From NCBI RefSeq assembly GCF_002252755.1, contig NZ_NHOY01000116.1:1-64000 (forward strand): a stretch of 64,000 nt of DNA. The letters run 5' to 3'. How positions within the stretch are numbered: the first letter of the stretch is position 1; each line of letters begins with the position of its first letter. Below are positions 1 to 64,000 of the stretch, in pieces. The notes under the pieces were generated by a model that ran no database searches, had not been told where the DNA came from, and saw only the letters and a list, made by a program, of their open reading frames with translations. This DNA comes from Halorubrum sp. Hd13 (GTDB taxonomy: Archaea; Halobacteriota; Halobacteria; Halobacteriales; Haloferacaceae). The position numbers and the translations under genes were made by a program.

Positions 1-407
1 CCGGTCGAGGACCGCTGTCCGCCTGAGCCCGCACCGGCGCTTTCCCGGCGGTCGTTCCGTCCGCCTCCGCCGCCGCGTCCCTGTCCGGCTGCGTGACCCT
101 CTCCGCCGGCCTGTCGCCGATCGCGGTCCTCGACGCCGGGCCCGGCCGCGTTCGCGCGCGGGTCGTCGCCGGCGGGCCGGCGGTCGTCCGGGCTCGCGGG
201 CTCCGCGGCGGTAAATCCGGATCCCTCGTTCGCCCGCTGCTCCCGCTGCCGCTCCCGCGATCGTCCGACGTTAGGGCGGCCGTTCGTCCCGACGACGTAC
301 CGCCCCTCCTCGATCTCGACGACGTTCTCGTCGTCGGTGAAGTCGAGCTCCTCGGGGTCGGCCGGCGGGGCGTCCGGGTCGGCCGCCGGTGAGTCGCGGT
401 CGCTCAT
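1..407 (-). CDS. acidic, disordered haloarchaeal protein (C-terminus beyond the window)
   Basis: The frame opens with ATG at 407 and runs open to the left edge, so at least 135 residues are present and the stop is not seen. The first 50 residues are acidic and include the motif EELDFTDDENVVEIEEGRYVVG. The rest is a low-complexity Asp/Arg/Gly/Gln region that looks disordered. It lies 84 bp downstream of the archaellin genes on the same strand. Proteins with this kind of N-terminal motif sit near archaellin loci in other haloarchaea (I believe they are filed as DUF7500, unverified). No catalytic or membrane feature is visible and the function is unknown. Confidence 0.6.
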   Translation of the reverse strand, partial: MSDRDSPAADPDAPPADPEELDFTDDENVVEIEEGRYVVGTNGRPNVGRSRERQREQRANEGSGFTAAEPASPDDRRPAGDDPRANAAGPGVEDRDRRQAGGEGHAAGQGRGGGGGRNDRRESAGAGSGGQRSST

Positions 408-491
408 GGTAACGCTGTGAACGCGCGAGAAAATAGGTGTTCTGGGCGGATCGGTTCCGCCGAAAGTGGTTAGCGAGCGGTTCGGGGCTCG

Positions 492-1490
492 TTAGAGTCT
501 GACCGCTTCGCCGTCCTTATTGAACAGGTCGGGTGCGCGCAGTTCGACACTTGTCGTCGCGCCGGCGGGCGAAACGATGTCGAGCGTAGCACTCTGTCCC
601 TCCCCGAAGGGGGCCCCATCTGCGAACGCCCCGGCGTCGGGGTTGATCAGGATCGTGTAGTCATTCTCTTCGTCAAGCACCGGCGTCGACTCGAAATTGC
701 CATCGGAGCCAACGGCGAACTCGTTGGCACCGAGTCCGTCAATACTGGCTACCTTGTTAACTATCTCAAAACTCGATCCACTACCAGAAGCCGCAACGGT
801 CTCAGTCTTTTGGATGAGGACGTTACCACTGTTATCCTCGAGAGTGATAGTGACCTCCTCGCCTTGGGTCAGTTGATCGTTGCTAAGCGCGAGGGGGGAG
901 TCAGAATCGCCAACAGTTGTGCCACCGTCAAGCGAGAATGTTGAGCCACCAAGATTTTCTACGTTAGTACCGGTGACTTCTCCAGACTCGCCTTCGGACT
1001 CAACCCGAAGGACTGCCACTTCGCCGCTACTGATGCCATCAATTTCAGTTTCGTCGACCGTGTCAACAGTCAGAGTAGGACCAGTACCATCCTCAATAGA
1101 TTCAGTAGTACTCAATTGTGTGTTCCCAGTTCCAGTGCTAGAAACAAACACAAGATTCTGTTGACCACCCGGACCGACCGCCTGGATCGTCGTTTCGCTC
1201 AAGTCGATCTGATCGGCACCGGGTGCGCCCGAGACACTCAGACGAATCTCGCTCAGTTCGCCGTTTGCCTCACTACCAACGATACCGACCTCGCTCGTCA
1301 CGTCAATCCGCTCAGAGACGAGGTCAGTACTCTCTTCACCAGTCGCTTCGGCCTGCGTCTGGAGGAACCCAGCCGTGTTGATCAGGACGCCAGCGGCGAT
1401 CGCCGCCACCAGCACCATCGCGATGAACACGATGAGGGTCCCGATCCCCACCTGACCGCGCTCCTCGTGGTTAGTGATGAATTCGAACAT
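492..1490 (-). CDS. archaellin (archaeal flagellin), large variant
   Basis: This is a structural subunit of the archaellum filament, 332 residues. It has a class III signal peptide: MFEFITNHEERG, then [13 protein letters not shown], with the preflagellin peptidase site expected after Gly12. The long hydrophobic helix at about residues 15-40 forms the filament core. Residues about 60-290 are a Ser/Thr/Asp/Gly-rich variable outer domain. It starts 2 bp after the 202-residue archaellin gene, so the two are co-transcribed. The first ~45 codons are almost identical in DNA to the upstream paralogue, while the middle (about 730-1260) is visibly less G+C-rich than its surroundings. The family is certain; which archaellin paralogue it corresponds to elsewhere is not. 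Confidence 0.95.
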   Translation of the reverse strand: MFEFITNHEERGQVGIGTLIVFIAMVLVAAIAAGVLINTAGFLQTQAEATGEESTDLVSERIDVTSEVGIVGSEANGELSEIRLSVSGAPGADQIDLSETTIQAVGPGGQQNLVFVSSTGTGNTQLSTTESIEDGTGPTLTVDTVDETEIDGISSGEVAVLRVESEGESGEVTGTNVENLGGSTFSLDGGTTVGDSDSPLALSNDQLTQGEEVTITLEDNSGNVLIQKTETVAASGSGSSFEIVNKVASIDGLGANEFAVGSDGNFESTPVLDEENDYTILINPDAGAFADGAPFGEGQSATLDIVSPAGATTSVELRAPDLFNKDGEAVRL

Positions 1491-1492
1491 TA

Positions 1493-2101
1493 TTACAGCC
1501 TCACTGAGTCGCTGACAACGGTACTCGGGACGCGGATTTCACTTGTCGTCGTCGCGCCGCTCGCCGTGGTGAACGTCACCGTCATCGAGTCGCCTTCTTC
1601 GAGAACGTAGGGGTTCTCGCCGGCGTTGTTATCGACGAGAGAACTGTCTGCGTCGAGTCCGACCGTCACCTGCGCGCGGTCACTGCTATCGGTGAAGACG
1701 ACATTATTCTCACCTTTGAAAATATCAATGTCAGTCCCGTCAGCGGCAGTACTGAGGGTGAACGTCTCCTGTCCATCTTCTCCGATGAGTTCAACCGAGG
1801 TTTCACTCAGATCGATGTTGGATGCTCCCGGTGACTGGGCGAGCACGAAGTCCAACTCGACAATCTGCCCATTACCCTCCGAACTGTCGAACGTACCGGA
1901 CTGGCTCACCACCTGCAGCCGGTCGCTCACTTGACTCGTACTCTCCTCGCCCGTCGCCTCCGCCTGTGTCTGGAGGAAGCCGGCCGTGTTGATCAGGACG
2001 CCGGCGGCGATCGCCGCCACCAGCACCATCGCGATGAACACGATGAGGGTCCCGATCCCCACTTGCCCGCGCTCTTCCTCGTCCAGTATGGTTTCGAACA
2101 T
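1493..2101 (-). CDS. archaellin (archaeal flagellin), small variant
   Basis: This 202-residue filament subunit is the first gene of the archaellin pair. The class III signal peptide [12 protein letters not shown] precedes [13 protein letters not shown], with cleavage expected after Gly12, and the hydrophobic N-terminal helix runs to about residue 40. The outer domain is about 130 residues shorter than in the downstream paralogue. The C-terminus ends in a beta-rich segment ([15 protein letters not shown]) comparable to the paralogue's end. The A+T-rich stretch upstream holds a TATA-like element, CTTTAATA, about 62-70 bp before the start, so the mRNA probably has a leader. Which subunit is the major one cannot be told from sequence. 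Confidence 0.95.
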
Positions 2102-2463
2102 TGTGTGTTGCGTTGGCCCCCGGCCTGCCCGGCGGGCGTTATCGAAAGGAGCGGGATTTCCCTATTAAAGACTCCGTACCGATTATCCAAGCTGATAAAA
2201 CGCTGCTGTCATGCGATTATTTGATAAATTACAGCAAAATAGTTTCTGTGATCATTAACGATGTCGGCGTTTAGTTATCGCATCCGATACTCGAACATCA
2301 GTGGGTGTGCGCGCGGATATTGACCGATCCGTCGACGAGGTCGAACGACTCGGCGGGACGGTGAGATCGGTCTCCAGCGGTCCTTGTCGAAACCGAACCG
2401 GTGAACCGCGAAGAGCTGAACCGGTGAACCGAGAAGGAGCGTTCCGCCGCGCCGCGTCGGTCG
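2102..2463. other. intergenic region with archaellin promoter
   Basis: This is 362 bp between the archaellin start and a membrane-protein gene. The half next to the archaellin is A+T-rich and contains, on the minus strand, CTTTAATA (2162-2169) as the likely TATA box and further A+T blocks (TTTTATCAG near 2192-2200, AATTTATCAA near 2220-2230) that may bind activators. The other half is G+C-rich, holds a 23-bp direct repeat (2395-2440), and shows no convincing gene. Confidence 0.5.
2395..2440. repeat. 23-bp tandem direct repeat (two copies)
   Basis: The unit GAACCGGTGAACCG(C/A)GAAG plus four or five bases occurs twice head to tail at 2395-2417 and 2418-2440. Each unit contains the palindrome ACCGGT. 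It lies just past the 3' end of the adjacent membrane-protein gene. Function unknown. Confidence 0.6.
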
Positions 2464-2802
2464 CTATCGGTCCTGAATCCGCGTGAGCTCCGACTCGGGG
2501 ATCACGAGCTCCCGCGTGCCGGGCTCGTAGACGGCGAGGCTCCCGGCGACGAGCGCCATCGACGCCGCCAGCAGTCCGGTGTTGATCAACAGCAGCGCCT
2601 CCGCGTTCGCGAACGACGTCCGGAAGCCGGCGACGGGCGTCGCGACGGCCGCGACGACGACCAGTCCGAAGCCGACGGCCAGGTACGCCATCGCGGTGCG
2701 TCCCGACGATCGATAGGCGGCCACCGCGAACGCCGCCAGCGTCGCGCCCGCGCCCGCCAACACGGTGGTCGTCACGAGATACAATCCCTCGATGAGCTCC
2801 AT
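2464..2802 (-). CDS. three-helix membrane protein paired with a winged-helix regulator (DUF7521-like)
   Basis: A 112-residue protein with three predicted membrane helices at about residues 5-28, 37-58 and 69-91 and a short charged tail (PESELTRIQDR). It resembles the small haloarchaeal membrane family I recall as DUF7521; no enzymatic motif is seen. It is divergent from the winged-helix gene at 2991. A second copy of the same arrangement, winged helix plus three-helix protein, occurs at 7628-8205. The repeated pairing suggests that the DNA-binding protein and the membrane protein work together, for example as a membrane-linked transcriptional switch, but this is inference. Confidence 0.75.
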   Translation of the reverse strand: MELIEGLYLVTTTVLAGAGATLAAFAVAAYRSSGRTAMAYLAVGFGLVVVAAVATPVAGFRTSFANAEALLLINTGLLAASMALVAGSLAVYEPGTRELVIPESELTRIQDR

Positions 2803-2990
2803 ATCCGGCCTCCTCGGAGTCGATACATAAACCCACGGTGGCGGCTATCACCGGCGATAACACGGCGTTCCGCTAATGCGGGTCCGAAGAACGCGGATAC
2901 GGCGTCTGTCGCCCGCCTGTCCCCGGATTCGACGATCCCTGCACTCACCGGTATCCTTTTACGTTGTAAAAATCAACAGCGATAACGTGA

Positions 2991-3329
2991 ATGGTGGGGG
3001 ACGACCTGATCACAGTGCTCGGTAACAAGTACAACACGGACATCCTGACCGCGACCGGAGACGCGATGTCCGCGCAGGACCTGAGCGACGAGCTCGACGT
3101 CCCGATCGCGACGTGTTACCGCCGGATCAACGAGCTCGAGGAGGCCGACCTCCTCGAGCTCCACGACCGACCGCTCTCGGACGAGCACCGGCGCGTGAAG
3201 GTGTACCGCCGGAAAGTCGACGGCGTCGAGGTCGACTTCACGGACGGGCTCACTGTCGAGGTCGAAGATCGGTCCGCGGTGAAAAACCGGCTGGACGACG
3301 TGTGGCGCGACCTCTCGTCGAGTCAGTAG
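2991..3329 (+). CDS. winged-helix (ArsR-like) transcriptional regulator
   Basis: A 112-residue DNA-binding protein. The N-terminal ~65 residues have the winged-helix pattern: helix 'DLITVLGNKYNTDIL', then 'MSAQDLSDELDVPIATCYRRINELEEADLLEL', in which the DLSDELDVPIATCYRRINEL segment is the recognition helix-turn-helix. The C-terminal part is a beta hairpin (VKVYRRKVDGVEVDF) and a final helix. ATG at 2991 follows A+T-rich sequence (GTAAAAATC near 2966-2974) at leaderless spacing. It is divergent from the three-helix membrane protein at 2464-2802. Target genes and signal are unknown. Confidence 0.85.
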   Translation: MVGDDLITVLGNKYNTDILTATGDAMSAQDLSDELDVPIATCYRRINELEEADLLELHDRPLSDEHRRVKVYRRKVDGVEVDFTDGLTVEVEDRSAVKNRLDDVWRDLSSSQ

Positions 3330-3401
3330 CGTCCCGAGACCTCCCGCACCGCCTCCCCCTTCCGCGCCGCCGAGACGCGCGGTCTCCCCTCTCGGTCCGC
3401 G

Positions 3402-4130
3402 TCAGAACGACGGCTCGTCGGACCGCCCCATCATCGAGAACCCGCCGGCCCGCTCGTGGACGGTGATCCCGCCGTCGCCGATCTCCATCGGGAAGATGTC
3501 GGTGTCGATGTCCTGCTTCCGCATCTTCGCCACCCAGACGTACCGGTTGACGCCCGAGTCCGTCGGCGTCTGGATGAAGTAGATGTTCCCGTCCGTGAGG
3601 AAGTTCTCCAGCCCGACCTCCGTGTCCGGGAACACGGCGCCCTGCTCGTTGATGAGCAGCGAGGTCAGCCCGTTCGCCTTGAGGATGTCGGAGAACTTCA
3701 ACAGATACGTCCGCTTCTCCTGTTCGGCGTCGAAGAAGAGCTGGAACATCGACAGCGAGTCGAGCACGAGCCGGTCGAAGTCGGCGTCCTCGATCGTGTC
3801 GAGGAGTCGGTCGACCGCCGTCGAGAAGTCGGTCTCGCGCAGCATCTCCCGCTTGTCTAAGATCACGATATCGCCGTCGTCGACGGCGTCGCCGAACCCG
3901 TCGAGACCGATCGACTCCGCGGCGCCGCGGATGTCCGCTTCGTCCTCCTCGAACGAGACGTACACGCCGCGCTCGTCGTGTTCCGTGACGCCGTGGTAGA
4001 GGTACTGGATTCCGAAAATGCTCTTGCCGGTCCCGGGGTTCCCGGAGACGAGCACCGTCGACCGCTTCGTGATGCCGCCGGTGAGGATCGAGTCGAGCCC
4101 CTCGACCCCGGTGGAGACGAGTTCTGACAT
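3402..4130 (-). CDS. KaiC-like RecA-superfamily ATPase
   Basis: A single-domain KaiC/RadA-type ATPase of 242 residues. Visible motifs are the N-terminal TGVEGLDSILTGGI typical of KaiC proteins, Walker A SGNPGTGKS at residues 29-37, and a Walker B strand RLVLDSLS. The C-terminal end is short and lacks a second ATPase domain. Such archaeal single-domain KaiC homologues are linked to signalling, with the archaellum protein ArlH/FlaH as a relative. I chose ATG 4130 rather than 4142 because a clear TATA box at 4155-4163 gives a short or absent leader for 4130. It is divergent from a HalX response regulator, which supports a shared signalling role. The specific function is not known. Confidence 0.88.
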   Translation of the reverse strand: MSELVSTGVEGLDSILTGGITKRSTVLVSGNPGTGKSIFGIQYLYHGVTEHDERGVYVSFEEDEADIRGAAESIGLDGFGDAVDDGDIVILDKREMLRETDFSTAVDRLLDTIEDADFDRLVLDSLSMFQLFFDAEQEKRTYLLKFSDILKANGLTSLLINEQGAVFPDTEVGLENFLTDGNIYFIQTPTDSGVNRYVWVAKMRKQDIDTDIFPMEIGDGGITVHERAGGFSMMGRSDEPSF

Positions 4131-4154
4131 TCGTCCCACCATTGGCGACGGGAG

Positions 4155-4163
4155 TATATAAAA
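4155..4163 (-). promoter_or_regulatory. TATA box for the KaiC-like gene
   Basis: On the minus strand this reads TTTTATATA and is centred about 29 bp upstream of ATG 4130, the spacing expected for a near-leaderless archaeal transcript. Confidence 0.7.
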
Positions 4164-4203
4164 GACGATCCGACGCGGCCGATCGGTCGAACCGACGCCG
4201 ACA

Positions 4204-4213
4204 GCTTTATTTC
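4204..4213 (+). promoter_or_regulatory. TATA box upstream of the HalX response regulator leader ORF
   Basis: GCTTTATTTC is centred about 27 bp before the ATG at 4236. The predicted transcript would start at or next to that ATG, which opens a 15-codon ORF rather than the response regulator itself. Confidence 0.6.
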
Positions 4214-4235
4214 TCGACACGCCGCCCGTTTGTAT

Positions 4236-4283
4236 ATGCCCGGTGAAGCGTCTCCCGTCGACCCCGGCGGTGATCGGCGGTGA
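4236..4283 (+). CDS. 15-residue upstream ORF overlapping the response-regulator start
   Basis: The ORF encodes MPGEASPVDPGGDRR and then TGA. Its stop codon (4281-4283) overlaps the GTG start of the response regulator (4280-4282) in a GTGA arrangement, one base out of phase. With a TATA box ~27 bp upstream it would be the leaderless first ORF of the mRNA, with the response regulator translated by coupling. Alternatively a single-base indel or sequencing error separates an N-terminal extension from the main protein. Sequence alone does not decide. Confidence 0.45.
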   Translation: MPGEASPVDPGGDRR

Positions 4284-4843
4284 GCGACCCTTCGGTCCTC
4301 GTCGTCGAGGACGAACCCGACATCGCCGCGCTGTACGCCGGCTTCCTCGAGGCGGAGTACGACGTCGACCTCGCCGAGACCGCCGCGGAGGCGATCGACC
4401 GGGTCGACGCGAGCGTCGACGTGGTGCTCCTCGACCGTCGACTCCCCGACGGCAGCGGCGACGACGTGCTCGAACACATCCGCGAGGCCGGCCACGACTG
4501 CCGAGTCGCGATGGTCACCGCGGTCGAGCCCGACTTCGACATCATCGACATGGGGTTCGATCTGTACCTCACCAAGCCCGTCAGCCGCTCGAAGCTGTTG
4601 ACGGCGATCGAGACCCTTCTCACCCGCAGCGAGTACGACGACCTCGTTCAGGAGGCGGCGGCGCTGGCGAGCAAGCGCGCGGTCCTCAGCTCGCAGAAGC
4701 CCGCCGCCCAGCGCGAGGGCAACGAGGCGTACGCCGATCTCGTCGATCGGCTGGAGAACCTCGACACCGACATCGACGACCTCGGCGAGACGCTCTCCTC
4801 CGACGACTACCGCGCGATGTTCCGAGACCTCGGCGAGGCCTGA
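4280..4843 (+). CDS. response regulator with HalX domain
   Basis: A 187-residue two-component response regulator. Residues 1-115 form the receiver: acidic patch EDE (residues 10-12), phospho-acceptor Asp52 in LLDRRLPDGSG, and conserved Lys99 in LTKP. Residues ~120-187 form an alpha-helical region matching the haloarchaeal HalX domain. There is no DNA-binding domain, so output is probably by protein contact. The start is GTG 4280; the only in-phase starts nearby give this length, and a 15-codon upstream ORF overlaps it. It is divergent from a KaiC-like ATPase. The partner kinase is not in the window. Confidence 0.92.
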   Translation: MSDPSVLVVEDEPDIAALYAGFLEAEYDVDLAETAAEAIDRVDASVDVVLLDRRLPDGSGDDVLEHIREAGHDCRVAMVTAVEPDFDIIDMGFDLYLTKPVSRSKLLTAIETLLTRSEYDDLVQEAAALASKRAVLSSQKPAAQREGNEAYADLVDRLENLDTDIDDLGETLSSDDYRAMFRDLGEA

Positions 4844-5069
4844 CCCGACGTCGCTCGCGCCCCCGCTGTTCTCTCTGCCCGCTCGCTTCCGCGCTTCCGA
4901 CGATACCCCTCCCATCGCGAGTTCCGGCCGTGGCGTTCGGACCCCGACCGGATATCGATGACGGCGTCCGGATCCCGACCGAAGTTTGAACGGATCCCGG
5001 ACCGACTCTGCACCAAAGTTGTCCGGTAGTTGAAAAATCTATATCCCCGTCATCGCCCTCGTCCGGAAC

Positions 5070-5993
5070 ATGACGGACCGAGACACGCGGCGACGGTTCC
5101 TGACGACGAGCGGTGGACTGGTAACGCTGGGGCTCGCCGGTTGCCTCGGCGACGGCGGAAGCGACGGCGCCGACGCGGACGGCGACGACGGGATGGACGG
5201 GAACGAAACGGACGACGGCATGAACGAGGGCGACGAGATGGACGGTGGCGACGGAATGGACGATGGCGATGAGATGGACGGCGACGACGAGATGACGGAA
5301 TCCGCCACGGTCCGCGTCCGGATCGAGAACGTCGCGTCCGCGGAGTTCTATCCCGCGGACACGTCGACCGACGGCGCCGTCTGGGTCACGCCGGGGGCGT
5401 ACGCCGTCCACGAGGGCGAGAATCCGATATACGAGCTCGGCGAGCCGGCGTCCGTCGGACTCGAAGCGCTGGCCGAGGCCGGGCCGCCGACGGGGTTCGA
5501 GGGAGAAGACGGGCTCGTCGACGAGCTCGGCGCGTCGACGGACGTCCACGACTCGGGGCCGTACACCCCCGCGGACACGGTCGCGGACCCGAACGATCCG
5601 ACGGGGAAGGTCCCGGGGGCCCCGCCGATCGCGCCCGGCGGCGCCTTCGAGTTCGAGGCGACGGTCGCGCCCGGCCAGCGGCTCTCCTTCGCCTCGATGT
5701 TCGTCCCGTCGAACGACGTCTTCGTCTCGACGGGCGAGGACGGCGCCGCGCTCTGGCCCGAGGAGGGCGACCCGGTCGACGGCGACGTCACCGACGCCGT
5801 GTCCCTGTTCGACGCTGGGACGGAGCCGAACGCGGAGCCACCCGGCACCGGTCCCGACCAAGCGCCCGCGCAGGACGCGCCCGATCAGGGCGACGACGAG
5901 GGCGGGACTGTGCGGCGGCTGAGCGACGTCGACGACGGCCACGAGTACCCGGCCGCCGAGGACGTGGTTCAAGTGACTGTAACCCCGACGTAA
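5070..5993 (+). CDS. spondin-domain Tat lipoprotein
   Basis: A 307-residue exported lipoprotein. The N-terminus has a twin-arginine motif (RRRFLTT) and lipobox LAGC, so Tat export and lipid anchoring at Cys25 are expected. A tether of Asp/Gly/Met repeats (about residues 27-75) follows. The rest matches the spondin N-terminal type domain: RVRIENVA start, 'TPGAYAVHEGENPIYELGEPAS', 'PGQRLSFASMFVPSNDVFVS'. TATA-like ATCTATATC lies about 28 bp before the ATG. The stop is 3 bp before the molybdoenzyme gene, so the two form an operon and may act together at the outer face of the membrane. Ligand unknown. Confidence 0.85.
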   Translation: MTDRDTRRRFLTTSGGLVTLGLAGCLGDGGSDGADADGDDGMDGNETDDGMNEGDEMDGGDGMDDGDEMDGDDEMTESATVRVRIENVASAEFYPADTSTDGAVWVTPGAYAVHEGENPIYELGEPASVGLEALAEAGPPTGFEGEDGLVDELGASTDVHDSGPYTPADTVADPNDPTGKVPGAPPIAPGGAFEFEATVAPGQRLSFASMFVPSNDVFVSTGEDGAALWPEEGDPVDGDVTDAVSLFDAGTEPNAEPPGTGPDQAPAQDAPDQGDDEGGTVRRLSDVDDGHEYPAAEDVVQVTVTPT

Positions 5994-5996
5994 ACT

Positions 5997-7538
5997 ATGA
6001 TCGACGTTACCGAACGGCGAGACGCGTTGCTCGCGACGGCGGCGGGGACCGCCGGGGTCGCCGGTTCGTACCTCGTCACGGGCTGGTCGCCCGCGTTCGT
6101 CGTCCGCCCCGTCGATCAGGCCATCGTCAACCTGACGCCCGGGCCGATCGTGACCTTCATGATCGAGAACGTCGGCGACGCGGGCCACCTGGTCCACATC
6201 GCCATGGCGTTCGCCGCCGTGATCGGGCTGTTCGCCGCGGTCGCGTTCGCCGGCCTGCAACTCTCGGCGCGCACAGAGAGTTCGCCGGTCGGCGCCGCGG
6301 CGACCGGTCTGGCGTCGTGGCTGCTCGCCGCCGGTCTGACCGGCGGTCCGACCCAGGCGCTGGGCGTTGCGCTCCCCGCGGCGGTCGCCGTCGCGATCGG
6401 CGGTCTCCCGCCCGACGCGTCCGAACCGTCGTCTCCCGACCCGGCCTCCGGCGACGGGTCCTCGGTCGCGGTCGACTCGACGAAAGCCGTCGACGCGGTG
6501 CGTCGCCGGACGCTCGGCGTCGTGGCGGCGACGTTCGGGTTCGTCGTCACGGCCGTCATCGGTCGGCGGTTGCCGGACGCGGACGGTGACGACACGCTCG
6601 CCGACGCCCCGCGGTCGGAGGGCGCGACCGAGCGGCTTCGCGAGGTCGGCGCGGCCTCGCTGGCGGTCGAGAGCGACGGTCTCCTCGGCATGGTGAGTCC
6701 CATCGGCGAGTTCTACAACGTCGACATCGCGGAGTTCGACCCGGAGGTCACCGCGGCGGAGTGGTCGCTGACGTTCACCGGCGAGACCGGCGGCGAGCGG
6801 ACGGTCGCCTTCGACGAGCTGACCGACCGACCCGTCGAGCACCGCGCGGTGACGCTCCGGTGCGTCGGCGAGGACCTGAACGGCCGCAAACTGGACAACG
6901 CCGTCTGGACGGGGACCCCGATCCGTCCCCTGCTCGAGTCCGTCGACCCGCAGGGCGACTGCAACTGCGCGATGCTGCGCGGCGAGGACGGCTACTACGT
7001 CCAGTTCCCGGTCGACGTGCTCGCCGACGGCTTCCTCGCGTGGGGGATGAACGGGAAGGAGCTCCCGCCCGGCCACGGCCACCCGGTCCGGGTGCTGATC
7101 CCGGGCCACTGGGGGGAGACGAACGTGAAGTGGCTCTCGGAGATCGAGCTGTTGAACGTGGAGGAGGACGGCTACTGGGAGGAACGCGGCTGGGAGGGGA
7201 CCGGCGAGGTGAAGACGGTCGCCAAGCTCTGGGACGAGGGGATCACGGAGCTCGACGACGGCCGGATCGAGCTGGCCGGCCACGCCTACGCCGGGACCCG
7301 CGGGATCGAGCGCGTCGAGGTCTCGACCGACGGGGGCGACTCGTGGACCGACGCCGCCCTCTCCGACCCTCTCCCCGACGCCGACGTCTGGCGGCAGTGG
7401 CGCCACGTCTTCGACCCCGACGGGACGAGCGAGGTCGTCGTCCGCGCGGTCGACGGTGAGGGGAACCGCCAGATCCGAGAGCCGTCGGACCCGTCGCCGA
7501 CCGGCGCCTCGGGCTGGGTCCGCCGGACGGTCGGGTGA
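5997..7538 (+). CDS. membrane-anchored sulfite-oxidase-family molybdopterin oxidoreductase
   Basis: A 513-residue protein. The N-terminal ~190 residues contain several hydrophobic helices (about 10-30, 62-88, 100-135, 172-190), anchoring it in the membrane. Residues ~235-400 form the oxidoreductase molybdopterin domain: LRCVGEDLNGRKLDNAVWTG contains the likely Mo-ligand Cys289, and GHGHPVRVLIPGHWGETNVKWL matches the family core. Residues ~410-500 form the Ig-like dimerisation domain (VEVSTDGGDSWTDA). It follows the spondin lipoprotein by 3 bp. The substrate, sulfite or another small oxidised/reduced compound, cannot be told. A second, smaller relative lies at 17755-18843. Confidence 0.9.
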   Translation: MIDVTERRDALLATAAGTAGVAGSYLVTGWSPAFVVRPVDQAIVNLTPGPIVTFMIENVGDAGHLVHIAMAFAAVIGLFAAVAFAGLQLSARTESSPVGAAATGLASWLLAAGLTGGPTQALGVALPAAVAVAIGGLPPDASEPSSPDPASGDGSSVAVDSTKAVDAVRRRTLGVVAATFGFVVTAVIGRRLPDADGDDTLADAPRSEGATERLREVGAASLAVESDGLLGMVSPIGEFYNVDIAEFDPEVTAAEWSLTFTGETGGERTVAFDELTDRPVEHRAVTLRCVGEDLNGRKLDNAVWTGTPIRPLLESVDPQGDCNCAMLRGEDGYYVQFPVDVLADGFLAWGMNGKELPPGHGHPVRVLIPGHWGETNVKWLSEIELLNVEEDGYWEERGWEGTGEVKTVAKLWDEGITELDDGRIELAGHAYAGTRGIERVEVSTDGGDSWTDAALSDPLPDADVWRQWRHVFDPDGTSEVVVRAVDGEGNRQIREPSDPSPTGASGWVRRTVG

Positions 7539-7627
7539 CCGCCCGCCGCAGTCCGTCGATCGCCTCGCCGGGCACCCGCCCGCGTCGCAACGACTTTCAC
7601 ACCCCACCCGACACAACAGTACGCCAA

Positions 7628-7909
7628 ATGGAGAAGGCCCTGTGGTACCTGTTCGTCGCGAGCCGCGGTGGCGCCAACAGGGTCCGGATCGTCCGGGAAC
7701 TCCGCGCCCGCCCCCGGAACGCGAACGAACTCGCGGAGGAACTGGACGTCGACTACAACACGATCACCCACCACCTAGAGATGTTAGAAGACCACGACGT
7801 CGTCGAGCCGAGCGACCACGACTACGGGAAGCTCTACTTCCTGACCGACCGCTTCGAGCGTCACACGGACGCGTTCGAGGAGATCACGTCTGAGGTGGAC
7901 GCCGAATGA
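7628..7909 (+). CDS. winged-helix (ArsR-like) transcriptional regulator
   Basis: A 93-residue winged-helix protein. Residues ~18-65 carry the helix-turn-helix: RIVRELRARPRNANELAEELDVDYNTITHHLEMLEDHDVVEP, followed by the wing 'GKLYFLTDRFE'. I chose ATG 7628 (MEKALWYLFVASRGGANR) because the pattern of this family starts there and upstream codons look non-coding. Its stop overlaps the ATG of the downstream three-helix membrane protein by 4 nt, so the two are translationally coupled. This is the second regulator/membrane pair of this type in the window (see 2464-3329). Confidence 0.87.
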   Translation: MEKALWYLFVASRGGANRVRIVRELRARPRNANELAEELDVDYNTITHHLEMLEDHDVVEPSDHDYGKLYFLTDRFERHTDAFEEITSEVDAE

Positions 7910-8205
7910 ATCCCGCGACGCCGACCGGGATCGCCGTCCTACTCGCGGGCGTCAACAGCGCGCTGCTGGCGGTGCTGGCCGCGGTCTGGCTCCGCAACTA
8001 CCGGGAGTTCGGCTCCACGCTACTCCTGGGGTTGCTCGGGTTCAGCGCCGTTCTGCTGGTCGAGAACCTGGTCTCCGTCGCCTTCTTTTTCAGCAGCATG
8101 CGGACGCTGTACGCGATGGACCCGCTCGTGGGGCGAGTCGTGCTCGCGATGAGCGTGCTCGAACTGCTCGCGGTGTCGCTGCTGACGTACGTGACGCTGA
8201 AGTGA
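7906..8205 (+). CDS. three-helix membrane protein coupled to a winged-helix regulator (DUF7521-like)
   Basis: A 99-residue protein with three predicted membrane helices at about 8-30, 37-60 and 73-96. It overlaps the preceding winged-helix gene by 4 nt (ATGA), so both are made from one message. Length and layout match the membrane protein at 2464-2802, though pairwise identity is low. Small proteins of this kind are recorded in haloarchaea as DUF7521 (from memory). The coupling suggests it modulates or senses for the regulator; this is inference. Confidence 0.78.
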   Translation: MNPATPTGIAVLLAGVNSALLAVLAAVWLRNYREFGSTLLLGLLGFSAVLLVENLVSVAFFFSSMRTLYAMDPLVGRVVLAMSVLELLAVSLLTYVTLK

Positions 8206-8244
8206 CCGGGCTCCGTCGCGGTCGGGCCGCGAGCCGCGACCCCC

Positions 8245-9666
8245 TCACGAGAGCTGGTCGCCGACCAGCCGGTCCGCCTCTGCGAGGAACGCGTCGCGCT
8301 CGCCGATCGGGATCGTCGCGCCCGCGGCGACGTCGTGACCCCCGCCATCGCCGCCGACGGCCCGACTCGCCTCCCGCATCACCGCAGAGAGGTCGAGCCC
8401 CCGCCGCACGAGGTCGTGGGAGCCACGCGAGGACACCTTCAGCTCCTCGGCGCTCTCCTCCGCGAACGCGATCACGGGCTTCGAGCGGTCGACCGCCGGC
8501 GAGCCGATCGCCATCCCGGCGACGATCCCGACGATCGTCTCGCGGATCCGCGAGCCGGCGTCGAACCACTGGAGGTGCTCCGCCTCGGTGACGCCCTCCG
8601 TCTTCACCCACTGGAGCCCCTCGGAGAGGTTCCGGCGGTGGGTCCGGAGGAGCCGCCGGGCCTCGGCGAGGGCGTCGCCGCGGTCGCCGAGACACACCGC
8701 GAGACCGACGTCGGCGCGCTCGTACCGGGCGGTCGCGTTGAGCAGTGTCGAGAACTCGCTGACGTCCCGCAGCTCCGTGCCGGGCTCCTCGTCGACGAGC
8801 GTGTAGGAGGTGCCGACGAGCGCCTCGATCCGGTCGGCGGGGACGCCGGAGGCGACGGCGCGGCGCATCAGCGCCGAGGCGAGGGTCCGCCGCTCCTCGC
8901 CGTCGAGGTCGACCCAGCGGCGCCACTCGCCGTCGCGTCTCACGTCGACGTCGAGGTCGGTCAGGAAGGAGATCGCCCCCGCCTCGTCGTTCGAGACGCC
9001 CGGGATCTTCACGTCCGAGGCGTACTCCAGCAGCTTCGGCAGCGGTCGGGTCTGTCTCCCGTACAGGTCCAGGTCGGTGCGCGTCTCGATGACGCCGGCG
9101 TCGACGCCGTCGGCGACGATCGCCTCGTTGGCGCCGGCGAGCCCGCCGTCGGAGTCCTGCATGTCCCCGACCGCGCCGACGACCGCGAGCGCGGCGAGGT
9201 CGCGGTTGTCGCCGTCGGGACCTTCCAGCGCTCGCGCGAGCACGTAGCTGGCGCCCGCGCCCGACAGCTCGCTCGCGCCGTCGATCCCCTCTAAGAGGGG
9301 GTTGAGGTGGAACTCCGTGTCGCGGTCGGCCGGCTGGTGGTGGTCGGCGATCACGGGGACGAAGTCGCCGCGGGCCTCGTGGTCGGCGATCGCGTCGAGC
9401 TGCCCGGAGCCGAAGTCGGTGAACAGCACCACGTCGAACTCGCGGGCGGCGATCCCGGCGATGGACTCGGCGTCCAGCTGCTTCTCGAAGACGACCTCGT
9501 GGTCGATCCCGGCGCGCGCGAGCGCCGACGAGGTGACCCCGGCGCTCGTCAGCCCGTCGGCGTCGATGTGCGACGCGAGCAGCACCCGGTCGGCGGCGCG
9601 GAGGCGGTCGGCGCAGGCGCTCGCGCGCTGGGCGAGGTCCGGCACGGGTGAGTCGGCGACTGCCAT
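8245..9666 (-). CDS. DHH-family single-strand nuclease, RecJ-like
   Basis: A 473-residue DHH/DHHA1 phosphoesterase. Motifs in order are HIDADG (33-38), an acidic residue in FTDFG (~84), the signature DHH (108-110), an AVVGAVGD region, and a C-terminal DHHA1 glycine loop GGDGGGHDVAAGA. This matches archaeal RecJ-like nucleases, which act on single-stranded nucleic acid in repair or as the replisome-associated GAN-type nuclease. Haloarchaea carry several paralogues and I cannot say which one this is. I chose ATG 9666 (MAVADSPVP) over a start 36 nt upstream because the upstream codons are not convincing. Confidence 0.88.
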   Translation of the reverse strand: MAVADSPVPDLAQRASACADRLRAADRVLLASHIDADGLTSAGVTSSALARAGIDHEVVFEKQLDAESIAGIAAREFDVVLFTDFGSGQLDAIADHEARGDFVPVIADHHQPADRDTEFHLNPLLEGIDGASELSGAGASYVLARALEGPDGDNRDLAALAVVGAVGDMQDSDGGLAGANEAIVADGVDAGVIETRTDLDLYGRQTRPLPKLLEYASDVKIPGVSNDEAGAISFLTDLDVDVRRDGEWRRWVDLDGEERRTLASALMRRAVASGVPADRIEALVGTSYTLVDEEPGTELRDVSEFSTLLNATARYERADVGLAVCLGDRGDALAEARRLLRTHRRNLSEGLQWVKTEGVTEAEHLQWFDAGSRIRETIVGIVAGMAIGSPAVDRSKPVIAFAEESAEELKVSSRGSHDLVRRGLDLSAVMREASRAVGGDGGGHDVAAGATIPIGERDAFLAEADRLVGDQLS

Positions 9667-9822
9667 TACCCCTCGTTGGCTCGCGATCGGGGATAAACTC
9701 ACGCTTCGGTGCGGAGCGCGGTCGAACCGCGCGACGCCCCGAACTCCGGCGGCGGCGGAGACCGAGGCATCACTTGCCGTAACTGACGGTTATAGACCTC
9801 TGTAGATATATGCACTACACAC

Positions 9823-11115
9823 ATGACACGTGGGTTCAACACCCGGAGTCTCCACGCCGGCGCCGCGGCCGACCCGGCGACCGGGTCGCGAGCGACCCCG
9901 ATACACCAGACGACCTCGTTCGTCTTCGACGACGCGGACACGGCGGCGGAGCTGTACGCGCTCCGGGCGGAGGGCCACATCTACTCCCGGCTCTCCAACC
10001 CGACCGTGAGCGTCCTCGAGGACCGGATCGCCGACCTCTCCGGCGGAACGGACGCGGTCGCGACCGCCTCGGGAATGGCCGCCTTCGACGCGATAACGAC
10101 CGTGCTCGCGAGCGCGGGCGACAACGTCGTCGCCAGCTCCGAGATGTACGGCGGCACGGCCGCGTACCTCACCAGCATCGCGGACCGCCGCGGGGTCGAG
10201 GCCCGGCTCGTCGACACGCTCGACTACGAGGCGTACGAGGCCGTGATCGACGAGGACACCGCGTTCGTCCACGTGGAGACGCTCGCGAACCCCTCGCTCG
10301 TCACCCCCGACTTCGAGCGGCTCGCCGAGATCGCCCACGACAACGCGGTCCCGCTCGTCGTCGACAACACGTTCGCGACGCCGTACTGCTGTCGGCCGTT
10401 CGAACACGGCGCCGACATCACCTGGGAGTCGACGACGAAGTGGATCACCGGTAACGGCACCACCGTCGGCGGTGTCCTCGTCGACGGCGGCTCCTTCCCG
10501 TGGGACCACCCCGACGCCGACTACGACGAACTGGACGGGCAGTCGCCGGCCTACCCGGTCGACTTCGTCGAGCAGTTCGGCGACGCCGCCTTCGGCAACG
10601 TCGCCCGCCAGCGCGGGGTGCGCCCGACCGGCGGCCAGCAGTCCCCGTTCGACGCGTGGCAGACGATCCAGGGGCTCAACACGCTCCCGCTCCGGATGGA
10701 GCGCCACTGCGAGAACGCCCGGACCGTCGCCGAGTTCCTCCGCGACGACGACCGGGTCGACTGGGTGACGTACCCCGGCTTCGAGGATCACCCGAGCCAC
10801 GACAACGCCGCCGAGTACCTCGACGGCTTCGGCGGGATGGTCACTTTCGGCGTCGACGGCGGCTTCGAGGCCGCGAAGGCGCTGTGCGAGTCGGTCGAGC
10901 TGACGAGCTTCCTCGCGAACGTCGGCGACGCGAAGACGCTCGTCATCCACCCCGCCTCCACCACGCACGCGCAGATGGACGAGACTCAACAGCGGCTCGC
11001 CGGCGTCTTCCCCGACATGCTCCGCCTCTCCGTCGGGATCGAGGACCCCGACGACGTGACCGCCGACCTCGACCGCGGGCTGGCGGCGGGCGAGCGAGCG
11101 ACCGGGGGGCAGTGA
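9823..11115 (+). CDS. metY: O-acetylhomoserine aminocarboxypropyltransferase (sulfhydrylase)
   Basis: A 430-residue PLP enzyme of the Cys/Met metabolism family that makes homocysteine from O-acetylhomoserine and sulfide. The conserved start is [23 protein letters not shown], the YSRLSNPT motif is near residue 55, and the PLP lysine is Lys206 in STTKWITG, followed by TTVGG. Length fits MetY (about 430) rather than shorter cystathionine gamma-synthases (about 390). TTATAGA at 9790-9796 is the likely TATA box. metX starts 1 bp after its stop, and the gene pair supports the methionine-pathway assignment. Confidence 0.93.
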
Positions 11116-11116
11116 G

Positions 11117-12400
11117 ATGAGCGCGACGCCATCGGAGGACGGGACCGTCTCGCTCGGCGAGTTCGTCTTCGAGTGCGGTCAGTCGGTCCCCGACCTGGAG
11201 GTCGCCTACGAGACGCACGGGGAGTTCGACGGCGACAACGTCGTGTTGGTCTGTCACGCGCTCACCGGCAGTCAGAACGTCGCGCGCTCCCCGTCCCCCG
11301 AGCGGGACGCCGGTCAGGCGGGACAGGCCCGCGCGTGGTGGGACGACATCGTCGGGCCCGGGAAGGCGATCGACACGACGGAGTACTTCGTCGTCTGCGC
11401 GAACGTCCCCGGCTCCTGTTACGGCACGACCGGCCCGGCGAGCGCGCGCCCCGCCGACCTCGATCTCCCCGACGAGCCCGACCACGACCGGTGGGGGACC
11501 GCGTTCCCGCCGGTGCAGGTCGAGGACTGGGCGCGCGCCCAGCGCCGCCTGCTCGACCAGCTCGGGGTGGGGCGGCTGCGCGCCGTCGTCGGCGGCAGCG
11601 TCGGCGGGATGAACGTCTTGGAGTGGGCCAAGCGCTACCCGGACGACGTCGACCGGATCGTCCCCATCGCGACCGCCGGGCGGCTCGACGCCCAGTGCCT
11701 CGCGCTCGACGCGGTCGCTCGGCGCGCGATCCGCGCGGACTCCGACTGGAACGGCGGCGACTACTACGGCGAGGGCCGCGGCTCGCCCGACGAGGGGCTC
11801 GCGCTGGCCCGCCAGATCGGCCACATCATGTACCTCTCGAAGTCCTCGATGGAGCGGAAGTTCGGTCGCCGCTCCGCGGGCCGCGACTCGCTGACCCGCG
11901 AGGAGGGCGACCTCGGGCTGCCGCCGGAGCCGACGGCGGCCTTCTTCCCCTACCGGGAGGTGGAGTCGTACCTCGACTACCAGGCCGAGGGGTTCAGCGA
12001 CCGCTTCGACGCCAACAGCTACCTCTACCTCACGCGCGCCATGGACGAGTACGACCTCGCCGCCGGCCACGGGACCGACGCCGACGCGCTCGCGGCGTTC
12101 GAGGGCGAGGCGCTGCTGATGAGCTTCACCGCCGACTGGCACTTCACCGTCGAGCAGTCCGCGTCGCTCGCGACCGCCTTCCGCGACCGCGACGTCCCCG
12201 TCGCCCACCACGTGATCGACTCCGACCACGGCCACGACGCGTTCCTCGTCGAGCCCGAGCACGTCGGCCCGCCGCTCAGCGACTTCCTCGCGGAGGGGGT
12301 CGAGGGCCGAGCCGTCTCCGACGACGGCGGCGAAGACGAGGGGTCCGCGCGCCCCGAGTCCGACCACGCGCCGGTGCACGCCAGCCTGTTTCAGGGGTAG
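11117..12400 (+). CDS. metX: homoserine O-acetyltransferase
   Basis: A 427-residue alpha/beta hydrolase-fold acyltransferase that acetylates homoserine, supplying the substrate of the upstream MetY. The nucleophile elbow is GGSVGGM with Ser161, and the C-terminal catalytic acid/histidine region is [18 protein letters not shown] near residue 48 is the oxyanion segment. The family core is complete, and the extra acidic tail after about residue 395 looks disordered. It starts 1 bp after metY. A run of nine T follows the stop, then a structured non-coding element on the same strand. Confidence 0.93.
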
Positions 12401-12405
12401 CGGAC

Positions 12406-12414
12406 TTTTTTTTT
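12406..12414 (+). terminator. T-run terminator of the metY-metX operon
   Basis: Nine consecutive T begin 6 bp after the metX stop. Such T-rich runs are the usual archaeal termination signal. The run also immediately precedes structured element A, as a shorter T-run precedes element B at 24096-24101 (minus strand). Confidence 0.6.
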
Positions 12415-12423
12415 AAGTACTAT

Positions 12424-12620
12424 CGTGCGGTCGGCGCGCGCCTCCGAGTGGCCGGCAGGCCACGAGGAGCGCGTGCGAGGGAGTCCGCGGCCGCCGCCGG
12501 CGGCCGCGGCAAGGCTGGGGAGGTGCGAGGTGCCGTGCGCAGCGGGGCAGGGCGGGACTCGAAGGGACAGTCGCCGGCGGCTCCGCCGCCGGCTGGGGCT
12601 TTGGCGGTGTTCACCGTCGT
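12424..12620 (+). ncRNA. candidate structured RNA, copy A
   Basis: This is non-coding sequence sharing five ordered blocks with copy B (23824-24091, minus): a GGCGCGCGCCTC block (12432-12443), CGAGGAGCGCGTGCGAGGGA (12463-12482, identical), AGGCTGGGGAGGTG(C)GAGG (12512-12530), a GGG(C)GGGACTCGAAGGG-type block (12544-12570), and CTGGGGCTTTGG (12593-12604, identical). Between blocks lie hairpins: TGGCC/GGCCA (12449-12462), an 11-bp stem at 12485-12509, and a 9-bp stem at 12573-12593. Copy B has hairpins at the same three places with different sequences, so pairing rather than sequence is conserved. It lies 24 bp after metX on the same strand. CGGTGTTCACCG (12605-12616) could form a further hairpin. 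Promoter and function unknown. Confidence 0.6.
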
Positions 12621-12796
12621 TCCATCAGCGACTGCTTGTGAGCGAGCGGCCCGATCTCTGGTGGCGTTCACCGCTGATCCGCGATCGGCTATTTATAGCC
12701 GAGCGGCCGAGCCCCGGCGCGGGCCTCTCACGCCGCCAATCCCTCACCATCAATCATGGTAATGTTCATAGTTCTCGACGCCATGGTGTGTAAGGT
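12621..12796. other. intergenic region upstream of the acyl-CoA synthetase
   Basis: This remainder of the 396-bp gap between metX and the synthetase contains a perfect 6-bp-stem hairpin with a TTTA loop (12686-12701) and two copies of CGAGCGGCC (near 12642 and 12700). No gene is recognised. Short upstream frames starting near 12756 lack coding character. Confidence 0.4.
12686..12701. repeat. inverted repeat with TATA-like centre
   Basis: CGGCTATTTATAGCCG is a perfect inverted repeat whose centre, TATTTATAG, resembles an archaeal TATA box. It lies ~100 bp upstream of the synthetase start, so it could be an operator-promoter or a short hairpin. No binding protein can be assigned. Confidence 0.45.
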
Positions 12797-14449
12797 ATGC
12801 CCGGTGGACACGCGCAGACGCTCCGACCGTTCCTGTGGCGCGCCGAACGACTGTACCCAGACACCGAGATCGTCTCTCGGACGCACGAGGGGCGGACGCG
12901 GCACACGTACGCGGAGTACGCCGACCGAACCGCACGGCTCGCGAACGCGCTCGACGAGCACGGGATCGAGCGCGGCGACAGGGTCGCGACGTTCTGCTGG
13001 AACCACACGCGCCACTTCGAGACGTACTTCGGCGTCCCGAACACCGGCGCGCAGCTCCACACGATCAACCCCCTGCTCCCCGACGAACACATCCGGTACA
13101 TCGTCGACGACGCCGACGACGAGATCGTCTTCGTCGACCCGTCGCTCGCCGAGAAGCTCGCCGGCGCGGCCGAGGACGCCGCGGAGTTCGCCGACGTCGA
13201 CTTCGTCGCGATGGGGTCGGAGGGGATCGACGCGCTCGACGCGCCCGCCTACGAGGAGTTCATCGCGGACCGGTCGACGGAGTACGACTGGCCCGACCTC
13301 GACGGCGACCAGCCCGCCGGCCTCTGTTACACCTCGGGGACGACGGGGAAGCCGAAGGGCGTCGAGTACACCCAGTCGATGCTGTGGAGCCACACGATGG
13401 CCTCGCAGACGCCGCAGGGGATCCCGATGGAGGACTCCGACGTCGTGATGCCGGTCGTCCCCATGTTCCACGTCAACGCGTGGGGGATGCCGTTCACCGC
13501 GACCGCGGCGGGCGCGAAGCACGTCTACCCCGGCCCGTCGCCGTCGCCGGCCGACCTCGCGGCGCTGATCGAGGAGGAGGGCGTGACGATATCCGCGGGG
13601 GTCCCGACCGTCTGGCTCGGCCTCCGGGAGTACATCGCCGAGGGCAACGACGTCGACCTCTCGACGCTCGACACCGTGATCGTCGGCGGCGCGGCCGCCC
13701 CCCGGGCGCTGATCGAGTGGTACGACGACCGGGGCGTCGAGGTGCTCCACGCGTGGGGGATGACCGAGATGTCCCCGATCGGTACCGTCTCTCACCTCAC
13801 GGACGACCTGCGCGACGCCGACTACGAGACGCAGGTCGACAAGCGGTCGAAGCAGGGGCTCGTCGTCCCCGGGCTGGAGTTCGAGGTGATCGACGAGGAC
13901 GGCGAGGAGATCCCGTGGGACGGCGAGGCGTTCGGCGAGCTCCGGATCCGCGGGCCGTGGGTCACCAAGGAGTACTTCGCCCGGCCCGAGGCCAGCGAGG
14001 AGGAGTTCGTCGACGGCTGGCTGAAGACCGGCGACGTGGTCACCGTCGACGAGGACGGCTACCTCAAGCTCGTCGACCGCACGAAGGACGTGATCAAGTC
14101 GGGCGGCGAGTGGATCTCCAGCGTCGAGCTGGAGAACGCGATCATGGCGTACGACGGCGTGAGCGAGGCGACCGTGATCGGCGTCCCGCACGAGCGCTGG
14201 CAGGAGCGCCCGGTCGCGTTCGTCGTCCCGGTCGACGACGTCGACCGCGGGGCCCTAGTCGACGAGATCGAGTCCGGGCTCCGCGAGGAGTACCCGAAGT
14301 GGTGGGTCCCGGACGCGGTGGAGTTCATCGACGAGGTCCCGAAGACCGCCACCGGGAAGTTCTCCAAGAAGGACCTGCGCGAGCGGTACGCCGACCAGTC
14401 GCTCGTCGAGGGGTCGGTGCCGGAAGAGGACGCGCCGGAGCAGGAGTAG
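12797..14449 (+). CDS. AMP-forming acyl-CoA synthetase (fatty-acid CoA ligase family)
   Basis: A 550-residue ANL-superfamily enzyme that activates a carboxylic acid to acyl-AMP and then acyl-CoA. The P-loop YTSGTTGKPKG is at 178-188, followed by PMFHVNAWGMPF, HAWGMTEMSP (A5-type motif) and WLKTGDVVTVDEDGYLKLVDRTKDVIKSGGEWIS. The C-terminal catalytic lysine lies in KTATGKFSKK. Length and motifs fit medium/long-chain synthetases; the chain length used is unknown. It is a single-gene unit with converging neighbours. ATG 12797 is chosen because MPGGHAQTLRPFLWRAE matches the family's start. Confidence 0.92.
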   Translation: MPGGHAQTLRPFLWRAERLYPDTEIVSRTHEGRTRHTYAEYADRTARLANALDEHGIERGDRVATFCWNHTRHFETYFGVPNTGAQLHTINPLLPDEHIRYIVDDADDEIVFVDPSLAEKLAGAAEDAAEFADVDFVAMGSEGIDALDAPAYEEFIADRSTEYDWPDLDGDQPAGLCYTSGTTGKPKGVEYTQSMLWSHTMASQTPQGIPMEDSDVVMPVVPMFHVNAWGMPFTATAAGAKHVYPGPSPSPADLAALIEEEGVTISAGVPTVWLGLREYIAEGNDVDLSTLDTVIVGGAAAPRALIEWYDDRGVEVLHAWGMTEMSPIGTVSHLTDDLRDADYETQVDKRSKQGLVVPGLEFEVIDEDGEEIPWDGEAFGELRIRGPWVTKEYFARPEASEEEFVDGWLKTGDVVTVDEDGYLKLVDRTKDVIKSGGEWISSVELENAIMAYDGVSEATVIGVPHERWQERPVAFVVPVDDVDRGALVDEIESGLREEYPKWWVPDAVEFIDEVPKTATGKFSKKDLRERYADQSLVEGSVPEEDAPEQE

Positions 14450-14476
14450 CCGCGGACGCGGTGCCGTTCTCGACTG

Positions 14477-14917
14477 TTACTCGCCGCGGTCGCCGACGAT
14501 CCACTTGTGCGAGTAGCTCTCGCCGCAGGTGCAGTGGGCGTACGCGTGGACCACGTCGCCATCGGCGTAGAGGCCGCCGACCTCCTCGTTCTGCGCCTCC
14601 GCGAACGCGAAGACGAACCGCACGTCGTGGTCGTCGTCGGGAGTCTCCTCGGCGACGGGACACTCCCCGCCGTCGAGCGACCGACCGATCGTCCCCTCCG
14701 CGCCCATCGCCGTCTTCGCGAACTCCATCGCGCCCATCCCAGTGCCGGCCTCGAACGCCGACCGGCCGGTCTCGCCGTCGAGGATCAGCCGCACGCCGCC
14801 GTCCGTCTCGGTGCCGACGTTCCGGAGCCGGGAGTCGTCGTCGAGGTACGCGTCGCTGAGGTAGAAGACGACGTCGTCGAGCCGCTCGCCGGCGAGGAAC
14901 TCGTCGAGTTTGCTCAT
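14477..14917 (-). CDS. conserved haloarchaeal protein (DUF5807-like)
   Basis: A 146-residue soluble protein. ATG 14917 gives MSKLDEFLAGERLDDVVFYLSDAYLDDDSRLRN; codons further upstream are not convincing. A C-terminal AHCTCGESYSHKWIVG segment has two Cys and a His that could bind metal. It resembles the haloarchaeal family I recall as DUF5807, with no known function. It converges on the acyl-CoA synthetase and is divergent from a 34-residue ORF. Confidence 0.75.
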   Translation of the reverse strand: MSKLDEFLAGERLDDVVFYLSDAYLDDDSRLRNVGTETDGGVRLILDGETGRSAFEAGTGMGAMEFAKTAMGAEGTIGRSLDGGECPVAEETPDDDHDVRFVFAFAEAQNEEVGGLYADGDVVHAYAHCTCGESYSHKWIVGDRGE

Positions 14918-15033
14918 GCCGGCCGGACGCGCGTGAACGGTAAAAGGAGTGCGAGTCGCGACCGAACGGACCGATGACAGATCGTGTGGAATCGGGGTAA
15001 CTGTTAAGACGCCCCACTGAGATCCGTCTTCTG

Positions 15034-15138
15034 ATGAGCGCGCAAACACCATCAGGAGACCGGCTCGCCGAGTGGGCCGAGCTGGTCGACGAAGACGTAC
15101 CCGAGGAGCACCGAGAGGAGCGCTCCGTCGAGCGATAA
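15034..15138 (+). CDS. possible 34-residue protein
   Basis: ATG 15034 opens a 34-codon frame encoding an acidic peptide with the core GDRLAEWAELVDEDVPEEHREE, which is typical haloarchaeal coding composition and likely helical. It lies between a divergent gene and hef, 52 bp upstream of the hef ATG. CTGTTAAGAC near 15001-15010 could be its TATA box. Function unknown; it may be a small protein or a leader of hef. Confidence 0.5.
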   Translation: MSAQTPSGDRLAEWAELVDEDVPEEHREERSVER

Positions 15139-15190
15139 CTTTCACCCCGCTTCGCGAAGGCTTTAGGCCGACGGCGGCGAAGCGTCGCCG

Positions 15191-17728
15191 ATGGCGACCG
15201 AGGCCGCCGGCATCGACAGACCCCTGCTCGTCGACGACTTCCTTCAAGAGCGCCGCTACCAGCTCCAGCTGGCGGCGTCCGCGGCCGACGAACACACCCT
15301 CGTCTGCCTCCCGACCGGCCTCGGCAAGACCACGGTCAGCCTGCTCGTCACCGCCGAGCGGCTCCACGAGGCCGGCGGGAAGGCCCTCTTCTTAGCCCCC
15401 ACCAAACCCCTCGTCCAGCAGCACGCCGACTTCTACCGCGAGGCGCTCTCGATCCCGGACGACGAGATCGTCGTCTTCACCGGGGACGTGAAGCCGGACG
15501 ACCGCGCCGCGCTCTGGGCGGACGCCCGAATCGTGATCGCGACCCCGCAGGTCGTCGAGAACGACCTCGTCGGCAACCGGATCTCGCTGCGCGACGTGAC
15601 CCATCTGACCTTCGACGAGTGCCACCGCGCGACCGGAGACTACGCGTACGTCTACATCGCGGAGCGGTACCACGCCGACGCGGCCGACCCGCTGGTCACC
15701 GGGATGTCGGCCTCGCCCGGCGGCGACACCGAGGAGATCGAGACGGTCTGCGAGAACCTCGGGCTCTCGAACGTGGAGGTGATGACCGAGGACGACGCCG
15801 ACGTCGACGAGTACACCCACGACACCGACGTCCAGTGGGAGCAGGTGACGCTCCCGGACGAGGTCCTCGAGATCCGGGACGCCCTCAACGAGGTGATCAC
15901 CGACCGGCTGGAGAAGCTGAAGTCGCTCGGGGTGACGAACACGACGAACCCCGACCTCTCGCAGAAGGACCTCAACGCGATGCGCGGGAAGCTGAAGAAG
16001 ATGATGGACAACGACCAGTCGGACGGGTACAAGGGGATGAGTACCCACGCCGAGGTGATGAAGCTCCGGCGCGCGACCGAGCTGGTCGAGACGCAGTCGG
16101 TCGAGTCCGTCCGACGCTACTTCGAGCGCCAGCGCGAGGCCGCCCGCTCGTCGGGCGCCTCGAAGGCGAGCCAGCGGATGGTCGCGGACCCCAAGGTGCG
16201 GGAGGCGATGCGGAAGACGGAGTCGTTCGACGGGCTCCACCCGAAGTTCTCGAAGGCGCGGATCCTGCTCGCGGAGACGCTCGGCATCAACGAGGGCGAG
16301 CGCGCGATCCTGTTCACGGAGTCCCGCGACACCGCGGAGGCGCTCGTGGAGTTCCTCTCCGCGAGCTTCGACGTGCGGAAGTTCGTCGGCCAGGGCGACA
16401 AGGAGGGCTCCGACGGGATGACGCAGAAACAGCAGCAGGAGACCCTCGACGAGTTCAAGGCCGGCGCGTTCGAGGTGCTCGTCTCCACGTCGGTCGCCGA
16501 GGAGGGGCTGGACGTCCCCGAGGTCGACCTGGTCTGCTTCTACGAGCCCGTCCCGACCGCGATCCGCTCGATCCAGCGCAAGGGGCGGACGGGGAGACAG
16601 GCCGAGGGGAAGGTGGTCGTCCTGATGGCCGAGGACACCCGCGACGAGGCGTTCTTCTGGATCTCGCGGCGCCGCGAGAAGAAGATGGCCAGCCAGCTCG
16701 CCGAGCTGAAGGAGGCCACCGACGACATCGAGGAGACCGTCGGCGACGACGGACAAGCGGGCCTCGACGCGTTCGCCGGGGGGTCCGACGGCGACGATGA
16801 CGCCGGTGCCGACGCGGGCGTCGCGGGTGACGAAGGCACCGCGACCGAGGGTGACACGGCCGACGGCGACGCGACCGAGGGTGACACGGCCGACGGCGAC
16901 GCGACCGAGGGTGACGCGGCCGACGGCGACACCGGCGACGCCGGCCTCACCGACTTCGCCGCGGAGGCCCGGGCGGGCGGAGACGAGGCGGGCGACGCCG
17001 AGGAGTCGGGCGCCGATGACGACAGCACCGATGACGGCAGCGCCGACGACGGCGTCGTCGCCACCGCCGGCGTCGACGAGGGCGTCGAGGTCGTCGTCGA
17101 CCAGCGCGAGCTCGACTCCTCCATCGCCAAGGACCTCTCGACGCGCGACGGGCTCGTCACCCGGCTGGAGACGCTCGCGGTCGGCGACTACGTGCTCTCC
17201 GACCGCGTCGCCGTCGAGCGGAAGTCGGCGGCCGACTTCGTCGACTCGATGCTCGACGCCGACCGCTCGATGTTCGAGCAGGTCGGCGAGCTATCGCGGG
17301 CGTACGCCCGACCGGTGATGGTCGTCGAGGGGACGAACCTCTACGGTCAGCGCGACATCGACCCCAACGCGATCCGCGGCGCGCTCGCGTCGCTCGCGGT
17401 GGACTTCGACGTGAGCGTTCTCCGGACCGAAGGCGAGGGCGACACCACGGAGCTGCTCGCGACGATCGCGAAGCGCGAGCAGGAGACGCGCGACCGCGAG
17501 GTGAGCGTCCACGGCGAGAAGACGACGAAGACCCGCGCGGAACAGCAGGAGTACGTCGTCTCCTCCATCGCCGACATCGGTCCGGTCACGGCCCGGACCC
17601 TCCTCGAACACTTCGGCACCGTCGAGGCCGTGATGACCGCGCCCGAGGACGACCTCTTGGAGGTCGACGGCGTCGGTCCGGTGACCGCGGAGCGAATCCG
17701 CGAGGTCGTCGGCAGCGAGTACGAGTAG
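15191..17728 (+). CDS. hef: Hef-type helicase/ERCC4 nuclease (FANCM/XPF family)
   Basis: An 845-residue enzyme that processes stalled replication forks. An SF2 helicase occupies residues ~15-500: Walker A PTGLGKTT (41-48), DECH box (142-145), and SAT-like motif SASPGG. The last motif VI, RSIQRKGRTGRQ, is present. An acidic linker (about 520-625) contains three 30-bp repeats (16841-16930). An ERCC4 nuclease follows with DQRELD (near 636) and the catalytic ERKSAADF (near 675), then a tandem HhH region at the C-terminus (SIADIGPVTARTLLEHF, VDGVGPVTAERI). All catalytic motifs are intact, so both activities are expected. Archaeal Hef can substitute for Holliday-junction resolution in repair. Confidence 0.95.
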   Translation: MATEAAGIDRPLLVDDFLQERRYQLQLAASAADEHTLVCLPTGLGKTTVSLLVTAERLHEAGGKALFLAPTKPLVQQHADFYREALSIPDDEIVVFTGDVKPDDRAALWADARIVIATPQVVENDLVGNRISLRDVTHLTFDECHRATGDYAYVYIAERYHADAADPLVTGMSASPGGDTEEIETVCENLGLSNVEVMTEDDADVDEYTHDTDVQWEQVTLPDEVLEIRDALNEVITDRLEKLKSLGVTNTTNPDLSQKDLNAMRGKLKKMMDNDQSDGYKGMSTHAEVMKLRRATELVETQSVESVRRYFERQREAARSSGASKASQRMVADPKVREAMRKTESFDGLHPKFSKARILLAETLGINEGERAILFTESRDTAEALVEFLSASFDVRKFVGQGDKEGSDGMTQKQQQETLDEFKAGAFEVLVSTSVAEEGLDVPEVDLVCFYEPVPTAIRSIQRKGRTGRQAEGKVVVLMAEDTRDEAFFWISRRREKKMASQLAELKEATDDIEETVGDDGQAGLDAFAGGSDGDDDAGADAGVAGDEGTATEGDTADGDATEGDTADGDATEGDAADGDTGDAGLTDFAAEARAGGDEAGDAEESGADDDSTDDGSADDGVVATAGVDEGVEVVVDQRELDSSIAKDLSTRDGLVTRLETLAVGDYVLSDRVAVERKSAADFVDSMLDADRSMFEQVGELSRAYARPVMVVEGTNLYGQRDIDPNAIRGALASLAVDFDVSVLRTEGEGDTTELLATIAKREQETRDREVSVHGEKTTKTRAEQQEYVVSSIADIGPVTARTLLEHFGTVEAVMTAPEDDLLEVDGVGPVTAERIREVVGSEYE
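16841..16930 (+). repeat. 30-bp coding tandem repeat in the Hef linker
   Basis: Three near-identical 30-bp units (16841-16870, 16871-16900, 16901-16930) each encode ATEGD(T/A)ADGD. They lie in the acidic linker between helicase and nuclease, so unit number should change linker length without changing either domain. Confidence 0.9.
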
Positions 17729-17754
17729 CGCTTCCCCCGGACCGCGCGAGCCGT

Positions 17755-18843
17755 TCAGTCGAACCCGCTCACCAGCGTCACCACCCACTGACCGAGGTCG
17801 TACTCGGACCTGACCTCCATGCGCGTCACCCATTTCACCCACTGGAACCCCCGCCGGTCGGGAGCGACGAGCCGGGCCGGCGCGCCGTGGCCGTGGCTCA
17901 GTCGCTCGCCGCCGACGTGCGTCGCGAGGAGTGCGTCTTCGGCCTCTTCTATCGGGAGGCTCCAGCGATACCCCGTGACGGACGTGAACCGGACGTAGGC
18001 CGCGTCGCCGTCGAGTTCTCCGGCCGCGTCGAGCAGGTCGCCGACGCGGATCCCGCCCCACTCCTGCACCGTGTACCAGCCGCTGGTGCAGTCGAGCAGC
18101 GCCTCCCGGTCGTGGTCGGCGGCGAGGTCCGCCGCGGTCAGGTCGACGGGGTCGCTCACGAGTCCCTCGACCCGCAGTCGGTACCCGTCCCGGTCGATCG
18201 GATCGGGGTCGTCGGCGACCCACGAGGTGACCGGGAACGCGCCGTTCCCGTCGCCCTCGCGGGGCTGTGACCCGGTGAACCGCCGGTCCGCGCCGGCCGT
18301 GTCGAGCAGGTCGTTGACGCCCTGCTGGAGCCGGTAGGTCGCGGCGCCGGCGGCCAGCAGGACGGTGTACCGAACCGCGGTCCGGCGGCGCTCGAAGTCG
18401 ACCCGCCGCGGGAGCCGGAACCGGGTCGCGGCGTGCGCGGCCACGAGCGGGAGGAGGGCCAGCCCGAAGCCGACGTGGACGGAGAGGAGCGTCCAGTAGG
18501 AGAGCCGCACGTCGACTCCGAACACCCAGACGACGCCGGTCGCGAGCGCGCCGAGCGCGGCGACGAGCGTCAGGACCGACAGCGCCGTCGACCGCTGCCA
18601 CAGGCTCGGGTCCGTGAGCCGGCGGCGGACGCGCGCGAGCTTCCACGCGAGCAGCGCGACGATGCCGACCCCGAGCGCGCGGTGGAGCCAGAACAGCGGC
18701 CACCCATCGGGGACGCCGACGGTGAACGAGACGAGCCCGGTGAGGACCTCCGCGGCCACGAACGCGAACAGCGACCAGTCGACCGCGCGCGGCGGCGGCT
18801 CCAGCCGGTCGAGGGCGCCGCGGAGTCGGGATCTCGCTCCCAT
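17755..18843 (-). CDS. molybdopterin oxidoreductase fused to a cytochrome-b-like membrane domain
   Basis: A 362-residue protein. Four membrane helices at about 24-42, 52-72, 88-110 and 117-139 carry His54, His123 and His137, possible haem ligands, and a fifth hydrophobic segment is near 158-170. Residues ~215-345 form the oxidoreductase molybdopterin domain with likely Mo-ligand Cys252 in LLDCTSGWYTVQEWGGIRV and HGHGAPARLVAPDRRGFQWVKWV. This is a sulfite-oxidase/YedY-type catalytic domain joined to its own electron-transfer anchor. It lacks the Ig-like dimerisation domain seen in the 5997-7538 protein. Convergent with hef. Substrate unknown. Confidence 0.85.
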   Translation of the reverse strand: MGARSRLRGALDRLEPPPRAVDWSLFAFVAAEVLTGLVSFTVGVPDGWPLFWLHRALGVGIVALLAWKLARVRRRLTDPSLWQRSTALSVLTLVAALGALATGVVWVFGVDVRLSYWTLLSVHVGFGLALLPLVAAHAATRFRLPRRVDFERRRTAVRYTVLLAAGAATYRLQQGVNDLLDTAGADRRFTGSQPREGDGNGAFPVTSWVADDPDPIDRDGYRLRVEGLVSDPVDLTAADLAADHDREALLDCTSGWYTVQEWGGIRVGDLLDAAGELDGDAAYVRFTSVTGYRWSLPIEEAEDALLATHVGGERLSHGHGAPARLVAPDRRGFQWVKWVTRMEVRSEYDLGQWVVTLVSGFD

Positions 18844-18921
18844 CTCGGCCGTGGTACGTGCTAGCGAGACAAAACGGTGCGGTCGCGTCGCCCCCGCGCC
18901 CCGGCCGCCGCACGCGCCCCG

Positions 18922-19749
18922 TCAGAGGTCGTACGTCTCGCCGTCGACCGCGAGCGGCTCCGCGAACGCCTCGTCGGGCGGGTAGTAGTGCGCGACGTGG
19001 ACGAGCCGAGTCCGGTCGGCGTCCAACTCCTCGGCGAGCGCGAGCGCACCCTCTCGGGTCATGTGCTTCGTGCCGAAGGTGCGCGGGACGCCGTCGGGCC
19101 CCTCGTGTCGCCCACCGATCGGGTGGTACTCGCAGAGCGAGGCGGGGACGATGGCGTCGGCCAGCAGGAGGTCGGCGCCGGCGAGCGCCTCGCGGGAGCG
19201 CTCGGGCACGTCGTAGCTCGTGTCGCCCGTCAACGAGAGTTTCGCGCCCGTCTCCGGGTCCTCGATGACGACGCCGTAACACAGCAGCGGCGGGTGGTCG
19301 ACCGGGACGAAGCGGACCTCGAACCCGCAGGTCTCGAAGGGCTCGAACGGATCGCGGGCGTGGACGCCGATCCGGTCTTCCAGGTAGTCGTACTTCTCGC
19401 GGATCGTCTCGGCGACGCTCCGGTCGGTGGCGGGGTCGGTCTCGTTCGGCGCGTGCACCGGCAGTCCGTCGACCAGTCGGTAGACGTTGCCGAGGCCGTC
19501 GAGGTGGTCGAAGTGGATGTGCGTCACGATGCCGGCGTCGGGCAATTTGACGTCGTGAGCGAGGAACTGGCTCCGGAAGTCCGGACTGAAGTCGACGAGC
19601 AGCGACTCGCCGGTGCGCTCGTTTGCGACGTGGACCGAGAACCGCGAGCGCGACACCCCCCGCTCGCGCGCCGCGGCGCAGGTGTCGCAGTCGCAGCCGA
19701 CGGTCGGCGTCCCGGTCGTGTCGCCGGTGCCGAGGAGCGTGACCCGCAT
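18922..19749 (-). CDS. MBL-fold metallohydrolase (PhnP/beta-lactamase-like)
   Basis: A 275-residue metallo-beta-lactamase-fold protein. The N-terminus MRVTLLGTGDTTGTPTVGCDCDTC resembles PhnP-like phosphodiesterases, including a Cys cluster (CDCDTC) near residue 20 that may hold a structural zinc. The metal motif is THIHFDHLDG, with further ligands in GDTSYD and HVAHYY. I chose ATG 19749; another in-frame ATG lies 24 nt upstream. It is divergent from the aspartoacylase-like gene. Substrate unknown; a cyclic phosphodiester is possible. Confidence 0.85.
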   Translation of the reverse strand: MRVTLLGTGDTTGTPTVGCDCDTCAAARERGVSRSRFSVHVANERTGESLLVDFSPDFRSQFLAHDVKLPDAGIVTHIHFDHLDGLGNVYRLVDGLPVHAPNETDPATDRSVAETIREKYDYLEDRIGVHARDPFEPFETCGFEVRFVPVDHPPLLCYGVVIEDPETGAKLSLTGDTSYDVPERSREALAGADLLLADAIVPASLCEYHPIGGRHEGPDGVPRTFGTKHMTREGALALAEELDADRTRLVHVAHYYPPDEAFAEPLAVDGETYDL

Positions 19750-19818
19750 CTCGGCTCCGTCTCGGCGACCCATCGACTTAGCGTCCGTGGTCGGTCGCGC
19801 CGGAACGTCGGCCCCCGA

Positions 19819-19826
19819 TTTATAAA
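19819..19826 (+). promoter_or_regulatory. TATA box for the aspartoacylase-like gene
   Basis: TTTATAAA is centred 27 bp upstream of ATG 19850, giving a leaderless transcript. Confidence 0.7.
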
Positions 19827-19849
19827 CGCGTCAGGCCCGACCTCCCGAT

Positions 19850-20878
19850 ATGCACGACGCCAGCGAACTCGTCCTCGCGCGGCTCCCCTCGGGCGTCCCG
19901 ATCCGGACGACCGTCCACGCGTACGGCGAGGGCCGCCTCGTCGACGGCCCGGACGGCCCCGAACTCGACCTCCCGGCCGACGGCGGCCCCGTGATCTACG
20001 CGCAGGCCGCACAGCACGGCCGCGAGGTGAACGGCACCGCGGTCCTCCGGCGGCTCCACGAGCGACTGACCGGCGGGTCCGGCGGGGCTCCGGACGCGGC
20101 CGCCCTCGACGGCACCCTCGTGACGGTCCCCGTCGCCGACCCGCTCACCTTCGACCGCGTCTCGTACACCACGCCGGAACCGCTCGACTCGACCCACTCG
20201 AACATGAATCGCTGTTGGCCCGGCGACGACGAGGGGACGCTCCACGAGCGCATGGCGGCCCGGCTCTGGTCGTTCGCGAGCGCGGCGGACGCGATCGTGG
20301 ACCTCCACACCGGGTCGCCGGCGATGCTCACGCACACCGTCTACATGCGCGGCGACGAGGACTGCCGGTCGCTCGCGGAGGCGTTCGGGACCGACCTCCT
20401 GCTCGCGGAGGCGGCGGGCGACGAGGCGGACGCGGAGTGGAGCGAGCGCGGCTTCGCCGGCAAGCTCCGCGTCGCCGCCACCCGAGAGGGGATCCCCACG
20501 ATCACGCCGGAGCTCGCGCACAGCCGCGAGGTCGTCCCCGAGGCCGTCGACGCCGGGTTGAAGGGGACGCTCGGCGTCCTCCGGCGGGAGGGGCTGCTCC
20601 CGGGCGACCCCGAGCCGTGGGACGGCACCGTCGCGCGGAACCACCTCGGACGCGTGAACGCCGCCGAGTCGGGGCTGTTCACCCCGGAGCGTGACCTCGC
20701 CGTCGGCGACGAAGTGGTCGACGGAGAGCGGCTCGGCGCCGTCCACGACCCGACGACGTTCGAGCCGCTGCAGACCGCGACGGCCGACCGCGACGGGATC
20801 GTCTACTCGATCGCCCGCGAGTCGACGGTCACCGCGGGCGCGACGCTCGTCGGCGTCGCGGAGCGGCTGGAGGAGTGA
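19850..20878 (+). CDS. succinylglutamate desuccinylase/aspartoacylase-family metallohydrolase
   Basis: A 342-residue M14-like zinc hydrolase. The metal-binding motif is AAQHGREVNG (His and Glu near 57-60), and the third ligand is the His in VDLHTGSPAM. STHSNMNRCWPG is the substrate-pocket Arg segment and TPELAHSREV contains the catalytic Glu. The C-terminal ~80 residues form a beta-rich domain (GLFTPERDLAVGDEVVDGERLG). Family members remove acyl groups from amino acids. Which N-acyl amino acid is used here is unknown. Confidence 0.88.
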   Translation: MHDASELVLARLPSGVPIRTTVHAYGEGRLVDGPDGPELDLPADGGPVIYAQAAQHGREVNGTAVLRRLHERLTGGSGGAPDAAALDGTLVTVPVADPLTFDRVSYTTPEPLDSTHSNMNRCWPGDDEGTLHERMAARLWSFASAADAIVDLHTGSPAMLTHTVYMRGDEDCRSLAEAFGTDLLLAEAAGDEADAEWSERGFAGKLRVAATREGIPTITPELAHSREVVPEAVDAGLKGTLGVLRREGLLPGDPEPWDGTVARNHLGRVNAAESGLFTPERDLAVGDEVVDGERLGAVHDPTTFEPLQTATADRDGIVYSIARESTVTAGATLVGVAERLEE

Positions 20879-20914
20879 CCGCCGGGGATCGGAGGCCGGG
20901 GCGCCCGCCGGCGC

Positions 20915-21421
20915 TCACGGCTGTCGCACGCGGATCTGTCCGTTCGCGTCGACGGTGACGAACAGGCGACTGCGCACCTCGCGGCCGTGGACCGCGTCGC
21001 CGGCGCGGTCGCCGATCGTCTTCATCAGGTCCGGCGCGGTCTGGTTCACCTTCACGCCCGCCTCGTCGCAGGCGTCGTACACGCGCTTCGGGGCGTCGTA
21101 CAGGTCCGTGCCGGCGTCGATCTCCACGCGGACCGGCGCGGCGAGCGCCTCCGCGAACGCGACCGTCTCGCGGGCCCGCTCGACGTTGTCGCGGGCGCTG
21201 GCCTCGACGCTAGAGACGTTCGCGCGCGACGTGCCGAGCCGGTCGGCGATGTCGGACTGGCGGAGCCCCCGCTCGCGGAGGGCGAGCACCTCCGCCTGTC
21301 GGTCGGTGAGGACGCTCTCGTCGGCGTCGAACCCGGCCCGTTCCAGCAGCTCGGCGGCGTCGACGTCCTCGACGTCGTCGGCCGCGTCAGCGGCGTCGGC
21401 CGGACCGTCGTCTGCGACCAT
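20915..21421 (-). CDS. Tfx-family DNA-binding protein
   Basis: A 168-residue regulator. An acidic N-terminal tail (~30 residues) is followed by a Tfx-type HTH: LTDRQAEVLALRERGLRQSDIADRLGTSRANVSSVEASARDNVERA. A C-terminal domain contains the family region VRVEIDAGTDLYDAPKRVYDACDEAG. The founder, Tfx of Methanothermobacter, binds downstream of a molybdenum formylmethanofuran dehydrogenase operon promoter; here two molybdoenzymes lie in the window, but no direct link is visible. ATG 21421 fits a T-rich element (TTTTTTGAG) ~27-33 bp upstream. Confidence 0.88.
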   Translation of the reverse strand: MVADDGPADAADAADDVEDVDAAELLERAGFDADESVLTDRQAEVLALRERGLRQSDIADRLGTSRANVSSVEASARDNVERARETVAFAEALAAPVRVEIDAGTDLYDAPKRVYDACDEAGVKVNQTAPDLMKTIGDRAGDAVHGREVRSRLFVTVDANGQIRVRQP

Positions 21422-21463
21422 ACACGTCGCGAGGGGACGCTCGCTCAAAAAACGGTGGTTTCA

Positions 21464-21538
21464 CCCCTCGCGTCGAGGGGTTCGGCCGGAGGGGGCCGAT
21501 CGGCGGCGTCCGGACTGTCCGTGGGGTGGGGCCACCCC
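21464..21538. repeat. two inverted repeats between TRAM and Tfx genes
   Basis: CCCCTCG-CGT-CGAGGGG (21464-21480) and GGGGTGG-GG-CCACCCC (21523-21538) are perfect 7-bp stems. The second lies just past the TRAM gene stop and may end its transcript. The first lies just upstream of the tfx TATA-like element and could be an operator, possibly for Tfx itself. Confidence 0.5.
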
Positions 21539-21547
21539 GGGACGCGC

Positions 21548-22027
21548 TCACTTGCCCCAGAAGTTCTCGCGGCTGCCGAGCCGTTCGCGCTTCGGCCGGT
21601 CGCGGCGGCGGTCGCCCTCGTCTTCCTCGTCGTCGCCCTCGGCCTCGGTATCGCCGTCGCCGTCGTCGTCGTCCTCCTCCTCTTCGGGATCCTCCGGGAG
21701 GCGTTCGACGACCTCCTGCGCGGTCGCGTGGCTCGACTTCACGCGGTGGATCCGCACCTCCGCGCGCGCCGGCGGGAGGAGCCCGTCGACGAGGATGATG
21801 AAGCCGTCGTCGGTGCGCCCCACGCCCGCGCCGCTCTCGTGGATGTCGTCGACCTCGACTATCACCTGTTCGCCGGGCTGGACCGGCTGCTGTTTCAGCT
21901 CGTAGATGGGCATGTCGTAGTGGTTACACCACTCCGCGCCGCCCTTGTTGCCGTAGTGTTGACACCCCATCCCCTCGATTCGCTCGTCGAAACTGGGGCA
22001 ATCGTCGGCGAGTGGACAGTCCGCCAT
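21548..22027 (-). CDS. TRAM-domain RNA-binding protein with N-terminal Cys motif
   Basis: A 159-residue protein. The N-terminal ~45 residues carry four Cys (MADCPLADDCPSF...GMGCQHYG...EWCNHY) that may bind zinc. Residues ~47-108 form a TRAM domain (QPVQPGEQVIVEVDDIHESGAGVGRTDDGFIILVDGLLPPARAEVRI), an OB-fold that binds RNA. The C-terminal ~45 residues are acidic and then basic. Single-TRAM proteins act as RNA chaperones in some archaea; whether this is so here is inference. ATG 22027 is chosen because the Cys motif begins there. Confidence 0.88.
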   Translation of the reverse strand: MADCPLADDCPSFDERIEGMGCQHYGNKGGAEWCNHYDMPIYELKQQPVQPGEQVIVEVDDIHESGAGVGRTDDGFIILVDGLLPPARAEVRIHRVKSSHATAQEVVERLPEDPEEEEDDDDGDGDTEAEGDDEEDEGDRRRDRPKRERLGSRENFWGK

Positions 22028-22156
22028 ACCGTAGGAGAGACCGGCCGCCGTTGTAAACGTTTTCGACTGGCTGGGCGAAAATCCGGACTCTCGGCGGCTC
22101 ACCCGGGTGAACGGCGGCCGATCCGTACGGCGCCTCCCCTCGCGGCCGAGCCCCGC

Positions 22157-22504
22157 TCACAGGAACTCGCGGACCTCCGAGTACCACATGTCGTGGTGGT
22201 CGACCGCGCCGACCGCGTCGGCGACATCGACCGCGATCGCGTGCCAGCAGCGCTCGCTCGGGTCCTCGGCGTCGAGGTTGTACGTCGCGTCCGCGCAGGT
22301 GCACTCCCCGTCCTCGACGACGTACTCGTCGTCGTGGCCGACGACGACGGTGAAATCGCGGTAGCGCTTCACGCGCCCCTCGCCGACCGCCTCGATCGCC
22401 CGCTGCCCGCGGTCGCCGTGCTCGCCGACGATCCCGGCGGCGATCGGGCCGGTGAGCTCGCCGGCCTCCGCGATCGCCGCCCGCCAGTCGTCGACCGGCT
22501 CCAT
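22157..22504 (-). CDS. SWIM-type zinc-finger protein
   Basis: A 115-residue protein. YVVEDGECTCADATYNLDAEDPSERCWHAIAV contains the CxC...CxH pattern of a SWIM zinc finger. The preceding beta strands (VKRYRDFTVVVGHDDEYVV) match the usual SWIM context of a short beta sheet before the finger. No other domain is present. A second SWIM protein is at 31147-31854. SWIM proteins bind DNA or protein; in archaea some are Rad51/RadA-related cofactors, but this cannot be assumed here. Confidence 0.85.
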   Translation of the reverse strand: MEPVDDWRAAIAEAGELTGPIAAGIVGEHGDRGQRAIEAVGEGRVKRYRDFTVVVGHDDEYVVEDGECTCADATYNLDAEDPSERCWHAIAVDVADAVGAVDHHDMWYSEVREFL

Positions 22505-22570
22505 GACCTCCCGTTCTCGGGCGTTCGGTTAAACAGCGTCGGTCAGACGGGGGCCCCGTCGAGGGGTCTA

Positions 22571-22621
22571 CGCGGGCGGCGCGGGCGGGGTGGCCGTCGC
22601 GGGCGGTGCGGGCGGCGCGGG
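22571..22621 (+). repeat. G-rich tract with repeated GCGGGCGG units
   Basis: Repeats of GCGGGCGG(C/T)GCGGG give at least five runs of three or more G on the + strand within ~50 bp. This could fold as a G-quadruplex or simply be low complexity. It lies between divergent genes starting at 22504 (-) and 22681 (+). Confidence 0.45.
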
Positions 22622-22680
22622 AGAGCGGCTCCGCCCCCTCCGACGTGTGGTTTCAAGCCGCTCCCCCGCCTCCGTCTCGC

Positions 22681-22902
22681 ATGGCCGAGACGTGTCCGCA
22701 CTTGGCGTATCGCGAGGAGGGCGACGGGAAGTCGTTCGAGACCGCCCGGGCGTTCTGCACCGCGACGGAGTCGTTCGTCCAGCCGATGCGCGCCGACGTC
22801 TGTAACGCCCGGTACGGGCTCGACCCCGCGGCGGACTGCGAGTTCTACGTCGAGCCGGAACCGGCGGACGACGAGGGCGAAACCGCCGACGCCGACAGAT
22901 GA
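22681..22902 (+). CDS. small Cys-containing protein
   Basis: A 73-residue protein. Four Cys (MAETCPHL, ARAFCTAT, ADVCNAR, AADCEF) are spaced as in small metal-binding proteins. The tail is acidic. Its stop overlaps the ATG of the BKACE gene by 4 nt, so the two are co-translated. No function can be assigned; it may be a metal-binding partner of the downstream enzyme. Confidence 0.8.
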   Translation: MAETCPHLAYREEGDGKSFETARAFCTATESFVQPMRADVCNARYGLDPAADCEFYVEPEPADDEGETADADR

Positions 22903-23741
22903 CCTACGACGACTACCTCGACGGGAAACCCGCGATCATCACCGCGGCGCTCACCGGCGGCGTCCACGGGAAGGAGGCCCACCCGGACCACCCGGAGACC
23001 CCCGGGGAGATCGCGTCGGCCGCGGCGGCCTGCGAGGCCGCGGGCGCCAGCGTGCTCCACCTGCACGCGCGCCGCGACAACGGGGAGCGCGCCTTCTCGG
23101 CCGAGCGGTTTCAGGCGGTCGCCGACGCCGTCCGCGAGGCCACCGACGACGCCGTCCTCCAGCACTCGACCGGCGGGACCGCCGCGCCTGACGCCCTCCG
23201 GCACGAACCGCTCCGGACCGACCCCGCGCCGGAGATGGCGTCGCTCGACATGGGGCCGCTCAACCGCTACGAGCGGCTCACCTCGGAGAACACCCGCGAA
23301 CTGGTCGCATCGCTGCACGCGGAGATGAACGGGCGGGGAATCAAGCCCGAACTGGAGGTGTTCAACGACGGACATTTGAACGAGTCGCTGTCGATCTTAG
23401 AGGAGCTGGAGGACCCGCCGTACCTCAACTTCCTGTTCGGCGGCGGGACCACGTCGCCGCCGCACCCCCGGAACCTGGTGAACCGGGTCGAGGCCCTGCC
23501 GGAGGGCGTCGAGTTCAACGTGATCGGGTTCGGGCCGCACCAGCTCCCCATGACGACGCAGTCGCTGCTGCTCGGGGGGCACGTCAGGGTCGGGCTGGAG
23601 GACAACCGGTACTACGAGCGCGGGGAGCTGGCGACGAACGAGCAGTTGGTGGCGCGGGCGGCGCGGATCTCCGCGGAACTGGGTCGGCCGGTTGCGACGC
23701 CCGCGGAGACGCGAGAGCTGTTGGGACTGCGCGGTCGGTAA
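22899..23741 (+). CDS. BKACE (DUF849) family beta-keto acid cleavage enzyme
   Basis: A 280-residue TIM-barrel zinc enzyme of the beta-keto acid cleavage family, which condenses a beta-keto acid with acetyl-CoA. The start KPAIITAALTGGVHGKEAHPDHPETPGEIA is characteristic, metal ligands His54 and His56 lie in VLHLHAR, and the late HVRVGLEDN supplies the family's conserved acidic residue. 3-keto-5-aminohexanoate cleavage (Kce) is one member activity; the substrate here is not predictable. It overlaps the small Cys protein by 4 nt and converges on structured element B. Confidence 0.9.
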   Translation: MTYDDYLDGKPAIITAALTGGVHGKEAHPDHPETPGEIASAAAACEAAGASVLHLHARRDNGERAFSAERFQAVADAVREATDDAVLQHSTGGTAAPDALRHEPLRTDPAPEMASLDMGPLNRYERLTSENTRELVASLHAEMNGRGIKPELEVFNDGHLNESLSILEELEDPPYLNFLFGGGTTSPPHPRNLVNRVEALPEGVEFNVIGFGPHQLPMTTQSLLLGGHVRVGLEDNRYYERGELATNEQLVARAARISAELGRPVATPAETRELLGLRGR

Positions 23742-23823
23742 CGGGGCCCTTTTCGAGTCCGGCTGGTCGGATAGTTATAATCAAAGGCGAGGTGTTGCTG
23801 CCGGCTGTTTATGTGCGGTCGAC

Positions 23824-24091
23824 GATGCGGTGCCCACGTCCAAAGCCCCAGCCAGCGAAGCGGACGCACGCTCGCTGCGGTCCTCAGTCGCTCGCTTCGC
23901 TCGCTCCCTGTGGTCCTTGCGTCGCCTCCGCCCGCTTCGCTGGCTGCCCCTTTGAATCCCACCCCGCACAGCACCGCAGCCTCACACCTCCCCAGCCTCG
24001 CCGCTCGCGCTTATCAGCGCTCGCGGCGTCCCTCGCACGCGCTCCTCGCGGCCGCCGATGGCGGCCGCTCTGAGGCGCGCGCCACCGCATC
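23824..24091 (-). ncRNA. candidate structured RNA, copy B
   Basis: Read on the minus strand, this 268-nt element is closed by a perfect 9-bp terminal helix (24083-24091 with 23824-23832). Inside, in order, are the five blocks shared with copy A: GGCGCGCGCCTC, CGAGGAGCGCGTGCGAGGGA (24029-24048), AGGCTGGGGAGGTG(T)GAGG (23980-23998), GGG(T)GGGATTCAAAGGG-type (23944-23965) and CTGGGGCTTTGG (23840-23851). Hairpins lie between them: 8-bp stem 24049-24067; stem 24000-24027; and a 12-bp stem (23932-23943 with 23852-23863) that encloses an extra ~68 nt absent from copy A. It lies 43 bp after the pccA stop on the same strand, preceded by TTTTAATTATG. Confidence 0.62.
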
Positions 24092-24133
24092 ATAATTAAA
24101 ACGCCGTTTCGCCGTTTCGTCGTGGTCGCCGAT

Positions 24134-26005
24134 CTATTCGAGGACGACCAGCACGTCGCCCATGTCGACGCTGTCGCCCTCGCCGACGTGGACGCTCGCG
24201 ACGGCGCCGCCGCGCTCGGCGACCACGTCGTTCTCCATCTTCATCGCCTCGAGGACGCAGACCACGTCGCCCGCGGCCACCTCGTCGCCCTCGTCGACGT
24301 CGACCGAGAGGATCGTGCCCTGCATCTCCGCCTCGATCGCCTCGCCGCCCTCGGCGACGTCGACGCCGTCGTCGCCCCCGTCGTCGGACGTCGCCTGCGG
24401 CGGTCGCTGCTTGCGGCCGCCCGCGCCGCTCCCGCCGCTCGCGGGCGTCGGGACCGCGGGCGCGCCGCGCTCCTCGAGTTCCACGTCGAAGCGCTTCCCG
24501 TTCACTTCGACGGTGAACTCGCGTTCGGTCACCTCGTCGTCGTCGTCGCTCGACGCCGACTCGGTCCCCCACTTCTCCTGCGCCTCGGTGACCAGCTCCC
24601 GGTCGAGCTCCTCGTCGAGGTACTTCGTGGTGTGGGTGCCAGCGACGAACCGCTCGTCGTCGAGCATGAGGCGGTGGAACGGGACGACGGTGACGACGCC
24701 CTCCAGGTCGTACTCCGCGAGCGCGCGCTTCGACCGGGCGAGACACTCCTCGCGGTCGGCGCCCCACACGATCAGCTTCGCGATCATCGAGTCGTAGTCG
24801 GTGACCAGCTCGTCGCCCTGCCGGAGCGCGTCGTCGACGCGGACGCCGATCCCGCCCGGCGGGTCGTACGTGTCGAGCCGGCCCTCGTTAGCGGGCTGGA
24901 ACTCCTCCGCGGCGTTCTCGGCGTTGATCCGGAACTCGATCGCGTGGCCCTCCAGCTCGACGTCGCCCTGCGAGACGGAGAGCCCCTCGCCGCTGGCGAC
25001 CCGGAGCTGCTCTTTCACGATGTCGATCCCCGTCAGCTCCTCGGTAACGGTGTGTTCGACCTGGATGCGCGTGTTGACTTCGAGGAAGTAGAACGGCGTG
25101 TCCGGGCCGAGCGGCTCCGACGGGTCGCGGTCGAGGTCCTCCTCGACGAGGAACTCGACGGTGCCGGCGTTCGTGTAGTCGGCCGCGGCGACCCCGCGGC
25201 GGGCGGCCTCGCCGATCCGATCGCGGAGCTCGTCGGAGAGCGCGGGGGAGGGGCCCTCCTCGATCACCTTCTGGTGGCGGCGCTGGAGCGAGCAGTCGCG
25301 CTCGCCGAGGTGGACGACGTCCGACTCGTCGGCGGGGACGTCCCCGTCGCCCGCGTCCGCGACGATCTGCACCTCGACGTGGCGGGGGTTCTCGAGGTAG
25401 CGCTCGAGGTAGACGGAGTCGTTCGAGAAGTACGCCTCCCCCTCGCGCTTGGCCGACGCGAGGGCCTCCTCGGCTTCCTCGGCGCTCTCGACGACCTTCA
25501 TCCCGCGGCCGCCGCCGCCCCCCTCGGCTTTGATCGCGACGGGATAGCCGTGCTCGTCGCCGAACTCGGTGACCGCCTCGACCTCGGTGACGGGCTCCGT
25601 CGTCCCCGGGACGATGGGGACGTCCGCGTCGTCCATCACGCGGCGCGCGTGGGTCTTCTCGCCGAGCCGCTCCATCGCGTCGCTGGCGGGTCCGACCCAG
25701 GTGATCCCGTCGGCGTCCTCGACGCGGGCCGCGAAGTCCGCGTTCTCGGCGAGGAAGCCGTAGCCCGGGTGGATCGCGTCGGCGTCGGCCGCGCGCGCGG
25801 CCTCGACGACCGCCTCGCCGTCGAGGTACGAGTCGGCGGCGCGGGCCGGGCCGACGTTGTACGCCTCGTCCGCGTACCGGACGTGGCCGCCGTGCTTGTC
25901 GGCGTCGCTGTACACGGCGACGGTGTCGACGTCCAGCTCGGCACAGGCGCGCATCACCCGAACCGCGATCTCTCCGCGGTTCGCGACGAGAACCTTATCG
26001 AACAT
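24134..26005 (-). CDS. pccA: propionyl/acetyl-CoA carboxylase biotin carboxylase + carrier subunit
   Basis: A 623-residue alpha subunit. The biotin carboxylase domain covers residues ~1-450 ([23 protein letters not shown]-grasp loop [12 protein letters not shown], catalytic [18 protein letters not shown]). A disordered linker follows (about 500-545). The biotinyl domain is at the C-terminus with Lys589 in EAMKMEN. It carboxylates biotin with ATP and bicarbonate for PccB. The pccB-pccX pair lies upstream on the same strand, separated by 550 bp that include an opposite-strand gene, so pccA probably has its own promoter; GGGTTATCG near 26026-26034 is a candidate. In Haloferax mediterranei, PccA-PccB-PccX supplies precursors for PHA and other pathways. 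Confidence 0.93.
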
Positions 26006-26146
26006 TCTTACACCGTCATTCCACGATAACCCACCTCATTCTATCGGTCCGCGACGACGGTCGGTGACGACGATCGTCGTACTCTGTCGGCGCGCGCCGC
26101 GGCTTCCCCCGAGACGGTTAAGGGCTGCCCGCTTCCATATCCCGAC

Positions 26147-26365
26147 ATGCTCTCGCCCGGAAACCCCTACGTCTTGCCGTCGACGCTGGTCGCGGCGGGC
26201 GCGTACCTCGCCGCGACGCTCCTGACGGACGCCTCGATACTCGTCCGAATCGGGATCCTCGTCCTCCTCGCCGGCGTCGTTCCGATCGTTCTCAACCGGG
26301 TCCTCGGCGGATCGCCCGCGGGGACCGCCGCGGAGGAGGGCGCCGAGGAGCCGCCCGAGGCGTGA
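26147..26365 (+). CDS. small two-helix membrane protein
   Basis: A 72-residue protein with two predicted membrane helices at about 8-27 and 32-50 and a short acidic tail. ATG 26147 follows GGTTAAGG at about 28 bp, a possible TATA element. It lies on the opposite strand between pccX and pccA, divergent from pccA. No family recognised. Confidence 0.65.
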   Translation: MLSPGNPYVLPSTLVAAGAYLAATLLTDASILVRIGILVLLAGVVPIVLNRVLGGSPAGTAAEEGAEEPPEA

Positions 26366-26557
26366 CCACAGATATATATGTTATCCAACGTATCTTCTAA
26401 CGCTCCCTGAGAAGGGTTGGCGTGGCAAGGCGCTCGGCGGGCGTCTCGCCGGGGAATGCACGCGCTCGGGCGCTCTCGCGTCCGGGGTAGCCGTTCGAAA
26501 CCCGGACAGCCGCGGCGCCGCCTCGATACGCCGGGTTCGGCGGACGGGGCGTCCCCG
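26366..26557. other. gap between converging genes with a hairpin
   Basis: TATATATG just after the small membrane-protein stop (26370-26378) is TATA-like on either strand. A stem-loop of GTCCGGG/CCCGGAC encloses a 13-14 nt loop at about 26479-26507. No coding sequence recognised. Confidence 0.35.
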
Positions 26558-26920
26558 TCAGAAGCGGTCGGCGCGGCCGGCCGCCGTCCACGGGTCGGTC
26601 GGCGCCTCCGTCGGCACGCGGACCGACCGGCCGGTGAGGCGGTCGACCCGGTCGGCGAACGCCCACCGCTTCCCCTCCCACCCGGTCTCCTCGTCGGTCG
26701 CGGCCGCCGCCGCGGCCAACTCCCCGTCGCGGAGATGCGCCGCGACCGCGGCGGCGATGGCGGCGGCCTCCGCGTCGTCGGCGTCGTCGGGGACGGTCAG
26801 CCCGTCGAGGACGGCGGCGACCGCTGGGCCGTTCGGTCCGCTTTCCGCGTCGGTCGAGGCGGCGTCCGGGTCGGTCGAGGCGGCGTCCGGGTCGGACGGG
26901 TCGGGCGAGTCGGTCGCCAT
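26558..26920 (-). CDS. pccX: propionyl-CoA carboxylase accessory subunit
   Basis: A 120-residue protein starting at ATG 26920, whose first base pair overlaps the pccB stop. A low-complexity N-terminus (SDPDAAST repeats, about residues 5-25) precedes a helical middle ([32 protein letters not shown]) and a conserved Trp-rich end ([24 protein letters not shown] and [12 protein letters not shown]). Length, position after pccB and the Trp-rich end match the third subunit PccX described in Haloferax mediterranei and acyl-CoA carboxylase epsilon subunits. It is required for activity there; here this is by homology and context. Confidence 0.8.
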
Positions 26921-28464
26921 CAGATCGGGATGTTGCCGTGTTTCTTCTCGGGCCGGTCCGAGCGCTTCCCCTTCAGCATCTGGAGGTCGTCGATCAGGCG
27001 CGCTCGCGTCTCAGCGGGCTCGATGACGTCGTCGACGAAGCCGCGGTCGGCGGCGCTGTACGGGTTCGCGAACTCCTCGCGGTACTCGTCGATGAGCTCC
27101 TGCCTTCGCGCGTCGGGGTCGTCGGCCGCCGCCAGCTCCTCGCGGTAGAGGACGTTGACGGCGCCCTTCGGCCCCATCACCGCGATCTCGGCCGTGGGCC
27201 ACGCGTAGTTGACGTCGCCGCCGATGTGCTTCGACGACATCACGCAGTAGGCGCCGCCGTACGCCTTCCGGGTGATCACGGTGAGGAGGGGGACCGTCGC
27301 CTCGGAGAAGGCGTACAGCAGCTTCGCGCCGTGGCGGATGATCCCGTTGTGCTCCTGGTCGGTACCGGGCATGAAGCCGGGCACGTCCTCGAAGGTGAGG
27401 ATGGGGATATTGAACGCGTCGCAGAAGCGGACGAAGCGCGCCCCCTTCTGGCTCGACTCGATGTCGAGGGTGCCGGCGTTCACCCGGGGGTTGTTGGCGA
27501 CGATCCCGATCGAGTGGCCGTCCAGCCGCGCGAAGCCGACGACGACGTTCTTCGCGAAGTTCTCCTGCACCTCGAAGAAGGAGCCCTCGTCGACGACGCT
27601 GCCGATCACCTCCTTCATGTCGTACGGCTTCCGGGGGGCGTTCGGAACGATCTCGGCCAGCTCCTCGTCGGCGCGCTCGGGGTCGTCCCACGGCTCGACG
27701 CGGGGCGGGTCCTCGACGTTGTTGGCGGGGAGGTACGAGAGCAGCCGCGCGATGTCGTCCAAGGCGTCCTCCTCGCTCTCCTCGGCGAAGTGGGCCACGC
27801 CCGAGGTCGACGTGTGGGTGACGGCGCCGCCGAGCTCCTCGAAGCTCACCTCCTCGCCCGTCACCGTCTCGATGACGTCCGGGCCGGTGATGAACATGTG
27901 CGAGGTGTCCTTCACCATGAACGTGAAGTCCGTGATTGCGGGCGAGTACACCGCGCCGCCGGCGCACGGCCCCATGATCGCCGAGATCTGTGGGATCACG
28001 CCGGACGCCTCCGTGTTGCGCCGGAAGATCTCCGCGAAGCCGCCGAGCGAGGCGACCCCCTCCTGGATCCGGGCGCCCGCGGAGTCGTTGAGCCCGACGA
28101 CGGGCGCCCCCACGTCCATCGCCTTGTCCATCACCTTGCACACCTTCTCGGCGAACACCTCGCCGAGCGACCCGCCGAAGACGGTGAAGTCGTGGGCGAA
28201 GACGAACGTCTTCCGCCCGTTCACTTCGCCGTATCCGGTGACGACGCCGTCGCCCGGGATCTGCTGTTCCTCCATCCCGAACTTGTGGGTCCGGTGGGTG
28301 CGGAACCGATCGAACTCGTGGAACGTCCCGTCGTCGAGGAAGTAGTCGACGCGCTCGCGCGCGGTCATCTTCCCCTTCTCGTGTTGGGACTCGATCCGGT
28401 CCTCGCCGCCCCCCAGCGCCGCCCGTTCGCGGCGCTCGCGGAGGTCCTCGATGCGGTCGTCCAT
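26920..28464 (-). CDS. pccB: propionyl/acetyl-CoA carboxylase carboxyltransferase subunit
   Basis: A 514-residue beta subunit that transfers carboxyl from biotin to acyl-CoA. A crotonase-like double domain is complete: the N-terminal half carries [32 protein letters not shown] and [18 protein letters not shown]; the C-terminal half carries [30 protein letters not shown] and [16 protein letters not shown] with the [10 protein letters not shown] end. I chose ATG 28464 ([15 protein letters not shown]) as the family start. pccX overlaps its stop. The biotinylated partner PccA is encoded 900 bp further on the same strand. Confidence 0.95.
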
Positions 28465-28715
28465 CGTCACGCCGGACCACCCTGAGTCATTACCTCGTGG
28501 GTCGACCAGCGGCGTCAAAAGGGTTCCCCTATCCGACGTTTCGGAGTTCGACGCGCGTCGAATCCGGAGACCGCGTCGGGTTCCGCGTCCGCCGCCGCGG
28601 CGGCCACCTCGCTTCGGCGGCGATCGCCTCTCTCCCGGTGCGGACGTCGCCCGTCCGGCCTCGACCGCCCGCACGAGCCCTGTCGCCGGTTCGCACGGGC
28701 ACGGGCGGTTCGACG

Positions 28716-28724
28716 CTTTTAAAC
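28716..28724 (+). promoter_or_regulatory. TATA box of the L1-L10-L12 operon
   Basis: CTTTTAAAC is centred about 25 bp upstream of the first base of the leader hairpin at 28745, so the transcript probably begins at or near that hairpin. Confidence 0.7.
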
Positions 28725-28744
28725 CTCGGATGGACCACTCTCCG

Positions 28745-28769
28745 GTGAGACAGGCTTCGCCTGTTTCAC
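28745..28769 (+). promoter_or_regulatory. 5'-terminal hairpin in the L1 operon leader
   Basis: An 11-bp stem (28745-28755 with 28759-28769, one G-T pair) with a three-base TTC loop would form at the very 5' end of the mRNA. It is followed by GACCCGTAGGAGCGACCTG and a purine-rich GGAGGTGA just before ATG 28808. Ribosomal protein L1 in archaea represses its own message by binding a site resembling its 23S rRNA target; a leader of this kind was described for Halobacterium. That this hairpin is the L1 site is inference. Confidence 0.65.
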
Positions 28770-28807
28770 TGACCCGTAGGAGCGACCTGCGTACTACGGA
28801 GGTGAAA

Positions 28808-29446
28808 ATGGCAGACACAATACAAGAGGCCGTAACTCTCGCACTCGACGATGCGCCCGAGCGGAACTTCCGCGAGACAGTGGACATCGCGATCAACCTG
28901 CGAGACCTCGACCTCAACGATCCGTCGAACCGCATCGACGAGTCCGTCGTGCTGCCGGCTGGAACGGGGCAGGAGACACAGATCGTCGTCTTCGCGGAGG
29001 GCGAAACCGCCGTCCGCGCTCAGGAAGTCGCTGATGAAGTGCTTGACAGCGACGACCTCGAGGATCTCGGAGACGACGACGACCGCGCAAAGGACCTGGC
29101 CGGCGAAACCGATTTCTTCGTCGCGGAGGCCAACCTGATGCAGGACATCGGTCGGTACCTCGGTACCGTCCTCGGTCCGCGCGGGAAGATGCCTACCCCA
29201 CTACAGCCGGACGACGACGTCGTCGAGACCGTCAACCGGATGAAGAACACCGTGCAGCTCCGGTCCCGCGACCGGCGCACGTTCCACACCCGCGTCGGCG
29301 CGGAGGATATGGGCCCCGACGCGATCTCGGACAACATCGACGTCATCATCCGGCGACTCGAAGCGGACCTCGAGAAGGGGCCGCTCAACATCGACGGGAT
29401 CTACGTGAAGACCACGATGGGTCCCGCTAGGGAGGTGCCCGTATGA
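28808..29446 (+). CDS. rpl1: 50S ribosomal protein L1
   Basis: A 212-residue ribosomal protein of the L1 stalk. [21 protein letters not shown] begins the protein, and the conserved [13 protein letters not shown] and [20 protein letters not shown] segments are present. ATG 28808 is preceded by GGAGGTGA, one of the few clear Shine-Dalgarno sites here, consistent with a leadered mRNA. It overlaps rpl10 by 4 nt. L1 also binds its own leader in related archaea. Confidence 0.97.
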
Positions 29447-30492
29447 GCTCGGTCCGCAAGACCGAGACGATCCCGCAGTGGAAGCAGGACGAGGTCGACG
29501 AGCTCGTCGAGTTCATCGACTCGTTCAACTCCGTCGGGGTCGTCGGCGTCGGCGGCATCCCGAGCCGACAGCTCCAGGCCATGCGCCGCGAGCTGCACGG
29601 CTCGGCCGATCTCCGCGTGAGCCGGAACACCCTCACCGTCCGCGCCCTCGAAGAGGTCGACGACGGCGTCGAGGAGCTGACCCAGTACGTCTCGGGTCAG
29701 GTCGCGCTCATCGGCACGAACGACAACCCGTTCGGCCTCTACAAACAGCTGGAAGCCTCGAAGACCCCCGCCCCCATCAACGCGGGCGAGGTCGCCCCCA
29801 ACGACATCCTCATCCCCGAGGGTGACACCGGCGTCGACCCGGGACCGTTCGTCGGCGAGCTCCAGACGATCGGCGCGGCCGCGCGCATCCAGGACGGCTC
29901 GATCATGGTCACCGAGGACTCCACGGTCCTCGAGGAGGGCGAGGTCGTCGACGAGGACCTCGCGAACGTCCTGGTCGAACTCGGCATCGAGCCGAAGGAA
30001 GTCGGGCTCGACCTCAAGGGCGTCTACTCCGAGGGCGTCCTGTTCGAGCCGGACGAGCTCGCGATCGACGTCGACGAGTACGCGGCGGACATCCGGTCCG
30101 CCGCCGCCGCCGCGCGCAACCTCTCGATCAACGCCGAGTACCCGACGGCCGCCACGGTCGGCAGCCTTCTCGCGAAGGCGTCCGGCGAGGCGAAGTCCGT
30201 CGGCCTGTACGCGGAGATCGAGAGCCCGGACGTCGTGCCCGACCTCATCGGGAAGGCCGACGCCCAGCTGCGTGCGCTCGCGGCCCAGATCGACGACGAG
30301 GAGGCGCTCCCCGAGGAGCTGCAGGGGGTCGAGGCGGCCCCGGCTCCGGAGACGGACGACGCCGACGAGGAGGAACAGGCGGAGGAAGACGACGACACGG
30401 ACGACGCTGAGACGACCGACGACGCCGCCGACGACGCCGACGAGGACGACGGCGACGACGGCGGCGACGGTCTCGGCGCGATGTTCGGCTAA
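29443..30492 (+). CDS. rpl10: 50S ribosomal protein L10 (P0, acidic stalk base)
   Basis: A 349-residue L10/P0 protein. The rRNA-binding N-terminal domain ([37 protein letters not shown]) and the P0 insertion domain are present, followed by the L12-binding helix region, and the C-terminus ends in the highly acidic hinge and GDGLGAMFG tail shared with L12. It overlaps rpl1 by 4 nt and is followed by rpl12 after 18 bp. Confidence 0.97.
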
Positions 30493-30510
30493 CACTACGA
30501 GGATACACCA

Positions 30511-30852
30511 ATGGAATACGTTTACGCTGCGCTCATCCTGAACGAGACTGGCGAAGAGATCAACGAGGAGAACATCACCGGCGTGCTGGACGCCGCCGGC
30601 GTCGACGTCGAGGAATCCCGCGTCAAGGCGCTCGTCGCCGCGCTGGAGGACGTCGACATCGAAGACGCCATCGAGACGGCCGCCGCGGCGCCCGCCGCCG
30701 GCGCCGCCGCTGGCGGCTCCGCGGACGCCGCGGAGGCCGACGAGGCCGACGACGAGGCCGACGAGGCCGACGAGGCAGAGGAAGCCGCGGACGAGGAAGA
30801 GGAAGACGACGACGAGGACGGCGGCGAGGGCCTCGGCGAACTCTTCGGCTAA
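30511..30852 (+). CDS. rpl12: 50S ribosomal protein L12 (P1)
   Basis: A 113-residue stalk protein. [42 protein letters not shown] is the dimerisation domain, then an Ala-rich segment, an acidic hinge and the GEGLGELFG tail that contacts translation factors. It is the last gene of the L1-L10-L12 operon. A short T-run (CCCATTTTATG, near 30891-30901) follows and may end transcription. Confidence 0.97.
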
Positions 30853-30939
30853 CCTCGGACGCACCGCGACCGACCGTCGCGTCGACCGCACCCATTTTAT
30901 GCCGACGCCGCTATCCGGAGTGATAACGTCGGGCGCGCC

Positions 30940-30948
30940 TTTTTATAT
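30940..30948 (+). promoter_or_regulatory. TATA box for a small zinc protein gene
   Basis: TTTTTATAT is centred ~31 bp before ATG 30975. Confidence 0.65.
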
Positions 30949-30974
30949 CGATCGCCGGAAGTCACGGCCGTCCA

Positions 30975-31166
30975 ATGAAGATCGTCGACGGCGACAAGGT
31001 CGAGTGCGACCGTTGCGAGTCGGTGCTTCCCATCGGAGACGCCTCGCTGCTCGAGAAGGAGACGAACCGCGACTACGAGCGGACGCTGTGCGCGGACTGC
31101 CTCGGCGCCGTCGGCGTTCCGCAGGGGTACACGCTGCGGCGCGACATCAGCCACCTCGCTGGGTGA
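30975..31166 (+). CDS. small zinc-finger protein (two CxxC motifs)
   Basis: A 63-residue protein. CDRC (residues 11-14) and CADC (near 39-42) form a likely zinc site; between them is a helix-rich segment (LLEKETNRDYERTL). Haloarchaea encode many such small zinc-binding proteins, mostly of unknown role. It has its own TATA box after the L12 operon and its last 20 bp overlap the end of the SWIM gene on the other strand. Confidence 0.82.
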   Translation: MKIVDGDKVECDRCESVLPIGDASLLEKETNRDYERTLCADCLGAVGVPQGYTLRRDISHLAG

Positions 31167-31854
31167 GCCGCGAGGCGGGGAAGGCGTACCGCTCGCAGTC
31201 CGACAGGCCGCGCCCCGGCCGGACCGCGTCGACGTACACGGCCTCGACGACGGGTTCGTGCGCGCCGTACGCGGCGTTCGTGGCGTACTCGTCGACCGTC
31301 CGGTCCTCCTCCGTCCGGTAGGCGTCGGCCCGCTCGGTCGTGACCGCGACGACGACGAGGCGCTCGCCGCTCTCGCGGTCGCGGACGGCGTCACCCGGAT
31401 CGAACGCGTGGCGCGAACAGAGGTGCGATCCCGGGTCGTCGAGCGGGACGAACGTCTCCGCCCCGCAGACGGCGCAGGCTCCCACGCGCTCGTCCGGGGC
31501 GGGGACCGACCCCGCGGTCACCTCCATGGCGACCCGCCGGAGGTGTTTACACCGCGAGCCGCGGATCGCGTGGTCGGGACAGGTGCAGGTGCCGGCGTCG
31601 AGCGCGACGACGTAGGTGCCGCCGTCGGTCTCGACGACGTACCGCCGGTCGCGGAGGGGCCGCACCGTCATCTCCTCCGCGGCGGCGCGCGCCGACCGGT
31701 CGTCGGCGTCGGCGTCGGCGCCCGGCGAGCGGTCGGTCTCGTCGTCGACCGCGGCCGAGTCGCGTCGATCCGGCGTTCGCTCCGCCGGCGGCGCGGCTCG
31801 GGCGGCGTCCGGTTCGGGGACCGTCGACGCGGGCGGGTCTCGGGGGTGCGTCAT
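31147..31854 (-). CDS. SWIM zinc-finger protein with extra Cys motif
   Basis: A 235-residue protein. Residues 1-60 are disordered (Pro/Asp/Ala-rich). A SWIM finger follows: MTVRPLRDRRYVVETDGGTYVV then CTCPDHAIRGSRCKHL (CxC...CxH). A further pair of CxxC-type Cys (ACAVCGAETF, then SHLCSRH) may form a second zinc site. The C-terminal half is beta-rich with no known domain. ATG 31854 lies ~35 bp from CCTATTTTC on the minus strand. It overlaps the converging small zinc protein gene by 20 bp. Function unknown. Confidence 0.82.
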   Translation of the reverse strand: MTHPRDPPASTVPEPDAARAAPPAERTPDRRDSAAVDDETDRSPGADADADDRSARAAAEEMTVRPLRDRRYVVETDGGTYVVALDAGTCTCPDHAIRGSRCKHLRRVAMEVTAGSVPAPDERVGACAVCGAETFVPLDDPGSHLCSRHAFDPGDAVRDRESGERLVVVAVTTERADAYRTEEDRTVDEYATNAAYGAHEPVVEAVYVDAVRPGRGLSDCERYAFPASRLTQRGG

Positions 31855-32025
31855 GGGTGACCGCGAGGGGGACCCTCGCTTCCCGTGAAAATAGGCCCCG
31901 TAAACGGTTAAATTCGCCGCTGAAGGGGGTCGAGCGTCAGATATTCCGGACACGGTCGCCGGAGCCGTCGGACCCCGGCCGCCCTCATCGAAGTCCTTTT
32001 TTAGCGGCGACGGAAACTCGCGGGC

Positions 32026-32241
32026 ATGGAAATCGACGCGGAGCTTCGTCGGCAGATCACGGTCTCTCTGGCGGCGGCCGCCGTTTTCATCGTCGGGCTG
32101 GTCGGGATCGGGGTCACCTTCGGCGGGTCGGCCGGACTGCCGGCGTCCGGCGCGCTCGCGCTCGTCGGACTGCTGGCCGGGTTCGTCCTGTTGATGGCGC
32201 TCGTCGGCGCGTACCTCATCCGCGCGAGCGACGAGGCGTAG
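32026..32241 (+). CDS. small two-helix membrane protein
   Basis: A 71-residue protein. MEIDAELRRQ is followed by membrane helices at about 12-30 and 40-62 and the tail YLIRASDEA. CCTTTTTTAG (31995-32004) is a likely TATA box at leaderless spacing. It converges on priL. Family not recognised with confidence; similar small proteins are common in haloarchaea. Confidence 0.75.
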   Translation: MEIDAELRRQITVSLAAAAVFIVGLVGIGVTFGGSAGLPASGALALVGLLAGFVLLMALVGAYLIRASDEA

Positions 32242-32254
32242 GCCGGCGGCGCGG

Positions 32255-33481
32255 TTACTTCGTTCCGCCGGCGTCCGTGGTTTCTCCGGCGTTCGTGGAT
32301 TCTCTGCCATCCGTGGCCTCGTCCGCTTCCGCCTCTCCGCTCTCGTTCTCCCCGTTCCCGGCCTCGCGCTCTCGCCAGTCGGTGATCTCGTCGGCGGCCG
32401 CGACCCGCTTCTCGTAGTACGCGAGGGGGTCGGCGGCCACCTGCATGTGGTCCTCCTCGTTGTGGCAGATCCCGTAGTTCGCCAGCGTCTCGCAGGTGGG
32501 CGGCGGGTACTGCGTGCCGCGGTCGTCTTTTAAATACTCCGTCTGGTAGCGGATCCCCTCGGCGTCGAGGCTCGTGTCGGCGCAGAACGTCACCACCTCG
32601 TCCGGGGTCATCCCGATCCCGACGAGGAACGCCATCAGCGCGAACGACTCCGGCGGCGAGAGGTCCGCGTCGCGCTCGGCCTTCTCGATCAGGTTCGTCA
32701 TGCACGGCGGGAACAGCTCGGGGGCGACGACGTCGACCGGCCCCGTGTAGCTCCGCTCGGAGAGCAGGCGCTTGAGGTCGGCGACGCCCTCCTCTAACTC
32801 CGCGGCGATCCCCTCGCCGGCCGCCAGCTCGAACGGGAGCCCCTCGCGCACCCGCTCCTCGACCGCGGCCTCCAGCGCGTCCAGCAGCTCCCCGCGGGAG
32901 ACGCGTACCGCGCCGTCGGCGAGCGCGCGGTTGACCAGCCGCCACGACTCGCCCCACGACGGCGACGTGAGCCGGAGGTACGGGCCGACGTCGATCCAGT
33001 AGTTGGCGGGGTCGCGGTCGGGGGCGCCGACGCCGGCGCCCGAGGCCGATCGCGGCGCCTCCGGACGCACCGCGTCCGCGAGCTCGAACTCGGCGAGCAC
33101 GTCGCCGAGGGCGACGGTCGGCGTCGACACCGACCGAAGCTCGTCGTCGGTCGCGAGGTCCCCGCGGATCCGGTCGACCGCGGTCGCGGCCTCCGCGGCG
33201 GCGTACTTCTCGATGGCGGGCTCCGAGTCCAGAAGCGAGACGAGGATCCGCGCGACGGGGTACGAGAGCAGCTCCGCCTGCACGTCGTAGGCGGACTCCC
33301 CGGGGAACCCGCCGCTCTCGGACTCGACCGTCCCGTCCATCAGGGCGCGCTCGACGCGCTCGCGCCCGCGCTCGACGGCGGGCGCGTCGGCCGCGACGAG
33401 TTCCGGCAGCGACACCGCGGCGTCGGCGACGGCCTCGCGGGCGGCCGCGAAGAACGGGTACTTGGCGTCGAGCGCGTCCAT
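32255..33481 (-). CDS. priL: DNA primase large subunit
   Basis: A 408-residue PriL that partners PriS to make replication primers. Four iron-sulfur cysteines are visible at Cys260 (FPPCMTNL), Cys300 (VVTFCADTS), Cys330 (PPPTCETLANYG) and Cys339 (GICHNEED), the conserved archaeal/eukaryotic pattern for the 4Fe-4S cluster. After about residue 365 the tail is low complexity (TDGRESTNAGETTDAGGTK) and is probably dispensable. priS is not in the window. Confidence 0.94.
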   Translation of the reverse strand: MDALDAKYPFFAAAREAVADAAVSLPELVAADAPAVERGRERVERALMDGTVESESGGFPGESAYDVQAELLSYPVARILVSLLDSEPAIEKYAAAEAATAVDRIRGDLATDDELRSVSTPTVALGDVLAEFELADAVRPEAPRSASGAGVGAPDRDPANYWIDVGPYLRLTSPSWGESWRLVNRALADGAVRVSRGELLDALEAAVEERVREGLPFELAAGEGIAAELEEGVADLKRLLSERSYTGPVDVVAPELFPPCMTNLIEKAERDADLSPPESFALMAFLVGIGMTPDEVVTFCADTSLDAEGIRYQTEYLKDDRGTQYPPPTCETLANYGICHNEEDHMQVAADPLAYYEKRVAAADEITDWREREAGNGENESGEAEADEATDGRESTNAGETTDAGGTK

Positions 33482-33535
33482 GTCCGACCCGAGGTAGCGA
33501 CGGGCGTCGAATAAGCGGTGCGGTCCGCGGTCGCG

Positions 33536-34087
33536 CTACAGCTCTCCGCGGAGGTAGTGGCCGAGGTAGCCGCCGACCACGCCCGAGCCGAGGGTATAGG
33601 CGGCGCCGACCCCGACAACGAGGAGCGCGAAGACGCCGAACTCCGCCGGCGCTCCGGCGAACCCGAACAAGAAGAGGAGGAAGGCGACCACCGCGACGAA
33701 CGGGAGCGTCATGACCGCGCCGGCGACCGCGCCCGTCTTGAGCGCGTCGGCCGACGTGCCGCCGCAGAGGTAGCCCGCGAGCGCGCCGCCGAGGACGGTC
33801 GCGAAGGGGACGAACGACAGCACCGACCCGGCGATCCCGCCCAGCAGACCGTAGAGGAGGATATCGCCCAGATCCGCGGGCGCGTCGTCCCCGGGCGAGA
33901 GGTACCCGCCCGAGTCGTCGTCCGGGTCGTATCGATCGCCGGCGACGCGGCGGTCCGAGGCGTCTCGGCTCTGCGCGTCGCTGGCAGTGGGGGCCGCTCC
34001 GGCATCACCGGTGGTCGGCTCTGCTCTCGTGTCGTCGGTGGAGGGCTCTACTCCCGCGTCGTCGGTAGAGGAATCGTCGGGGACCAT
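33536..34087 (-). CDS. membrane protein (DUF5518-like)
   Basis: A 183-residue protein. The first ~70 residues are acidic and disordered (DDSSTDDAGVEPSTDDTRAEP). The rest has about four hydrophobic segments (about 74-98, 108-125, 127-147, 150-175) rich in Gly, with GGxxG motifs (LLGGIAGSVLSF, VLGGALAGYLCGG). This resembles the haloarchaeal membrane family I recall as DUF5518. It lies 7 bp after the end of the amphi-Trp/DUF1508 gene on the same strand, so they may be co-transcribed. Function unknown. Confidence 0.75.
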   Translation of the reverse strand: MVPDDSSTDDAGVEPSTDDTRAEPTTGDAGAAPTASDAQSRDASDRRVAGDRYDPDDDSGGYLSPGDDAPADLGDILLYGLLGGIAGSVLSFVPFATVLGGALAGYLCGGTSADALKTGAVAGAVMTLPFVAVVAFLLFLFGFAGAPAEFGVFALLVVGVGAAYTLGSGVVGGYLGHYLRGEL

Positions 34088-34094
34088 GACCGCC

Positions 34095-34772
34095 TCACTC
34101 CTCGTCGTCCTCGGCCGGCTCGTCGCCGTCGAGCTCTTCGACGAGCGCCCCCGGTGCGTTCGACTTCACGCTGTTGAGCCCCTGTTTCGCCTTCTGCTTC
34201 GAGGCGTACCCCTGTCCGCCGTCGGCGATGACGTTGCCGTTGTCGTGGCGGAGCCGCCAGCGGTACTCGTCGGCCTTGTCCCTGAACAGCTCGAAGACGG
34301 CGTCGCTCCCGCCATCCTCGGGCGGCTCCTCGTCGCGGCTCTCGTCGATCACGTGCGCGCCCGGCGCGTTCCGCTGGACGCTCTCGATCCCCGACCTCGC
34401 GTCGCGCTTGTCCGCGTACCCCTCGCCGCCGTCGGCGATGATGTTCCCGTTGTCGTGGACGAGGCGCCAGCGCCACTGATCGGCGCTGTCGGCGTACAGC
34501 TCGAAGGCCGCCTTGCTCGCGGCGGCGTCGACGTCGACCGCGCCCTCCGCCTCGTCGAACTCGACCTCCACCTCGAAGTGGACGGTGCCGTCCTCGCGTT
34601 CGAGCTCGACCTCGACCTCGGACTCGGCGGCGGGGTCGACCGTCACCGTCCCGGCGTCGTCGACCGGGAGCGGCTCGCCGCGACCGAGCGCCTTCGCGAT
34701 GCGCCGGAAGTACGTGGCCAGGGCCTGTCGACTCCGCGACCCCTTCGACTCGTGGATCGTCTCTTCGGGCAT
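34095..34772 (-). CDS. amphi-Trp domain plus two DUF1508 (YegP/HVO_2922-type) domains
   Basis: A 225-residue protein. The N-terminal ~85 residues match the amphi-Trp domain (IHESKGSRSRQALATYFRRIAKAL...EREDGTVHFEVEVEFDE). Two DUF1508 repeats follow: AAFELYADSADQWRWRLVHDNGNIIADGGEGYADKRDARSGIESVQRNAP and AVFELFRDKADEYRWRLRHDNGNVIADGGQGYASKQKAKQGLNSVKSNAP. The Haloferax protein HVO_2922 is a structurally solved member of this fold. I chose ATG 34772 because earlier codons lack conservation. The role is unknown; the fold is suggested to bind other proteins or strengthen envelopes. Confidence 0.87.
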   Translation of the reverse strand: MPEETIHESKGSRSRQALATYFRRIAKALGRGEPLPVDDAGTVTVDPAAESEVEVELEREDGTVHFEVEVEFDEAEGAVDVDAAASKAAFELYADSADQWRWRLVHDNGNIIADGGEGYADKRDARSGIESVQRNAPGAHVIDESRDEEPPEDGGSDAVFELFRDKADEYRWRLRHDNGNVIADGGQGYASKQKAKQGLNSVKSNAPGALVEELDGDEPAEDDEE

Positions 34773-34894
34773 GCACGATCCGTGTCGCAGGGGGCACACA
34801 AAACGCTATGCCCGCGGGCCCGCCGCCCGTCGCTCCGCACCGTCTCGGCCACCGCCGACGAGACCGTTATGCGTGCCGAACCGGTGGGTCACGT

Positions 34895-35644
34895 ATGGTC
34901 ACCGACGAAACGGCGGGCGACGGCGGCGGAGTCGTCCCGGGCGAGCCGGTTCGCCACGGGACGGGCGTGAACTCGAACCGCGCGTTCCCGACCGAGAGTC
35001 ACCCGGCGAACCTCGACCCGTTCGTGCTGTTCGAGCGGTTCCACATCGAGCCGGACACGGGGTTCCCGATGCATCCGCACAAGGGGTTCGAGATCGTCTC
35101 GTACATGATCGAGGGCGGCATGGAGCACGCGGACTCGCTCGGCGTCGAACACACCGCCCGCGAGGACGAGGCGATGCGGATCACGGCCGGGGGCGGCATC
35201 CGTCACTCGGAGTTCCCCGCCGACGGCGAGGCCTGCAACGGGCTCCAGCTGTGGGTGAACCTCCCGCGGGACGAGAAGGATGTCGACCCCGACTACGTCG
35301 ACGCGAGCGCGGCGGCGCTCCCCACCCGAGAAACCGACGGCGCGACCGTCACGACCGTCGTCGGCGAGGGGTCGCCGATCGACCTCCACACCCCGACGGA
35401 GTACCTCGACGTCCGCGTCGACGACGAGTGGACGTGGGCGGTGCCGGACGGGTGGACCGGCTTCCTCTACGGGGTCGCGGGGAGCGGGTCCGTCGAGGGC
35501 GACGCGTTCGGCGAGGGCGACGTCTTCGCGACCCGCGGGGGCGGCGAGTTCGCGGTCGCGGCCGACGGCGACCTCCGGCTCGTCGCCGTCGCGGGGCGGC
35601 CGCACGGCGAGCCGATCCGCCAGCAGGGGCCGTTCGTCCTGTAG
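34895..35644 (+). CDS. pirin-family cupin protein
   Basis: A 249-residue bicupin. The first cupin has the metal-binding pattern HPHKGFEIVSYMIEGGMEHADSLG, with FPMHPHKGFE supplying His/His/Glu and GGGIRHSEF a further His; the second cupin is degenerate. ATG 34895 gives MVTDETAGD. Pirins are iron proteins, some with quercetinase activity and others regulatory. No operon partner; it is divergent from the amphi-Trp gene. Confidence 0.9.
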   Translation: MVTDETAGDGGGVVPGEPVRHGTGVNSNRAFPTESHPANLDPFVLFERFHIEPDTGFPMHPHKGFEIVSYMIEGGMEHADSLGVEHTAREDEAMRITAGGGIRHSEFPADGEACNGLQLWVNLPRDEKDVDPDYVDASAAALPTRETDGATVTTVVGEGSPIDLHTPTEYLDVRVDDEWTWAVPDGWTGFLYGVAGSGSVEGDAFGEGDVFATRGGGEFAVAADGDLRLVAVAGRPHGEPIRQQGPFVL

Positions 35645-35687
35645 GCGACCGCCGTGCGAGGGGGTCGCTCACTCCCGCTCGGCGATC

Positions 35688-36320
35688 CTACTCCCGCTCG
35701 GCGACGATCGTCTCGCCCGCGCGGACGGTGTCGCCCTCGCGCGCGAGCAGGTCGTCCTCGTCCACGTCGGCGGGGAGGATCACGTCGGCGCGCGAGCCGA
35801 ACGAGACGTGGCCGACGCGCTCGCCGCGGTCGACGGCGTCGCCGGGCTCTACGGCGGGGTGGATCCGGCGGGCGAACCAGCCGGCGATGACGAGCAGCTC
35901 GTACTCGCCGAAGTCGATCGCGACCTGCTCGTTGCGGTCGGACTCCTTGCTGAACGCGGGGCGGTTCGCGCCGGGGCGGTGTCGCACCTCGCGGACCTCG
36001 CCGGCGATCGGCGCGCGGTTCACGTGGACGTCGGTGACGTTCATGAACACGCCGACCCGCAGCCGGTTCCCCTCCTCGCGAACGACCGAGACGGTCCCGT
36101 CGGCGGGCGCGACGACGGTCCCGTCGGCTTCCGGCGGCTCCCGGTCGGGGTCGCGGTGGAACCAGAGGATCCCGAGCGCGAGCGCGACGAGGGCCGCGCC
36201 GACCGGGGGGAGGAGAGGGAGCGTCGCGGCCCCGACGAGGGCGGGGACGAGCGCGAGCCGCCACGCCTCGTCGACGACGTGGAACGGGAGGACGCGCGCG
36301 AGGGGCGGGTTCCGGGCCAT
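35688..36320 (-). CDS. asd: archaetidylserine (phosphatidylserine-type) decarboxylase
   Basis: A 210-residue proenzyme that decarboxylates archaetidylserine to archaetidylethanolamine. Motifs are WFHRDPDREPP, PADGTVSVV, VFMNVTDVHVNRAPIAGEV and the self-cleavage region VSFGSRADVILP, where the Ser becomes the pyruvoyl group. A hydrophobic anchor lies near residues 20-50. It starts 3 bp past the stop of the RFC small-subunit gene on the same strand; the same rfcC-asd order is known in Haloferax (from memory), which supports the symbol. Confidence 0.9.
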   Translation of the reverse strand: MARNPPLARVLPFHVVDEAWRLALVPALVGAATLPLLPPVGAALVALALGILWFHRDPDREPPEADGTVVAPADGTVSVVREEGNRLRVGVFMNVTDVHVNRAPIAGEVREVRHRPGANRPAFSKESDRNEQVAIDFGEYELLVIAGWFARRIHPAVEPGDAVDRGERVGHVSFGSRADVILPADVDEDDLLAREGDTVRAGETIVAERE

Positions 36321-36322
36321 CG

Positions 36323-37372
36323 TCAGGCCTCCACCGGGTCGCGGAGGTCGGGTCGGAGCTCCGTTCGGCCGGCCGCCCACGCCCCGAGCAGGTGCGTGAG
36401 GTGGATCCGGTCGTCGAGGCCGCCGGTGAGGTCGAGGTCGGCCTCGCCGGCGAGCACGTGGAGCCGCGCGAGGTCGTCGCCGCCGTACTCGGAGCCGGCG
36501 CGGGCGACCCGCAGGACCTCCCGGAGGAGCTCCTCGCCGTCGTACCCGCCCTCGTCGAGGAGGTCGTCGAGGGCGGACCGCGCGTCCTTCAGGTCGCCGG
36601 CGCGGGCGTCGGCGAGCACCTCGCGGATCGCGTCGTCGTCGCCCACCTCGCCGAGCGTCTCGTAGGCGGTCGACATCGTGATCTCGCCGCCCTCGACCGC
36701 GGTCGCCTGCGCAGAGAGGACCGCCTCGCGGAGGTCGCCGCCGGCCGCGCTGGCGACGAACTCCAGCCCGTCGCCGTCGTAGTCGACGCCCTCGCGCTCG
36801 CAGATCGTCTCGAGGACGTCGATCGTCTCGTCGGTGGTCGGCGCGCGCACCCGCACCGGGAAGCAGCGCGACCGGATCGGCGCGATGAGCTTCGACGGCT
36901 GGCGGGTGGCGATCACGAACTGCGTGGTCCGGTGGTGCTTCTCCATCACGCGCCGGAGGGCCTGCTGGAAGTCCTCGCGGATCGACTCGGCGTTGTCGAG
37001 CAGGACCGTCTTGTACTCGCCCGACATCGGGGCGTACGACGCCGACTCCTTCAGCACGCGGTTGATCATGTCGCGTTTCGCCATCCGGCTCCGCCCCTGC
37101 AGGAACCCCTCGAAGCGCGGGTCGGTCCGGATCTCCTTTTTCGTCCGGCCGAAGAAGTCGGCGACGTTGATTTCGATCAGGTCACTCTCGGGGTTCTCGT
37201 GGGCGGCGCGGGTCAGCGCGCGCGTCGCCGCCGTCTTCCCGACCCCCGGCGGTCCCTGCACGACGAGGTTCATCGGCTCGTCGACCGCGCGCTCCAGCCG
37301 CTCGCGGGCCTCGTCCTGGCGGATCTCGTCGAGCGCGGGAGCGTGCGCGTCGATCCACAGCGGTCCGTCCAT
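36323..37372 (-). CDS. rfcC: replication factor C small-subunit paralogue
   Basis: A 349-residue AAA+ clamp-loader subunit. Walker A GPPGVGKT is at 40-47, the arginine-finger SRC motif is at 168-170, and the C-terminal collar domain is present. Walker B reads LLDNAES (residues 124-130) instead of the usual DEAD, so the catalytic acid next to the first Asp is missing and this subunit probably hydrolyses ATP poorly or not at all. Haloarchaea have two small-subunit types; this one fits the divergent RfcC. It is followed by asd 3 bp downstream. Confidence 0.87.
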   Translation of the reverse strand: MDGPLWIDAHAPALDEIRQDEARERLERAVDEPMNLVVQGPPGVGKTAATRALTRAAHENPESDLIEINVADFFGRTKKEIRTDPRFEGFLQGRSRMAKRDMINRVLKESASYAPMSGEYKTVLLDNAESIREDFQQALRRVMEKHHRTTQFVIATRQPSKLIAPIRSRCFPVRVRAPTTDETIDVLETICEREGVDYDGDGLEFVASAAGGDLREAVLSAQATAVEGGEITMSTAYETLGEVGDDDAIREVLADARAGDLKDARSALDDLLDEGGYDGEELLREVLRVARAGSEYGGDDLARLHVLAGEADLDLTGGLDDRIHLTHLLGAWAAGRTELRPDLRDPVEA

Positions 37373-37668
37373 GCCGTGTGGGTCCGGGCCGGGCGCTCAA
37401 GAATCGGTCGGTCGGTGCGCCGACGCGGCGAGTCGGGGGCGCCGTCCTCGGCGGCCGTCCGGACCCCGATCGACCCCAATTTGTTACGATCGCCCCCGCC
37501 CAAATCGTTCAGAAATGGTGTGTCGACGGCGTCCCGAAGCGGGCGTATATTTCCTCTTTCCCACGAAGAGCCCGTTTACGGCGGTTTAGTCTGCGATCCG
37601 TTTTTTAATAATATTTTGAGTAAATAAACATCAATCGTTAAGTATGGGGCATCCGAACCCGTGGACAC
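37373..37668. other. intergenic region upstream of the ABC transporter operon
   Basis: About 200 bp nearest the RFC gene are G+C-rich with no gene seen. The last ~70 bp are A+T-rich: TTTTTTAATAATATTTTG (37601-37618), TAAATAAAC (37621-37629) and CGTTAAGTATGG (37637-37648). The TTAAG element ~27-30 bp before the ATG is a plausible TATA box and the upstream A+T blocks a likely regulator site. Confidence 0.45.
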
Positions 37669-39054
37669 ATGTCACGTGACAACAGCGCAAGTTCGGAGGA
37701 CCGACTCACCCGTCGCCACTACGTGGCCGGCGCCGGGTCCCTCGCGACCGTGGGGATCGCCGGCTGTTCCGGCGGTGGCGACGGCGGCGACGGGAGCGAC
37801 GGGAGCGACGGAAGCGACGGAAGCGACGGCAGTGACGGAAGCGACGGCAGTGACGGAAGCGACGGGAGCGACGGCGGCTCCGGCGACCCCGTCGAAGTGC
37901 TTCACGGCTGGACCGGCGGCGACGGCGCCGCGGCGGCCGAGGCGCTCGAGGAGGCGTTCAACGAGGCCCACTCCGACGTCGGCCTCGAGATGAACCCCAT
38001 CGGCGGCGGCGGCAATCAGAACCTCGACGCCGTGGTCGCGAACCGGCTCCAGAGCGACGACCCGCCGGGGGCGTTCGCCAACTGGCCCGGCCCGAACCTC
38101 CTCCGCTACGAGGGCGTCCTCGGCAGCGTCGACGACGTCTGGGAGGAGAACGACTTCGAGGACGTGATGGTCGAGGAGGCGATCGACCTCCACAAGCAGG
38201 GCGGCAGCTACCGCGCCGTGCCGCTCGGTTCCCACCGACTGAACTGCCTCTTCTACAACGTCTCCGTCGTCGAGGACGCGGGGATCGACGTCGACTCCCT
38301 CAACAGCCCCTCGGCGCTCATCGACGCCTTCGAGACGGTCTCCAGCGAGACCGACGCGATTCCGATGACTCACGGGATGTCCGGCACGTGGACGACGACG
38401 CAGCTGTGGGGCGCCGTGATGCTCGGCGAGAACGGCTACCAGCCGTATATGGACTTCCTCAGCGGTGAGGGCGACGAAAGCGCCGTCCGTGCGGCGTTCG
38501 AGCGGACCGCGGAGATGCTGGAGAACTACATCAGCGACGACGCGTCTTCGATCGGTCTGACCCAGTCGAACCAGAACATCATCAACGGCAACGCCGCCTT
38601 CATCCACCAGGGCAACTGGGCGGCCGGCGCGTTCCGGAACGCCGAGGACTTCGAGTACGAAGACGACTGGGGCTTCAAGACGTTCCCCGGAACCGAGGGC
38701 ATGTACACCCTCCACTTCGACTCGTTCCTCTACCCGGCTGACAACCCGACGCCCGAGGCGTCGAAGACCTGGGAGGCGTTCGTCGGCAGTCCGGAGGCCC
38801 AGATCGCGTTCAATCAGTTCAAGGGGTCGATCCCGACCCGGACGGACGTGAGCATGGACGAGTTCGGTCCGTACCTCCAGGAGACGGCCGAGGACTTCGC
38901 CAACGCGGAGTACCGGCCGCCGAACCTCCAGCACGGGCTCGGGGTCCCCTCCGAGACGATGACGGCGCTCAACGAGGTCATCTCCTCCGAGTTCACCGGC
39001 CCGTACAACGTCGACGCGGCGACGCAGGGCTTCCTGGACGCGGTGTCGAACTGA
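37669..39054 (+). CDS. ABC transporter substrate-binding lipoprotein (sugar type)
   Basis: A 461-residue extracellular solute-binding protein. The Tat signal is LTRRHYVAGAGSLATVGIAGC, with the lipobox Cys in IAGC. A tether of nine GSD repeats (37792-37872) follows, then a family-1 solute-binding fold: VEVLHGWTGGDGAAAAEALEEAFNEAHSDVGLEM near its start and FIHQGNWAAGAFRNA in the hinge. It heads an operon with two permeases and an ATPase and captures the substrate, probably a sugar or sugar derivative, at the membrane exterior. The exact ligand cannot be predicted. Confidence 0.92.
   Translation: MSRDNSASSEDRLTRRHYVAGAGSLATVGIAGCSGGGDGGDGSDGSDGSDGSDGSDGSDGSDGSDGSDGGSGDPVEVLHGWTGGDGAAAAEALEEAFNEAHSDVGLEMNPIGGGGNQNLDAVVANRLQSDDPPGAFANWPGPNLLRYEGVLGSVDDVWEENDFEDVMVEEAIDLHKQGGSYRAVPLGSHRLNCLFYNVSVVEDAGIDVDSLNSPSALIDAFETVSSETDAIPMTHGMSGTWTTTQLWGAVMLGENGYQPYMDFLSGEGDESAVRAAFERTAEMLENYISDDASSIGLTQSNQNIINGNAAFIHQGNWAAGAFRNAEDFEYEDDWGFKTFPGTEGMYTLHFDSFLYPADNPTPEASKTWEAFVGSPEAQIAFNQFKGSIPTRTDVSMDEFGPYLQETAEDFANAEYRPPNLQHGLGVPSETMTALNEVISSEFTGPYNVDAATQGFLDAVSN
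37792..37872 (+). repeat. 9-bp coding tandem repeat in the lipoprotein tether
   Basis: Nine units of the form GG(G/A/C)AG(C/T)GAC encode Gly-Ser-Asp repeats directly after the lipobox. The silent variation between units argues that the peptide is selected as an acidic flexible tether. Confidence 0.85.
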
Positions 39055-39064
39055 GCTCCACGCG

Positions 39065-40108
39065 ATGCTCGATTTTTACCGTCGATTGTACCGGACGATC
39101 AGGCCCTCCTCGGGGGACGACGACGGAGAGGTCCGCGCGGACGGCGGCGTCGTGAGCGACGGCGCCGCCGGGTCCGCGGCCGAACCGGAGCGGGACCTCG
39201 TGGCCCGTATTAAGTCGGCGCTCGACCGCCGCTTCGGAAGCGACTTCATCGAGTCGTCCGTCTTCTGGCTCCCGCCGTTCCTGCTGATGGGGCTGTTCGT
39301 CTACGGTGCGGTCATCTGGAACCTCCTCATCTCGTTGACCGACTACGAGCGCTTCGCGAACGCCCCGGACTACTCGAACCTCGACTTCGAGATGTACACC
39401 CGGGCGCTCGCGGACTCCGGGTTCATCGACGCCGCGATCAACACGCTCATCCTGCTCGTCGCGTTCACCGCCGGGACGCTCGCGGTCGGCCTCGTGCTGG
39501 CGATCCTGATCGACAGGGGGATCCGGTTCGAGAACACGTTCCGGACGATCTACCTCCTGCCGATGAGCCTCTCGTTCGTGGTGACGGCCCAGTTCTGGCT
39601 GTGGATCTACAACTACAACAACGGGATCGCCAACAGCGTCATCGGGACGTTCGGACTCGGCCCGGTGAGCTGGCTCGGTAACCAAGAGATCGTCCTCTAC
39701 GCGGTCATCTTCGCGTTGATGTGGCAGTTCTCGGGATACGCGATGGTCGTGTACCTCGCCGGCCTCCGCGCGATCCCGACGGAGCACTACGAGGCGGCCA
39801 AGGTCGACGGCGCGTCCACGCTGAAGATGTACTGGCGCGTGATCATTCCCCAGCTGAAGGGCGCGACCATCAGCGCCGCCGTGGTGCTGATGGTGTTCGG
39901 GATGAAGGCCTTCGACTTCCTCTACTCGCTGGTGGGGGGATACCGGCCGCCGAACGGCGCTGACATCCTAGCGACGAAGATGGTGCGCGAGGCGTACGCG
40001 AACCTCAACTGGGCGTACGGGTCGGCGATCGCCATCGTCCTGTTCGGGATGGCGCTCAGCGTCATCGGCCCCTACCTCGTGTACGAGTACCGGAGGGACA
40101 ACTTATGA
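39065..40108 (+). CDS. ABC transporter permease (MalF-type)
   Basis: A 347-residue inner-membrane permease. The N-terminal ~60 residues are soluble; about six helices follow from residue ~75, with the EAA loop YEAAKVDGASTLKMYWRVIIPQLKG contacting the ATPase. It starts 10 bp after the substrate-binding gene and overlaps the second permease by 4 nt. It is one half of the transport channel. Confidence 0.93.
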   Translation: MLDFYRRLYRTIRPSSGDDDGEVRADGGVVSDGAAGSAAEPERDLVARIKSALDRRFGSDFIESSVFWLPPFLLMGLFVYGAVIWNLLISLTDYERFANAPDYSNLDFEMYTRALADSGFIDAAINTLILLVAFTAGTLAVGLVLAILIDRGIRFENTFRTIYLLPMSLSFVVTAQFWLWIYNYNNGIANSVIGTFGLGPVSWLGNQEIVLYAVIFALMWQFSGYAMVVYLAGLRAIPTEHYEAAKVDGASTLKMYWRVIIPQLKGATISAAVVLMVFGMKAFDFLYSLVGGYRPPNGADILATKMVREAYANLNWAYGSAIAIVLFGMALSVIGPYLVYEYRRDNL

Positions 40109-41052
40109 GCGACGCAGAACCTCGGACCGACGGCGGCGCAACGGCGACGACGACGGCGCGACTTCGCCGGAAGGTCGACCGGCTGACGGTCGAAGACGTC
40201 GGCCTGTACGTCGTTTTGGCCCTCGCGGCTGCGTTTTACCTCGTCCCCATCGAATCCGGGCTGGTGACGTCGTTCAAGACCGGCACCGCGATCATCGAGA
40301 CGGCGCCGTTCGCCCCGCCCGGCCCGTCCGGGCTCACGTTCGAGAAGTGGCGGACGGCGATCGACGTCCTGTTGCGCGGCATGGGGAACAGCCTGCTGTA
40401 CGCCGTGCCCGCGACGGTGATCTCGGCGTTCGTCGGGAGCATCACGGCGTACGGCCTGACGATTCCGACGTGGAAGAAGTCGTACAAGGCGGTGGTGCTC
40501 ATGCTCATCATCGCCGGGATCTTCATCCCGTACCAGGCCGTGCTGGTCCCGCTGACCCAGTTCTGGTCGCAGTGGGCCCAGCTCACCGATCTGCTGTCGT
40601 TCGTCTGGGCGCTCGGCATCCCGAACGACTACGTCGGTATCATCGAACTGGTGATCACCCACGTCGCCTACGGGATCCCCATCTGTACGCTCCTGTTCCG
40701 GACGTACTACAAGACGATGAGCGACGAGATGATCGAGTCGGCCCGCCTCGACGGGGCGACGCTCCGCCGGGTGTACCGGCGGATCGTCCTCCCGCTCTCG
40801 GGACCGATGTTCGCCGTCGTCCTCATCTATCAGTTCACCCAGATATGGAACGACCTCCTCTTCACGCTGGTGCTCGTCTCCACCGAGTCGAGCCCCGCGG
40901 CGCCCGTCGTGCTGATCCTGGCGGGCCTCGGGACCTCGATGGAGGGGCAGGACTTCGCGCTCCGGATGGCCGGAGCGTTCTTCGCGGCGCTGCCGACGCT
41001 GGCGGTGTACATCTTCTTCGGCGAGGAGTTCGCCGAGGGGGTGGCGGCGTGA
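40105..41052 (+). CDS. ABC transporter permease (MalG-type)
   Basis: A 315-residue permease with six helices and the EAA loop IESARLDGATLRRVYRRIVLPLSGP. The N-terminal ~35 residues are cytoplasmic and charged. The last residues (EEFAEGVAA) fit the MalG-type end. It overlaps the MalF-type gene by 4 nt (ATGA), so translation is coupled. With that protein it forms the heterodimeric channel. Confidence 0.93.
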   Translation: MSDAEPRTDGGATATTTARLRRKVDRLTVEDVGLYVVLALAAAFYLVPIESGLVTSFKTGTAIIETAPFAPPGPSGLTFEKWRTAIDVLLRGMGNSLLYAVPATVISAFVGSITAYGLTIPTWKKSYKAVVLMLIIAGIFIPYQAVLVPLTQFWSQWAQLTDLLSFVWALGIPNDYVGIIELVITHVAYGIPICTLLFRTYYKTMSDEMIESARLDGATLRRVYRRIVLPLSGPMFAVVLIYQFTQIWNDLLFTLVLVSTESSPAAPVVLILAGLGTSMEGQDFALRMAGAFFAALPTLAVYIFFGEEFAEGVAA

Positions 41053-41145
41053 CCCGCACGCCCGATCCGTCCGGCGGCGGAGACCGTTCGGCGGGAGATT
41101 CGGCGCGTCGCGCACACGACCACTCATCGACCACAACTCAAAGAT

Positions 41146-42291
41146 ATGGCAACGCTTGAACTCGACTCGATAACGAAGACGTTCCAGGACGGCGACGAGG
41201 AGATCGTCGCGGTCGACGATGTTTCGCTGTCGATCGACGACGGCGAGTTCCTCGTCGTCGTCGGTCCGTCCGGCTGCGGGAAGTCCACGACGCTCCGGAT
41301 GATCGCCGGCTTAGAGACGATCACGTCCGGCACGCTCAGCATCGACGACCGCGTCGTCAACGACGTGAAATCCCAGGACCGGGACATCGCGATGGTGTTC
41401 CAGTCGTACGCGCTCTACCCGCATATGAGCGTCCGACAGAACATGTCGTTCGGTCTCGAAGAGTCGACGGACCTCCCGGACGACGATATCAACCGGATGG
41501 TGTCCGAGACGGGCGAGATGCTCGGTATCTCGGACCTGCTCGATCGGAAGCCGAGCGACCTCTCCGGGGGTCAACAGCAGCGCGTCGCGCTCGGTCGCGC
41601 CATCGTCCGCGACCCCGAGGTGTTCCTGATGGACGAGCCGCTCAGCAACCTCGACGCGAAGCTCCGCGCGGAGATGCGCACCGAGCTCCAGCGGCTCCAG
41701 AACGACCTCGGCGTGACGACGGTGTACGTCACCCACGACCAGACCGAGGCGATGACGATGGGCGACCGGATCGCCATCCTCGACGGCGGCGAACTCCAGC
41801 AGATCGCGACGCCGCTGGAGTGTTACCACGAGCCGGCTAACCGGTTCGTCGCGAGCTTCCTCGGCGAGCCGTCGATGAACTTCTTCGACGTGACGCTCGA
41901 CGGCGACCGCCTCGTCGGCGAGGTCTTCGAGTACCCGATCGCCGAGGGGGTCCGGTCGGACCTCGGCGCCGCGACCGACCTCGTCCTCGGGATCCGTCCC
42001 GAGGCGGTGGAGCTCGTCGACGACGGCGGCGCCCACGAGTTCGAGACGACGGTCGACGTCGTCGAGCCGATGGGCGACGAGAACACGGTGTATCTTCACT
42101 TCGACCCCGACGCGGACCCCGAGACCGCGGCGACGCTCGTCGCGACGATCGACGGGTTCAACCGCGTCAGCGAGGGCGACGCGGTGACCGCGCGGATCCC
42201 GGAGGACGCGATCCACCTCTTCGACCGAGCCACGGGCGAGGCGCTCCACAACCGGTCGATGGCGGACGCGGCCGAGCAGATCGACCTCTAA
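41146..42291 (+). CDS. ABC transporter ATP-binding protein (MalK/UgpC type)
   Basis: A 381-residue ATPase. Walker [10 protein letters not shown] is at 40-48, signature LSGGQQQR and Walker B RDPEVFLMDEP are present, with the H-loop in VTHDQTEAM. The C-terminal ~140 residues form the TOBE-containing regulatory domain of sugar importers. It starts 93 bp after the second permease, with no separate strong promoter seen, so it is probably the last gene of the operon. It may energise other permeases too. Confidence 0.94.
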   Translation: MATLELDSITKTFQDGDEEIVAVDDVSLSIDDGEFLVVVGPSGCGKSTTLRMIAGLETITSGTLSIDDRVVNDVKSQDRDIAMVFQSYALYPHMSVRQNMSFGLEESTDLPDDDINRMVSETGEMLGISDLLDRKPSDLSGGQQQRVALGRAIVRDPEVFLMDEPLSNLDAKLRAEMRTELQRLQNDLGVTTVYVTHDQTEAMTMGDRIAILDGGELQQIATPLECYHEPANRFVASFLGEPSMNFFDVTLDGDRLVGEVFEYPIAEGVRSDLGAATDLVLGIRPEAVELVDDGGAHEFETTVDVVEPMGDENTVYLHFDPDADPETAATLVATIDGFNRVSEGDAVTARIPEDAIHLFDRATGEALHNRSMADAAEQIDL

Positions 42292-42303
42292 CTCGACGCT
42301 CGT

Positions 42304-42377
42304 CCCGCCGCTCCCTTTTCGAGCATCCCGATCGGCCCGCCGCTCTCTTTTCGAGCATCTCGATCGTCCCGCCGCTC
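42304..42377. repeat. 32-bp tandem repeat at a convergent gene junction
   Basis: CCCGCCGCTC(C/T)CTTTTCGAGCATC(C/T)CGATCG(G/T) occurs at 42304-42335 and 42336-42367, with a partial third copy from 42368 that includes the stop codon of the leftward membrane-protein gene. Each unit carries CTTTTCGAG. It lies between two converging genes and may serve termination. Confidence 0.8.
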
Positions 42378-43056
42378 ACCAGTACCGGGTCCGATCGACG
42401 CTCTCCGCGAGCAGCGCCGCGGCGGCGACGTGGGCGTAGGCGCCCCACGCGAGCGCGAGGAGCGCCGCCGCGCTTCTCGCGGCCGTCGCCGCGAGCCCGG
42501 TCCACGCGACGACGACGAGGACGGTCCCGCCCACCCACGCGAGGAAGTACGAGCTCGAGGCCGTCCCGCGGAGGGCGTCCCGCCGGAGTCCGGCGCGGAG
42601 CCCCTCCCGCACGCTCGCGGCGGCCGCCGACGGGAAGAGGTACGCGCAGACGACCGTGACGAGCAGCGCGGCGGTCGCCAGCGTCGCGAGCGTCACGCCG
42701 CCCAGCGCGCCCGGGGCCGTCCCCCTCGCGACGACGTAGCTGACGGCGACGACGGTGACGACCGCGGGCGAGAGGTAGACGGCGCCGACGCCGAACAGGC
42801 GCCCGGCGAGCCGCGCCGTGGCGGCCGACGCGACGCGCGGGAACCCCTCGCCCGCGAGGACGCCGCCGACGAGGCCGAGAAACGCGGCGAGCGGGCCGGC
42901 GGCGAGCAGGAGGGGGGCCAGCAGCGCCCAGTCCGGCCAGAGCCCCGCCGCCGTTCGGAGCAGCGCGCCGGCGAGCAGCAGCGTCGCGAGGCACTTCGCC
43001 GTGCCGTTCCGCCGCGCCCGATCGGCGAACGGGTACCGGAGGGCTTCGAGGAACAT
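42376..43056 (-). CDS. polytopic membrane protein (DUF4013-like)
   Basis: A 226-residue protein with about five to six membrane helices. It begins MFLEALRYPFADRARRNG, which with the following LLAGALLR helix resembles DUF4013 proteins. A GTG lies one codon upstream; I chose the ATG. No catalytic motif is seen. Its stop lies inside the 32-bp repeat array. Function unknown. Confidence 0.78.
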   Translation of the reverse strand: MFLEALRYPFADRARRNGTAKCLATLLLAGALLRTAAGLWPDWALLAPLLLAAGPLAAFLGLVGGVLAGEGFPRVASAATARLAGRLFGVGAVYLSPAVVTVVAVSYVVARGTAPGALGGVTLATLATAALLVTVVCAYLFPSAAAASVREGLRAGLRRDALRGTASSSYFLAWVGGTVLVVVAWTGLAATAARSAAALLALAWGAYAHVAAAALLAESVDRTRYW

Positions 43057-43210
43057 CACTCGCCCTCCGGCCGCTCGACGGCGGCGCGTCTCCGTCGGTC
43101 GTCGCCGCCGCGTCCCGACCGCCCGGCCGTCGATATCGATGCGTCCGATCGCGTCGCCGCCGGCTCGCGATCCGATGTCGATCGCGCCCGCCGCGGGAGA
43201 CGCCGGTCGG

Positions 43211-43621
43211 TCACTCCCGGATCCGTTCGACCTCGCGCCGGACTCCCTCGCGGACCCGGTCGGCGACGTCGTCGCCGGCCCGGTCGACGGTCTCGGCGTC
43301 CTCGGTCTCCAGCAGGCGGTCGAGCTTCCGCTCGAACTCCCGCTCGTCGATCTCGCCGCGCGCGTAGCGCTCGCGGAGGGCGTCGAGAGCGGGGTCGGCG
43401 TCCGAGCCCTCGTCGCCGCCGTCTCGGTCGGGGAGGGGCCGCGTCAGCGTGTGGAGCACGGGGAGCGCGACGAACAGCCCGAAGAACCAGACCAGCGGGA
43501 GGCTCCACCAGAGCCCGGTGACGAACGGGGCGGCGACGCCGGCGCCCACGACGAGGAGCGCGAACACCCGTCGCCAGCGGTGGCGGAGGTTCCACGCGAT
43601 CCGTGCGGGGAGCCCGGTCAT
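43211..43621 (-). CDS. SHOCT-domain membrane protein
   Basis: A 136-residue protein. Two membrane helices (about 17-32 and 35-56) are followed by a cytoplasmic SHOCT motif: DPALDALRERYARGEIDEREFERKLDRLLE. SHOCT domains are oligomerisation modules of unknown detail. ATG 43621 is chosen because MTGLPARIAWNLRHRWRR fits an inside-positive N-terminus. The remaining tail is charged. Confidence 0.85.
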   Translation of the reverse strand: MTGLPARIAWNLRHRWRRVFALLVVGAGVAAPFVTGLWWSLPLVWFFGLFVALPVLHTLTRPLPDRDGGDEGSDADPALDALRERYARGEIDEREFERKLDRLLETEDAETVDRAGDDVADRVREGVRREVERIRE

Positions 43622-43716
43622 GATCGGGTCGACGACTGCGAGGGGGAAATCGGTTTCGTCGCGGGGCGGCGGCGCCCTCCGGGTCCGGTGCAGACGGGCC
43701 GCTCCCGCACCGGCCC

Positions 43717-44196
43717 TCATCCGCAGTCGAAGACGATCTGATCGCCCGGCTCGACGCCGTGGCGCTCGCTCCACCCGCGCGGCACTTCGAGGACGTACCG
43801 ACCGGTGCCGCGGTACCGCGTGAGCGGCGCCGACTCCGGCTCCGCCCCGTGGATCGTCGTGACCGTCCCGTTCGGGGCGACGAAGACGATGTCGAGCCCG
43901 AACGCCATCTCCCGCATCACGTAGGCGCGCTCGGCGGCGTCGTCGTGGACGAACAGCATCCCCTCGTCCTCTGCCAGTTCCTCGGTCGCGGAGAGCCCGA
44001 CGTACCGCTTCACGAACCCGTCGGCGACGCGGGCCTCCACCGTCGCGAGCGACTCGCCGGTCTCGCCGTCGACGGCCTCGACGGTCGTCGTCTCGTAGCC
44101 GGTGATCAGGAGGGCCGGGTTCGCCGCGGCGACGGCGACCGCGACGAGGACGATCAGCGCGAGGCCGGCGGCGACCCCGACGAGGCGGCGGTTCAC
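43717..44196 (-). CDS. DUF192 family exported protein
   Basis: A 159-residue protein. The N-terminal hydrophobic segment (LVGVAAGLALIVLVAVAVAAA) serves as a signal or anchor; the rest is the DUF192 beta fold (VEARVADGFVKRYVGLSATEELAEDEGMLFVHD, MREMAFGLDIVFV, YVLEVPRGWSERHGVEPGDQIVF). GTG 44196 gives MNRRLVGV and is the best start; an upstream Arg-rich extension in the same frame looks non-coding. Function unknown in the family. Confidence 0.87.
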   Translation of the reverse strand: MNRRLVGVAAGLALIVLVAVAVAAANPALLITGYETTTVEAVDGETGESLATVEARVADGFVKRYVGLSATEELAEDEGMLFVHDDAAERAYVMREMAFGLDIVFVAPNGTVTTIHGAEPESAPLTRYRGTGRYVLEVPRGWSERHGVEPGDQIVFDCG

Positions 44197-44257
44197 GGTG
44201 GACCGTCGCGTCGGAGAAAGAAACCGTTTTCCGCTCCGGACGGGTTGCAACCCGTGA

Positions 44258-44331
44258 GGGCTCGTGGTCTAGCTGGTTATGACGCGGCCTTTACAAGGCT
44301 GAGATCGGCGGTTCGAACCCGCCCGAGCCCA
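44258..44331 (+). tRNA. tRNA-Val (anticodon UAC)
   Basis: A full cloverleaf can be drawn: acceptor GGGCTCG pairs with CGAGCCC, the anticodon stem CGGCC pairs with GGCTG (one G-T) around loop TTTACAA, and the T arm GGCGG-TTCGAAC-CCGCC is complete; discriminator base A. The anticodon TAC reads GTA valine codons. CCA is not encoded. No intron. The D arm has one mismatch. A near-copy of the 3' end lies 134 bp downstream. Confidence 0.95.
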
Positions 44332-44333
44332 CT
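44310..44333 (+). repeat. tRNA-Val 3' end, first copy of a 24-bp direct repeat
   Basis: The last 22 bases of the tRNA plus two flanking bases are repeated at 44444-44467 with 22 of 24 identities. Such repeats of tRNA 3' ends commonly mark integration sites of archaeal mobile elements. Confidence 0.75.
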
Positions 44334-44443
44334 ACCGGCGCCGCGAACACCACGTGAGCGGCGCCGCTATGACTGTCCGAGGGCGTGGTTCGAATCAGAG
44401 AGCGGGAGGTGAGCGAGCGTAGCGAGCGAACGGGAGCGACACT

Positions 44444-44467
44444 GGTTCGAACCCGCCCGGGCCCGCT
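44444..44467 (+). repeat. tRNA-Val 3' end, second copy (possible att remnant)
   Basis: This copy has A-to-G changes at two positions relative to the tRNA and is not part of a tRNA gene. Only ~110 bp separates the copies, with no integrase, so if these are att sites the element is almost completely lost. The intervening DNA holds another T-arm-like GGTTCGAATC and the motif GAGCGAGCGTAGCGAGCGAA. Confidence 0.6.
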
Positions 44468-44535
44468 GTCGCTGTCGCGAGCACCCCCGCGACCGACGGC
44501 GACACACGACTCGACCGAGCCGTCCCGACTCGCGG

Positions 44536-45465
44536 TCAGGACAGGTGACAGAAGTACCAGTCGCCGTCGTACCGGACCAGCGGCGCGGCCTCGTCGCCGC
44601 CGGTCGAGAGCCGGTCTCGGAGGGCGCCGAACGGCTCCGAGTACGGCTCGCACTCGGCGTACGTCCCGTCGATGGCCCGGTCCACGACGTCTCGCTGGTC
44701 GGCCGAGAGAGAGTCGAGGACGACGCCGCGCCGCTCGCCGACGTGTGCCCTGAACTCGTCCGGCGACGTCGCGACGCGTTCGGTTCGGACGGTCGCGCTC
44801 GCGATCTCGACGGGCCGCCGCTCCTCGAAGATCACCCGAATCGGGACCCCGTCCCACTCCAGATAGCGCGCGTCCGCTTCGGGGACGAACGCCGACCGGT
44901 CTCGCGCGTCAGCGTCTTCGTACGCGAACACGACCGAGAACGACGTGTAGTGCGGCGCGTGGAGGAGTCCCGGATTCCCGATCGCGCCGCGGAGCGACTC
45001 GCGGTCGTGAGCGGGCACCTCCGCGACCGAGCGGACCGGCCCGCCCCCGGGGAGCGCGGAGTCGTCGACGTCGATTTCGACCGCGTACTCGTACCCGGTC
45101 GTCTGCATCCGGTCGTGCTCCGTCACCCGAAGCCGGTAGTAGTCCGGTCCGGGACCCGCGACGACGAACTCCGTCCGCGGGTCGGGGCGGTAGTACCCGC
45201 GGGCCGTCGCTTCGCCGGTCTCGGTTTCCAGCGCGTCCGCGACGGGGACCCGCGTCGCGTGCGGTAGCATGTCGAGCGGCCTACTGAACTCGTTCGAGAC
45301 GCCGGTCGCGGTCGCGTCGTCCAGATCGAGGGTCCCCTCGTTCGAGCCCGGACAGCGGTCCGACCGCGAGATCGGCGAGAGACACCCCGAGAGGGAGGCG
45401 GCGCCGACGCCGCCGATCGCCCGCAGCGCTCGTCGCCGAGTGATATCCGTTGGAGGGCGGTTCAC
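44536..45465 (-). CDS. Tat lipoprotein of unknown function
   Basis: A 309-residue exported lipoprotein. The signal is TRRRALRAIGGVGAASLSGC: twin arginines and lipobox LSGC. The mature part is beta-rich with no domain recognised; notable stretches are GYYRPDPRTEFVVAGPGPDYYRLRVTEHDRM and VRYDGDWYFCHLS at the end. GTG 45465 is chosen because it begins the Tat signal and a TATA box sits 28 bp upstream. The divergent neighbour is a CNNM protein. Function unknown. Confidence 0.83.
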   Translation of the reverse strand: MNRPPTDITRRRALRAIGGVGAASLSGCLSPISRSDRCPGSNEGTLDLDDATATGVSNEFSRPLDMLPHATRVPVADALETETGEATARGYYRPDPRTEFVVAGPGPDYYRLRVTEHDRMQTTGYEYAVEIDVDDSALPGGGPVRSVAEVPAHDRESLRGAIGNPGLLHAPHYTSFSVVFAYEDADARDRSAFVPEADARYLEWDGVPIRVIFEERRPVEIASATVRTERVATSPDEFRAHVGERRGVVLDSLSADQRDVVDRAIDGTYAECEPYSEPFGALRDRLSTGGDEAAPLVRYDGDWYFCHLS

Positions 45466-45488
45466 AGCGGGAGATCGGTCGCTCCGGT

Positions 45489-45497
45489 GATATATCC
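45489..45497 (-). promoter_or_regulatory. TATA box for the lipoprotein gene
   Basis: GGATATATC on the minus strand is centred about 28 bp upstream of GTG 45465, supporting that start and a leaderless mRNA. Confidence 0.65.
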
Positions 45498-45618
45498 GCG
45501 GGTGTCGCTTCCGCCCCGTCGCACGCGACGGACGACCGATCCCCACTGCGGGGGTCTCCGCTCCGACCGCACGGGGATCGTGGCCATCTATTTGAGCCCC
45601 ACGCGACCACCCTTCCGT

Positions 45619-46701
45619 ATGAACGGCATCGAGGTCGCCGTCCGCCTGACGGCCGGGGCCCTGCTCATTCTGGCGAACGGGTTCTTCGTCGCGATCGAGT
45701 TCGCCCTGACCCGCGTCCGCCAGTTCTCGGAGTCGGAGTTCGACGCGCCCGGGCTCCGGCGGGCGTGGGAGATGACGCAGGACCTGGAGATCTACCTCAC
45801 GAGCTGTCAGGTGGGGATCTCGGCGACGAGCATCGCGGTCGGGATCATCGCGGAGCCGGCGCTCCGCGAGCTCCTCGATCCGCTGTTCGAGAACACGGCG
45901 CTCGCGTCGGTCGGCGCCGGCGCGCTCGTCGCCTTCATCATCATCAACCTGCTCCACCTCACGCACGGCGAGCAGACGCCCACCTACCTCGGCGTCGAGC
46001 GCACGAAGTTCGTCGCCCGGTACGGCGCGACGCCGCTCTACTGGTTCGCGAAGCTGCTGTACCCGGTCATCGTCATCGGCGACGGGGTCGCCAAGTGGAC
46101 GCTTCGCCGCTTCGGCGTCGAGATGACGGGGGCGTGGCTCGAGACGGAGACCGACCGGGTCGAGTCGCGAGCGGACCTTCGCAACCGGCTCGGCTCGCTC
46201 CTCTCCCGAAGCGACCTCACCGTCGAGCGACGCGAGGAAGTCCTCAACGCCCTCACGATCGGCGAGATAACGGTCGACAAGGTCATGACGCCCCGCGAGG
46301 AGGTCGTCTTCCTCTCGACGACGGCGAGCGCGGCGGAGAACATCGACTGGATCGGCGGCAGCCCGCACACGCGGTTCCCGCTGGTCGACGACGACATCGC
46401 CGACCCGGACGACTTCCTCGGGATCGTCTACGTCCCGTCCGTCGTCGAGCGGGTCGACGCGCTCCGCGACGGCGCGGCCGCGTTCGAAGACCTGGCCGCC
46501 CCGCCGATGACGCTCGGGCCCGAGGTGCACATCAGCGACGCCGTCGACCGGTTTCAGGACGCCAAACAGGAGCTCGCGCTCGTCGTCGACGACGGGCGCG
46601 TCCTCGGACTGGTCACGGCGACGGACGCGCTGGAGGCGGTCGTCGGCGAGATCGAAGACCCCCTCGACGTCGCGCTCGACGGCCGGCCGCAGTCGGCGTG
46701 A
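45619..46701 (+). CDS. CNNM-domain/CBS-domain transport protein
   Basis: A 360-residue membrane protein. The CNNM (DUF21) domain with about four helices covers residues ~1-170 (LLILANGFFVAIEFALTRVRQ, LTSCQVGISATSIAVGIIAEP, HGEQTPTYLG). A CBS pair follows (about 200-345): IGEITVDKVMTPREEVVFLS and VHISDAVDRFQDAKQELALVVDDGRVLGLVTATDALEAVVGEI. The C-terminal CorC domain seen in many relatives is absent. CNNM proteins export Mg2+ or related ions in known cases. TATA-like ATCTATTTG lies ~28 bp before the ATG. Confidence 0.9.
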   Translation: MNGIEVAVRLTAGALLILANGFFVAIEFALTRVRQFSESEFDAPGLRRAWEMTQDLEIYLTSCQVGISATSIAVGIIAEPALRELLDPLFENTALASVGAGALVAFIIINLLHLTHGEQTPTYLGVERTKFVARYGATPLYWFAKLLYPVIVIGDGVAKWTLRRFGVEMTGAWLETETDRVESRADLRNRLGSLLSRSDLTVERREEVLNALTIGEITVDKVMTPREEVVFLSTTASAAENIDWIGGSPHTRFPLVDDDIADPDDFLGIVYVPSVVERVDALRDGAAAFEDLAAPPMTLGPEVHISDAVDRFQDAKQELALVVDDGRVLGLVTATDALEAVVGEIEDPLDVALDGRPQSA

Positions 46702-46750
46702 GACTCCGCTCGGCCGGCGACGACGCGACGCCGCGTTCGACCGACCCCCC

Positions 46751-47560
46751 TCACCGCGCGGTCCAGCCGCCGTCGGCGGCGAGCGTCTCGCCGGTGAGGA
46801 AGCTCGCCGCGTCGCTGGCGAGGAAGACGACGGGCCCGGCGACCTCCATCGGGTCTGCGAACCGGTCCATCGGGGTCCGGTCGAGGATCGAGTCCCGGAG
46901 CCGCTCGTTCTCCCGGAGCGGCTCGGTGAGGTCGGTCGCGACGTAGCCCGGCGCGACCGCGTTCACCCGGACGTCCGGCGCCCAGTCGATCGCCGCGCTC
47001 TTCGTGAGCCCGACGAGCCCGTGTTTTGAGGCGACGTACGGGTGTTGCCGCGGCAGGCCGACCTCGCCCGCGACGCTGGCGACGTTGACGACGCACCCCT
47101 CGGCCTCTCTCAGGTGCGGGCCGGCCGCCCGGAGCGTCCGGAACGCGCCCCGCAGGTTCACGTCGAGCACGTCGTCGACCGCGGCGGCGTCGACGTCGGC
47201 GGGATCGCCGAGCGCGCCGTCGGGGTTGAACCCCGCGTTGTTGACGAGCACGTCCAGCGAGCCGTACGCGTCGACCGTCTCCCCGACGAGCGCGTCGACA
47301 TCGGCGTCGTCCGTCACGTCCGCCGCGATCCCGCGCGCCTCGACGCCGAGATTGCGGGCCTCGTCGGCGACCGCCTCGACCTCGCGCTCGGTCCGCGCCG
47401 CGGGGACGACCGTCGCTCCCGCGGCGGCCAGCCCGAGCGCGATCGCCCGCCCGATCCCGCGGCCGCCGCCCGTGACGACGGCGACCTTCCCGGAGAGGTC
47501 CGGGAGCGCGTCGACCGGGGGACGGAACGGTTCCCCCGCCTCCGCGTGGCCGTCGGACAT
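46751..47560 (-). CDS. short-chain dehydrogenase/reductase
   Basis: A 269-residue classical SDR. The cofactor motif TGGGRGIG is at 30-37, NNAG at 107-110, and the catalytic Ser162, Tyr175 and Lys179 are in place (YVASK). The C-terminal PMDRFADPMEVAGPVVFLASDAASFLTGETLAADGGW end is typical of FabG-like enzymes. Substrate unknown. It follows a haloacid-dehalogenase gene by 6 bp on the same strand, so they form an operon. Confidence 0.92.
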   Translation of the reverse strand: MSDGHAEAGEPFRPPVDALPDLSGKVAVVTGGGRGIGRAIALGLAAAGATVVPAARTEREVEAVADEARNLGVEARGIAADVTDDADVDALVGETVDAYGSLDVLVNNAGFNPDGALGDPADVDAAAVDDVLDVNLRGAFRTLRAAGPHLREAEGCVVNVASVAGEVGLPRQHPYVASKHGLVGLTKSAAIDWAPDVRVNAVAPGYVATDLTEPLRENERLRDSILDRTPMDRFADPMEVAGPVVFLASDAASFLTGETLAADGGWTAR

Positions 47561-47566
47561 CGCGGC

Positions 47567-48250
47567 TCAGACCCCCAGCGCGTCCGCCAGTTCGTGGATC
47601 GACTCGACCGTGTCGTCGGGCTCCCCGTCGAACGGCTCCCAAGGGGTCCCCTTCCGGTCGAGGCGAACCGCCTGCATCCCCGCGTTGGCGGCGCCCATCA
47701 CGTCGAACCAGCCCGCGGTGACGTGGACGATCTCGTCGATCGGCGTCCCGGTCCGGGCGGCCCCGTGGCGGTACAACTCCGCGGCCGGCTTGAACGTCTC
47801 CACCTCGTCGGCGCTTATGGCGTCCGCCACGAGGTCCTCGATCCCGGCGTGTTCGACCATCGACTCCAGCATCGCCGGGTTCCCGTTCGAGAGCACGTAC
47901 GGCTCGTACCCCCCGTCGCGCAGGCGCTCGATCCCCGACCGAACGTCGTCGAAAACCTCCAACTCGTGGTACACCGCGAGGATCTCGTCGCGCTCGGCGG
48001 CCGGGAGGTCGACGCCGTGCGCCTCTAGGGCGTACGTCAGCGCGTCCCGGTTCATCTCGTAGAACGGCTGGTAAGCGTCGACCGCGTTCGCGACGAACGT
48101 GTACGCCAGCGAGCGAGACCGCCAGAGCCGCGACACGGGCTCGGGGTCGGCGACGCGCTCGGCCAGCGCGGCCTCGGCGGCCTCCACGTCGACGAGCGTG
48201 CTGTACGAGTCGAAGGTCACGGTCCGGACGCGGTCTGGGTCGAACGTCAT
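47567..48250 (-). CDS. haloacid dehalogenase type II family hydrolase
   Basis: A 227-residue HAD enzyme. The nucleophile is Asp14 in VTFDSYSTLVD; motif II Ser/Asn is in VLSNGNPAML, motif III Lys in VETFKPAAELY, and the acidic loop near VTAGWFDVMGAANAGM. This is the L-2-haloacid dehalogenase subfamily, which may act on halogenated acids or as a phosphatase. It is upstream of, and 6 bp from, the SDR gene, which suggests a shared catabolic step. Actual substrate unknown. Confidence 0.9.
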   Translation of the reverse strand: MTFDPDRVRTVTFDSYSTLVDVEAAEAALAERVADPEPVSRLWRSRSLAYTFVANAVDAYQPFYEMNRDALTYALEAHGVDLPAAERDEILAVYHELEVFDDVRSGIERLRDGGYEPYVLSNGNPAMLESMVEHAGIEDLVADAISADEVETFKPAAELYRHGAARTGTPIDEIVHVTAGWFDVMGAANAGMQAVRLDRKGTPWEPFDGEPDDTVESIHELADALGV

Positions 48251-48449
48251 TCGCGTCGGCCTACGGTCGCTCGCGTCATTACTCCCGGTGGTCGACGCGC
48301 TCGGCGTCGTCCCGTCCGTGACCTGGCTCGCGGGGCGGCGACGCGACGGGTACCGCTTCGACTATCGAACGAACCGGTCTTCCGGGACTGAAACGCACTG
48401 ATTCGAGGGCCTCGATGACCGCTCGAAGACGAACCGGAGGCGGCGGTCG

Positions 48450-49019
48450 TCAAAGCTCGTCGGGGTTCGACTCCGTCCGCCGGTAACGGTTCACGCGGCG
48501 GTAGCCGGCGACCGTTCCGTCGTCGGTGAACTCGATCTCGTACCGGCCGAGGATGTCTTGCGTGTCCGGAACGGACTTCCGTTCGATCGTCTCGACGACC
48601 GCGACCCATCCCTCGCCGCTGTTCGTGACCTCGATGATGCCGTCGAGGTCGCGTCCGGTGAGATCCGGGGCCACGTCGATCGCTTTGTTCCGGACCGTCA
48701 TGAGCCCCGCCGTCTCCGGCGACGCCTCGTCGTCCGCGACGCCGGTCTCCCCCGGCTCGTCGTGCGATCGGTTCTCCGGCTCGTCGCCGCTCGTTTCGTC
48801 GGACACCGTCCCTTCGTCTTCAGGCGCATCGCCGACGAGCGAAACGAGTTCCGACGCGGTCGCCGCGCCGACGCCGCCGACGTCGTACAGGTCGCTCCGC
48901 TCTGCGCCGTGGAGGTCGGCGACCGTCTCGATTCCCTCGTCCCGGAGCTTCTCGGCCGTCTCCGGTCCGACCCCGTCGATCGACTCGACGTCTGCCGACC
49001 CGTCGGTGTCCGGTGTCAC
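48450..49019 (-). CDS. gvpO: gas vesicle protein GvpO fused to an N-terminal helix-hairpin-helix domain
   Basis: A 189-residue protein. Residues ~8-62 form a helix-hairpin-helix region (IDGVGPETAEKLRDEGIETVADL and DVGGVGAATASELVSLVG). An acidic linker (about 63-105) follows. The C-terminal ~80 residues match GvpO: LMTVRNKAIDVAPDLTGRDLDGIIEVTNSGEGWVAVVETIERKSVPDTQDILGRYEIEFTDDGTVAGYRRVNRY. GvpO is essential for gas vesicle formation in haloarchaea, but the classic proteins lack the HhH part. The start is GTG 49019, 43 bp after gvpA on the same strand. Confidence 0.88.
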   Translation of the reverse strand: MTPDTDGSADVESIDGVGPETAEKLRDEGIETVADLHGAERSDLYDVGGVGAATASELVSLVGDAPEDEGTVSDETSGDEPENRSHDEPGETGVADDEASPETAGLMTVRNKAIDVAPDLTGRDLDGIIEVTNSGEGWVAVVETIERKSVPDTQDILGRYEIEFTDDGTVAGYRRVNRYRRTESNPDEL

Positions 49020-49062
49020 GAGCGGAACCCTCGGTCGAGCACGTGTTCAGCGGCCACCACTT

Positions 49063-49374
49063 CTAGGAGGCGTCGACGCCGGCTCGACGCTTCTCCATCG
49101 CCTGCTCGTGTTCCCGGGCGGAGGTCGTTTCGATCTCGAGGTCGCGGATGTCGTCCAAGTCGCCCGTCTGGGTGGCCTGCTCTATCTTCGACATCTCCGA
49201 GGCGTACGTCAGGAACGTGTCGATCGACGCGGCGACGACGCGCGCTTCGATCGTCAGGATCTCGATACCGACGACCGAGATCCGCGCCCAGACGTCGATG
49301 ACGATTCCCTTATCCAGGATGCGGTCGAGAACCTCCGCGAGACTCGATGAGTCGGGTGATGCTGAGGCGGGCAT
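49063..49374 (-). CDS. gvpA: gas vesicle structural protein GvpA
   Basis: A 103-residue main shell protein. The core [44 protein letters not shown] is nearly identical to known haloarchaeal GvpA. Classic GvpA is ~76 residues; this one has a short N-terminal extra ([11 protein letters not shown]) and a C-terminal extension of about 25 residues ([23 protein letters not shown]...). It assembles into the rib wall of the gas vesicle. It is divergent from gvpF with its own TATA box and is followed by gvpO. Confidence 0.95.
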
Positions 49375-49398
49375 TGCAACTCCGGTCCCCCGCTTTGT

Positions 49399-49407
49399 TA
49401 TTTATTA
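49399..49407 (-). promoter_or_regulatory. TATA box of gvpA
   Basis: Minus-strand AATAAATAA is centred ~28 bp before the gvpA ATG at 49374. No gvpE or gvpD regulator gene is present in the window, so the promoter may respond to other regulators. Confidence 0.6.
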
Positions 49408-49475
49408 TGCGGCTGCTAGCCGATCTCGGTCGAAATAAATCCCGTCTTACTCGCCGCCGTTCGTTTCAATGGAGG

Positions 49476-49486
49476 TAATAAATATT
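49476..49486 (+). promoter_or_regulatory. TATA box of the gvpF-M operon
   Basis: TAATAAATATT lies ~44 bp before ATG 49525, giving a leader of about 15-20 nt. Both gvp operons are thus driven from one 150-bp A+T-rich divergent region. Confidence 0.55.
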
Positions 49487-49524
49487 GATTCGGGGGAGCG
49501 AGCCTGTGTTAACATCGCACTCTG

Positions 49525-50151
49525 ATGAACGGAAATCACATCTACACCTACGGCGTCGTCGACGACGAGGAGTTCGAACTGGACGTCACCGGCGTCGACG
49601 GCGGGACGCCGATTCGGACGGTCCGGTACCGGACGCTCTCGGCCGTCGTCAGCGACATCGACACGCTCGACCCCGAGCGGTCGGACGAGAACGTCCGCGC
49701 GCACGACGAGGTGCTCCGGGAAGTCATGGCGTTCGGCGACGGCCGCACCGCCGTCCCGATGCGGTTCGGGATGGTCTTCAAGAGCGGACGGGCGCTCAAG
49801 AACGTCCTCCGGAGCGGCCGCCGGGCCTTCCGGAAGGCGTTGCTCGACGTCGACGGGACCGTCGAGCTCGGCGTCAAGGTCGTCGTCGACGAGGGCGAGG
49901 TCGTCGAGGAGGCGGCCCTGCAGAACATCGCCGACCGCCTCGCGGCCGCCGCCGAGCGCGACGTCGAGAACGACCTCTTCAGCGACCGCCTCGCGCTGAA
50001 TCGGGCGTATCTCGTCGCCTCCGACAACCGCGAGGCGTTCTCGGAGACCGTCCAGGCCGTTCGGGACGATCACGACGGCGTGACCGTCCGGTACAGCGGT
50101 CCGTGGGCACCGTACAACTTCGTCGACATCGAGGTCGGGGCGGCGCAGTGA
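49525..50151 (+). CDS. gvpF: gas vesicle protein GvpF (GvpF/GvpL family)
   Basis: A 208-residue assembly protein. It starts MNGNHIYTYGVVDDEEFELDVTGVDG and ends in the family signature VRYSGPWAPYNFVDIEV; PMRFGMVFKS is also conserved. GvpF binds GvpA and is needed for assembly. It is the first gene of the rightward gvp operon; gvpG begins 1 bp after the stop. A longer GvpF/L paralogue, GvpL, is at 52100. Confidence 0.94.
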   Translation: MNGNHIYTYGVVDDEEFELDVTGVDGGTPIRTVRYRTLSAVVSDIDTLDPERSDENVRAHDEVLREVMAFGDGRTAVPMRFGMVFKSGRALKNVLRSGRRAFRKALLDVDGTVELGVKVVVDEGEVVEEAALQNIADRLAAAAERDVENDLFSDRLALNRAYLVASDNREAFSETVQAVRDDHDGVTVRYSGPWAPYNFVDIEVGAAQ

Positions 50152-50152
50152 G

Positions 50153-50404
50153 ATGTTTCTCGTCGACGACCTCCTCTTCAGGCCGTTCGTCTCGCTGCTT
50201 AACACCCTTCACTCGATGGCGATCGAGGAGCTACACGACGTCGATTCGATCCGCGACGAGCTCAAGGAGAACCGCCTGCTCCACGAGCTCGGCGAGCGCT
50301 CCGAGGCGGAGTACCGAGAGCGACGGGCCGAGCTGGAGGAGCGACTGGCGGTGGCCGAGGCCGCACACGAAAACCTCCAGGGGAGGGTCGAGGTGAAACG
50401 ATGA
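50153..50404 (+). CDS. gvpG: gas vesicle protein GvpG
   Basis: An 83-residue helical protein typical of GvpG: MFLVDDLLFRPFVSLLNTLHSMAIEELHDVDSIRDELKENRLLHELGERSEAEYRERRAELEE. The hydrophobic N-terminal ~22 residues are followed by charged coiled-coil helices. It is essential for vesicle formation in haloarchaea. It begins 1 bp after gvpF and overlaps the next gene by 4 nt. Confidence 0.93.
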   Translation: MFLVDDLLFRPFVSLLNTLHSMAIEELHDVDSIRDELKENRLLHELGERSEAEYRERRAELEERLAVAEAAHENLQGRVEVKR

Positions 50405-51336
50405 CGGACGGCGACCGCACGACGGACGATGGCGACGGCATCGACGATGTCGTCACCGTCGAGCACACGCCCGACGCCGTCGAGGAGGCGGGCGAACTCG
50501 TCCGGGAGGTCGAGGTCCGCCTGCGCGAACTGGCCGGTCTCGACGACGGCCCGGCGGAGCGCGAACGCGCCGCAGAGATCTTCGAGGAGTTCCGCGACGT
50601 CGCCGACGAGGCCGAGGACGTGTTGGAGACGATCAACTTCGGAGACCTCCCCGACGCGGTCGACGTGAGTGAACTCCCCGACGCCGTCGATGCGGGGGAC
50701 GTCCCCGAGGCGGTCGCCGGCGGCGACCCGGAGGACGCCGTGGAACTCCGGAACCTCGGCGAACTCGTCGAACTCACGGACCTCTGGAGCGCGGTCGACG
50801 TCCGGGAGTTCTGGCGGAACAAACGCGAGTTCGACGCGGCCGTCGCCGACCTGTTCGCCGACGACGCCGAGGGCGCAAACGCCGAGACGGACGACGGGCA
50901 CCTCGACGGCGCCTCGGGCTTCGACGGCGCCGACGAGAGCGATGACGCCGACGCGGCCGACGCCTCGGACGACGGGACGGCGCCGTCGAAGCCCGAACTC
51001 GGACTGCTGGAGACCGACGAGTCGAAGCAGGCCGCCATCCAGAAGGCGATCAGCGACTCGGTCGCCGAGTTCCGCGAGAGCATCCTCGACGCCCGCGAGC
51101 GGCTCAGCGATGTCGTCGAAACGAACCGAGACCGAACCGAGCCCGTCGGTCGGCCGAACTCGCGGAACCCGACCGCCGTCTCGACGATGGCGACGTCGCG
51201 GCCGGATCTCGGGGGCGCGACCCGCTTCTCGACGGTGCCCGAGGAGACGCGCTACTCGACCGCGCCGAATCGCCCCCGCGTCTACGGGCAGCGGTTCGAA
51301 GGCGCGAGCGAGCGAACGGGGACCGAGGATGACTGA
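50401..51336 (+). CDS. gas vesicle cluster protein in the gvpH/gvpI position
   Basis: A 311-residue acidic protein between gvpG and gvpJ, where Halobacterium carries gvpH and gvpI. No Hsp20 (GvpH) fold is visible. The N-terminal half has helices and a run of INFGDLPDAVDVSELPDAVDAGDVPEAV pseudo-repeats ending in DLWSAVDVREFWRNKREFDAAVADLF. An acidic linker leads to LETDESKQAAIQKAISDSVAEFRESILDARERL, then a basic end containing ATRFSTVPEETRYSTAPNRPRVYGQRFE, which I tentatively compare with GvpI. It overlaps gvpG by 4 nt and gvpJ by 8 nt. Function unknown; assignment to GvpI is uncertain. Confidence 0.7.
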   Translation: MTDGDRTTDDGDGIDDVVTVEHTPDAVEEAGELVREVEVRLRELAGLDDGPAERERAAEIFEEFRDVADEAEDVLETINFGDLPDAVDVSELPDAVDAGDVPEAVAGGDPEDAVELRNLGELVELTDLWSAVDVREFWRNKREFDAAVADLFADDAEGANAETDDGHLDGASGFDGADESDDADAADASDDGTAPSKPELGLLETDESKQAAIQKAISDSVAEFRESILDARERLSDVVETNRDRTEPVGRPNSRNPTAVSTMATSRPDLGGATRFSTVPEETRYSTAPNRPRVYGQRFEGASERTGTEDD

Positions 51337-51784
51337 CGGAACGGCCCCGACCCGGCAGACGGATAACCTCGCCGACGTCGTGGAGATGCTCCTCGACAAG
51401 GGCGTCGTCATCAACGCCGATATCGCCGTCTCCGTCGGGGAGACGGAACTGCTCGGCATCGAGCTCCGAGCGGCGATCGCCTCGTTCGAGACGGCCTCCC
51501 AGTACGGACTGGAGTTCCCCGAGGGAACGGACACGGAGCGCGTCGAGGCGGCGTCTCAGCGGCGTGGACTCGGGGCGTCACCCGAACGAGGGGCGTCGAC
51601 GGACGTCGAGACGGTCGACCTCGAGGAAGGAACGACCGGCGACGGCGGTGACCCCGACGGTACGACCGGCGACGGCGATGACCCCGACGGAACGACCGGC
51701 GACGGCGACGATCCCGACGGGACGACCGGCGACGGACGGCCCGCCGAGCGAACGACCGAGGCCGACGGTACCGACGACCGATGA
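51329..51784 (+). CDS. gvpJ: gas vesicle protein GvpJ with repeat tail
   Basis: A 151-residue GvpA-related minor protein. The core [50 protein letters not shown] matches GvpJ. The C-terminal tail has tandem [10 protein letters not shown] repeats encoded by 30-bp units (51634-51737), which lengthen it beyond classic GvpJ. ATG 51329 overlaps the upstream stop by 8 nt; its stop overlaps gvpK by 4 nt. It is essential and probably acts at vesicle nucleation. Confidence 0.92.
51634..51737 (+). repeat. 30-bp coding tandem repeat in the GvpJ tail
   Basis: Three full units (51634-51663, 51664-51693, 51694-51723) and a partial fourth encode TGDGxDPDGT. The unit length and acidic linker setting recall the 30-bp repeats in hef (16841-16930). 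Confidence 0.85.
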
Positions 51785-52107
51785 CGACGATAGATATCGA
51801 CGGCGACGAGGCGACGAACGGGCTGACGGCGCTCGTCGTCACCGTCGTCGAGCTGCTGGTCGAGGCGCTCGAGCGGGAGGCCGTCCGCCGGATGGAGTCG
51901 GAGTCGCTCACGGACGAGGAGATCGAGCGGCTCGGCCGTCAGCTCGCGGCGATGGAGGACGAACTGGAGCGACTGAAAGCGGAGGCGGAGATCGGCGACG
52001 ACGTCGATCGGCTGCGCGGCGACCTCGACTCGCTGGTCTCGGACGCCGTTCGCCGACTGGACCGCGACCGACGCGGCGCGGTGCCGGGGGAGACGAGCCG
52101 TGACTGA
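51781..52107 (+). CDS. gvpK: gas vesicle protein GvpK
   Basis: A 108-residue protein. [52 protein letters not shown] is the GvpK core, largely coiled coil. It overlaps gvpJ by 4 nt and gvpL by 8 nt. GvpK is in the essential set. Confidence 0.93.
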
Positions 52108-52921
52108 GACCGCGTTCGACGAGGGGAGATATCTCTACTGCGTCGCTCCCGACGGCGACGAGTCGCTGTCGACGACCGGACTGGACGACGAACCGGTTCG
52201 GCTCGTCCGCGAGGCGGGACTGACCGCCGTCGTCCACGACTGCGGTTCGCTCTACGACTCGGACTCCGCGACGCGGATTCGACGCTGGATACTCGCCCAC
52301 CAGTCCGTCGTCGACGACGCGGGCGAGGCGTTCGGGACGCCGCTGCCGTTCCAGTTCGACACCGTCATCCGTGGCGATGACGACGCGGTCCGCTCGTGGC
52401 TCGACGCGGAGTCCGAACGGTTGACCGACCACCTCGACGCGCTCGCCGAGCGGTGGGAGTACCGCGTCGAGGTCGTCTGGGACGAGGACGCCGCCCGCGA
52501 CGAGCTTGAGGCGACCGACGCGGACCTCCGCGCCCTCGCCGAGCGCCGAAACGAGGCCGACGAGGGCACGCGGTTTCTGCTCACTAAGCGGTACGAGACC
52601 CGCCTCGACCGACTGCTCGACGAACAGCGCCGCGCGGAGGCGGCCGACCTCGCCGATCGTCTCGGGGGCGAGGCGACGGAGCTCGTCGACCTCGGCGACC
52701 GTTCGAGAGCGGGGTTGGACATCGGCGATGCCGACGAGAACGTCGACGTCCTCGCTCGCTTCGCCGTCCTCGCGACCGACGACGAACGGGAGGCCGTCGG
52801 ACTACTGCTCGATGACGTCGCGGCCGACCCCGGTATCGAGGTGCGGTTCACCGGTCCGTGGCCGCCGTACACGTTCACGCCCGAACTCGACGGAGGGACG
52901 GATGCGTCCGACGAAGTCTGA
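52100..52921 (+). CDS. gvpL: gas vesicle protein GvpL (GvpF/GvpL family)
   Basis: A 273-residue paralogue of GvpF. It starts at GTG 52100 ([19 protein letters not shown]) and ends with the family signature [31 protein letters not shown] corresponds to the conserved middle. It is believed to be a scaffold contacting several Gvp proteins. It overlaps gvpK by 8 nt and gvpM by 20 nt. Confidence 0.93.
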
Positions 52922-53141
52922 CGACGACGCCCTCGTCGACCTCGTCGACGCCGTTCTCCGGACGGGAGCGGTCGTCGAGGCGGACGTCGTCATCACCGTC
53001 GCCGACGTCCCGCTCGTCGGACTCAAACTCCGAGCGGCGCTCGCCGGAATGAAGACGATGACCGAGCACGGCGTCTTCGAGGAGTGGGACGAGGCGCACC
53101 GACTCGGGAACAGCGAGGCGTCCGGCGAGCGAGTCGAGTAG
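52902..53141 (+). CDS. gvpM: gas vesicle protein GvpM
   Basis: A 79-residue GvpA/J-related minor protein. LVDLVDAVLRTGAVVEADVVITVADVPLVGLKLRAALAGMKTMTEHG matches GvpM. I chose ATG 52902 ([11 protein letters not shown]), 20 bp inside gvpL, because it gives the family length. It is the last gvp gene. Confidence 0.92.
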   Translation: MRPTKSDDDALVDLVDAVLRTGAVVEADVVITVADVPLVGLKLRAALAGMKTMTEHGVFEEWDEAHRLGNSEASGERVE

Positions 53142-53317
53142 CGCGACGCGTCCCCTGGCCCCCCCGGACCGCCTCGACGACGCCTCTGTCGATCCGGTGC
53201 CTGAGACGCCGTCGCGACGGTCCGGAACGTGACGACCCTGAAGGAGGGTTCCGACGCTCACGGATCGCTATATCGCTCTATAGCCCTCCGTATCGGTCCC
53301 GAGTAACGATTTTACTG

Positions 53318-53794
53318 ATGCCCCGCGCATACCGTGTCGTGAGCCATCACAGCGATCGACCGGACCACCGGATCGCGTTCGTCTGCGTCCAGAACGCGGG
53401 ACGGAGCCAGATGGCGGCCGCGTTCGCCCGTCGCGAGCGCGACCGCCGCGAGGCGACCGATCGGATCGAGATAGTCACCGGCGGGACGCGCCCCGCCGAT
53501 CGCGTCCACGACGTCGTCGTCGAGGCGATGCGCGAACTGGACGTCGAGCTCGGCGACCGGACGCCGCGGGAGGTAACGCCGGACGAGCTGCGGGCGGTTG
53601 ACCTGGTCGTCACGATGGGCTGTTCGGCGTCGAACGTCTGCCCGGCGGCGTGGAACGGCGAGAACCGCGATTGGGGGCTCGACGACCCGCACGGTCGCCC
53701 GCTCGCGGAGGTGCGCGAGATCCGCGACGAGATCGCCGAGCGGGTCGACGCGCTGTTCGACGAACTGCTGTCGGAGACGCCGTCCGCGGGGTGA
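53318..53794 (+). CDS. low-molecular-weight phosphatase/arsenate-reductase family protein
   Basis: A 158-residue protein. The active-site loop CVQNAGRS (Cys23 to Arg29) is the CX5R motif, with the general acid Asp in WGLDDPHGRPL. VTMGCSASNVCP gives further Cys, as in thioredoxin-coupled arsenate reductases. Either tyrosine/arsenate reductase or phosphatase activity is possible. It is followed 5 bp later by a coiled-coil protein. Confidence 0.87.
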   Translation: MPRAYRVVSHHSDRPDHRIAFVCVQNAGRSQMAAAFARRERDRREATDRIEIVTGGTRPADRVHDVVVEAMRELDVELGDRTPREVTPDELRAVDLVVTMGCSASNVCPAAWNGENRDWGLDDPHGRPLAEVREIRDEIAERVDALFDELLSETPSAG

Positions 53795-53799
53795 CGCGG

Positions 53800-54753
53800 A
53801 TGACTGAGACGCCCGACGGCGAGCCGGCGGATCTCGACGGCGCGTCCGTCGAACGAGCGGCGGCCGTCGTCGACGACGGGGGAGGCGCCGGCGAGACGCG
53901 AGAGACGCTCGCGATCGTCGCCCGGGACGGGGTCGTCCGCCGGGCGGCCGTCGACGACGCGGTCGCGAACGCGTCGCTCGTGGTGACGACCGCCGAGACG
54001 CGGACGGAGTTCGCGGCCGGGAAGCTGGACGGCGCGCGGGAGGCGGCCGCTCCGGTCGCGGACCTGGCTCCCGTGTCCGGGCGCCTCGACGACTTCGACG
54101 CGCGTCTCGCCGACGTCGAGAGCCGCGCGGACGACCTCGGTGACGCCGTTCAGGAGGTGCTCGACATGAAGGGAGACGGCGATCTCTACGAGATCGCGCG
54201 ACGGGTCAAGCGGGTGACGACCGCCGCGACCGAGGTCCAGCGCGCCGCCGACGACCTCCAGTTCGAGATCGATTCCTTCGAGGGATGGCTCGCCGACTCC
54301 GACCGGCGCGTCGAGGAACTCGACGCCGACGTCGACGCGCTCGCGGCGTCGGTGGACGAGCTCGACGCCGCCGTCGAATCGCTCGACGCCGACGGGGAGG
54401 CCGCCGGGAGCGAGCGCGGCGCGGCGGCCAGATGGGCCGCGGCGACGGTTCGACACCGCGTCGCGTCGCTGCTGATCGCGGACGTCCGGGCCGAGCTGGC
54501 GGCGCTCCGAACGTGGGCCGAGCGCGAGGGCGACGCCCCGCCGTCGGGGATCGGGCCGCGACTCGACGAGGTCCGCGCCCGTCACGAGACCGCCGGCGAG
54601 CGGCTCGCCGCGCGCGCCGAGCCCGAGTGGACCGCGCGGTTCGGCGACCGACTGGCCGCGCTCGACGAGGCGCTCGACTCGATGGAGCCGCCGGTCCCGT
54701 GGGCCGAGGTCGAGGCCGTCGTCGAGGAGTATCGCCCCGCGATCGACGGATAA
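53800..54753 (+). CDS. coiled-coil protein (halo transducer-like)
   Basis: A 317-residue acidic protein, nearly all helical, with heptad-type stretches at about 85-130, 150-205 and 225-300 (for instance SGRLDDFDARLADVESRADDLGDAVQEVLDM). There is no membrane helix and no methyl-accepting signalling hairpin. Similar proteins are sometimes labelled halo transducer proteins. An in-frame GTG lies 9 nt upstream; I chose the ATG. Co-transcribed with the phosphatase-like gene. Function unknown. Confidence 0.72.
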   Translation: MTETPDGEPADLDGASVERAAAVVDDGGGAGETRETLAIVARDGVVRRAAVDDAVANASLVVTTAETRTEFAAGKLDGAREAAAPVADLAPVSGRLDDFDARLADVESRADDLGDAVQEVLDMKGDGDLYEIARRVKRVTTAATEVQRAADDLQFEIDSFEGWLADSDRRVEELDADVDALAASVDELDAAVESLDADGEAAGSERGAAARWAAATVRHRVASLLIADVRAELAALRTWAEREGDAPPSGIGPRLDEVRARHETAGERLAARAEPEWTARFGDRLAALDEALDSMEPPVPWAEVEAVVEEYRPAIDG

Positions 54754-54871
54754 GCGCGTCTCCCGGCAGTCGCGTGGATGCCGGAGAAGCGTCGAGCGTC
54801 GACGCCGCGCCCGCCGCCCGCGTCGGGCCGGCCGCATTGTCCTACGCCGGACGACCGCGCCGTCCGAGCGG

Positions 54872-55912
54872 TCAGTTCCGCGTGTTCTCGTCGCGGATCG
54901 CGGCGGCGGCGGCGGTCTCCGTCACCGACCGAGCGCAGTCGGCCGCCCGTTCTAGACGCGCGAGCGCGTCCGACAGCGCGACCGCCGCGGAGACCGGCCC
55001 CGGGACCGCGCCGCCGTACAGCCGCCCGTCGATCGACTCGATTCCCGCCGCGGCGTCGTCGCACCGCTCCCTCGCCCGCCGGGCCGCCGCTCCGTCGCCG
55101 TCGAGGACGGCCGTCACCGCGTCGTCGACGGCGAGGGCGACGTCGTCGGCCACGGGGCGCACGTCCGCGGCCGCCTCGTCGGCGAGCGGCTCAGACAGCT
55201 TCTCGCCGATCCCCGCTATCCGGACGGCCTGGTCGGCGACTGCCTCGAGACGGCGAGCGGCCGCGTAGTAGGCGAACAGGTCGGGCCGGGAGACACCGAG
55301 CGCGTCGAGCTCGGCGTGTGACACCAGTGACCGAGAGAAGTGCCGCGTGACCATCTCCGCGGAGCGGCGCGCCTCGTCGGCGCGGTCGCGGATCCTCGAC
55401 CGCGCGTCCGCGGCGTCAACGAAGGCCTCGGTCGCGTCGCGGAGGAGCGAGACGACCGCGTATCGGAGCTGTACGACCGACTGACGGACCGAGACGGAGG
55501 CGGTGTCCAAGAGGTGTCTGATCGTGATCTCCGAGTCCGACTCGCTGAGCACGTTCGTCCCGACCAACCCGCGAACCGCGGACCGCGCGGCGCTGCGCTC
55601 CGCGTCGGAGAACGCCTCCGCCCGACGCAGCGTTATCGTCTCGAAGCCGACCGCGTGAGCCGTCCGAACCGCGCGTCGAACGGCCTCGGGACCGCCGCCG
55701 GCGTCGGTGTCGGCGTCGTCGCCGATGTCGATCGTCGCCTCGCCGAGGCGGTCGACGTCGGCGGCCGAGGACCGGACGAGGATCGAGCCGTCACGGTGGG
55801 TGTACAGCCGCAGTTCCATCCCCACCTCGAAGCCGTGGCTCTTCGCCCACCCCTTCGGAATCGAGACGGTGAACGTGCCGCCGCCGACCTCCTGCAGCTT
55901 TCTGGTCTCCAT
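54872..55912 (-). CDS. AbrB-like/PhoU-like phosphate uptake regulator
   Basis: A 346-residue protein. The N-terminal ~50 residues form a SpoVT-AbrB swapped-hairpin DNA-binding domain (METRKLQEVGGGTFTVSIPKGWAKSHGFEVGMELRLY). Residues ~100-340 form PhoU-like helix bundles (SVVQLRYAVVSLLRDATEAF, YYAAARRLEAVADQAVRIAGIGEKL). It is the last gene of the pst-phoU cluster, 2 bp after phoU. It may combine DNA binding with phosphate sensing through the Pst transporter. Confidence 0.88.
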   Translation of the reverse strand: METRKLQEVGGGTFTVSIPKGWAKSHGFEVGMELRLYTHRDGSILVRSSAADVDRLGEATIDIGDDADTDAGGGPEAVRRAVRTAHAVGFETITLRRAEAFSDAERSAARSAVRGLVGTNVLSESDSEITIRHLLDTASVSVRQSVVQLRYAVVSLLRDATEAFVDAADARSRIRDRADEARRSAEMVTRHFSRSLVSHAELDALGVSRPDLFAYYAAARRLEAVADQAVRIAGIGEKLSEPLADEAAADVRPVADDVALAVDDAVTAVLDGDGAAARRARERCDDAAAGIESIDGRLYGGAVPGPVSAAVALSDALARLERAADCARSVTETAAAAAIRDENTRN

Positions 55913-55914
55913 GG

Positions 55915-56592
55915 TCAGTAGACTAGTTCGAGGTCACCGTCGTTCATGTACAGCGTGCGCGCGGCGACGTTGACGGCGTGATCGCCGATTCGTTCCAGGT
56001 CGCGTATCGTGAGCAGCAGCCGCGACACGTCGTCGAGCAGCCGCTCGATCTCCCAGCGATCGGGATCACTGGCGATCAGCTCGCGAACGACCGCGTCGCT
56101 GGCGTTCTGACACGCCGCGTCGAGCGCGTCGTCGCGGTCGGCGATCGCTCGACACGCCTCGGAATCGGCGTCGGCGTACGCGTCGACGGCCGCCCGGAGC
56201 TGACCGGTGACGGTCTCGCCGATCCCCCCGACCCGGACGTCGGAGACGACGTCCGCGCTCCCGGCGAGGGCGTACCGGGCGAGGTTCGTCGCGAGGTCAC
56301 CGACCCGCTCCAGATCCGTGAGTATCTTGAACGACGCGACCACGAAGCGGAGGTCCGCGGCGACGGGCTGCTGGAGCGCGATCAGCTCGACGCAGTCGCC
56401 CTCGAGGTCGAGGTACCGCCGGTTGACGCGTTCGTCGCCCTCGATCACCTCGCGGGCCAGCCCGCGGTCGCCGCCTTCGAGCGCGTCGAGTGCTCGCCGG
56501 AGCTGCCACAGCACGCCGTCCGCCATCGACTCTACGTCGGCCCGCAACTCGTCCAGCGACTCGCGGTACGCTTCGCGGGACACGGCGATCAC
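55915..56592 (-). CDS. phoU: phosphate signalling protein PhoU
   Basis: A 225-residue two-repeat helical bundle. Conserved metal-binding-type motifs are [19 protein letters not shown] and [21 protein letters not shown]. The start is GTG 56592, overlapping the pstB stop by 4 nt. PhoU restrains the Pst transporter when phosphate is plentiful. It is followed by an AbrB-PhoU fusion 2 bp downstream. Confidence 0.94.
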
Positions 56593-57530
56593 CCGAACTT
56601 CCCGCTAACGTAATCCTCGACGCGCTGGCTCTCGGGATTCTCGAAGATCTTCTCCGTGTCGTCGTACTCGACGAGTTCGCCGCCGGTCAGGAAGACCGCG
56701 GTCTGGTCGGAGACGCGGGCCGCCTGCTGCATGCTGTGGGTGACGACGACGACCGTGTAGTCCTGCGCGAGGTCCTCGATGAGGTCCTCGATCTTCGCCG
56801 TGGCGATCGGGTCGAGCGCCGACGCCGGCTCGTCCATGAGGATGACTTCCGGGTCCACGGCGAGACACCGGGCGATACAGAGCCGCTGTTGCTGGCCGCC
56901 GGACAGTCCGAGCGCGTTGTCGTCCAACCGGTCGTTCACCTCCTCCCACAGCGCGGCCCGCTCGAGCGATCGCTCGACGAGCCGCGCCTCGCGTTCGGGC
57001 TCCGCGCGGCCGGTCAACCGCGCGAGGAGGCCCGTCTCGATGTCGCCGTGTTTCCGCGGTCCGTAGGAGACGTTCTCGCGGATCGATTTGGGGAAGGGGT
57101 TGGGGCTCTGGAACACCATCCCGACCCGCTTTCGAAGCTCGACGAGGTCGACGCCGTCCTGGTAGACGTCCTCGCCGTCGAGCTCGACCGTCCCGTCGAC
57201 GCTGGCGGCGCGGATGCGGTCGTTCATCCGGTTGAGACACCGGAGGTACGTCGACTTCCCGCAGCCGGACGGACCGATGAGCGCCGTCACGCTCTCTTCG
57301 GGAATGTCCATCGAGACGCCCTTCAGCGCGTGGTCGTCGCCGTAGTGGACGTCGAGGTCCTCGACGGCGACCTTCGTCTCGCCGCTCGCCTCGTAGCTCG
57401 TCCACTCCGGCCGCGTCTCCTCGACGGTCTCGCCGGCGGTCGTGGAGGCCCGCCGGCCGTCGGTGCGATTCGCCGTGACCGCTGTGGCGTCCGTGGCGTC
57501 TTCGGCGTCTGCGTTCTCTGTCTGACTCAT
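56589..57530 (-). CDS. pstB: phosphate ABC transporter ATP-binding protein
   Basis: A 313-residue PstB. Walker [10 protein letters not shown] is at 86-94, the signature LSGGQQQR is present, and Walker B reads [11 protein letters not shown] disordered N-terminal extension of ~50 residues precedes the ABC domain. It overlaps pstA and phoU by 4 nt on either side. It energises phosphate import. Confidence 0.95.
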
Positions 57531-59095
57531 TGGTGGAGTTTCCGTCTGAAGTAGTAGCGCGTCGCGATACCGACCGCGTAGAAGGCCAACACGACGAGCA
57601 GCAGCGTCAGCGCCAGTCCCCACGCGTACTCCTGCGGGTTCCGGATGTTCCCGCTCAGTCCCGCGGTGATGAGCGCGTACAGCTGATACGGCAGCGCGCT
57701 CGTCGCCTCCAACAGCGCGGGGTTGCTGACGAACGGCGGGGACGCGCTCAGTCGGAAGCCGCTCAACACGTTCGGAGCGGCCGACTTCGCCGGGAGGACG
57801 CCGCCGCCCATGGTCAGCAGGATCGGGGCGGTCTCGCCGGCGATCCGTCCGACACCGAGGATGACGCCGGTCGTGACGCCCGGGATCGCCGCGGGGAGGA
57901 CGACGCTGCGGATCGTCTGCCACTTGGAGACGCCGAGCGCCGCGCTGGCGTCGCGGTACTCGTCGGGCACCGCGAGTATCGCCTCCCGGCTCGTGATCAG
58001 CACCAGCGGCAACAGCATGAACCCGAGCGTCAGCATGCCGGCGATCAGCGACTTCTGATTGCCGAATCTGGGGATCAGGAACGCGGCGCCGAACAGCCCG
58101 AACACGATGCTCGGCGTGCTCCAGAGGCCGTTGGTCGCCACCTCGACGGCGCCGGTGAACCGGCCCTGTTCGGCGTACTCGCTGAGGAACACGGCGGCGC
58201 CGACGCCGGTCGGCACGGCGAAGAGGACGGCGCCGATGACCAGCCACACCGTCCCCACGAGGGCGGGGAACACGCCCGCGACGTCGGCCAACAGCCCGGC
58301 GCCGTTGGTCAGGAACGGCCACCGGACGAGGGTCTCCCCGCCGACGCCGACCCCGTTCAACAGCCCGGGGAGTCCCTTCGCCGTGACGAAGGCGACGAGC
58401 CCGACGAGCACCGCCAGTATCGAGCCGACGACGAGGTAGATGAGCACGTACGCGCCGACGTTCCGCCCGCGAGCGCCGAACCCGCCGTACGCCTTCGCGG
58501 CGCTCCAGCCGGTCGCCAGCGAGGCGAACAGCACGACGGCGGGAACGACGGTGTCGCCGAACAGCGTCGCGTTGTATCCGGCGAGCGCCCGCTCCCAGCC
58601 GGGACCGACGACGCCGGTGACGAGCGCCAGCCCGCAGAGAACGGCGACCGCCCCCGCCGGCACCGTCGATCCGACGTCTTCGCGCGGGAGCGCGGTCACC
58701 GCGAACGCGCCCCCGCCGAGGACCGTCCCGACGCCGAGCCGGCCGACCGTCCCGATCCCGGCCGCTCCGGCCGCCGTCACCCCCGCCGCGAACCAGATCG
58801 CGGTGAACGCGACCGCGGCGACGACCCCCGCGCTGGGCTGGGGGGCCGCGTCGACGAACCCCAGCCGCGAGGCGACGCCGAAGCCGACGACCGCCAGTCC
58901 CAACGCGAGCAGCACCGCACCCAACGCCACCGACAGCTCGACGCCGGCGACGGGGTCGCCGATCTCGACGGCGCCTACCAGCGCCGCCAGGCCGACGACG
59001 AAGGCGACGCCGGAGAGCCCGACCGCGGCCCCGGCGGCCGCCTCGTACGTCGTGCGGTCGTCCCGGACGAGCGCGGTCTGCGTGGCGCGGCTCAT
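57527..59095 (-). CDS. pstA: phosphate ABC transporter permease PstA with long N-terminal membrane extension
   Basis: A 522-residue protein. The last ~290 residues are a normal Pst[33 protein letters not shown] is the EAA loop and GETAPILLT is conserved. The first ~230 residues add about six hydrophobic helices (for example at 20-45, 52-72, 86-105, 115-130, 140-160) not needed in bacterial PstA. The ORF is open throughout with no sign of a frameshift, so the extension is real or a lineage-specific fusion. It overlaps pstC and pstB by 4 nt. Confidence 0.92.
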
Positions 59096-60219
59096 TCGGC
59101 GCCCCCCAGGCGGCGACGCATCCGCGCCTCGATGTACTGCGAGCCGAGGCTCAGACACAACACGGTGACGAAGAGGACGACGCCGGCGGCGAACAGCGCG
59201 CTCTCGTGAACCCCGTTCGCGCTGCCGTACCCCCGCGCGATGAGAGACGTGAGCGTCTCGTAGCCGTAGAAGACGTTCACGAGCGGGTCGCTGATCCGCG
59301 GAATTCCGGCCAGCATCACCGTCGCGGCCATCGTCTCGCCGATCGCCCGCCCGACCCCGAGGAGCACGGCCGCCGAGACGCCGGAGAAGGCCGCGGGCAG
59401 CGTGATCGAGGTCATCGACTGCCAGTCGGTCGCCCCGAGCGCGAGCGACCCGTTCTTCATCACGTCCGGCACGCTCGTCAGCGCGTCCTCGGCCACGGAG
59501 ACGACCGTCGGCAGCGCCATCAGCCCGACGACCATCCCGACGAACAGGTACGTCGAGCCGCCGTTGAGGGCGAACGCGTCGCTCGCCCACGGGTTGATGA
59601 CGGTGAACCCGATGAAGCCGTACACGATCGAGGGGATCCCCGCCAGTATCTCGATCCCCGGCTTCACGAGCTCGCGGACCCGCGGCGGCGCGATCTCGGC
59701 GATGAACAGCGCCGCGGCGACGCCGAGCGGCCCCGCCACCAGCGTCGCGATGGCGGTCACCATCACCGTCCCGTGGATCATCGGCAGCAGCGAGTACCGG
59801 ACGGGATCCGAGACGGCGTCCCAGCGGGTCTGCGCGAACATCCCGAGTCCCGGAACGGAGACGCCGAAGACGCTCGCCGCCTCGTACCGGAACGCCGGGA
59901 TCGATTCGGCGAAGATGAACACGACGATGAGCCCGAGCGTGACGAGCGTCACCGTCGTCATCGCGAAGGTGACCGCGCGGGCGACGAGCGCCTGATGGCG
60001 TACCCAGCCGTAGCCGGTGGCGATCAGGAACGCTCCGAGCGGGACGGCCGTCCACGGCGACGCCAACAGGAACCCGACGAAGGCGGTCAAGAGCGACCCC
60101 ATCGAGGCGATGACCACCGCCAGCGCCTCCGGGTCCGCGTCGTCGACGAACTCCCGCGTTCTGGTCAGCCGTCGCTCGATGCCAGCGCGCCAATCGGTTC
60201 GGGAGGTAGTGAGTGACAT
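59092..60219 (-). CDS. pstC: phosphate ABC transporter permease PstC
   Basis: A 375-residue permease with about eight helices. The EAA loop is [28 protein letters not shown], and [13 protein letters not shown] and [14 protein letters not shown] are typical of PstC. It lies 51 bp after pstS and overlaps pstA by 4 nt. Together with PstA it forms the phosphate channel. Confidence 0.94.
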
Positions 60220-60270
60220 ATAATGAGGTCGGACCGCGAGACGGGTGTCCGCGGGACCGAGGAGCCGGAC

Positions 60271-61455
60271 TCAGGCCTGCTCGGGGAGCTTCTCGCGCTC
60301 GGCCTCGATGTCGGACGTGGGCAGCGTGATGTAGTTGACGTCCTCGACGAACGTCTTCTGGCCGAACTCGGTCAGGAACATGTTGAGGAACGCGGCCTCG
60401 CGCATGTCCGTGCCCTCGGGCGTCTCCTCCGTGATCCGAGTGTACATGTGCAGGTCCCGGTTCAGCGGGTACTCCGAGTCGAAGATGGTGTTCTCGGCGT
60501 CGGGGTCCGGGCGGTAGACCGTGCCCTCGAAGTCGATCGCGATCGCCTGGATCCCCGATCCGGAGAACGCCAGCGCCATGTAGCCGATGGCGTTGTCGTT
60601 GTCTTGGAGGACCTGTTGGACCTGCTGGTTCTGCCCGAGACGGGTGTCGACGTCCATCGGTGCGTCGGCGTCACCGAGCATGTTCAGGCGGAACGACGTG
60701 TCGGTTCCGGAGCCCTCGGCGCGGCCGACCACGTAGATCTCTTTGTCGGGGCCGCCGACCTCGCTCCAGTTGGTGACGTCGCCCTGGTAGATGCCGCGGA
60801 TCTGCTCGCCGGTGAGCTGTTCGACGCCGGCGTCGTAGATCGCCTGACTGACGAACACCGGCTGGCCGTCCCGGCCGACGACGTGGTCGACGTAGTTCTC
60901 GTCGCGCTGCTCCTCGCTGATGTCGAGCTCGGCCGTGATCGGCCCGGAGGAGTTCCCGATGTCGACGAGGCCGTCTCGAACCGCCTCGCAGCCGGTCCCC
61001 GAGTGACTCAGCGCGACGCGGGTCGCGAACGGCGGGTTCGACCGCTCGCCGGTCGGCTCGAAGCCGTAGAGACCGGCGAAGTAGTCGGCGATGTTCTGGT
61101 CGGTCTCGATCTGGCCCCACCCGGCGACCGACGACTCGTCGTTGGACCCCCAGTACTCGCCGTCGCTCGCCGGCGAGTTCGAGTTCCAGTAGGAGCTCCC
61201 CTTGTTCGAGATGGGGTAGACCGTCGACGACCCCTCGGCCGTCACCGTCGCCGGCCCCGACGACCCGGACTCCATCGTGTTGCCGCTGTCATCGCTCTCG
61301 CTCTCGCTCCCCCCGTCGCCCCCGTCGCCGCCGTCGCTGCCGTCGTCGCTGTTGCCGCTGCACCCCGCGAGGCCGGCCGCCCCGATAGCGGCCGACGTGA
61401 GCAGGTATTTTCGGCGTGATACCGCGTCCGCCTGTCGTCCCGAATCGCGTGACAT
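60271..61455 (-). CDS. pstS: phosphate-binding lipoprotein PstS
   Basis: A 394-residue PstS. The Tat/lipo signal is SRRKYLLTSAAIGAAGLAGC, with an acidic GDGGDGG tether. The phosphate-binding loops include EGSSTVYPIS near residue 74 and GRAEGSGTDTSFR, with an SGTGCEAVRDGLVDIGNSSGPI segment. It delivers phosphate to PstCA. It is first in the pst operon behind an A+T-rich promoter region. Such genes are induced by phosphate starvation in haloarchaea. Confidence 0.95.
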   Translation of the reverse strand: MSRDSGRQADAVSRRKYLLTSAAIGAAGLAGCSGNSDDGSDGGDGGDGGSESESDDSGNTMESGSSGPATVTAEGSSTVYPISNKGSSYWNSNSPASDGEYWGSNDESSVAGWGQIETDQNIADYFAGLYGFEPTGERSNPPFATRVALSHSGTGCEAVRDGLVDIGNSSGPITAELDISEEQRDENYVDHVVGRDGQPVFVSQAIYDAGVEQLTGEQIRGIYQGDVTNWSEVGGPDKEIYVVGRAEGSGTDTSFRLNMLGDADAPMDVDTRLGQNQQVQQVLQDNDNAIGYMALAFSGSGIQAIAIDFEGTVYRPDPDAENTIFDSEYPLNRDLHMYTRITEETPEGTDMREAAFLNMFLTEFGQKTFVEDVNYITLPTSDIEAEREKLPEQA

Positions 61456-61486
61456 CGACTGAATGCAGGCACAAATCCCTTAAACT

Positions 61487-61500
61487 GGTTTATAATAGGT
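61487..61500 (-). promoter_or_regulatory. TATA region of the pst operon
   Basis: Minus-strand ACCTATTATAAACC is centred ~37 bp before ATG 61455, which gives a leader of about 10 nt. Confidence 0.65.
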
Positions 61501-61710
61501 TAATACAATGGTATTTTCTGATCCCGTGCGACCGGCATCGTATTATATCGATTATTACTGATACTGATCGATATATAGCAAGAACGAGGGGCCGCGGCGA
61601 GCGGGGGACGAACCGACGCCTCCGGCCGTCCGTACCGTCGCGAGGCCGTCCGGATACCACCGGAGCTCCGGACCGAATCCTCGACTCCCGAGCGGGTCCG
61701 CGGAGGCAAG

Positions 61711-61720
61711 TCTATTTACT
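61711..61720 (+). promoter_or_regulatory. TATA box upstream of the Lrp-type regulator leader ORF
   Basis: TCTATTTACT is centred about 27 bp before ATG 61743, so the mRNA would start at the small ORF, not at the regulator. Confidence 0.6.
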
Positions 61721-61742
61721 CAGCTACCGACACGGTACGAGT

Positions 61743-61799
61743 ATGACTGACACTCGGTCGGCGCGCGGTCGGACCCGCTCAGAGGTGCGGGACAGATGA
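61743..61799 (+). CDS. 18-residue upstream ORF overlapping the Lrp-type regulator start
   Basis: It encodes MTDTRSARGRTRSEVRDR and stops with TGA overlapping the regulator ATG (61796) in an ATGA junction. With a TATA box at leaderless spacing, it would be the first ORF translated and could couple or attenuate regulator translation. It is Arg-rich, like the similarly placed ORF at 4236-4283. Whether the peptide itself matters is unknown. Confidence 0.5.
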   Translation: MTDTRSARGRTRSEVRDR

Positions 61800-62317
61800 G
61801 CCTCGACGCCCGGGACGTTCGCATCCTGCGCTCGATCGCCGAGAACGACTCCACCAGCCCCGAACGCATCCAAGAGGAGACGGGTATCCCGAAGTCGACC
61901 GTTCATTATCGGATCAAGAACATGAAGGAACGAGGGGTGATCAAAAACGATCTGTTCGAGATCGACTTCGAGAAGGCCGGACTGGGTCTCACGGTCATCA
62001 CCGAGGTTCTCGCCGAGTTCGGAGAGGGGTACCAGGAGAAGGTCGGGCGGGAGTTGGCCGATATCGAAGGCGTGAACGAGGTCTACTTCATGATGGGCGA
62101 CACCGACTTCATCGTCGTCTCGCGGCTCCCGTCCCGCGACATGGTCGAAACCCTCGTCGAGGAGTTCGAGGCCGTAGACGGTATCCAACGGACGAGCTCG
62201 AAGTTCGTGATCACTTCGATCAAAGCCGACGAGAGCGTCGGGATGTTACGCGACTACGGCGAGGAGACCCTCCTCCGCTCGCACGGGCTCGAGGAGGCGG
62301 ACGGCGACGTCGAGTGA
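61796..62317 (+). CDS. Lrp/AsnC-family transcriptional regulator
   Basis: A 173-residue regulator. The HTH is in residues ~5-50 (LDARDVRILRSIAENDSTSPERIQEETGIPKSTVHYRIKNMKERGVI) and the ligand-binding RAM domain is at ~65-150 (LGLTVITEVLAEFGEGYQEKVGRELADIEGVNEVYFMMGDTDFIV). It is divergent from the pst operon; haloarchaeal pst loci often have such a neighbour, so control of phosphate genes is plausible but not shown. Translation is likely coupled to the 18-codon ORF. Confidence 0.93.
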   Translation: MSLDARDVRILRSIAENDSTSPERIQEETGIPKSTVHYRIKNMKERGVIKNDLFEIDFEKAGLGLTVITEVLAEFGEGYQEKVGRELADIEGVNEVYFMMGDTDFIVVSRLPSRDMVETLVEEFEAVDGIQRTSSKFVITSIKADESVGMLRDYGEETLLRSHGLEEADGDVE

Positions 62318-62348
62318 TCGGCCCCGCCGCGCCCGCAGCGGGCGACGA

Positions 62349-62594
62349 GTGAGGGTCGCTCTTCGAACGGGCGCCCGCATAGGGGTCCTAACGCCGTCCT
62401 CGGCCTCGACGACCCACGGGTACCGGACAGCCCCGTCGCTCGGCGTCTTCGAAGGCGCCTTGGATCGGACGGTCGACCTCGACGGGTACGGAACCGGCGA
62501 CCCCTTCGAGTTCCTCGACGAGCCGAGCGAACCGGTCGACGAGTGGATCGACCGGGCCGTCGACCACCACCGCGACTCGCCCGTTTTCGACTAG
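62349..62594 (+). CDS. possible small acidic protein
   Basis: An 81-codon frame from GTG 62349. The C-terminal ~45 residues (LDRTVDLDGYGTGDPFEFLDEPSEPVDEWIDRAVDHHRDSPVF) have normal haloarchaeal coding composition, but the first ~35 do not, and no TATA box is evident. It could be a real gene with a different start, or the remnant of one. No family recognised. Confidence 0.4.
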   Translation: MRVALRTGARIGVLTPSSASTTHGYRTAPSLGVFEGALDRTVDLDGYGTGDPFEFLDEPSEPVDEWIDRAVDHHRDSPVFD

Positions 62595-62739
62595 CGGGGC
62601 GCCGCGATATCCCGGTCCGCCGTTTTTGTCCCCCCGATACGCCGTCTCTGACGCCCCGATACCCCCTCCCGGGGCCGCGTGTGTATCGCCGCCGCACTGC
62701 CCGACTATGTTTATCTGTTAATAAATTGTATGGTTGCGT

Positions 62740-62928
62740 ATGTCTGACACACTTGAATGCCCGGAGTGCGAGGCGAGCATCGATTCGACCGACGACCTCG
62801 AAACGGAGGACGAGGTGACGGAACTCGAACCGGCGGACGACGGGTCGTTCCAACTCTACGAGAACCACGACCTGTTCCTCTGTAAGAACTGCCGGAAGCC
62901 GCTCGGCGTCTCTCGGCCGTCGGAGTAG
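62740..62928 (+). CDS. small zinc-binding protein
   Basis: A 62-residue protein. CPEC (residues 7-10) and CKNC (near 48-51) are likely zinc ligands, and the linker is strongly acidic. GTTTATCTG at 62709-62717 lies ~27 bp upstream, fitting a leaderless mRNA. Comparable small zinc proteins are abundant in haloarchaea and poorly characterised. Confidence 0.83.
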   Translation: MSDTLECPECEASIDSTDDLETEDEVTELEPADDGSFQLYENHDLFLCKNCRKPLGVSRPSE

Positions 62929-62979
62929 CGGTATCGCGCGACGGCGTGGGGGAAGAGCGGGGCGCGTCGCCGCCGGCGC

Positions 62980-63495
62980 TCACAGGTACGACTTCCCGTC
63001 CGGCAGGTCGCACTCGTCGCCGTGACACCGCGCTGCGTGTTCGACGGCCGTAAGGTCCGGCTCGTCGGCCGGCTCCTCGCTCCGCCACGCGTACCGGACG
63101 GTGCGGTCGGGGTCGACCACGAAGAGGGCCGACCGCGCGACCCCGCGGTGGTCGTCCATCTCGTCGGCGCGCACGCCGTACGCCTCGGCGACGCGACCGT
63201 CGCTGTCCGAGAGCAGCGGGAAGTCGATCCGGTGTTCCTCCGCGAACGCGCGGTGGCTGTAGACGCCGTCGGTGGAGATCCCGAGCACCACGGTGTTCTC
63301 CAGGAGGGACAGCGCCTCGCTGTCCCGCAGCGTACACATCTGGCTGGTACACACCGGGTGGAAGTCGAACGGGTAGAACACCACCACGACCGCCCACCCG
63401 CTGTCGACGTACTCGGCCAGCCCGTGCGTGTCGATCCGCCCGCCCCCCGCCCCGGGGAGCTCGAACGTCGGCGCCGTCTGTCCGGTCTGAAGCAT
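62980..63495 (-). CDS. peroxiredoxin (AhpC/TSA, BCP-like)
   Basis: A 171-residue thioredoxin-fold peroxidase. The peroxidatic Cys49 lies in YPFDFHPVCTSQMCTLRD, with Cys54 five residues on and further Cys near the end (RCHGDECDLPDG). The family's usual P-x3-T-x2-C is altered to HPVCTSQMC, so the resolving partner may differ. It reduces hydrogen or organic peroxides. I chose ATG 63495 (MLQTGQTAPTFELPG) because the family begins there. Confidence 0.9.
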   Translation of the reverse strand: MLQTGQTAPTFELPGAGGGRIDTHGLAEYVDSGWAVVVVFYPFDFHPVCTSQMCTLRDSEALSLLENTVVLGISTDGVYSHRAFAEEHRIDFPLLSDSDGRVAEAYGVRADEMDDHRGVARSALFVVDPDRTVRYAWRSEEPADEPDLTAVEHAARCHGDECDLPDGKSYL

Positions 63496-63640
63496 GCGTG
63501 AAACACGACGGCCGAGCGGTATGAGCCTCGGCCGATCGTGCGGTGTGATCGCACACACCGTTACGCGGCCGAGCCCAAGGCGGATGCTCCGGAAACTCGG
63601 CTTCGCGCGCCCGTGCCCCGCCGCCGCACAGGCAACGGTC

Positions 63641-63652
63641 GTTTATAAATAG
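63641..63652 (+). promoter_or_regulatory. TATA box for the TauE-type gene
   Basis: GTTTATAAATAG is centred ~25 bp before ATG 63671, supporting that start and a leaderless transcript. Confidence 0.7.
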
Positions 63653-63670
63653 GGATCACGTCTCGAACGT

Positions 63671-64000
63671 ATGACCCTCGCGCTCTCCGTCGAACTGGCG
63701 GCGGCGATAGCCCTCGTCGTCGCGGTCGCGGGCGCCGTCAACGGGGTCGCGGGGTTCGGCTTCGCCGTCGTCGGGACGATGGTACTGGCCACGACGCTCG
63801 ACCCCGCGACCGCCGTCGCGTTCATGATCCTCCCGATGTTCGCCGTGAACGTCGCGCTGGTCGGCGACCTCACCCGCGAGGAGCTCCGCACGTGCGGAAC
63901 TCGGTTCGCACCGCTGCTCGTCGCCGCGCTGGTCGGCACGATCCTCGGGATGGCCCTGCTCGATCGGCTCCCCGAGGCGCCGGTGCGCGCGCTGCTCGGA
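63671..64000 (+). CDS. TauE/SafE-family membrane transporter (C-terminus beyond the window)
   Basis: At least 110 residues are present and the frame is open at the right edge. The start MTLALSVELAAAIALVVAVAGAVNGVAGFGFAVVGTMVLATTLDP has the GxxGxGxG-type loop and helix spacing of the TauE/SafE sulfite exporter family, with further helices at about 48-70 and 85-105. Family members export sulfite or other organo-anions. Two sulfite-oxidase-type enzymes occur elsewhere in the window, but no direct link is visible. Confidence 0.82.
   Translation, partial: MTLALSVELAAAIALVVAVAGAVNGVAGFGFAVVGTMVLATTLDPATAVAFMILPMFAVNVALVGDLTREELRTCGTRFAPLLVAALVGTILGMALLDRLPEAPVRALLG

Follow-up and report, generated by a model that had tools for sequence, protein, structure and literature searches.

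A class-wide, intergenic family of strand-specifically folded haloarchaeal elements that probably acts as RNA

Structured, dispersed, non-autonomous elements are a known kind of genome constituent. REP and BIME sequences are present in hundreds of intergenic palindromic copies, favour the 3' ends of genes and stand singly or as inverted pairs, and HEARO and other large structured multi-copy RNAs are structured, dispersed and partly mobile, as is the family described here. The PATEs of Haloquadratum insert without duplicating their target (PMC3119063). The window analysed in this study, a stretch of 64,000 nucleotides of Halorubrum sp. Hd13, contains two loci, A and B, that were originally predicted to be a two-copy structured RNA. 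We propose that both are members of a class-wide, intergenic, dispersed and strand-specifically folded non-autonomous family, which probably acts as RNA. The family appears undescribed, and its novelty apparently lies in the class-wide conservation of its fold.

Anatomy and extent of the family

The blocks on which the original prediction was built are present in both copies, namely 20 identical bases (CGAGGAGCGCGTGCGAGGGA), 12 identical bases (CTGGGGCTTTGG) and a third block that is similar but not identical (AAGGCTGGGGAGGTGCGAGG in A, GAGGCTGGGGAGGTGTGAGG in B), with intervening hairpins whose stem sequences are unrelated in the two copies. Homologues were searched with two covariance models, R1, built from 22 own-genome copies and covering the 5' domain and the start of the third domain (P3), and R2, confined to P3; the E-values of both are rough. 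Copy A, which consists of the 5' domain and a shortened 3' domain, extends from position 12425 to 12604 of the plus strand (R1, 113.6 bits, E 1.4e-22; also seen by blastn against its own genome). The extent first proposed, 12424-12620, holds for this core, yet degenerate 3' modules (GGTGTTCACCG..., CTATTTATAGCCGAGCGG) run on from 12604 to about 12706. The copy is preceded by an AT-rich box (TTTTTTTTTAAGTA, 12406-12419) and comprises P1 (12434-12478; GCGCGCGC/GCGCGTGC with a bulged C, TCC/GGA and a tandem G.A), with its inner hairpin GTGGCC/GGCCAC (GTGGCCGGCAGGCCAC, 12448-12463), and the P2 hairpin (12485-12509; CCGCGGCCGCC/GGCGGCCGCGG, a stem unrelated to that of copy B), followed by the G-rich block AAGGCTGGGGAGGTGCGAGG (12511-12530), conserved in the family alignment, and by a degenerate P3 (12550-12603; R2, 38 bits, E 2.4e-5) in which a short palindrome replaces the inner part.

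Copy B lies on the minus strand, with its AT-rich box (GTTTTAATTATGA) at 24090-24102, the 5' domain and the start of P3 at 23922-24090 (R1, 96.3 bits, E 6.1e-19) and the full P3, the part conserved throughout the class, at 23841-23964 (R2, 97.3 bits, E 2.4e-16). The third domain is complete in copy B and mostly lost in copy A. After A and B, the next-best R1 match in the window reaches 20.7 bits; this match (38192-38350) and one of 16.6 bits (56045-56165), both on the minus strand, look like chance. The z-score of the RNA fold energy is -6.8 for copy B and an ordinary -1.3 for copy A alone, and energy is therefore not used as evidence.

Within the genus, the order of parts is AT box, P1, GAGGGA, P2, GAGGCTGGGGAGGYGYGAGG, P3 and 3' modules. 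The AT box often reads TTTATAAA and is located 13-21 nt 5' of the element. In P1, GCGCGYGC pairs with GCRCGCGC, leaving one C bulged, and is followed by a 3-bp step that covaries, a tandem G.A and a hairpin that is variable in sequence. At the same columns of P2, some copies have a tandem G.A where others have Watson-Crick pairs. The P3 of this genus has a closing CAAAG/CTTTG and GGG opposite GGG. Four GGG tracts are kept in 29 of the 30 congener copies (found with R1) and in 18 of the 28 own-genome copies. The 3' modules measure about 51-57 bp and are sometimes tandemly repeated; at two loci of the congener G153 (L226:18795 and L237:11478) such a module (GGCTGGGGCTTTGG..., about 51-57 bp) forms about 6-7 near-perfect repeats of locus-specific sequence, a minisatellite adjoining the folded element. 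At L016, L017, L103, L105 and L115, the helix tips and junctions carry inserted small perfect palindromes, for example GAGAGCGAAGCTCTC and GGCGGCTTCGCCGCC, and identical cassettes recur across loci and species. The P3 core itself, about 107-126 nt long, runs from GGGnGGGAnTgAAAGGGG through a long stem, conserved internal loops and the returning stem to GGGGCTTTc, and its internal loops hold a tandem G.A, an A.A/A.C mismatch and CGACGYAAG opposite GCAGCGAG. The genus of the window adds a 5' domain (P1, P2, GAGGCTGGGGAGG) to P3.

The notion of a two-copy element had to be given up, as R1 yields 80 matches at E<=0.001 in the same genome; blastn with copy A recovers about 40 of them at E-values under 1e-10. 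R1 detects 30 clear copies in 400 kb of a congener, the weakest at 55 bits, and nothing further down to E 0.05, and across the genus a chromosome carries about 80 to more than 200 copies. A pattern derived from distant R1 matches was used to find P3 in other genera, among them Haloarcula, Halosimplex, Natrinema, Natronococcus, Haladaptatus, Halorussus, Halobaculum and Haloparvum. R2 matches 238 of 292 Halobacteria genomes, representing 64 of 77 genera, with no match in about 240 genomes of the phylum outside Halobacteria. The inferred multi-copy haloarchaeal family is thereby strongly supported, and covariance-model searches of haloarchaeal genomes, suggested along with it, return many homologues with compensatory changes. 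In two multi-contig genomes, every match among those listed falls on one large contig per genome. Spread by plasmids or phages was rejected, since the plasmid and phage collections gave three matching plasmids, including one from Halorubrum, and no phage.

Searches of Rfam 15 at gathering score covered the window, both copies and 12 related loci, and matched nothing but one tRNA in the window, in line with the original remark that SRP RNA, RNase P RNA or a known riboswitch was not recognised; given this absence, the family is also missed by routine annotation. The open-access literature, to which our search was limited, yielded no description of the family. The 22 unassigned conserved Halobacteria ncRNAs reported from a halite metatranscriptome may include the P3 family (PMC7002113).

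Covariation and the folded strand

In the 22 own-genome copies, 79 double-change cells are observed, against 28±3.6 in shuffled and at most 17 in slid controls, and the pairs of P1, P2 and P3 covary far beyond both kinds of control, in own-genome as well as in congener copies. For 49 P3 sequences from many genera, the number of double-change cells in a hand-drawn structure is 344, compared with 107±8 after shuffling and at most 86 after sliding. The pattern used to pick these sequences prescribes the GGG tracts, whose invariance is therefore partly a product of that choice. RNAalifold predicts nearly the same pairs on these sequences, 25 out of 29 having double changes. In these alignments compensatory change maintains the fold, and the original claim of a selected, strand-specific nucleic-acid structure is strongly supported by covariation beyond the controls.

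Alternatively, the copies could form an ordinary MITE family in which replication template switching keeps palindromes perfect and the fold is unselected. Palindromic cassettes that recur at helix tips, stem sequences that are swapped wholesale and the MITE-like ends and duplications described below would suit such a process. It would, however, be expected to leave perfect pairs, whereas P3 shows class-wide conserved mismatches and loops, including the tandem G.A and the A.A/A.C mismatch, each in 47 of 49 sequences; the conservation of these non-pairs argues against palindromes kept by mutation alone. The almost identical unpaired blocks among orthologues at the metX site and the excess of G.T over A.C pairs (42:15 and 21:4) speak against it as well, and we judge it quite improbable. 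The same excess identifies the sense strand as the folded strand.

Persistence at fixed sites and mobility

Downstream of metX, the site of copy A, a match usable for alignment is present in 18 of 30 congeners, own genome counted. The remaining congeners have a remnant or nothing, which shows that single copies are dispensable, and element-free sites with the same next gene have gaps of 57-157 bp. In the 18 orthologues, 91.3% of the cells pair and 88 cells have double changes against 31±4 in shuffled controls, on an alignment that was fitted to the model. Orthology in combination with covariation indicates that the copy is old, that its stems turn over with pairing kept and that it can be lost; copies stay at their sites through descent and are eroded by deletions.

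With genes predicted by a simple codon-usage script, no overlap exceeds 80 bp for the 54 own-genome and 117 class-wide copies considered. Divergent gaps are avoided. As originally noted, A and B are both situated downstream of a same-strand stop codon, and there is a preference for convergent gaps, which hold 21 of 54 own copies; both observations would suit a terminator, an mRNA stabiliser or another structured 3' element that acts in cis for the upstream gene. The stop-codon position is nevertheless no rule of the family: between co-directional genes the element is sense in 11 cases and antisense in 14, and in a congener only 19 of 30 copies have a same-strand upstream gene. Being intergenic, free of orientation bias and, among the matches listed for two multi-contig genomes, located on one large contig each, the element is not a part of the metX 3' UTR, and the 3' element reading, first offered as an option, is disfavoured as very improbable. 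A chromosome-polarity signal was rejected too, because strands (47 runs, 50 expected) and spacing (CV 0.98) are random over the 98 listed copies of G153.

P3 is mobile in some genera, in the form of MITE-like units that have IS6-type ends and duplicate 8-9 bp of the target. A unit of about 375 bp occurs four times in genome G240, inserted in unrelated flanks; the four are mostly more than 99% identical (one pair 95.6%), and each has two P3 domains head to head about a dyad. They end in somewhat variable versions of GTAGTGTTYAGATAAGC and of its complement, and the same ends bound units with a single P3. P3 units with IS6-type inverted ends were found in G240, L406 and L422, with exact target duplications of 8-9 bp in four cases (CGTCCGGCC, CACGCGGCG, TCGAACCG and TCAGCGAC). 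These ends also bound a 694-bp element in G153 (L229:19100-19793), whose ORF of 185 aa matches the IS6 transposase family with E 3e-25, a score that stays under the curated cut-off of the model because the ORF is short; the element appears to be a short, broken IS6-type insertion sequence. Around the copies of the own genus (A, B and relatives), IS6-type ends were not found; older ends could have eroded. Membership in a transposon end, named beforehand as a finding that would speak against the original prediction, is thus partly borne out, for the 3' domain within the IS6-ended units of some genera.

The near-identical pair L437/L438 of G153 shares about 85 nt of upstream similarity with indistinct borders. 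Together with L227, these copies are embedded in a larger repeat, whose ends resemble CGGGAGTGAGTA...TACTCCCG and TGAAACAGCCGGTCG... and which may be a further mobile unit that carries the element. Divergent P3 pairs about 26 bp apart, which flank a short dyad resembling AGCC..TTGrCCAA..GGCT, occur in several genera (L312, L318, L328, L329, L331, L364, L366). Other P3 subfamilies carry other flanks, indicating that P3 rather than the ends is the constant part.

RNA or single-stranded DNA, and the described systems

A conserved strand-specific fold implies that a folded strand is recognised. In the proposed mechanism, the elements would be non-autonomous and mobilised in trans, and after insertion a host or element factor would recognise the folded strand, so that the fold would be conserved although the flanking ends vary between lineages. 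Since RNA is the usual case for covariation of this kind, we favour RNA as the probable folded strand, with single-stranded DNA as a distinctly weaker candidate, and a transcribed ncRNA is plausible. This reading is limited by the spread route in the own genus, where IS6-type ends were not found, by the dispensability of single copies and by the placement of the AT box: with standard TATA-to-start spacing, a box about 14 nt upstream would place the transcript start inside P1. A promoter-driven gene is thus a weak candidate.

The main rival, which we hold to be unlikely, is a single-stranded DNA hairpin recognised in replication, conjugation or transposition, like IS200/IS605 ends and PATEs. 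It would account for the strand-specific fold and the mobility of P3 units. Apical loops are predominantly 3 nt long, frequently C-GNA-G, with no GNRA or UNCG tetraloops among the loops listed, which fits DNA hairpins better than typical RNA, and the class-wide form has no evident promoter as judged by eye; these loops, the lack of orientation bias and the want of a well-placed promoter keep this rival in contention. The LE/RE hairpins known to us are far shorter and less elaborate than P3, however, and none of 30 tnpB loci has the element abutting the tnpB 3' end. The abundance, divergence and palindromic nature of haloarchaeal PATEs (PMC3119063) would suit the rival; the recent P3 units, unlike PATEs, have target duplications and inverted ends, and an IS200/IS605-derived PATE was rejected on the duplications.

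To return to RNA, a broader joint reading is offered tentatively and as somewhat doubtful: the family may be a new class-wide haloarchaeal RNA of elaborate fold, in which the four GGG tracts possibly form a hairpin-bridged G-quadruplex that the molar potassium of the cytoplasm would favour. With up to about 200 copies on a chromosome, it would have been mobilised repeatedly by transposon ends unrelated to one another, as a domesticated or selfish structured RNA element of a kind that may be undescribed in archaea. If RNA, few structured RNA elements in any group of archaea would be as numerous as this family, whose host genomes have been sequenced for two decades; if DNA, it would be a folded strand under conservation that spreads in the manner of a MITE and afterwards stays at its sites. 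In both cases, the models make it testable in culturable and transformable haloarchaea.

Compared with the described systems, the family shares with PATEs and SMRs that they are transposase-free, numerous and palindrome-rich haloarchaeal repeats, whereas a conserved P3-like fold is not among the features in the part of the source considered (PMC3119063). HEARO differs in that the P3 family has no nuclease gene at the expected place and no Rfam match. A HEARO-like omega-RNA, left over from a TnpB/IscB system after loss of the nuclease gene, would suit a multi-copy, structured, dispersed family in genomes with tnpB genes; however, just 4 of the 30 tnpB loci have the element within the flanks examined, none of them at the tnpB 3' end, and this disfavoured reading is hardly credible. 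With MITEs, the P3 units have in common that they are short and non-coding, with inverted ends, 8-9 bp duplications and ends shared with a transposase-bearing element. They differ from them in that P3 is common to subfamilies with different ends and that no IS6-type ends were found around own-genus copies, and to our knowledge MITE interiors are not normally conserved class-wide with a covarying structure, as P3 is. REP and BIME sequences resemble the family as numerous intergenic palindromic copies, but REP units are short single hairpins, whereas P3 exceeds 100 nt and carries conserved internal loops.
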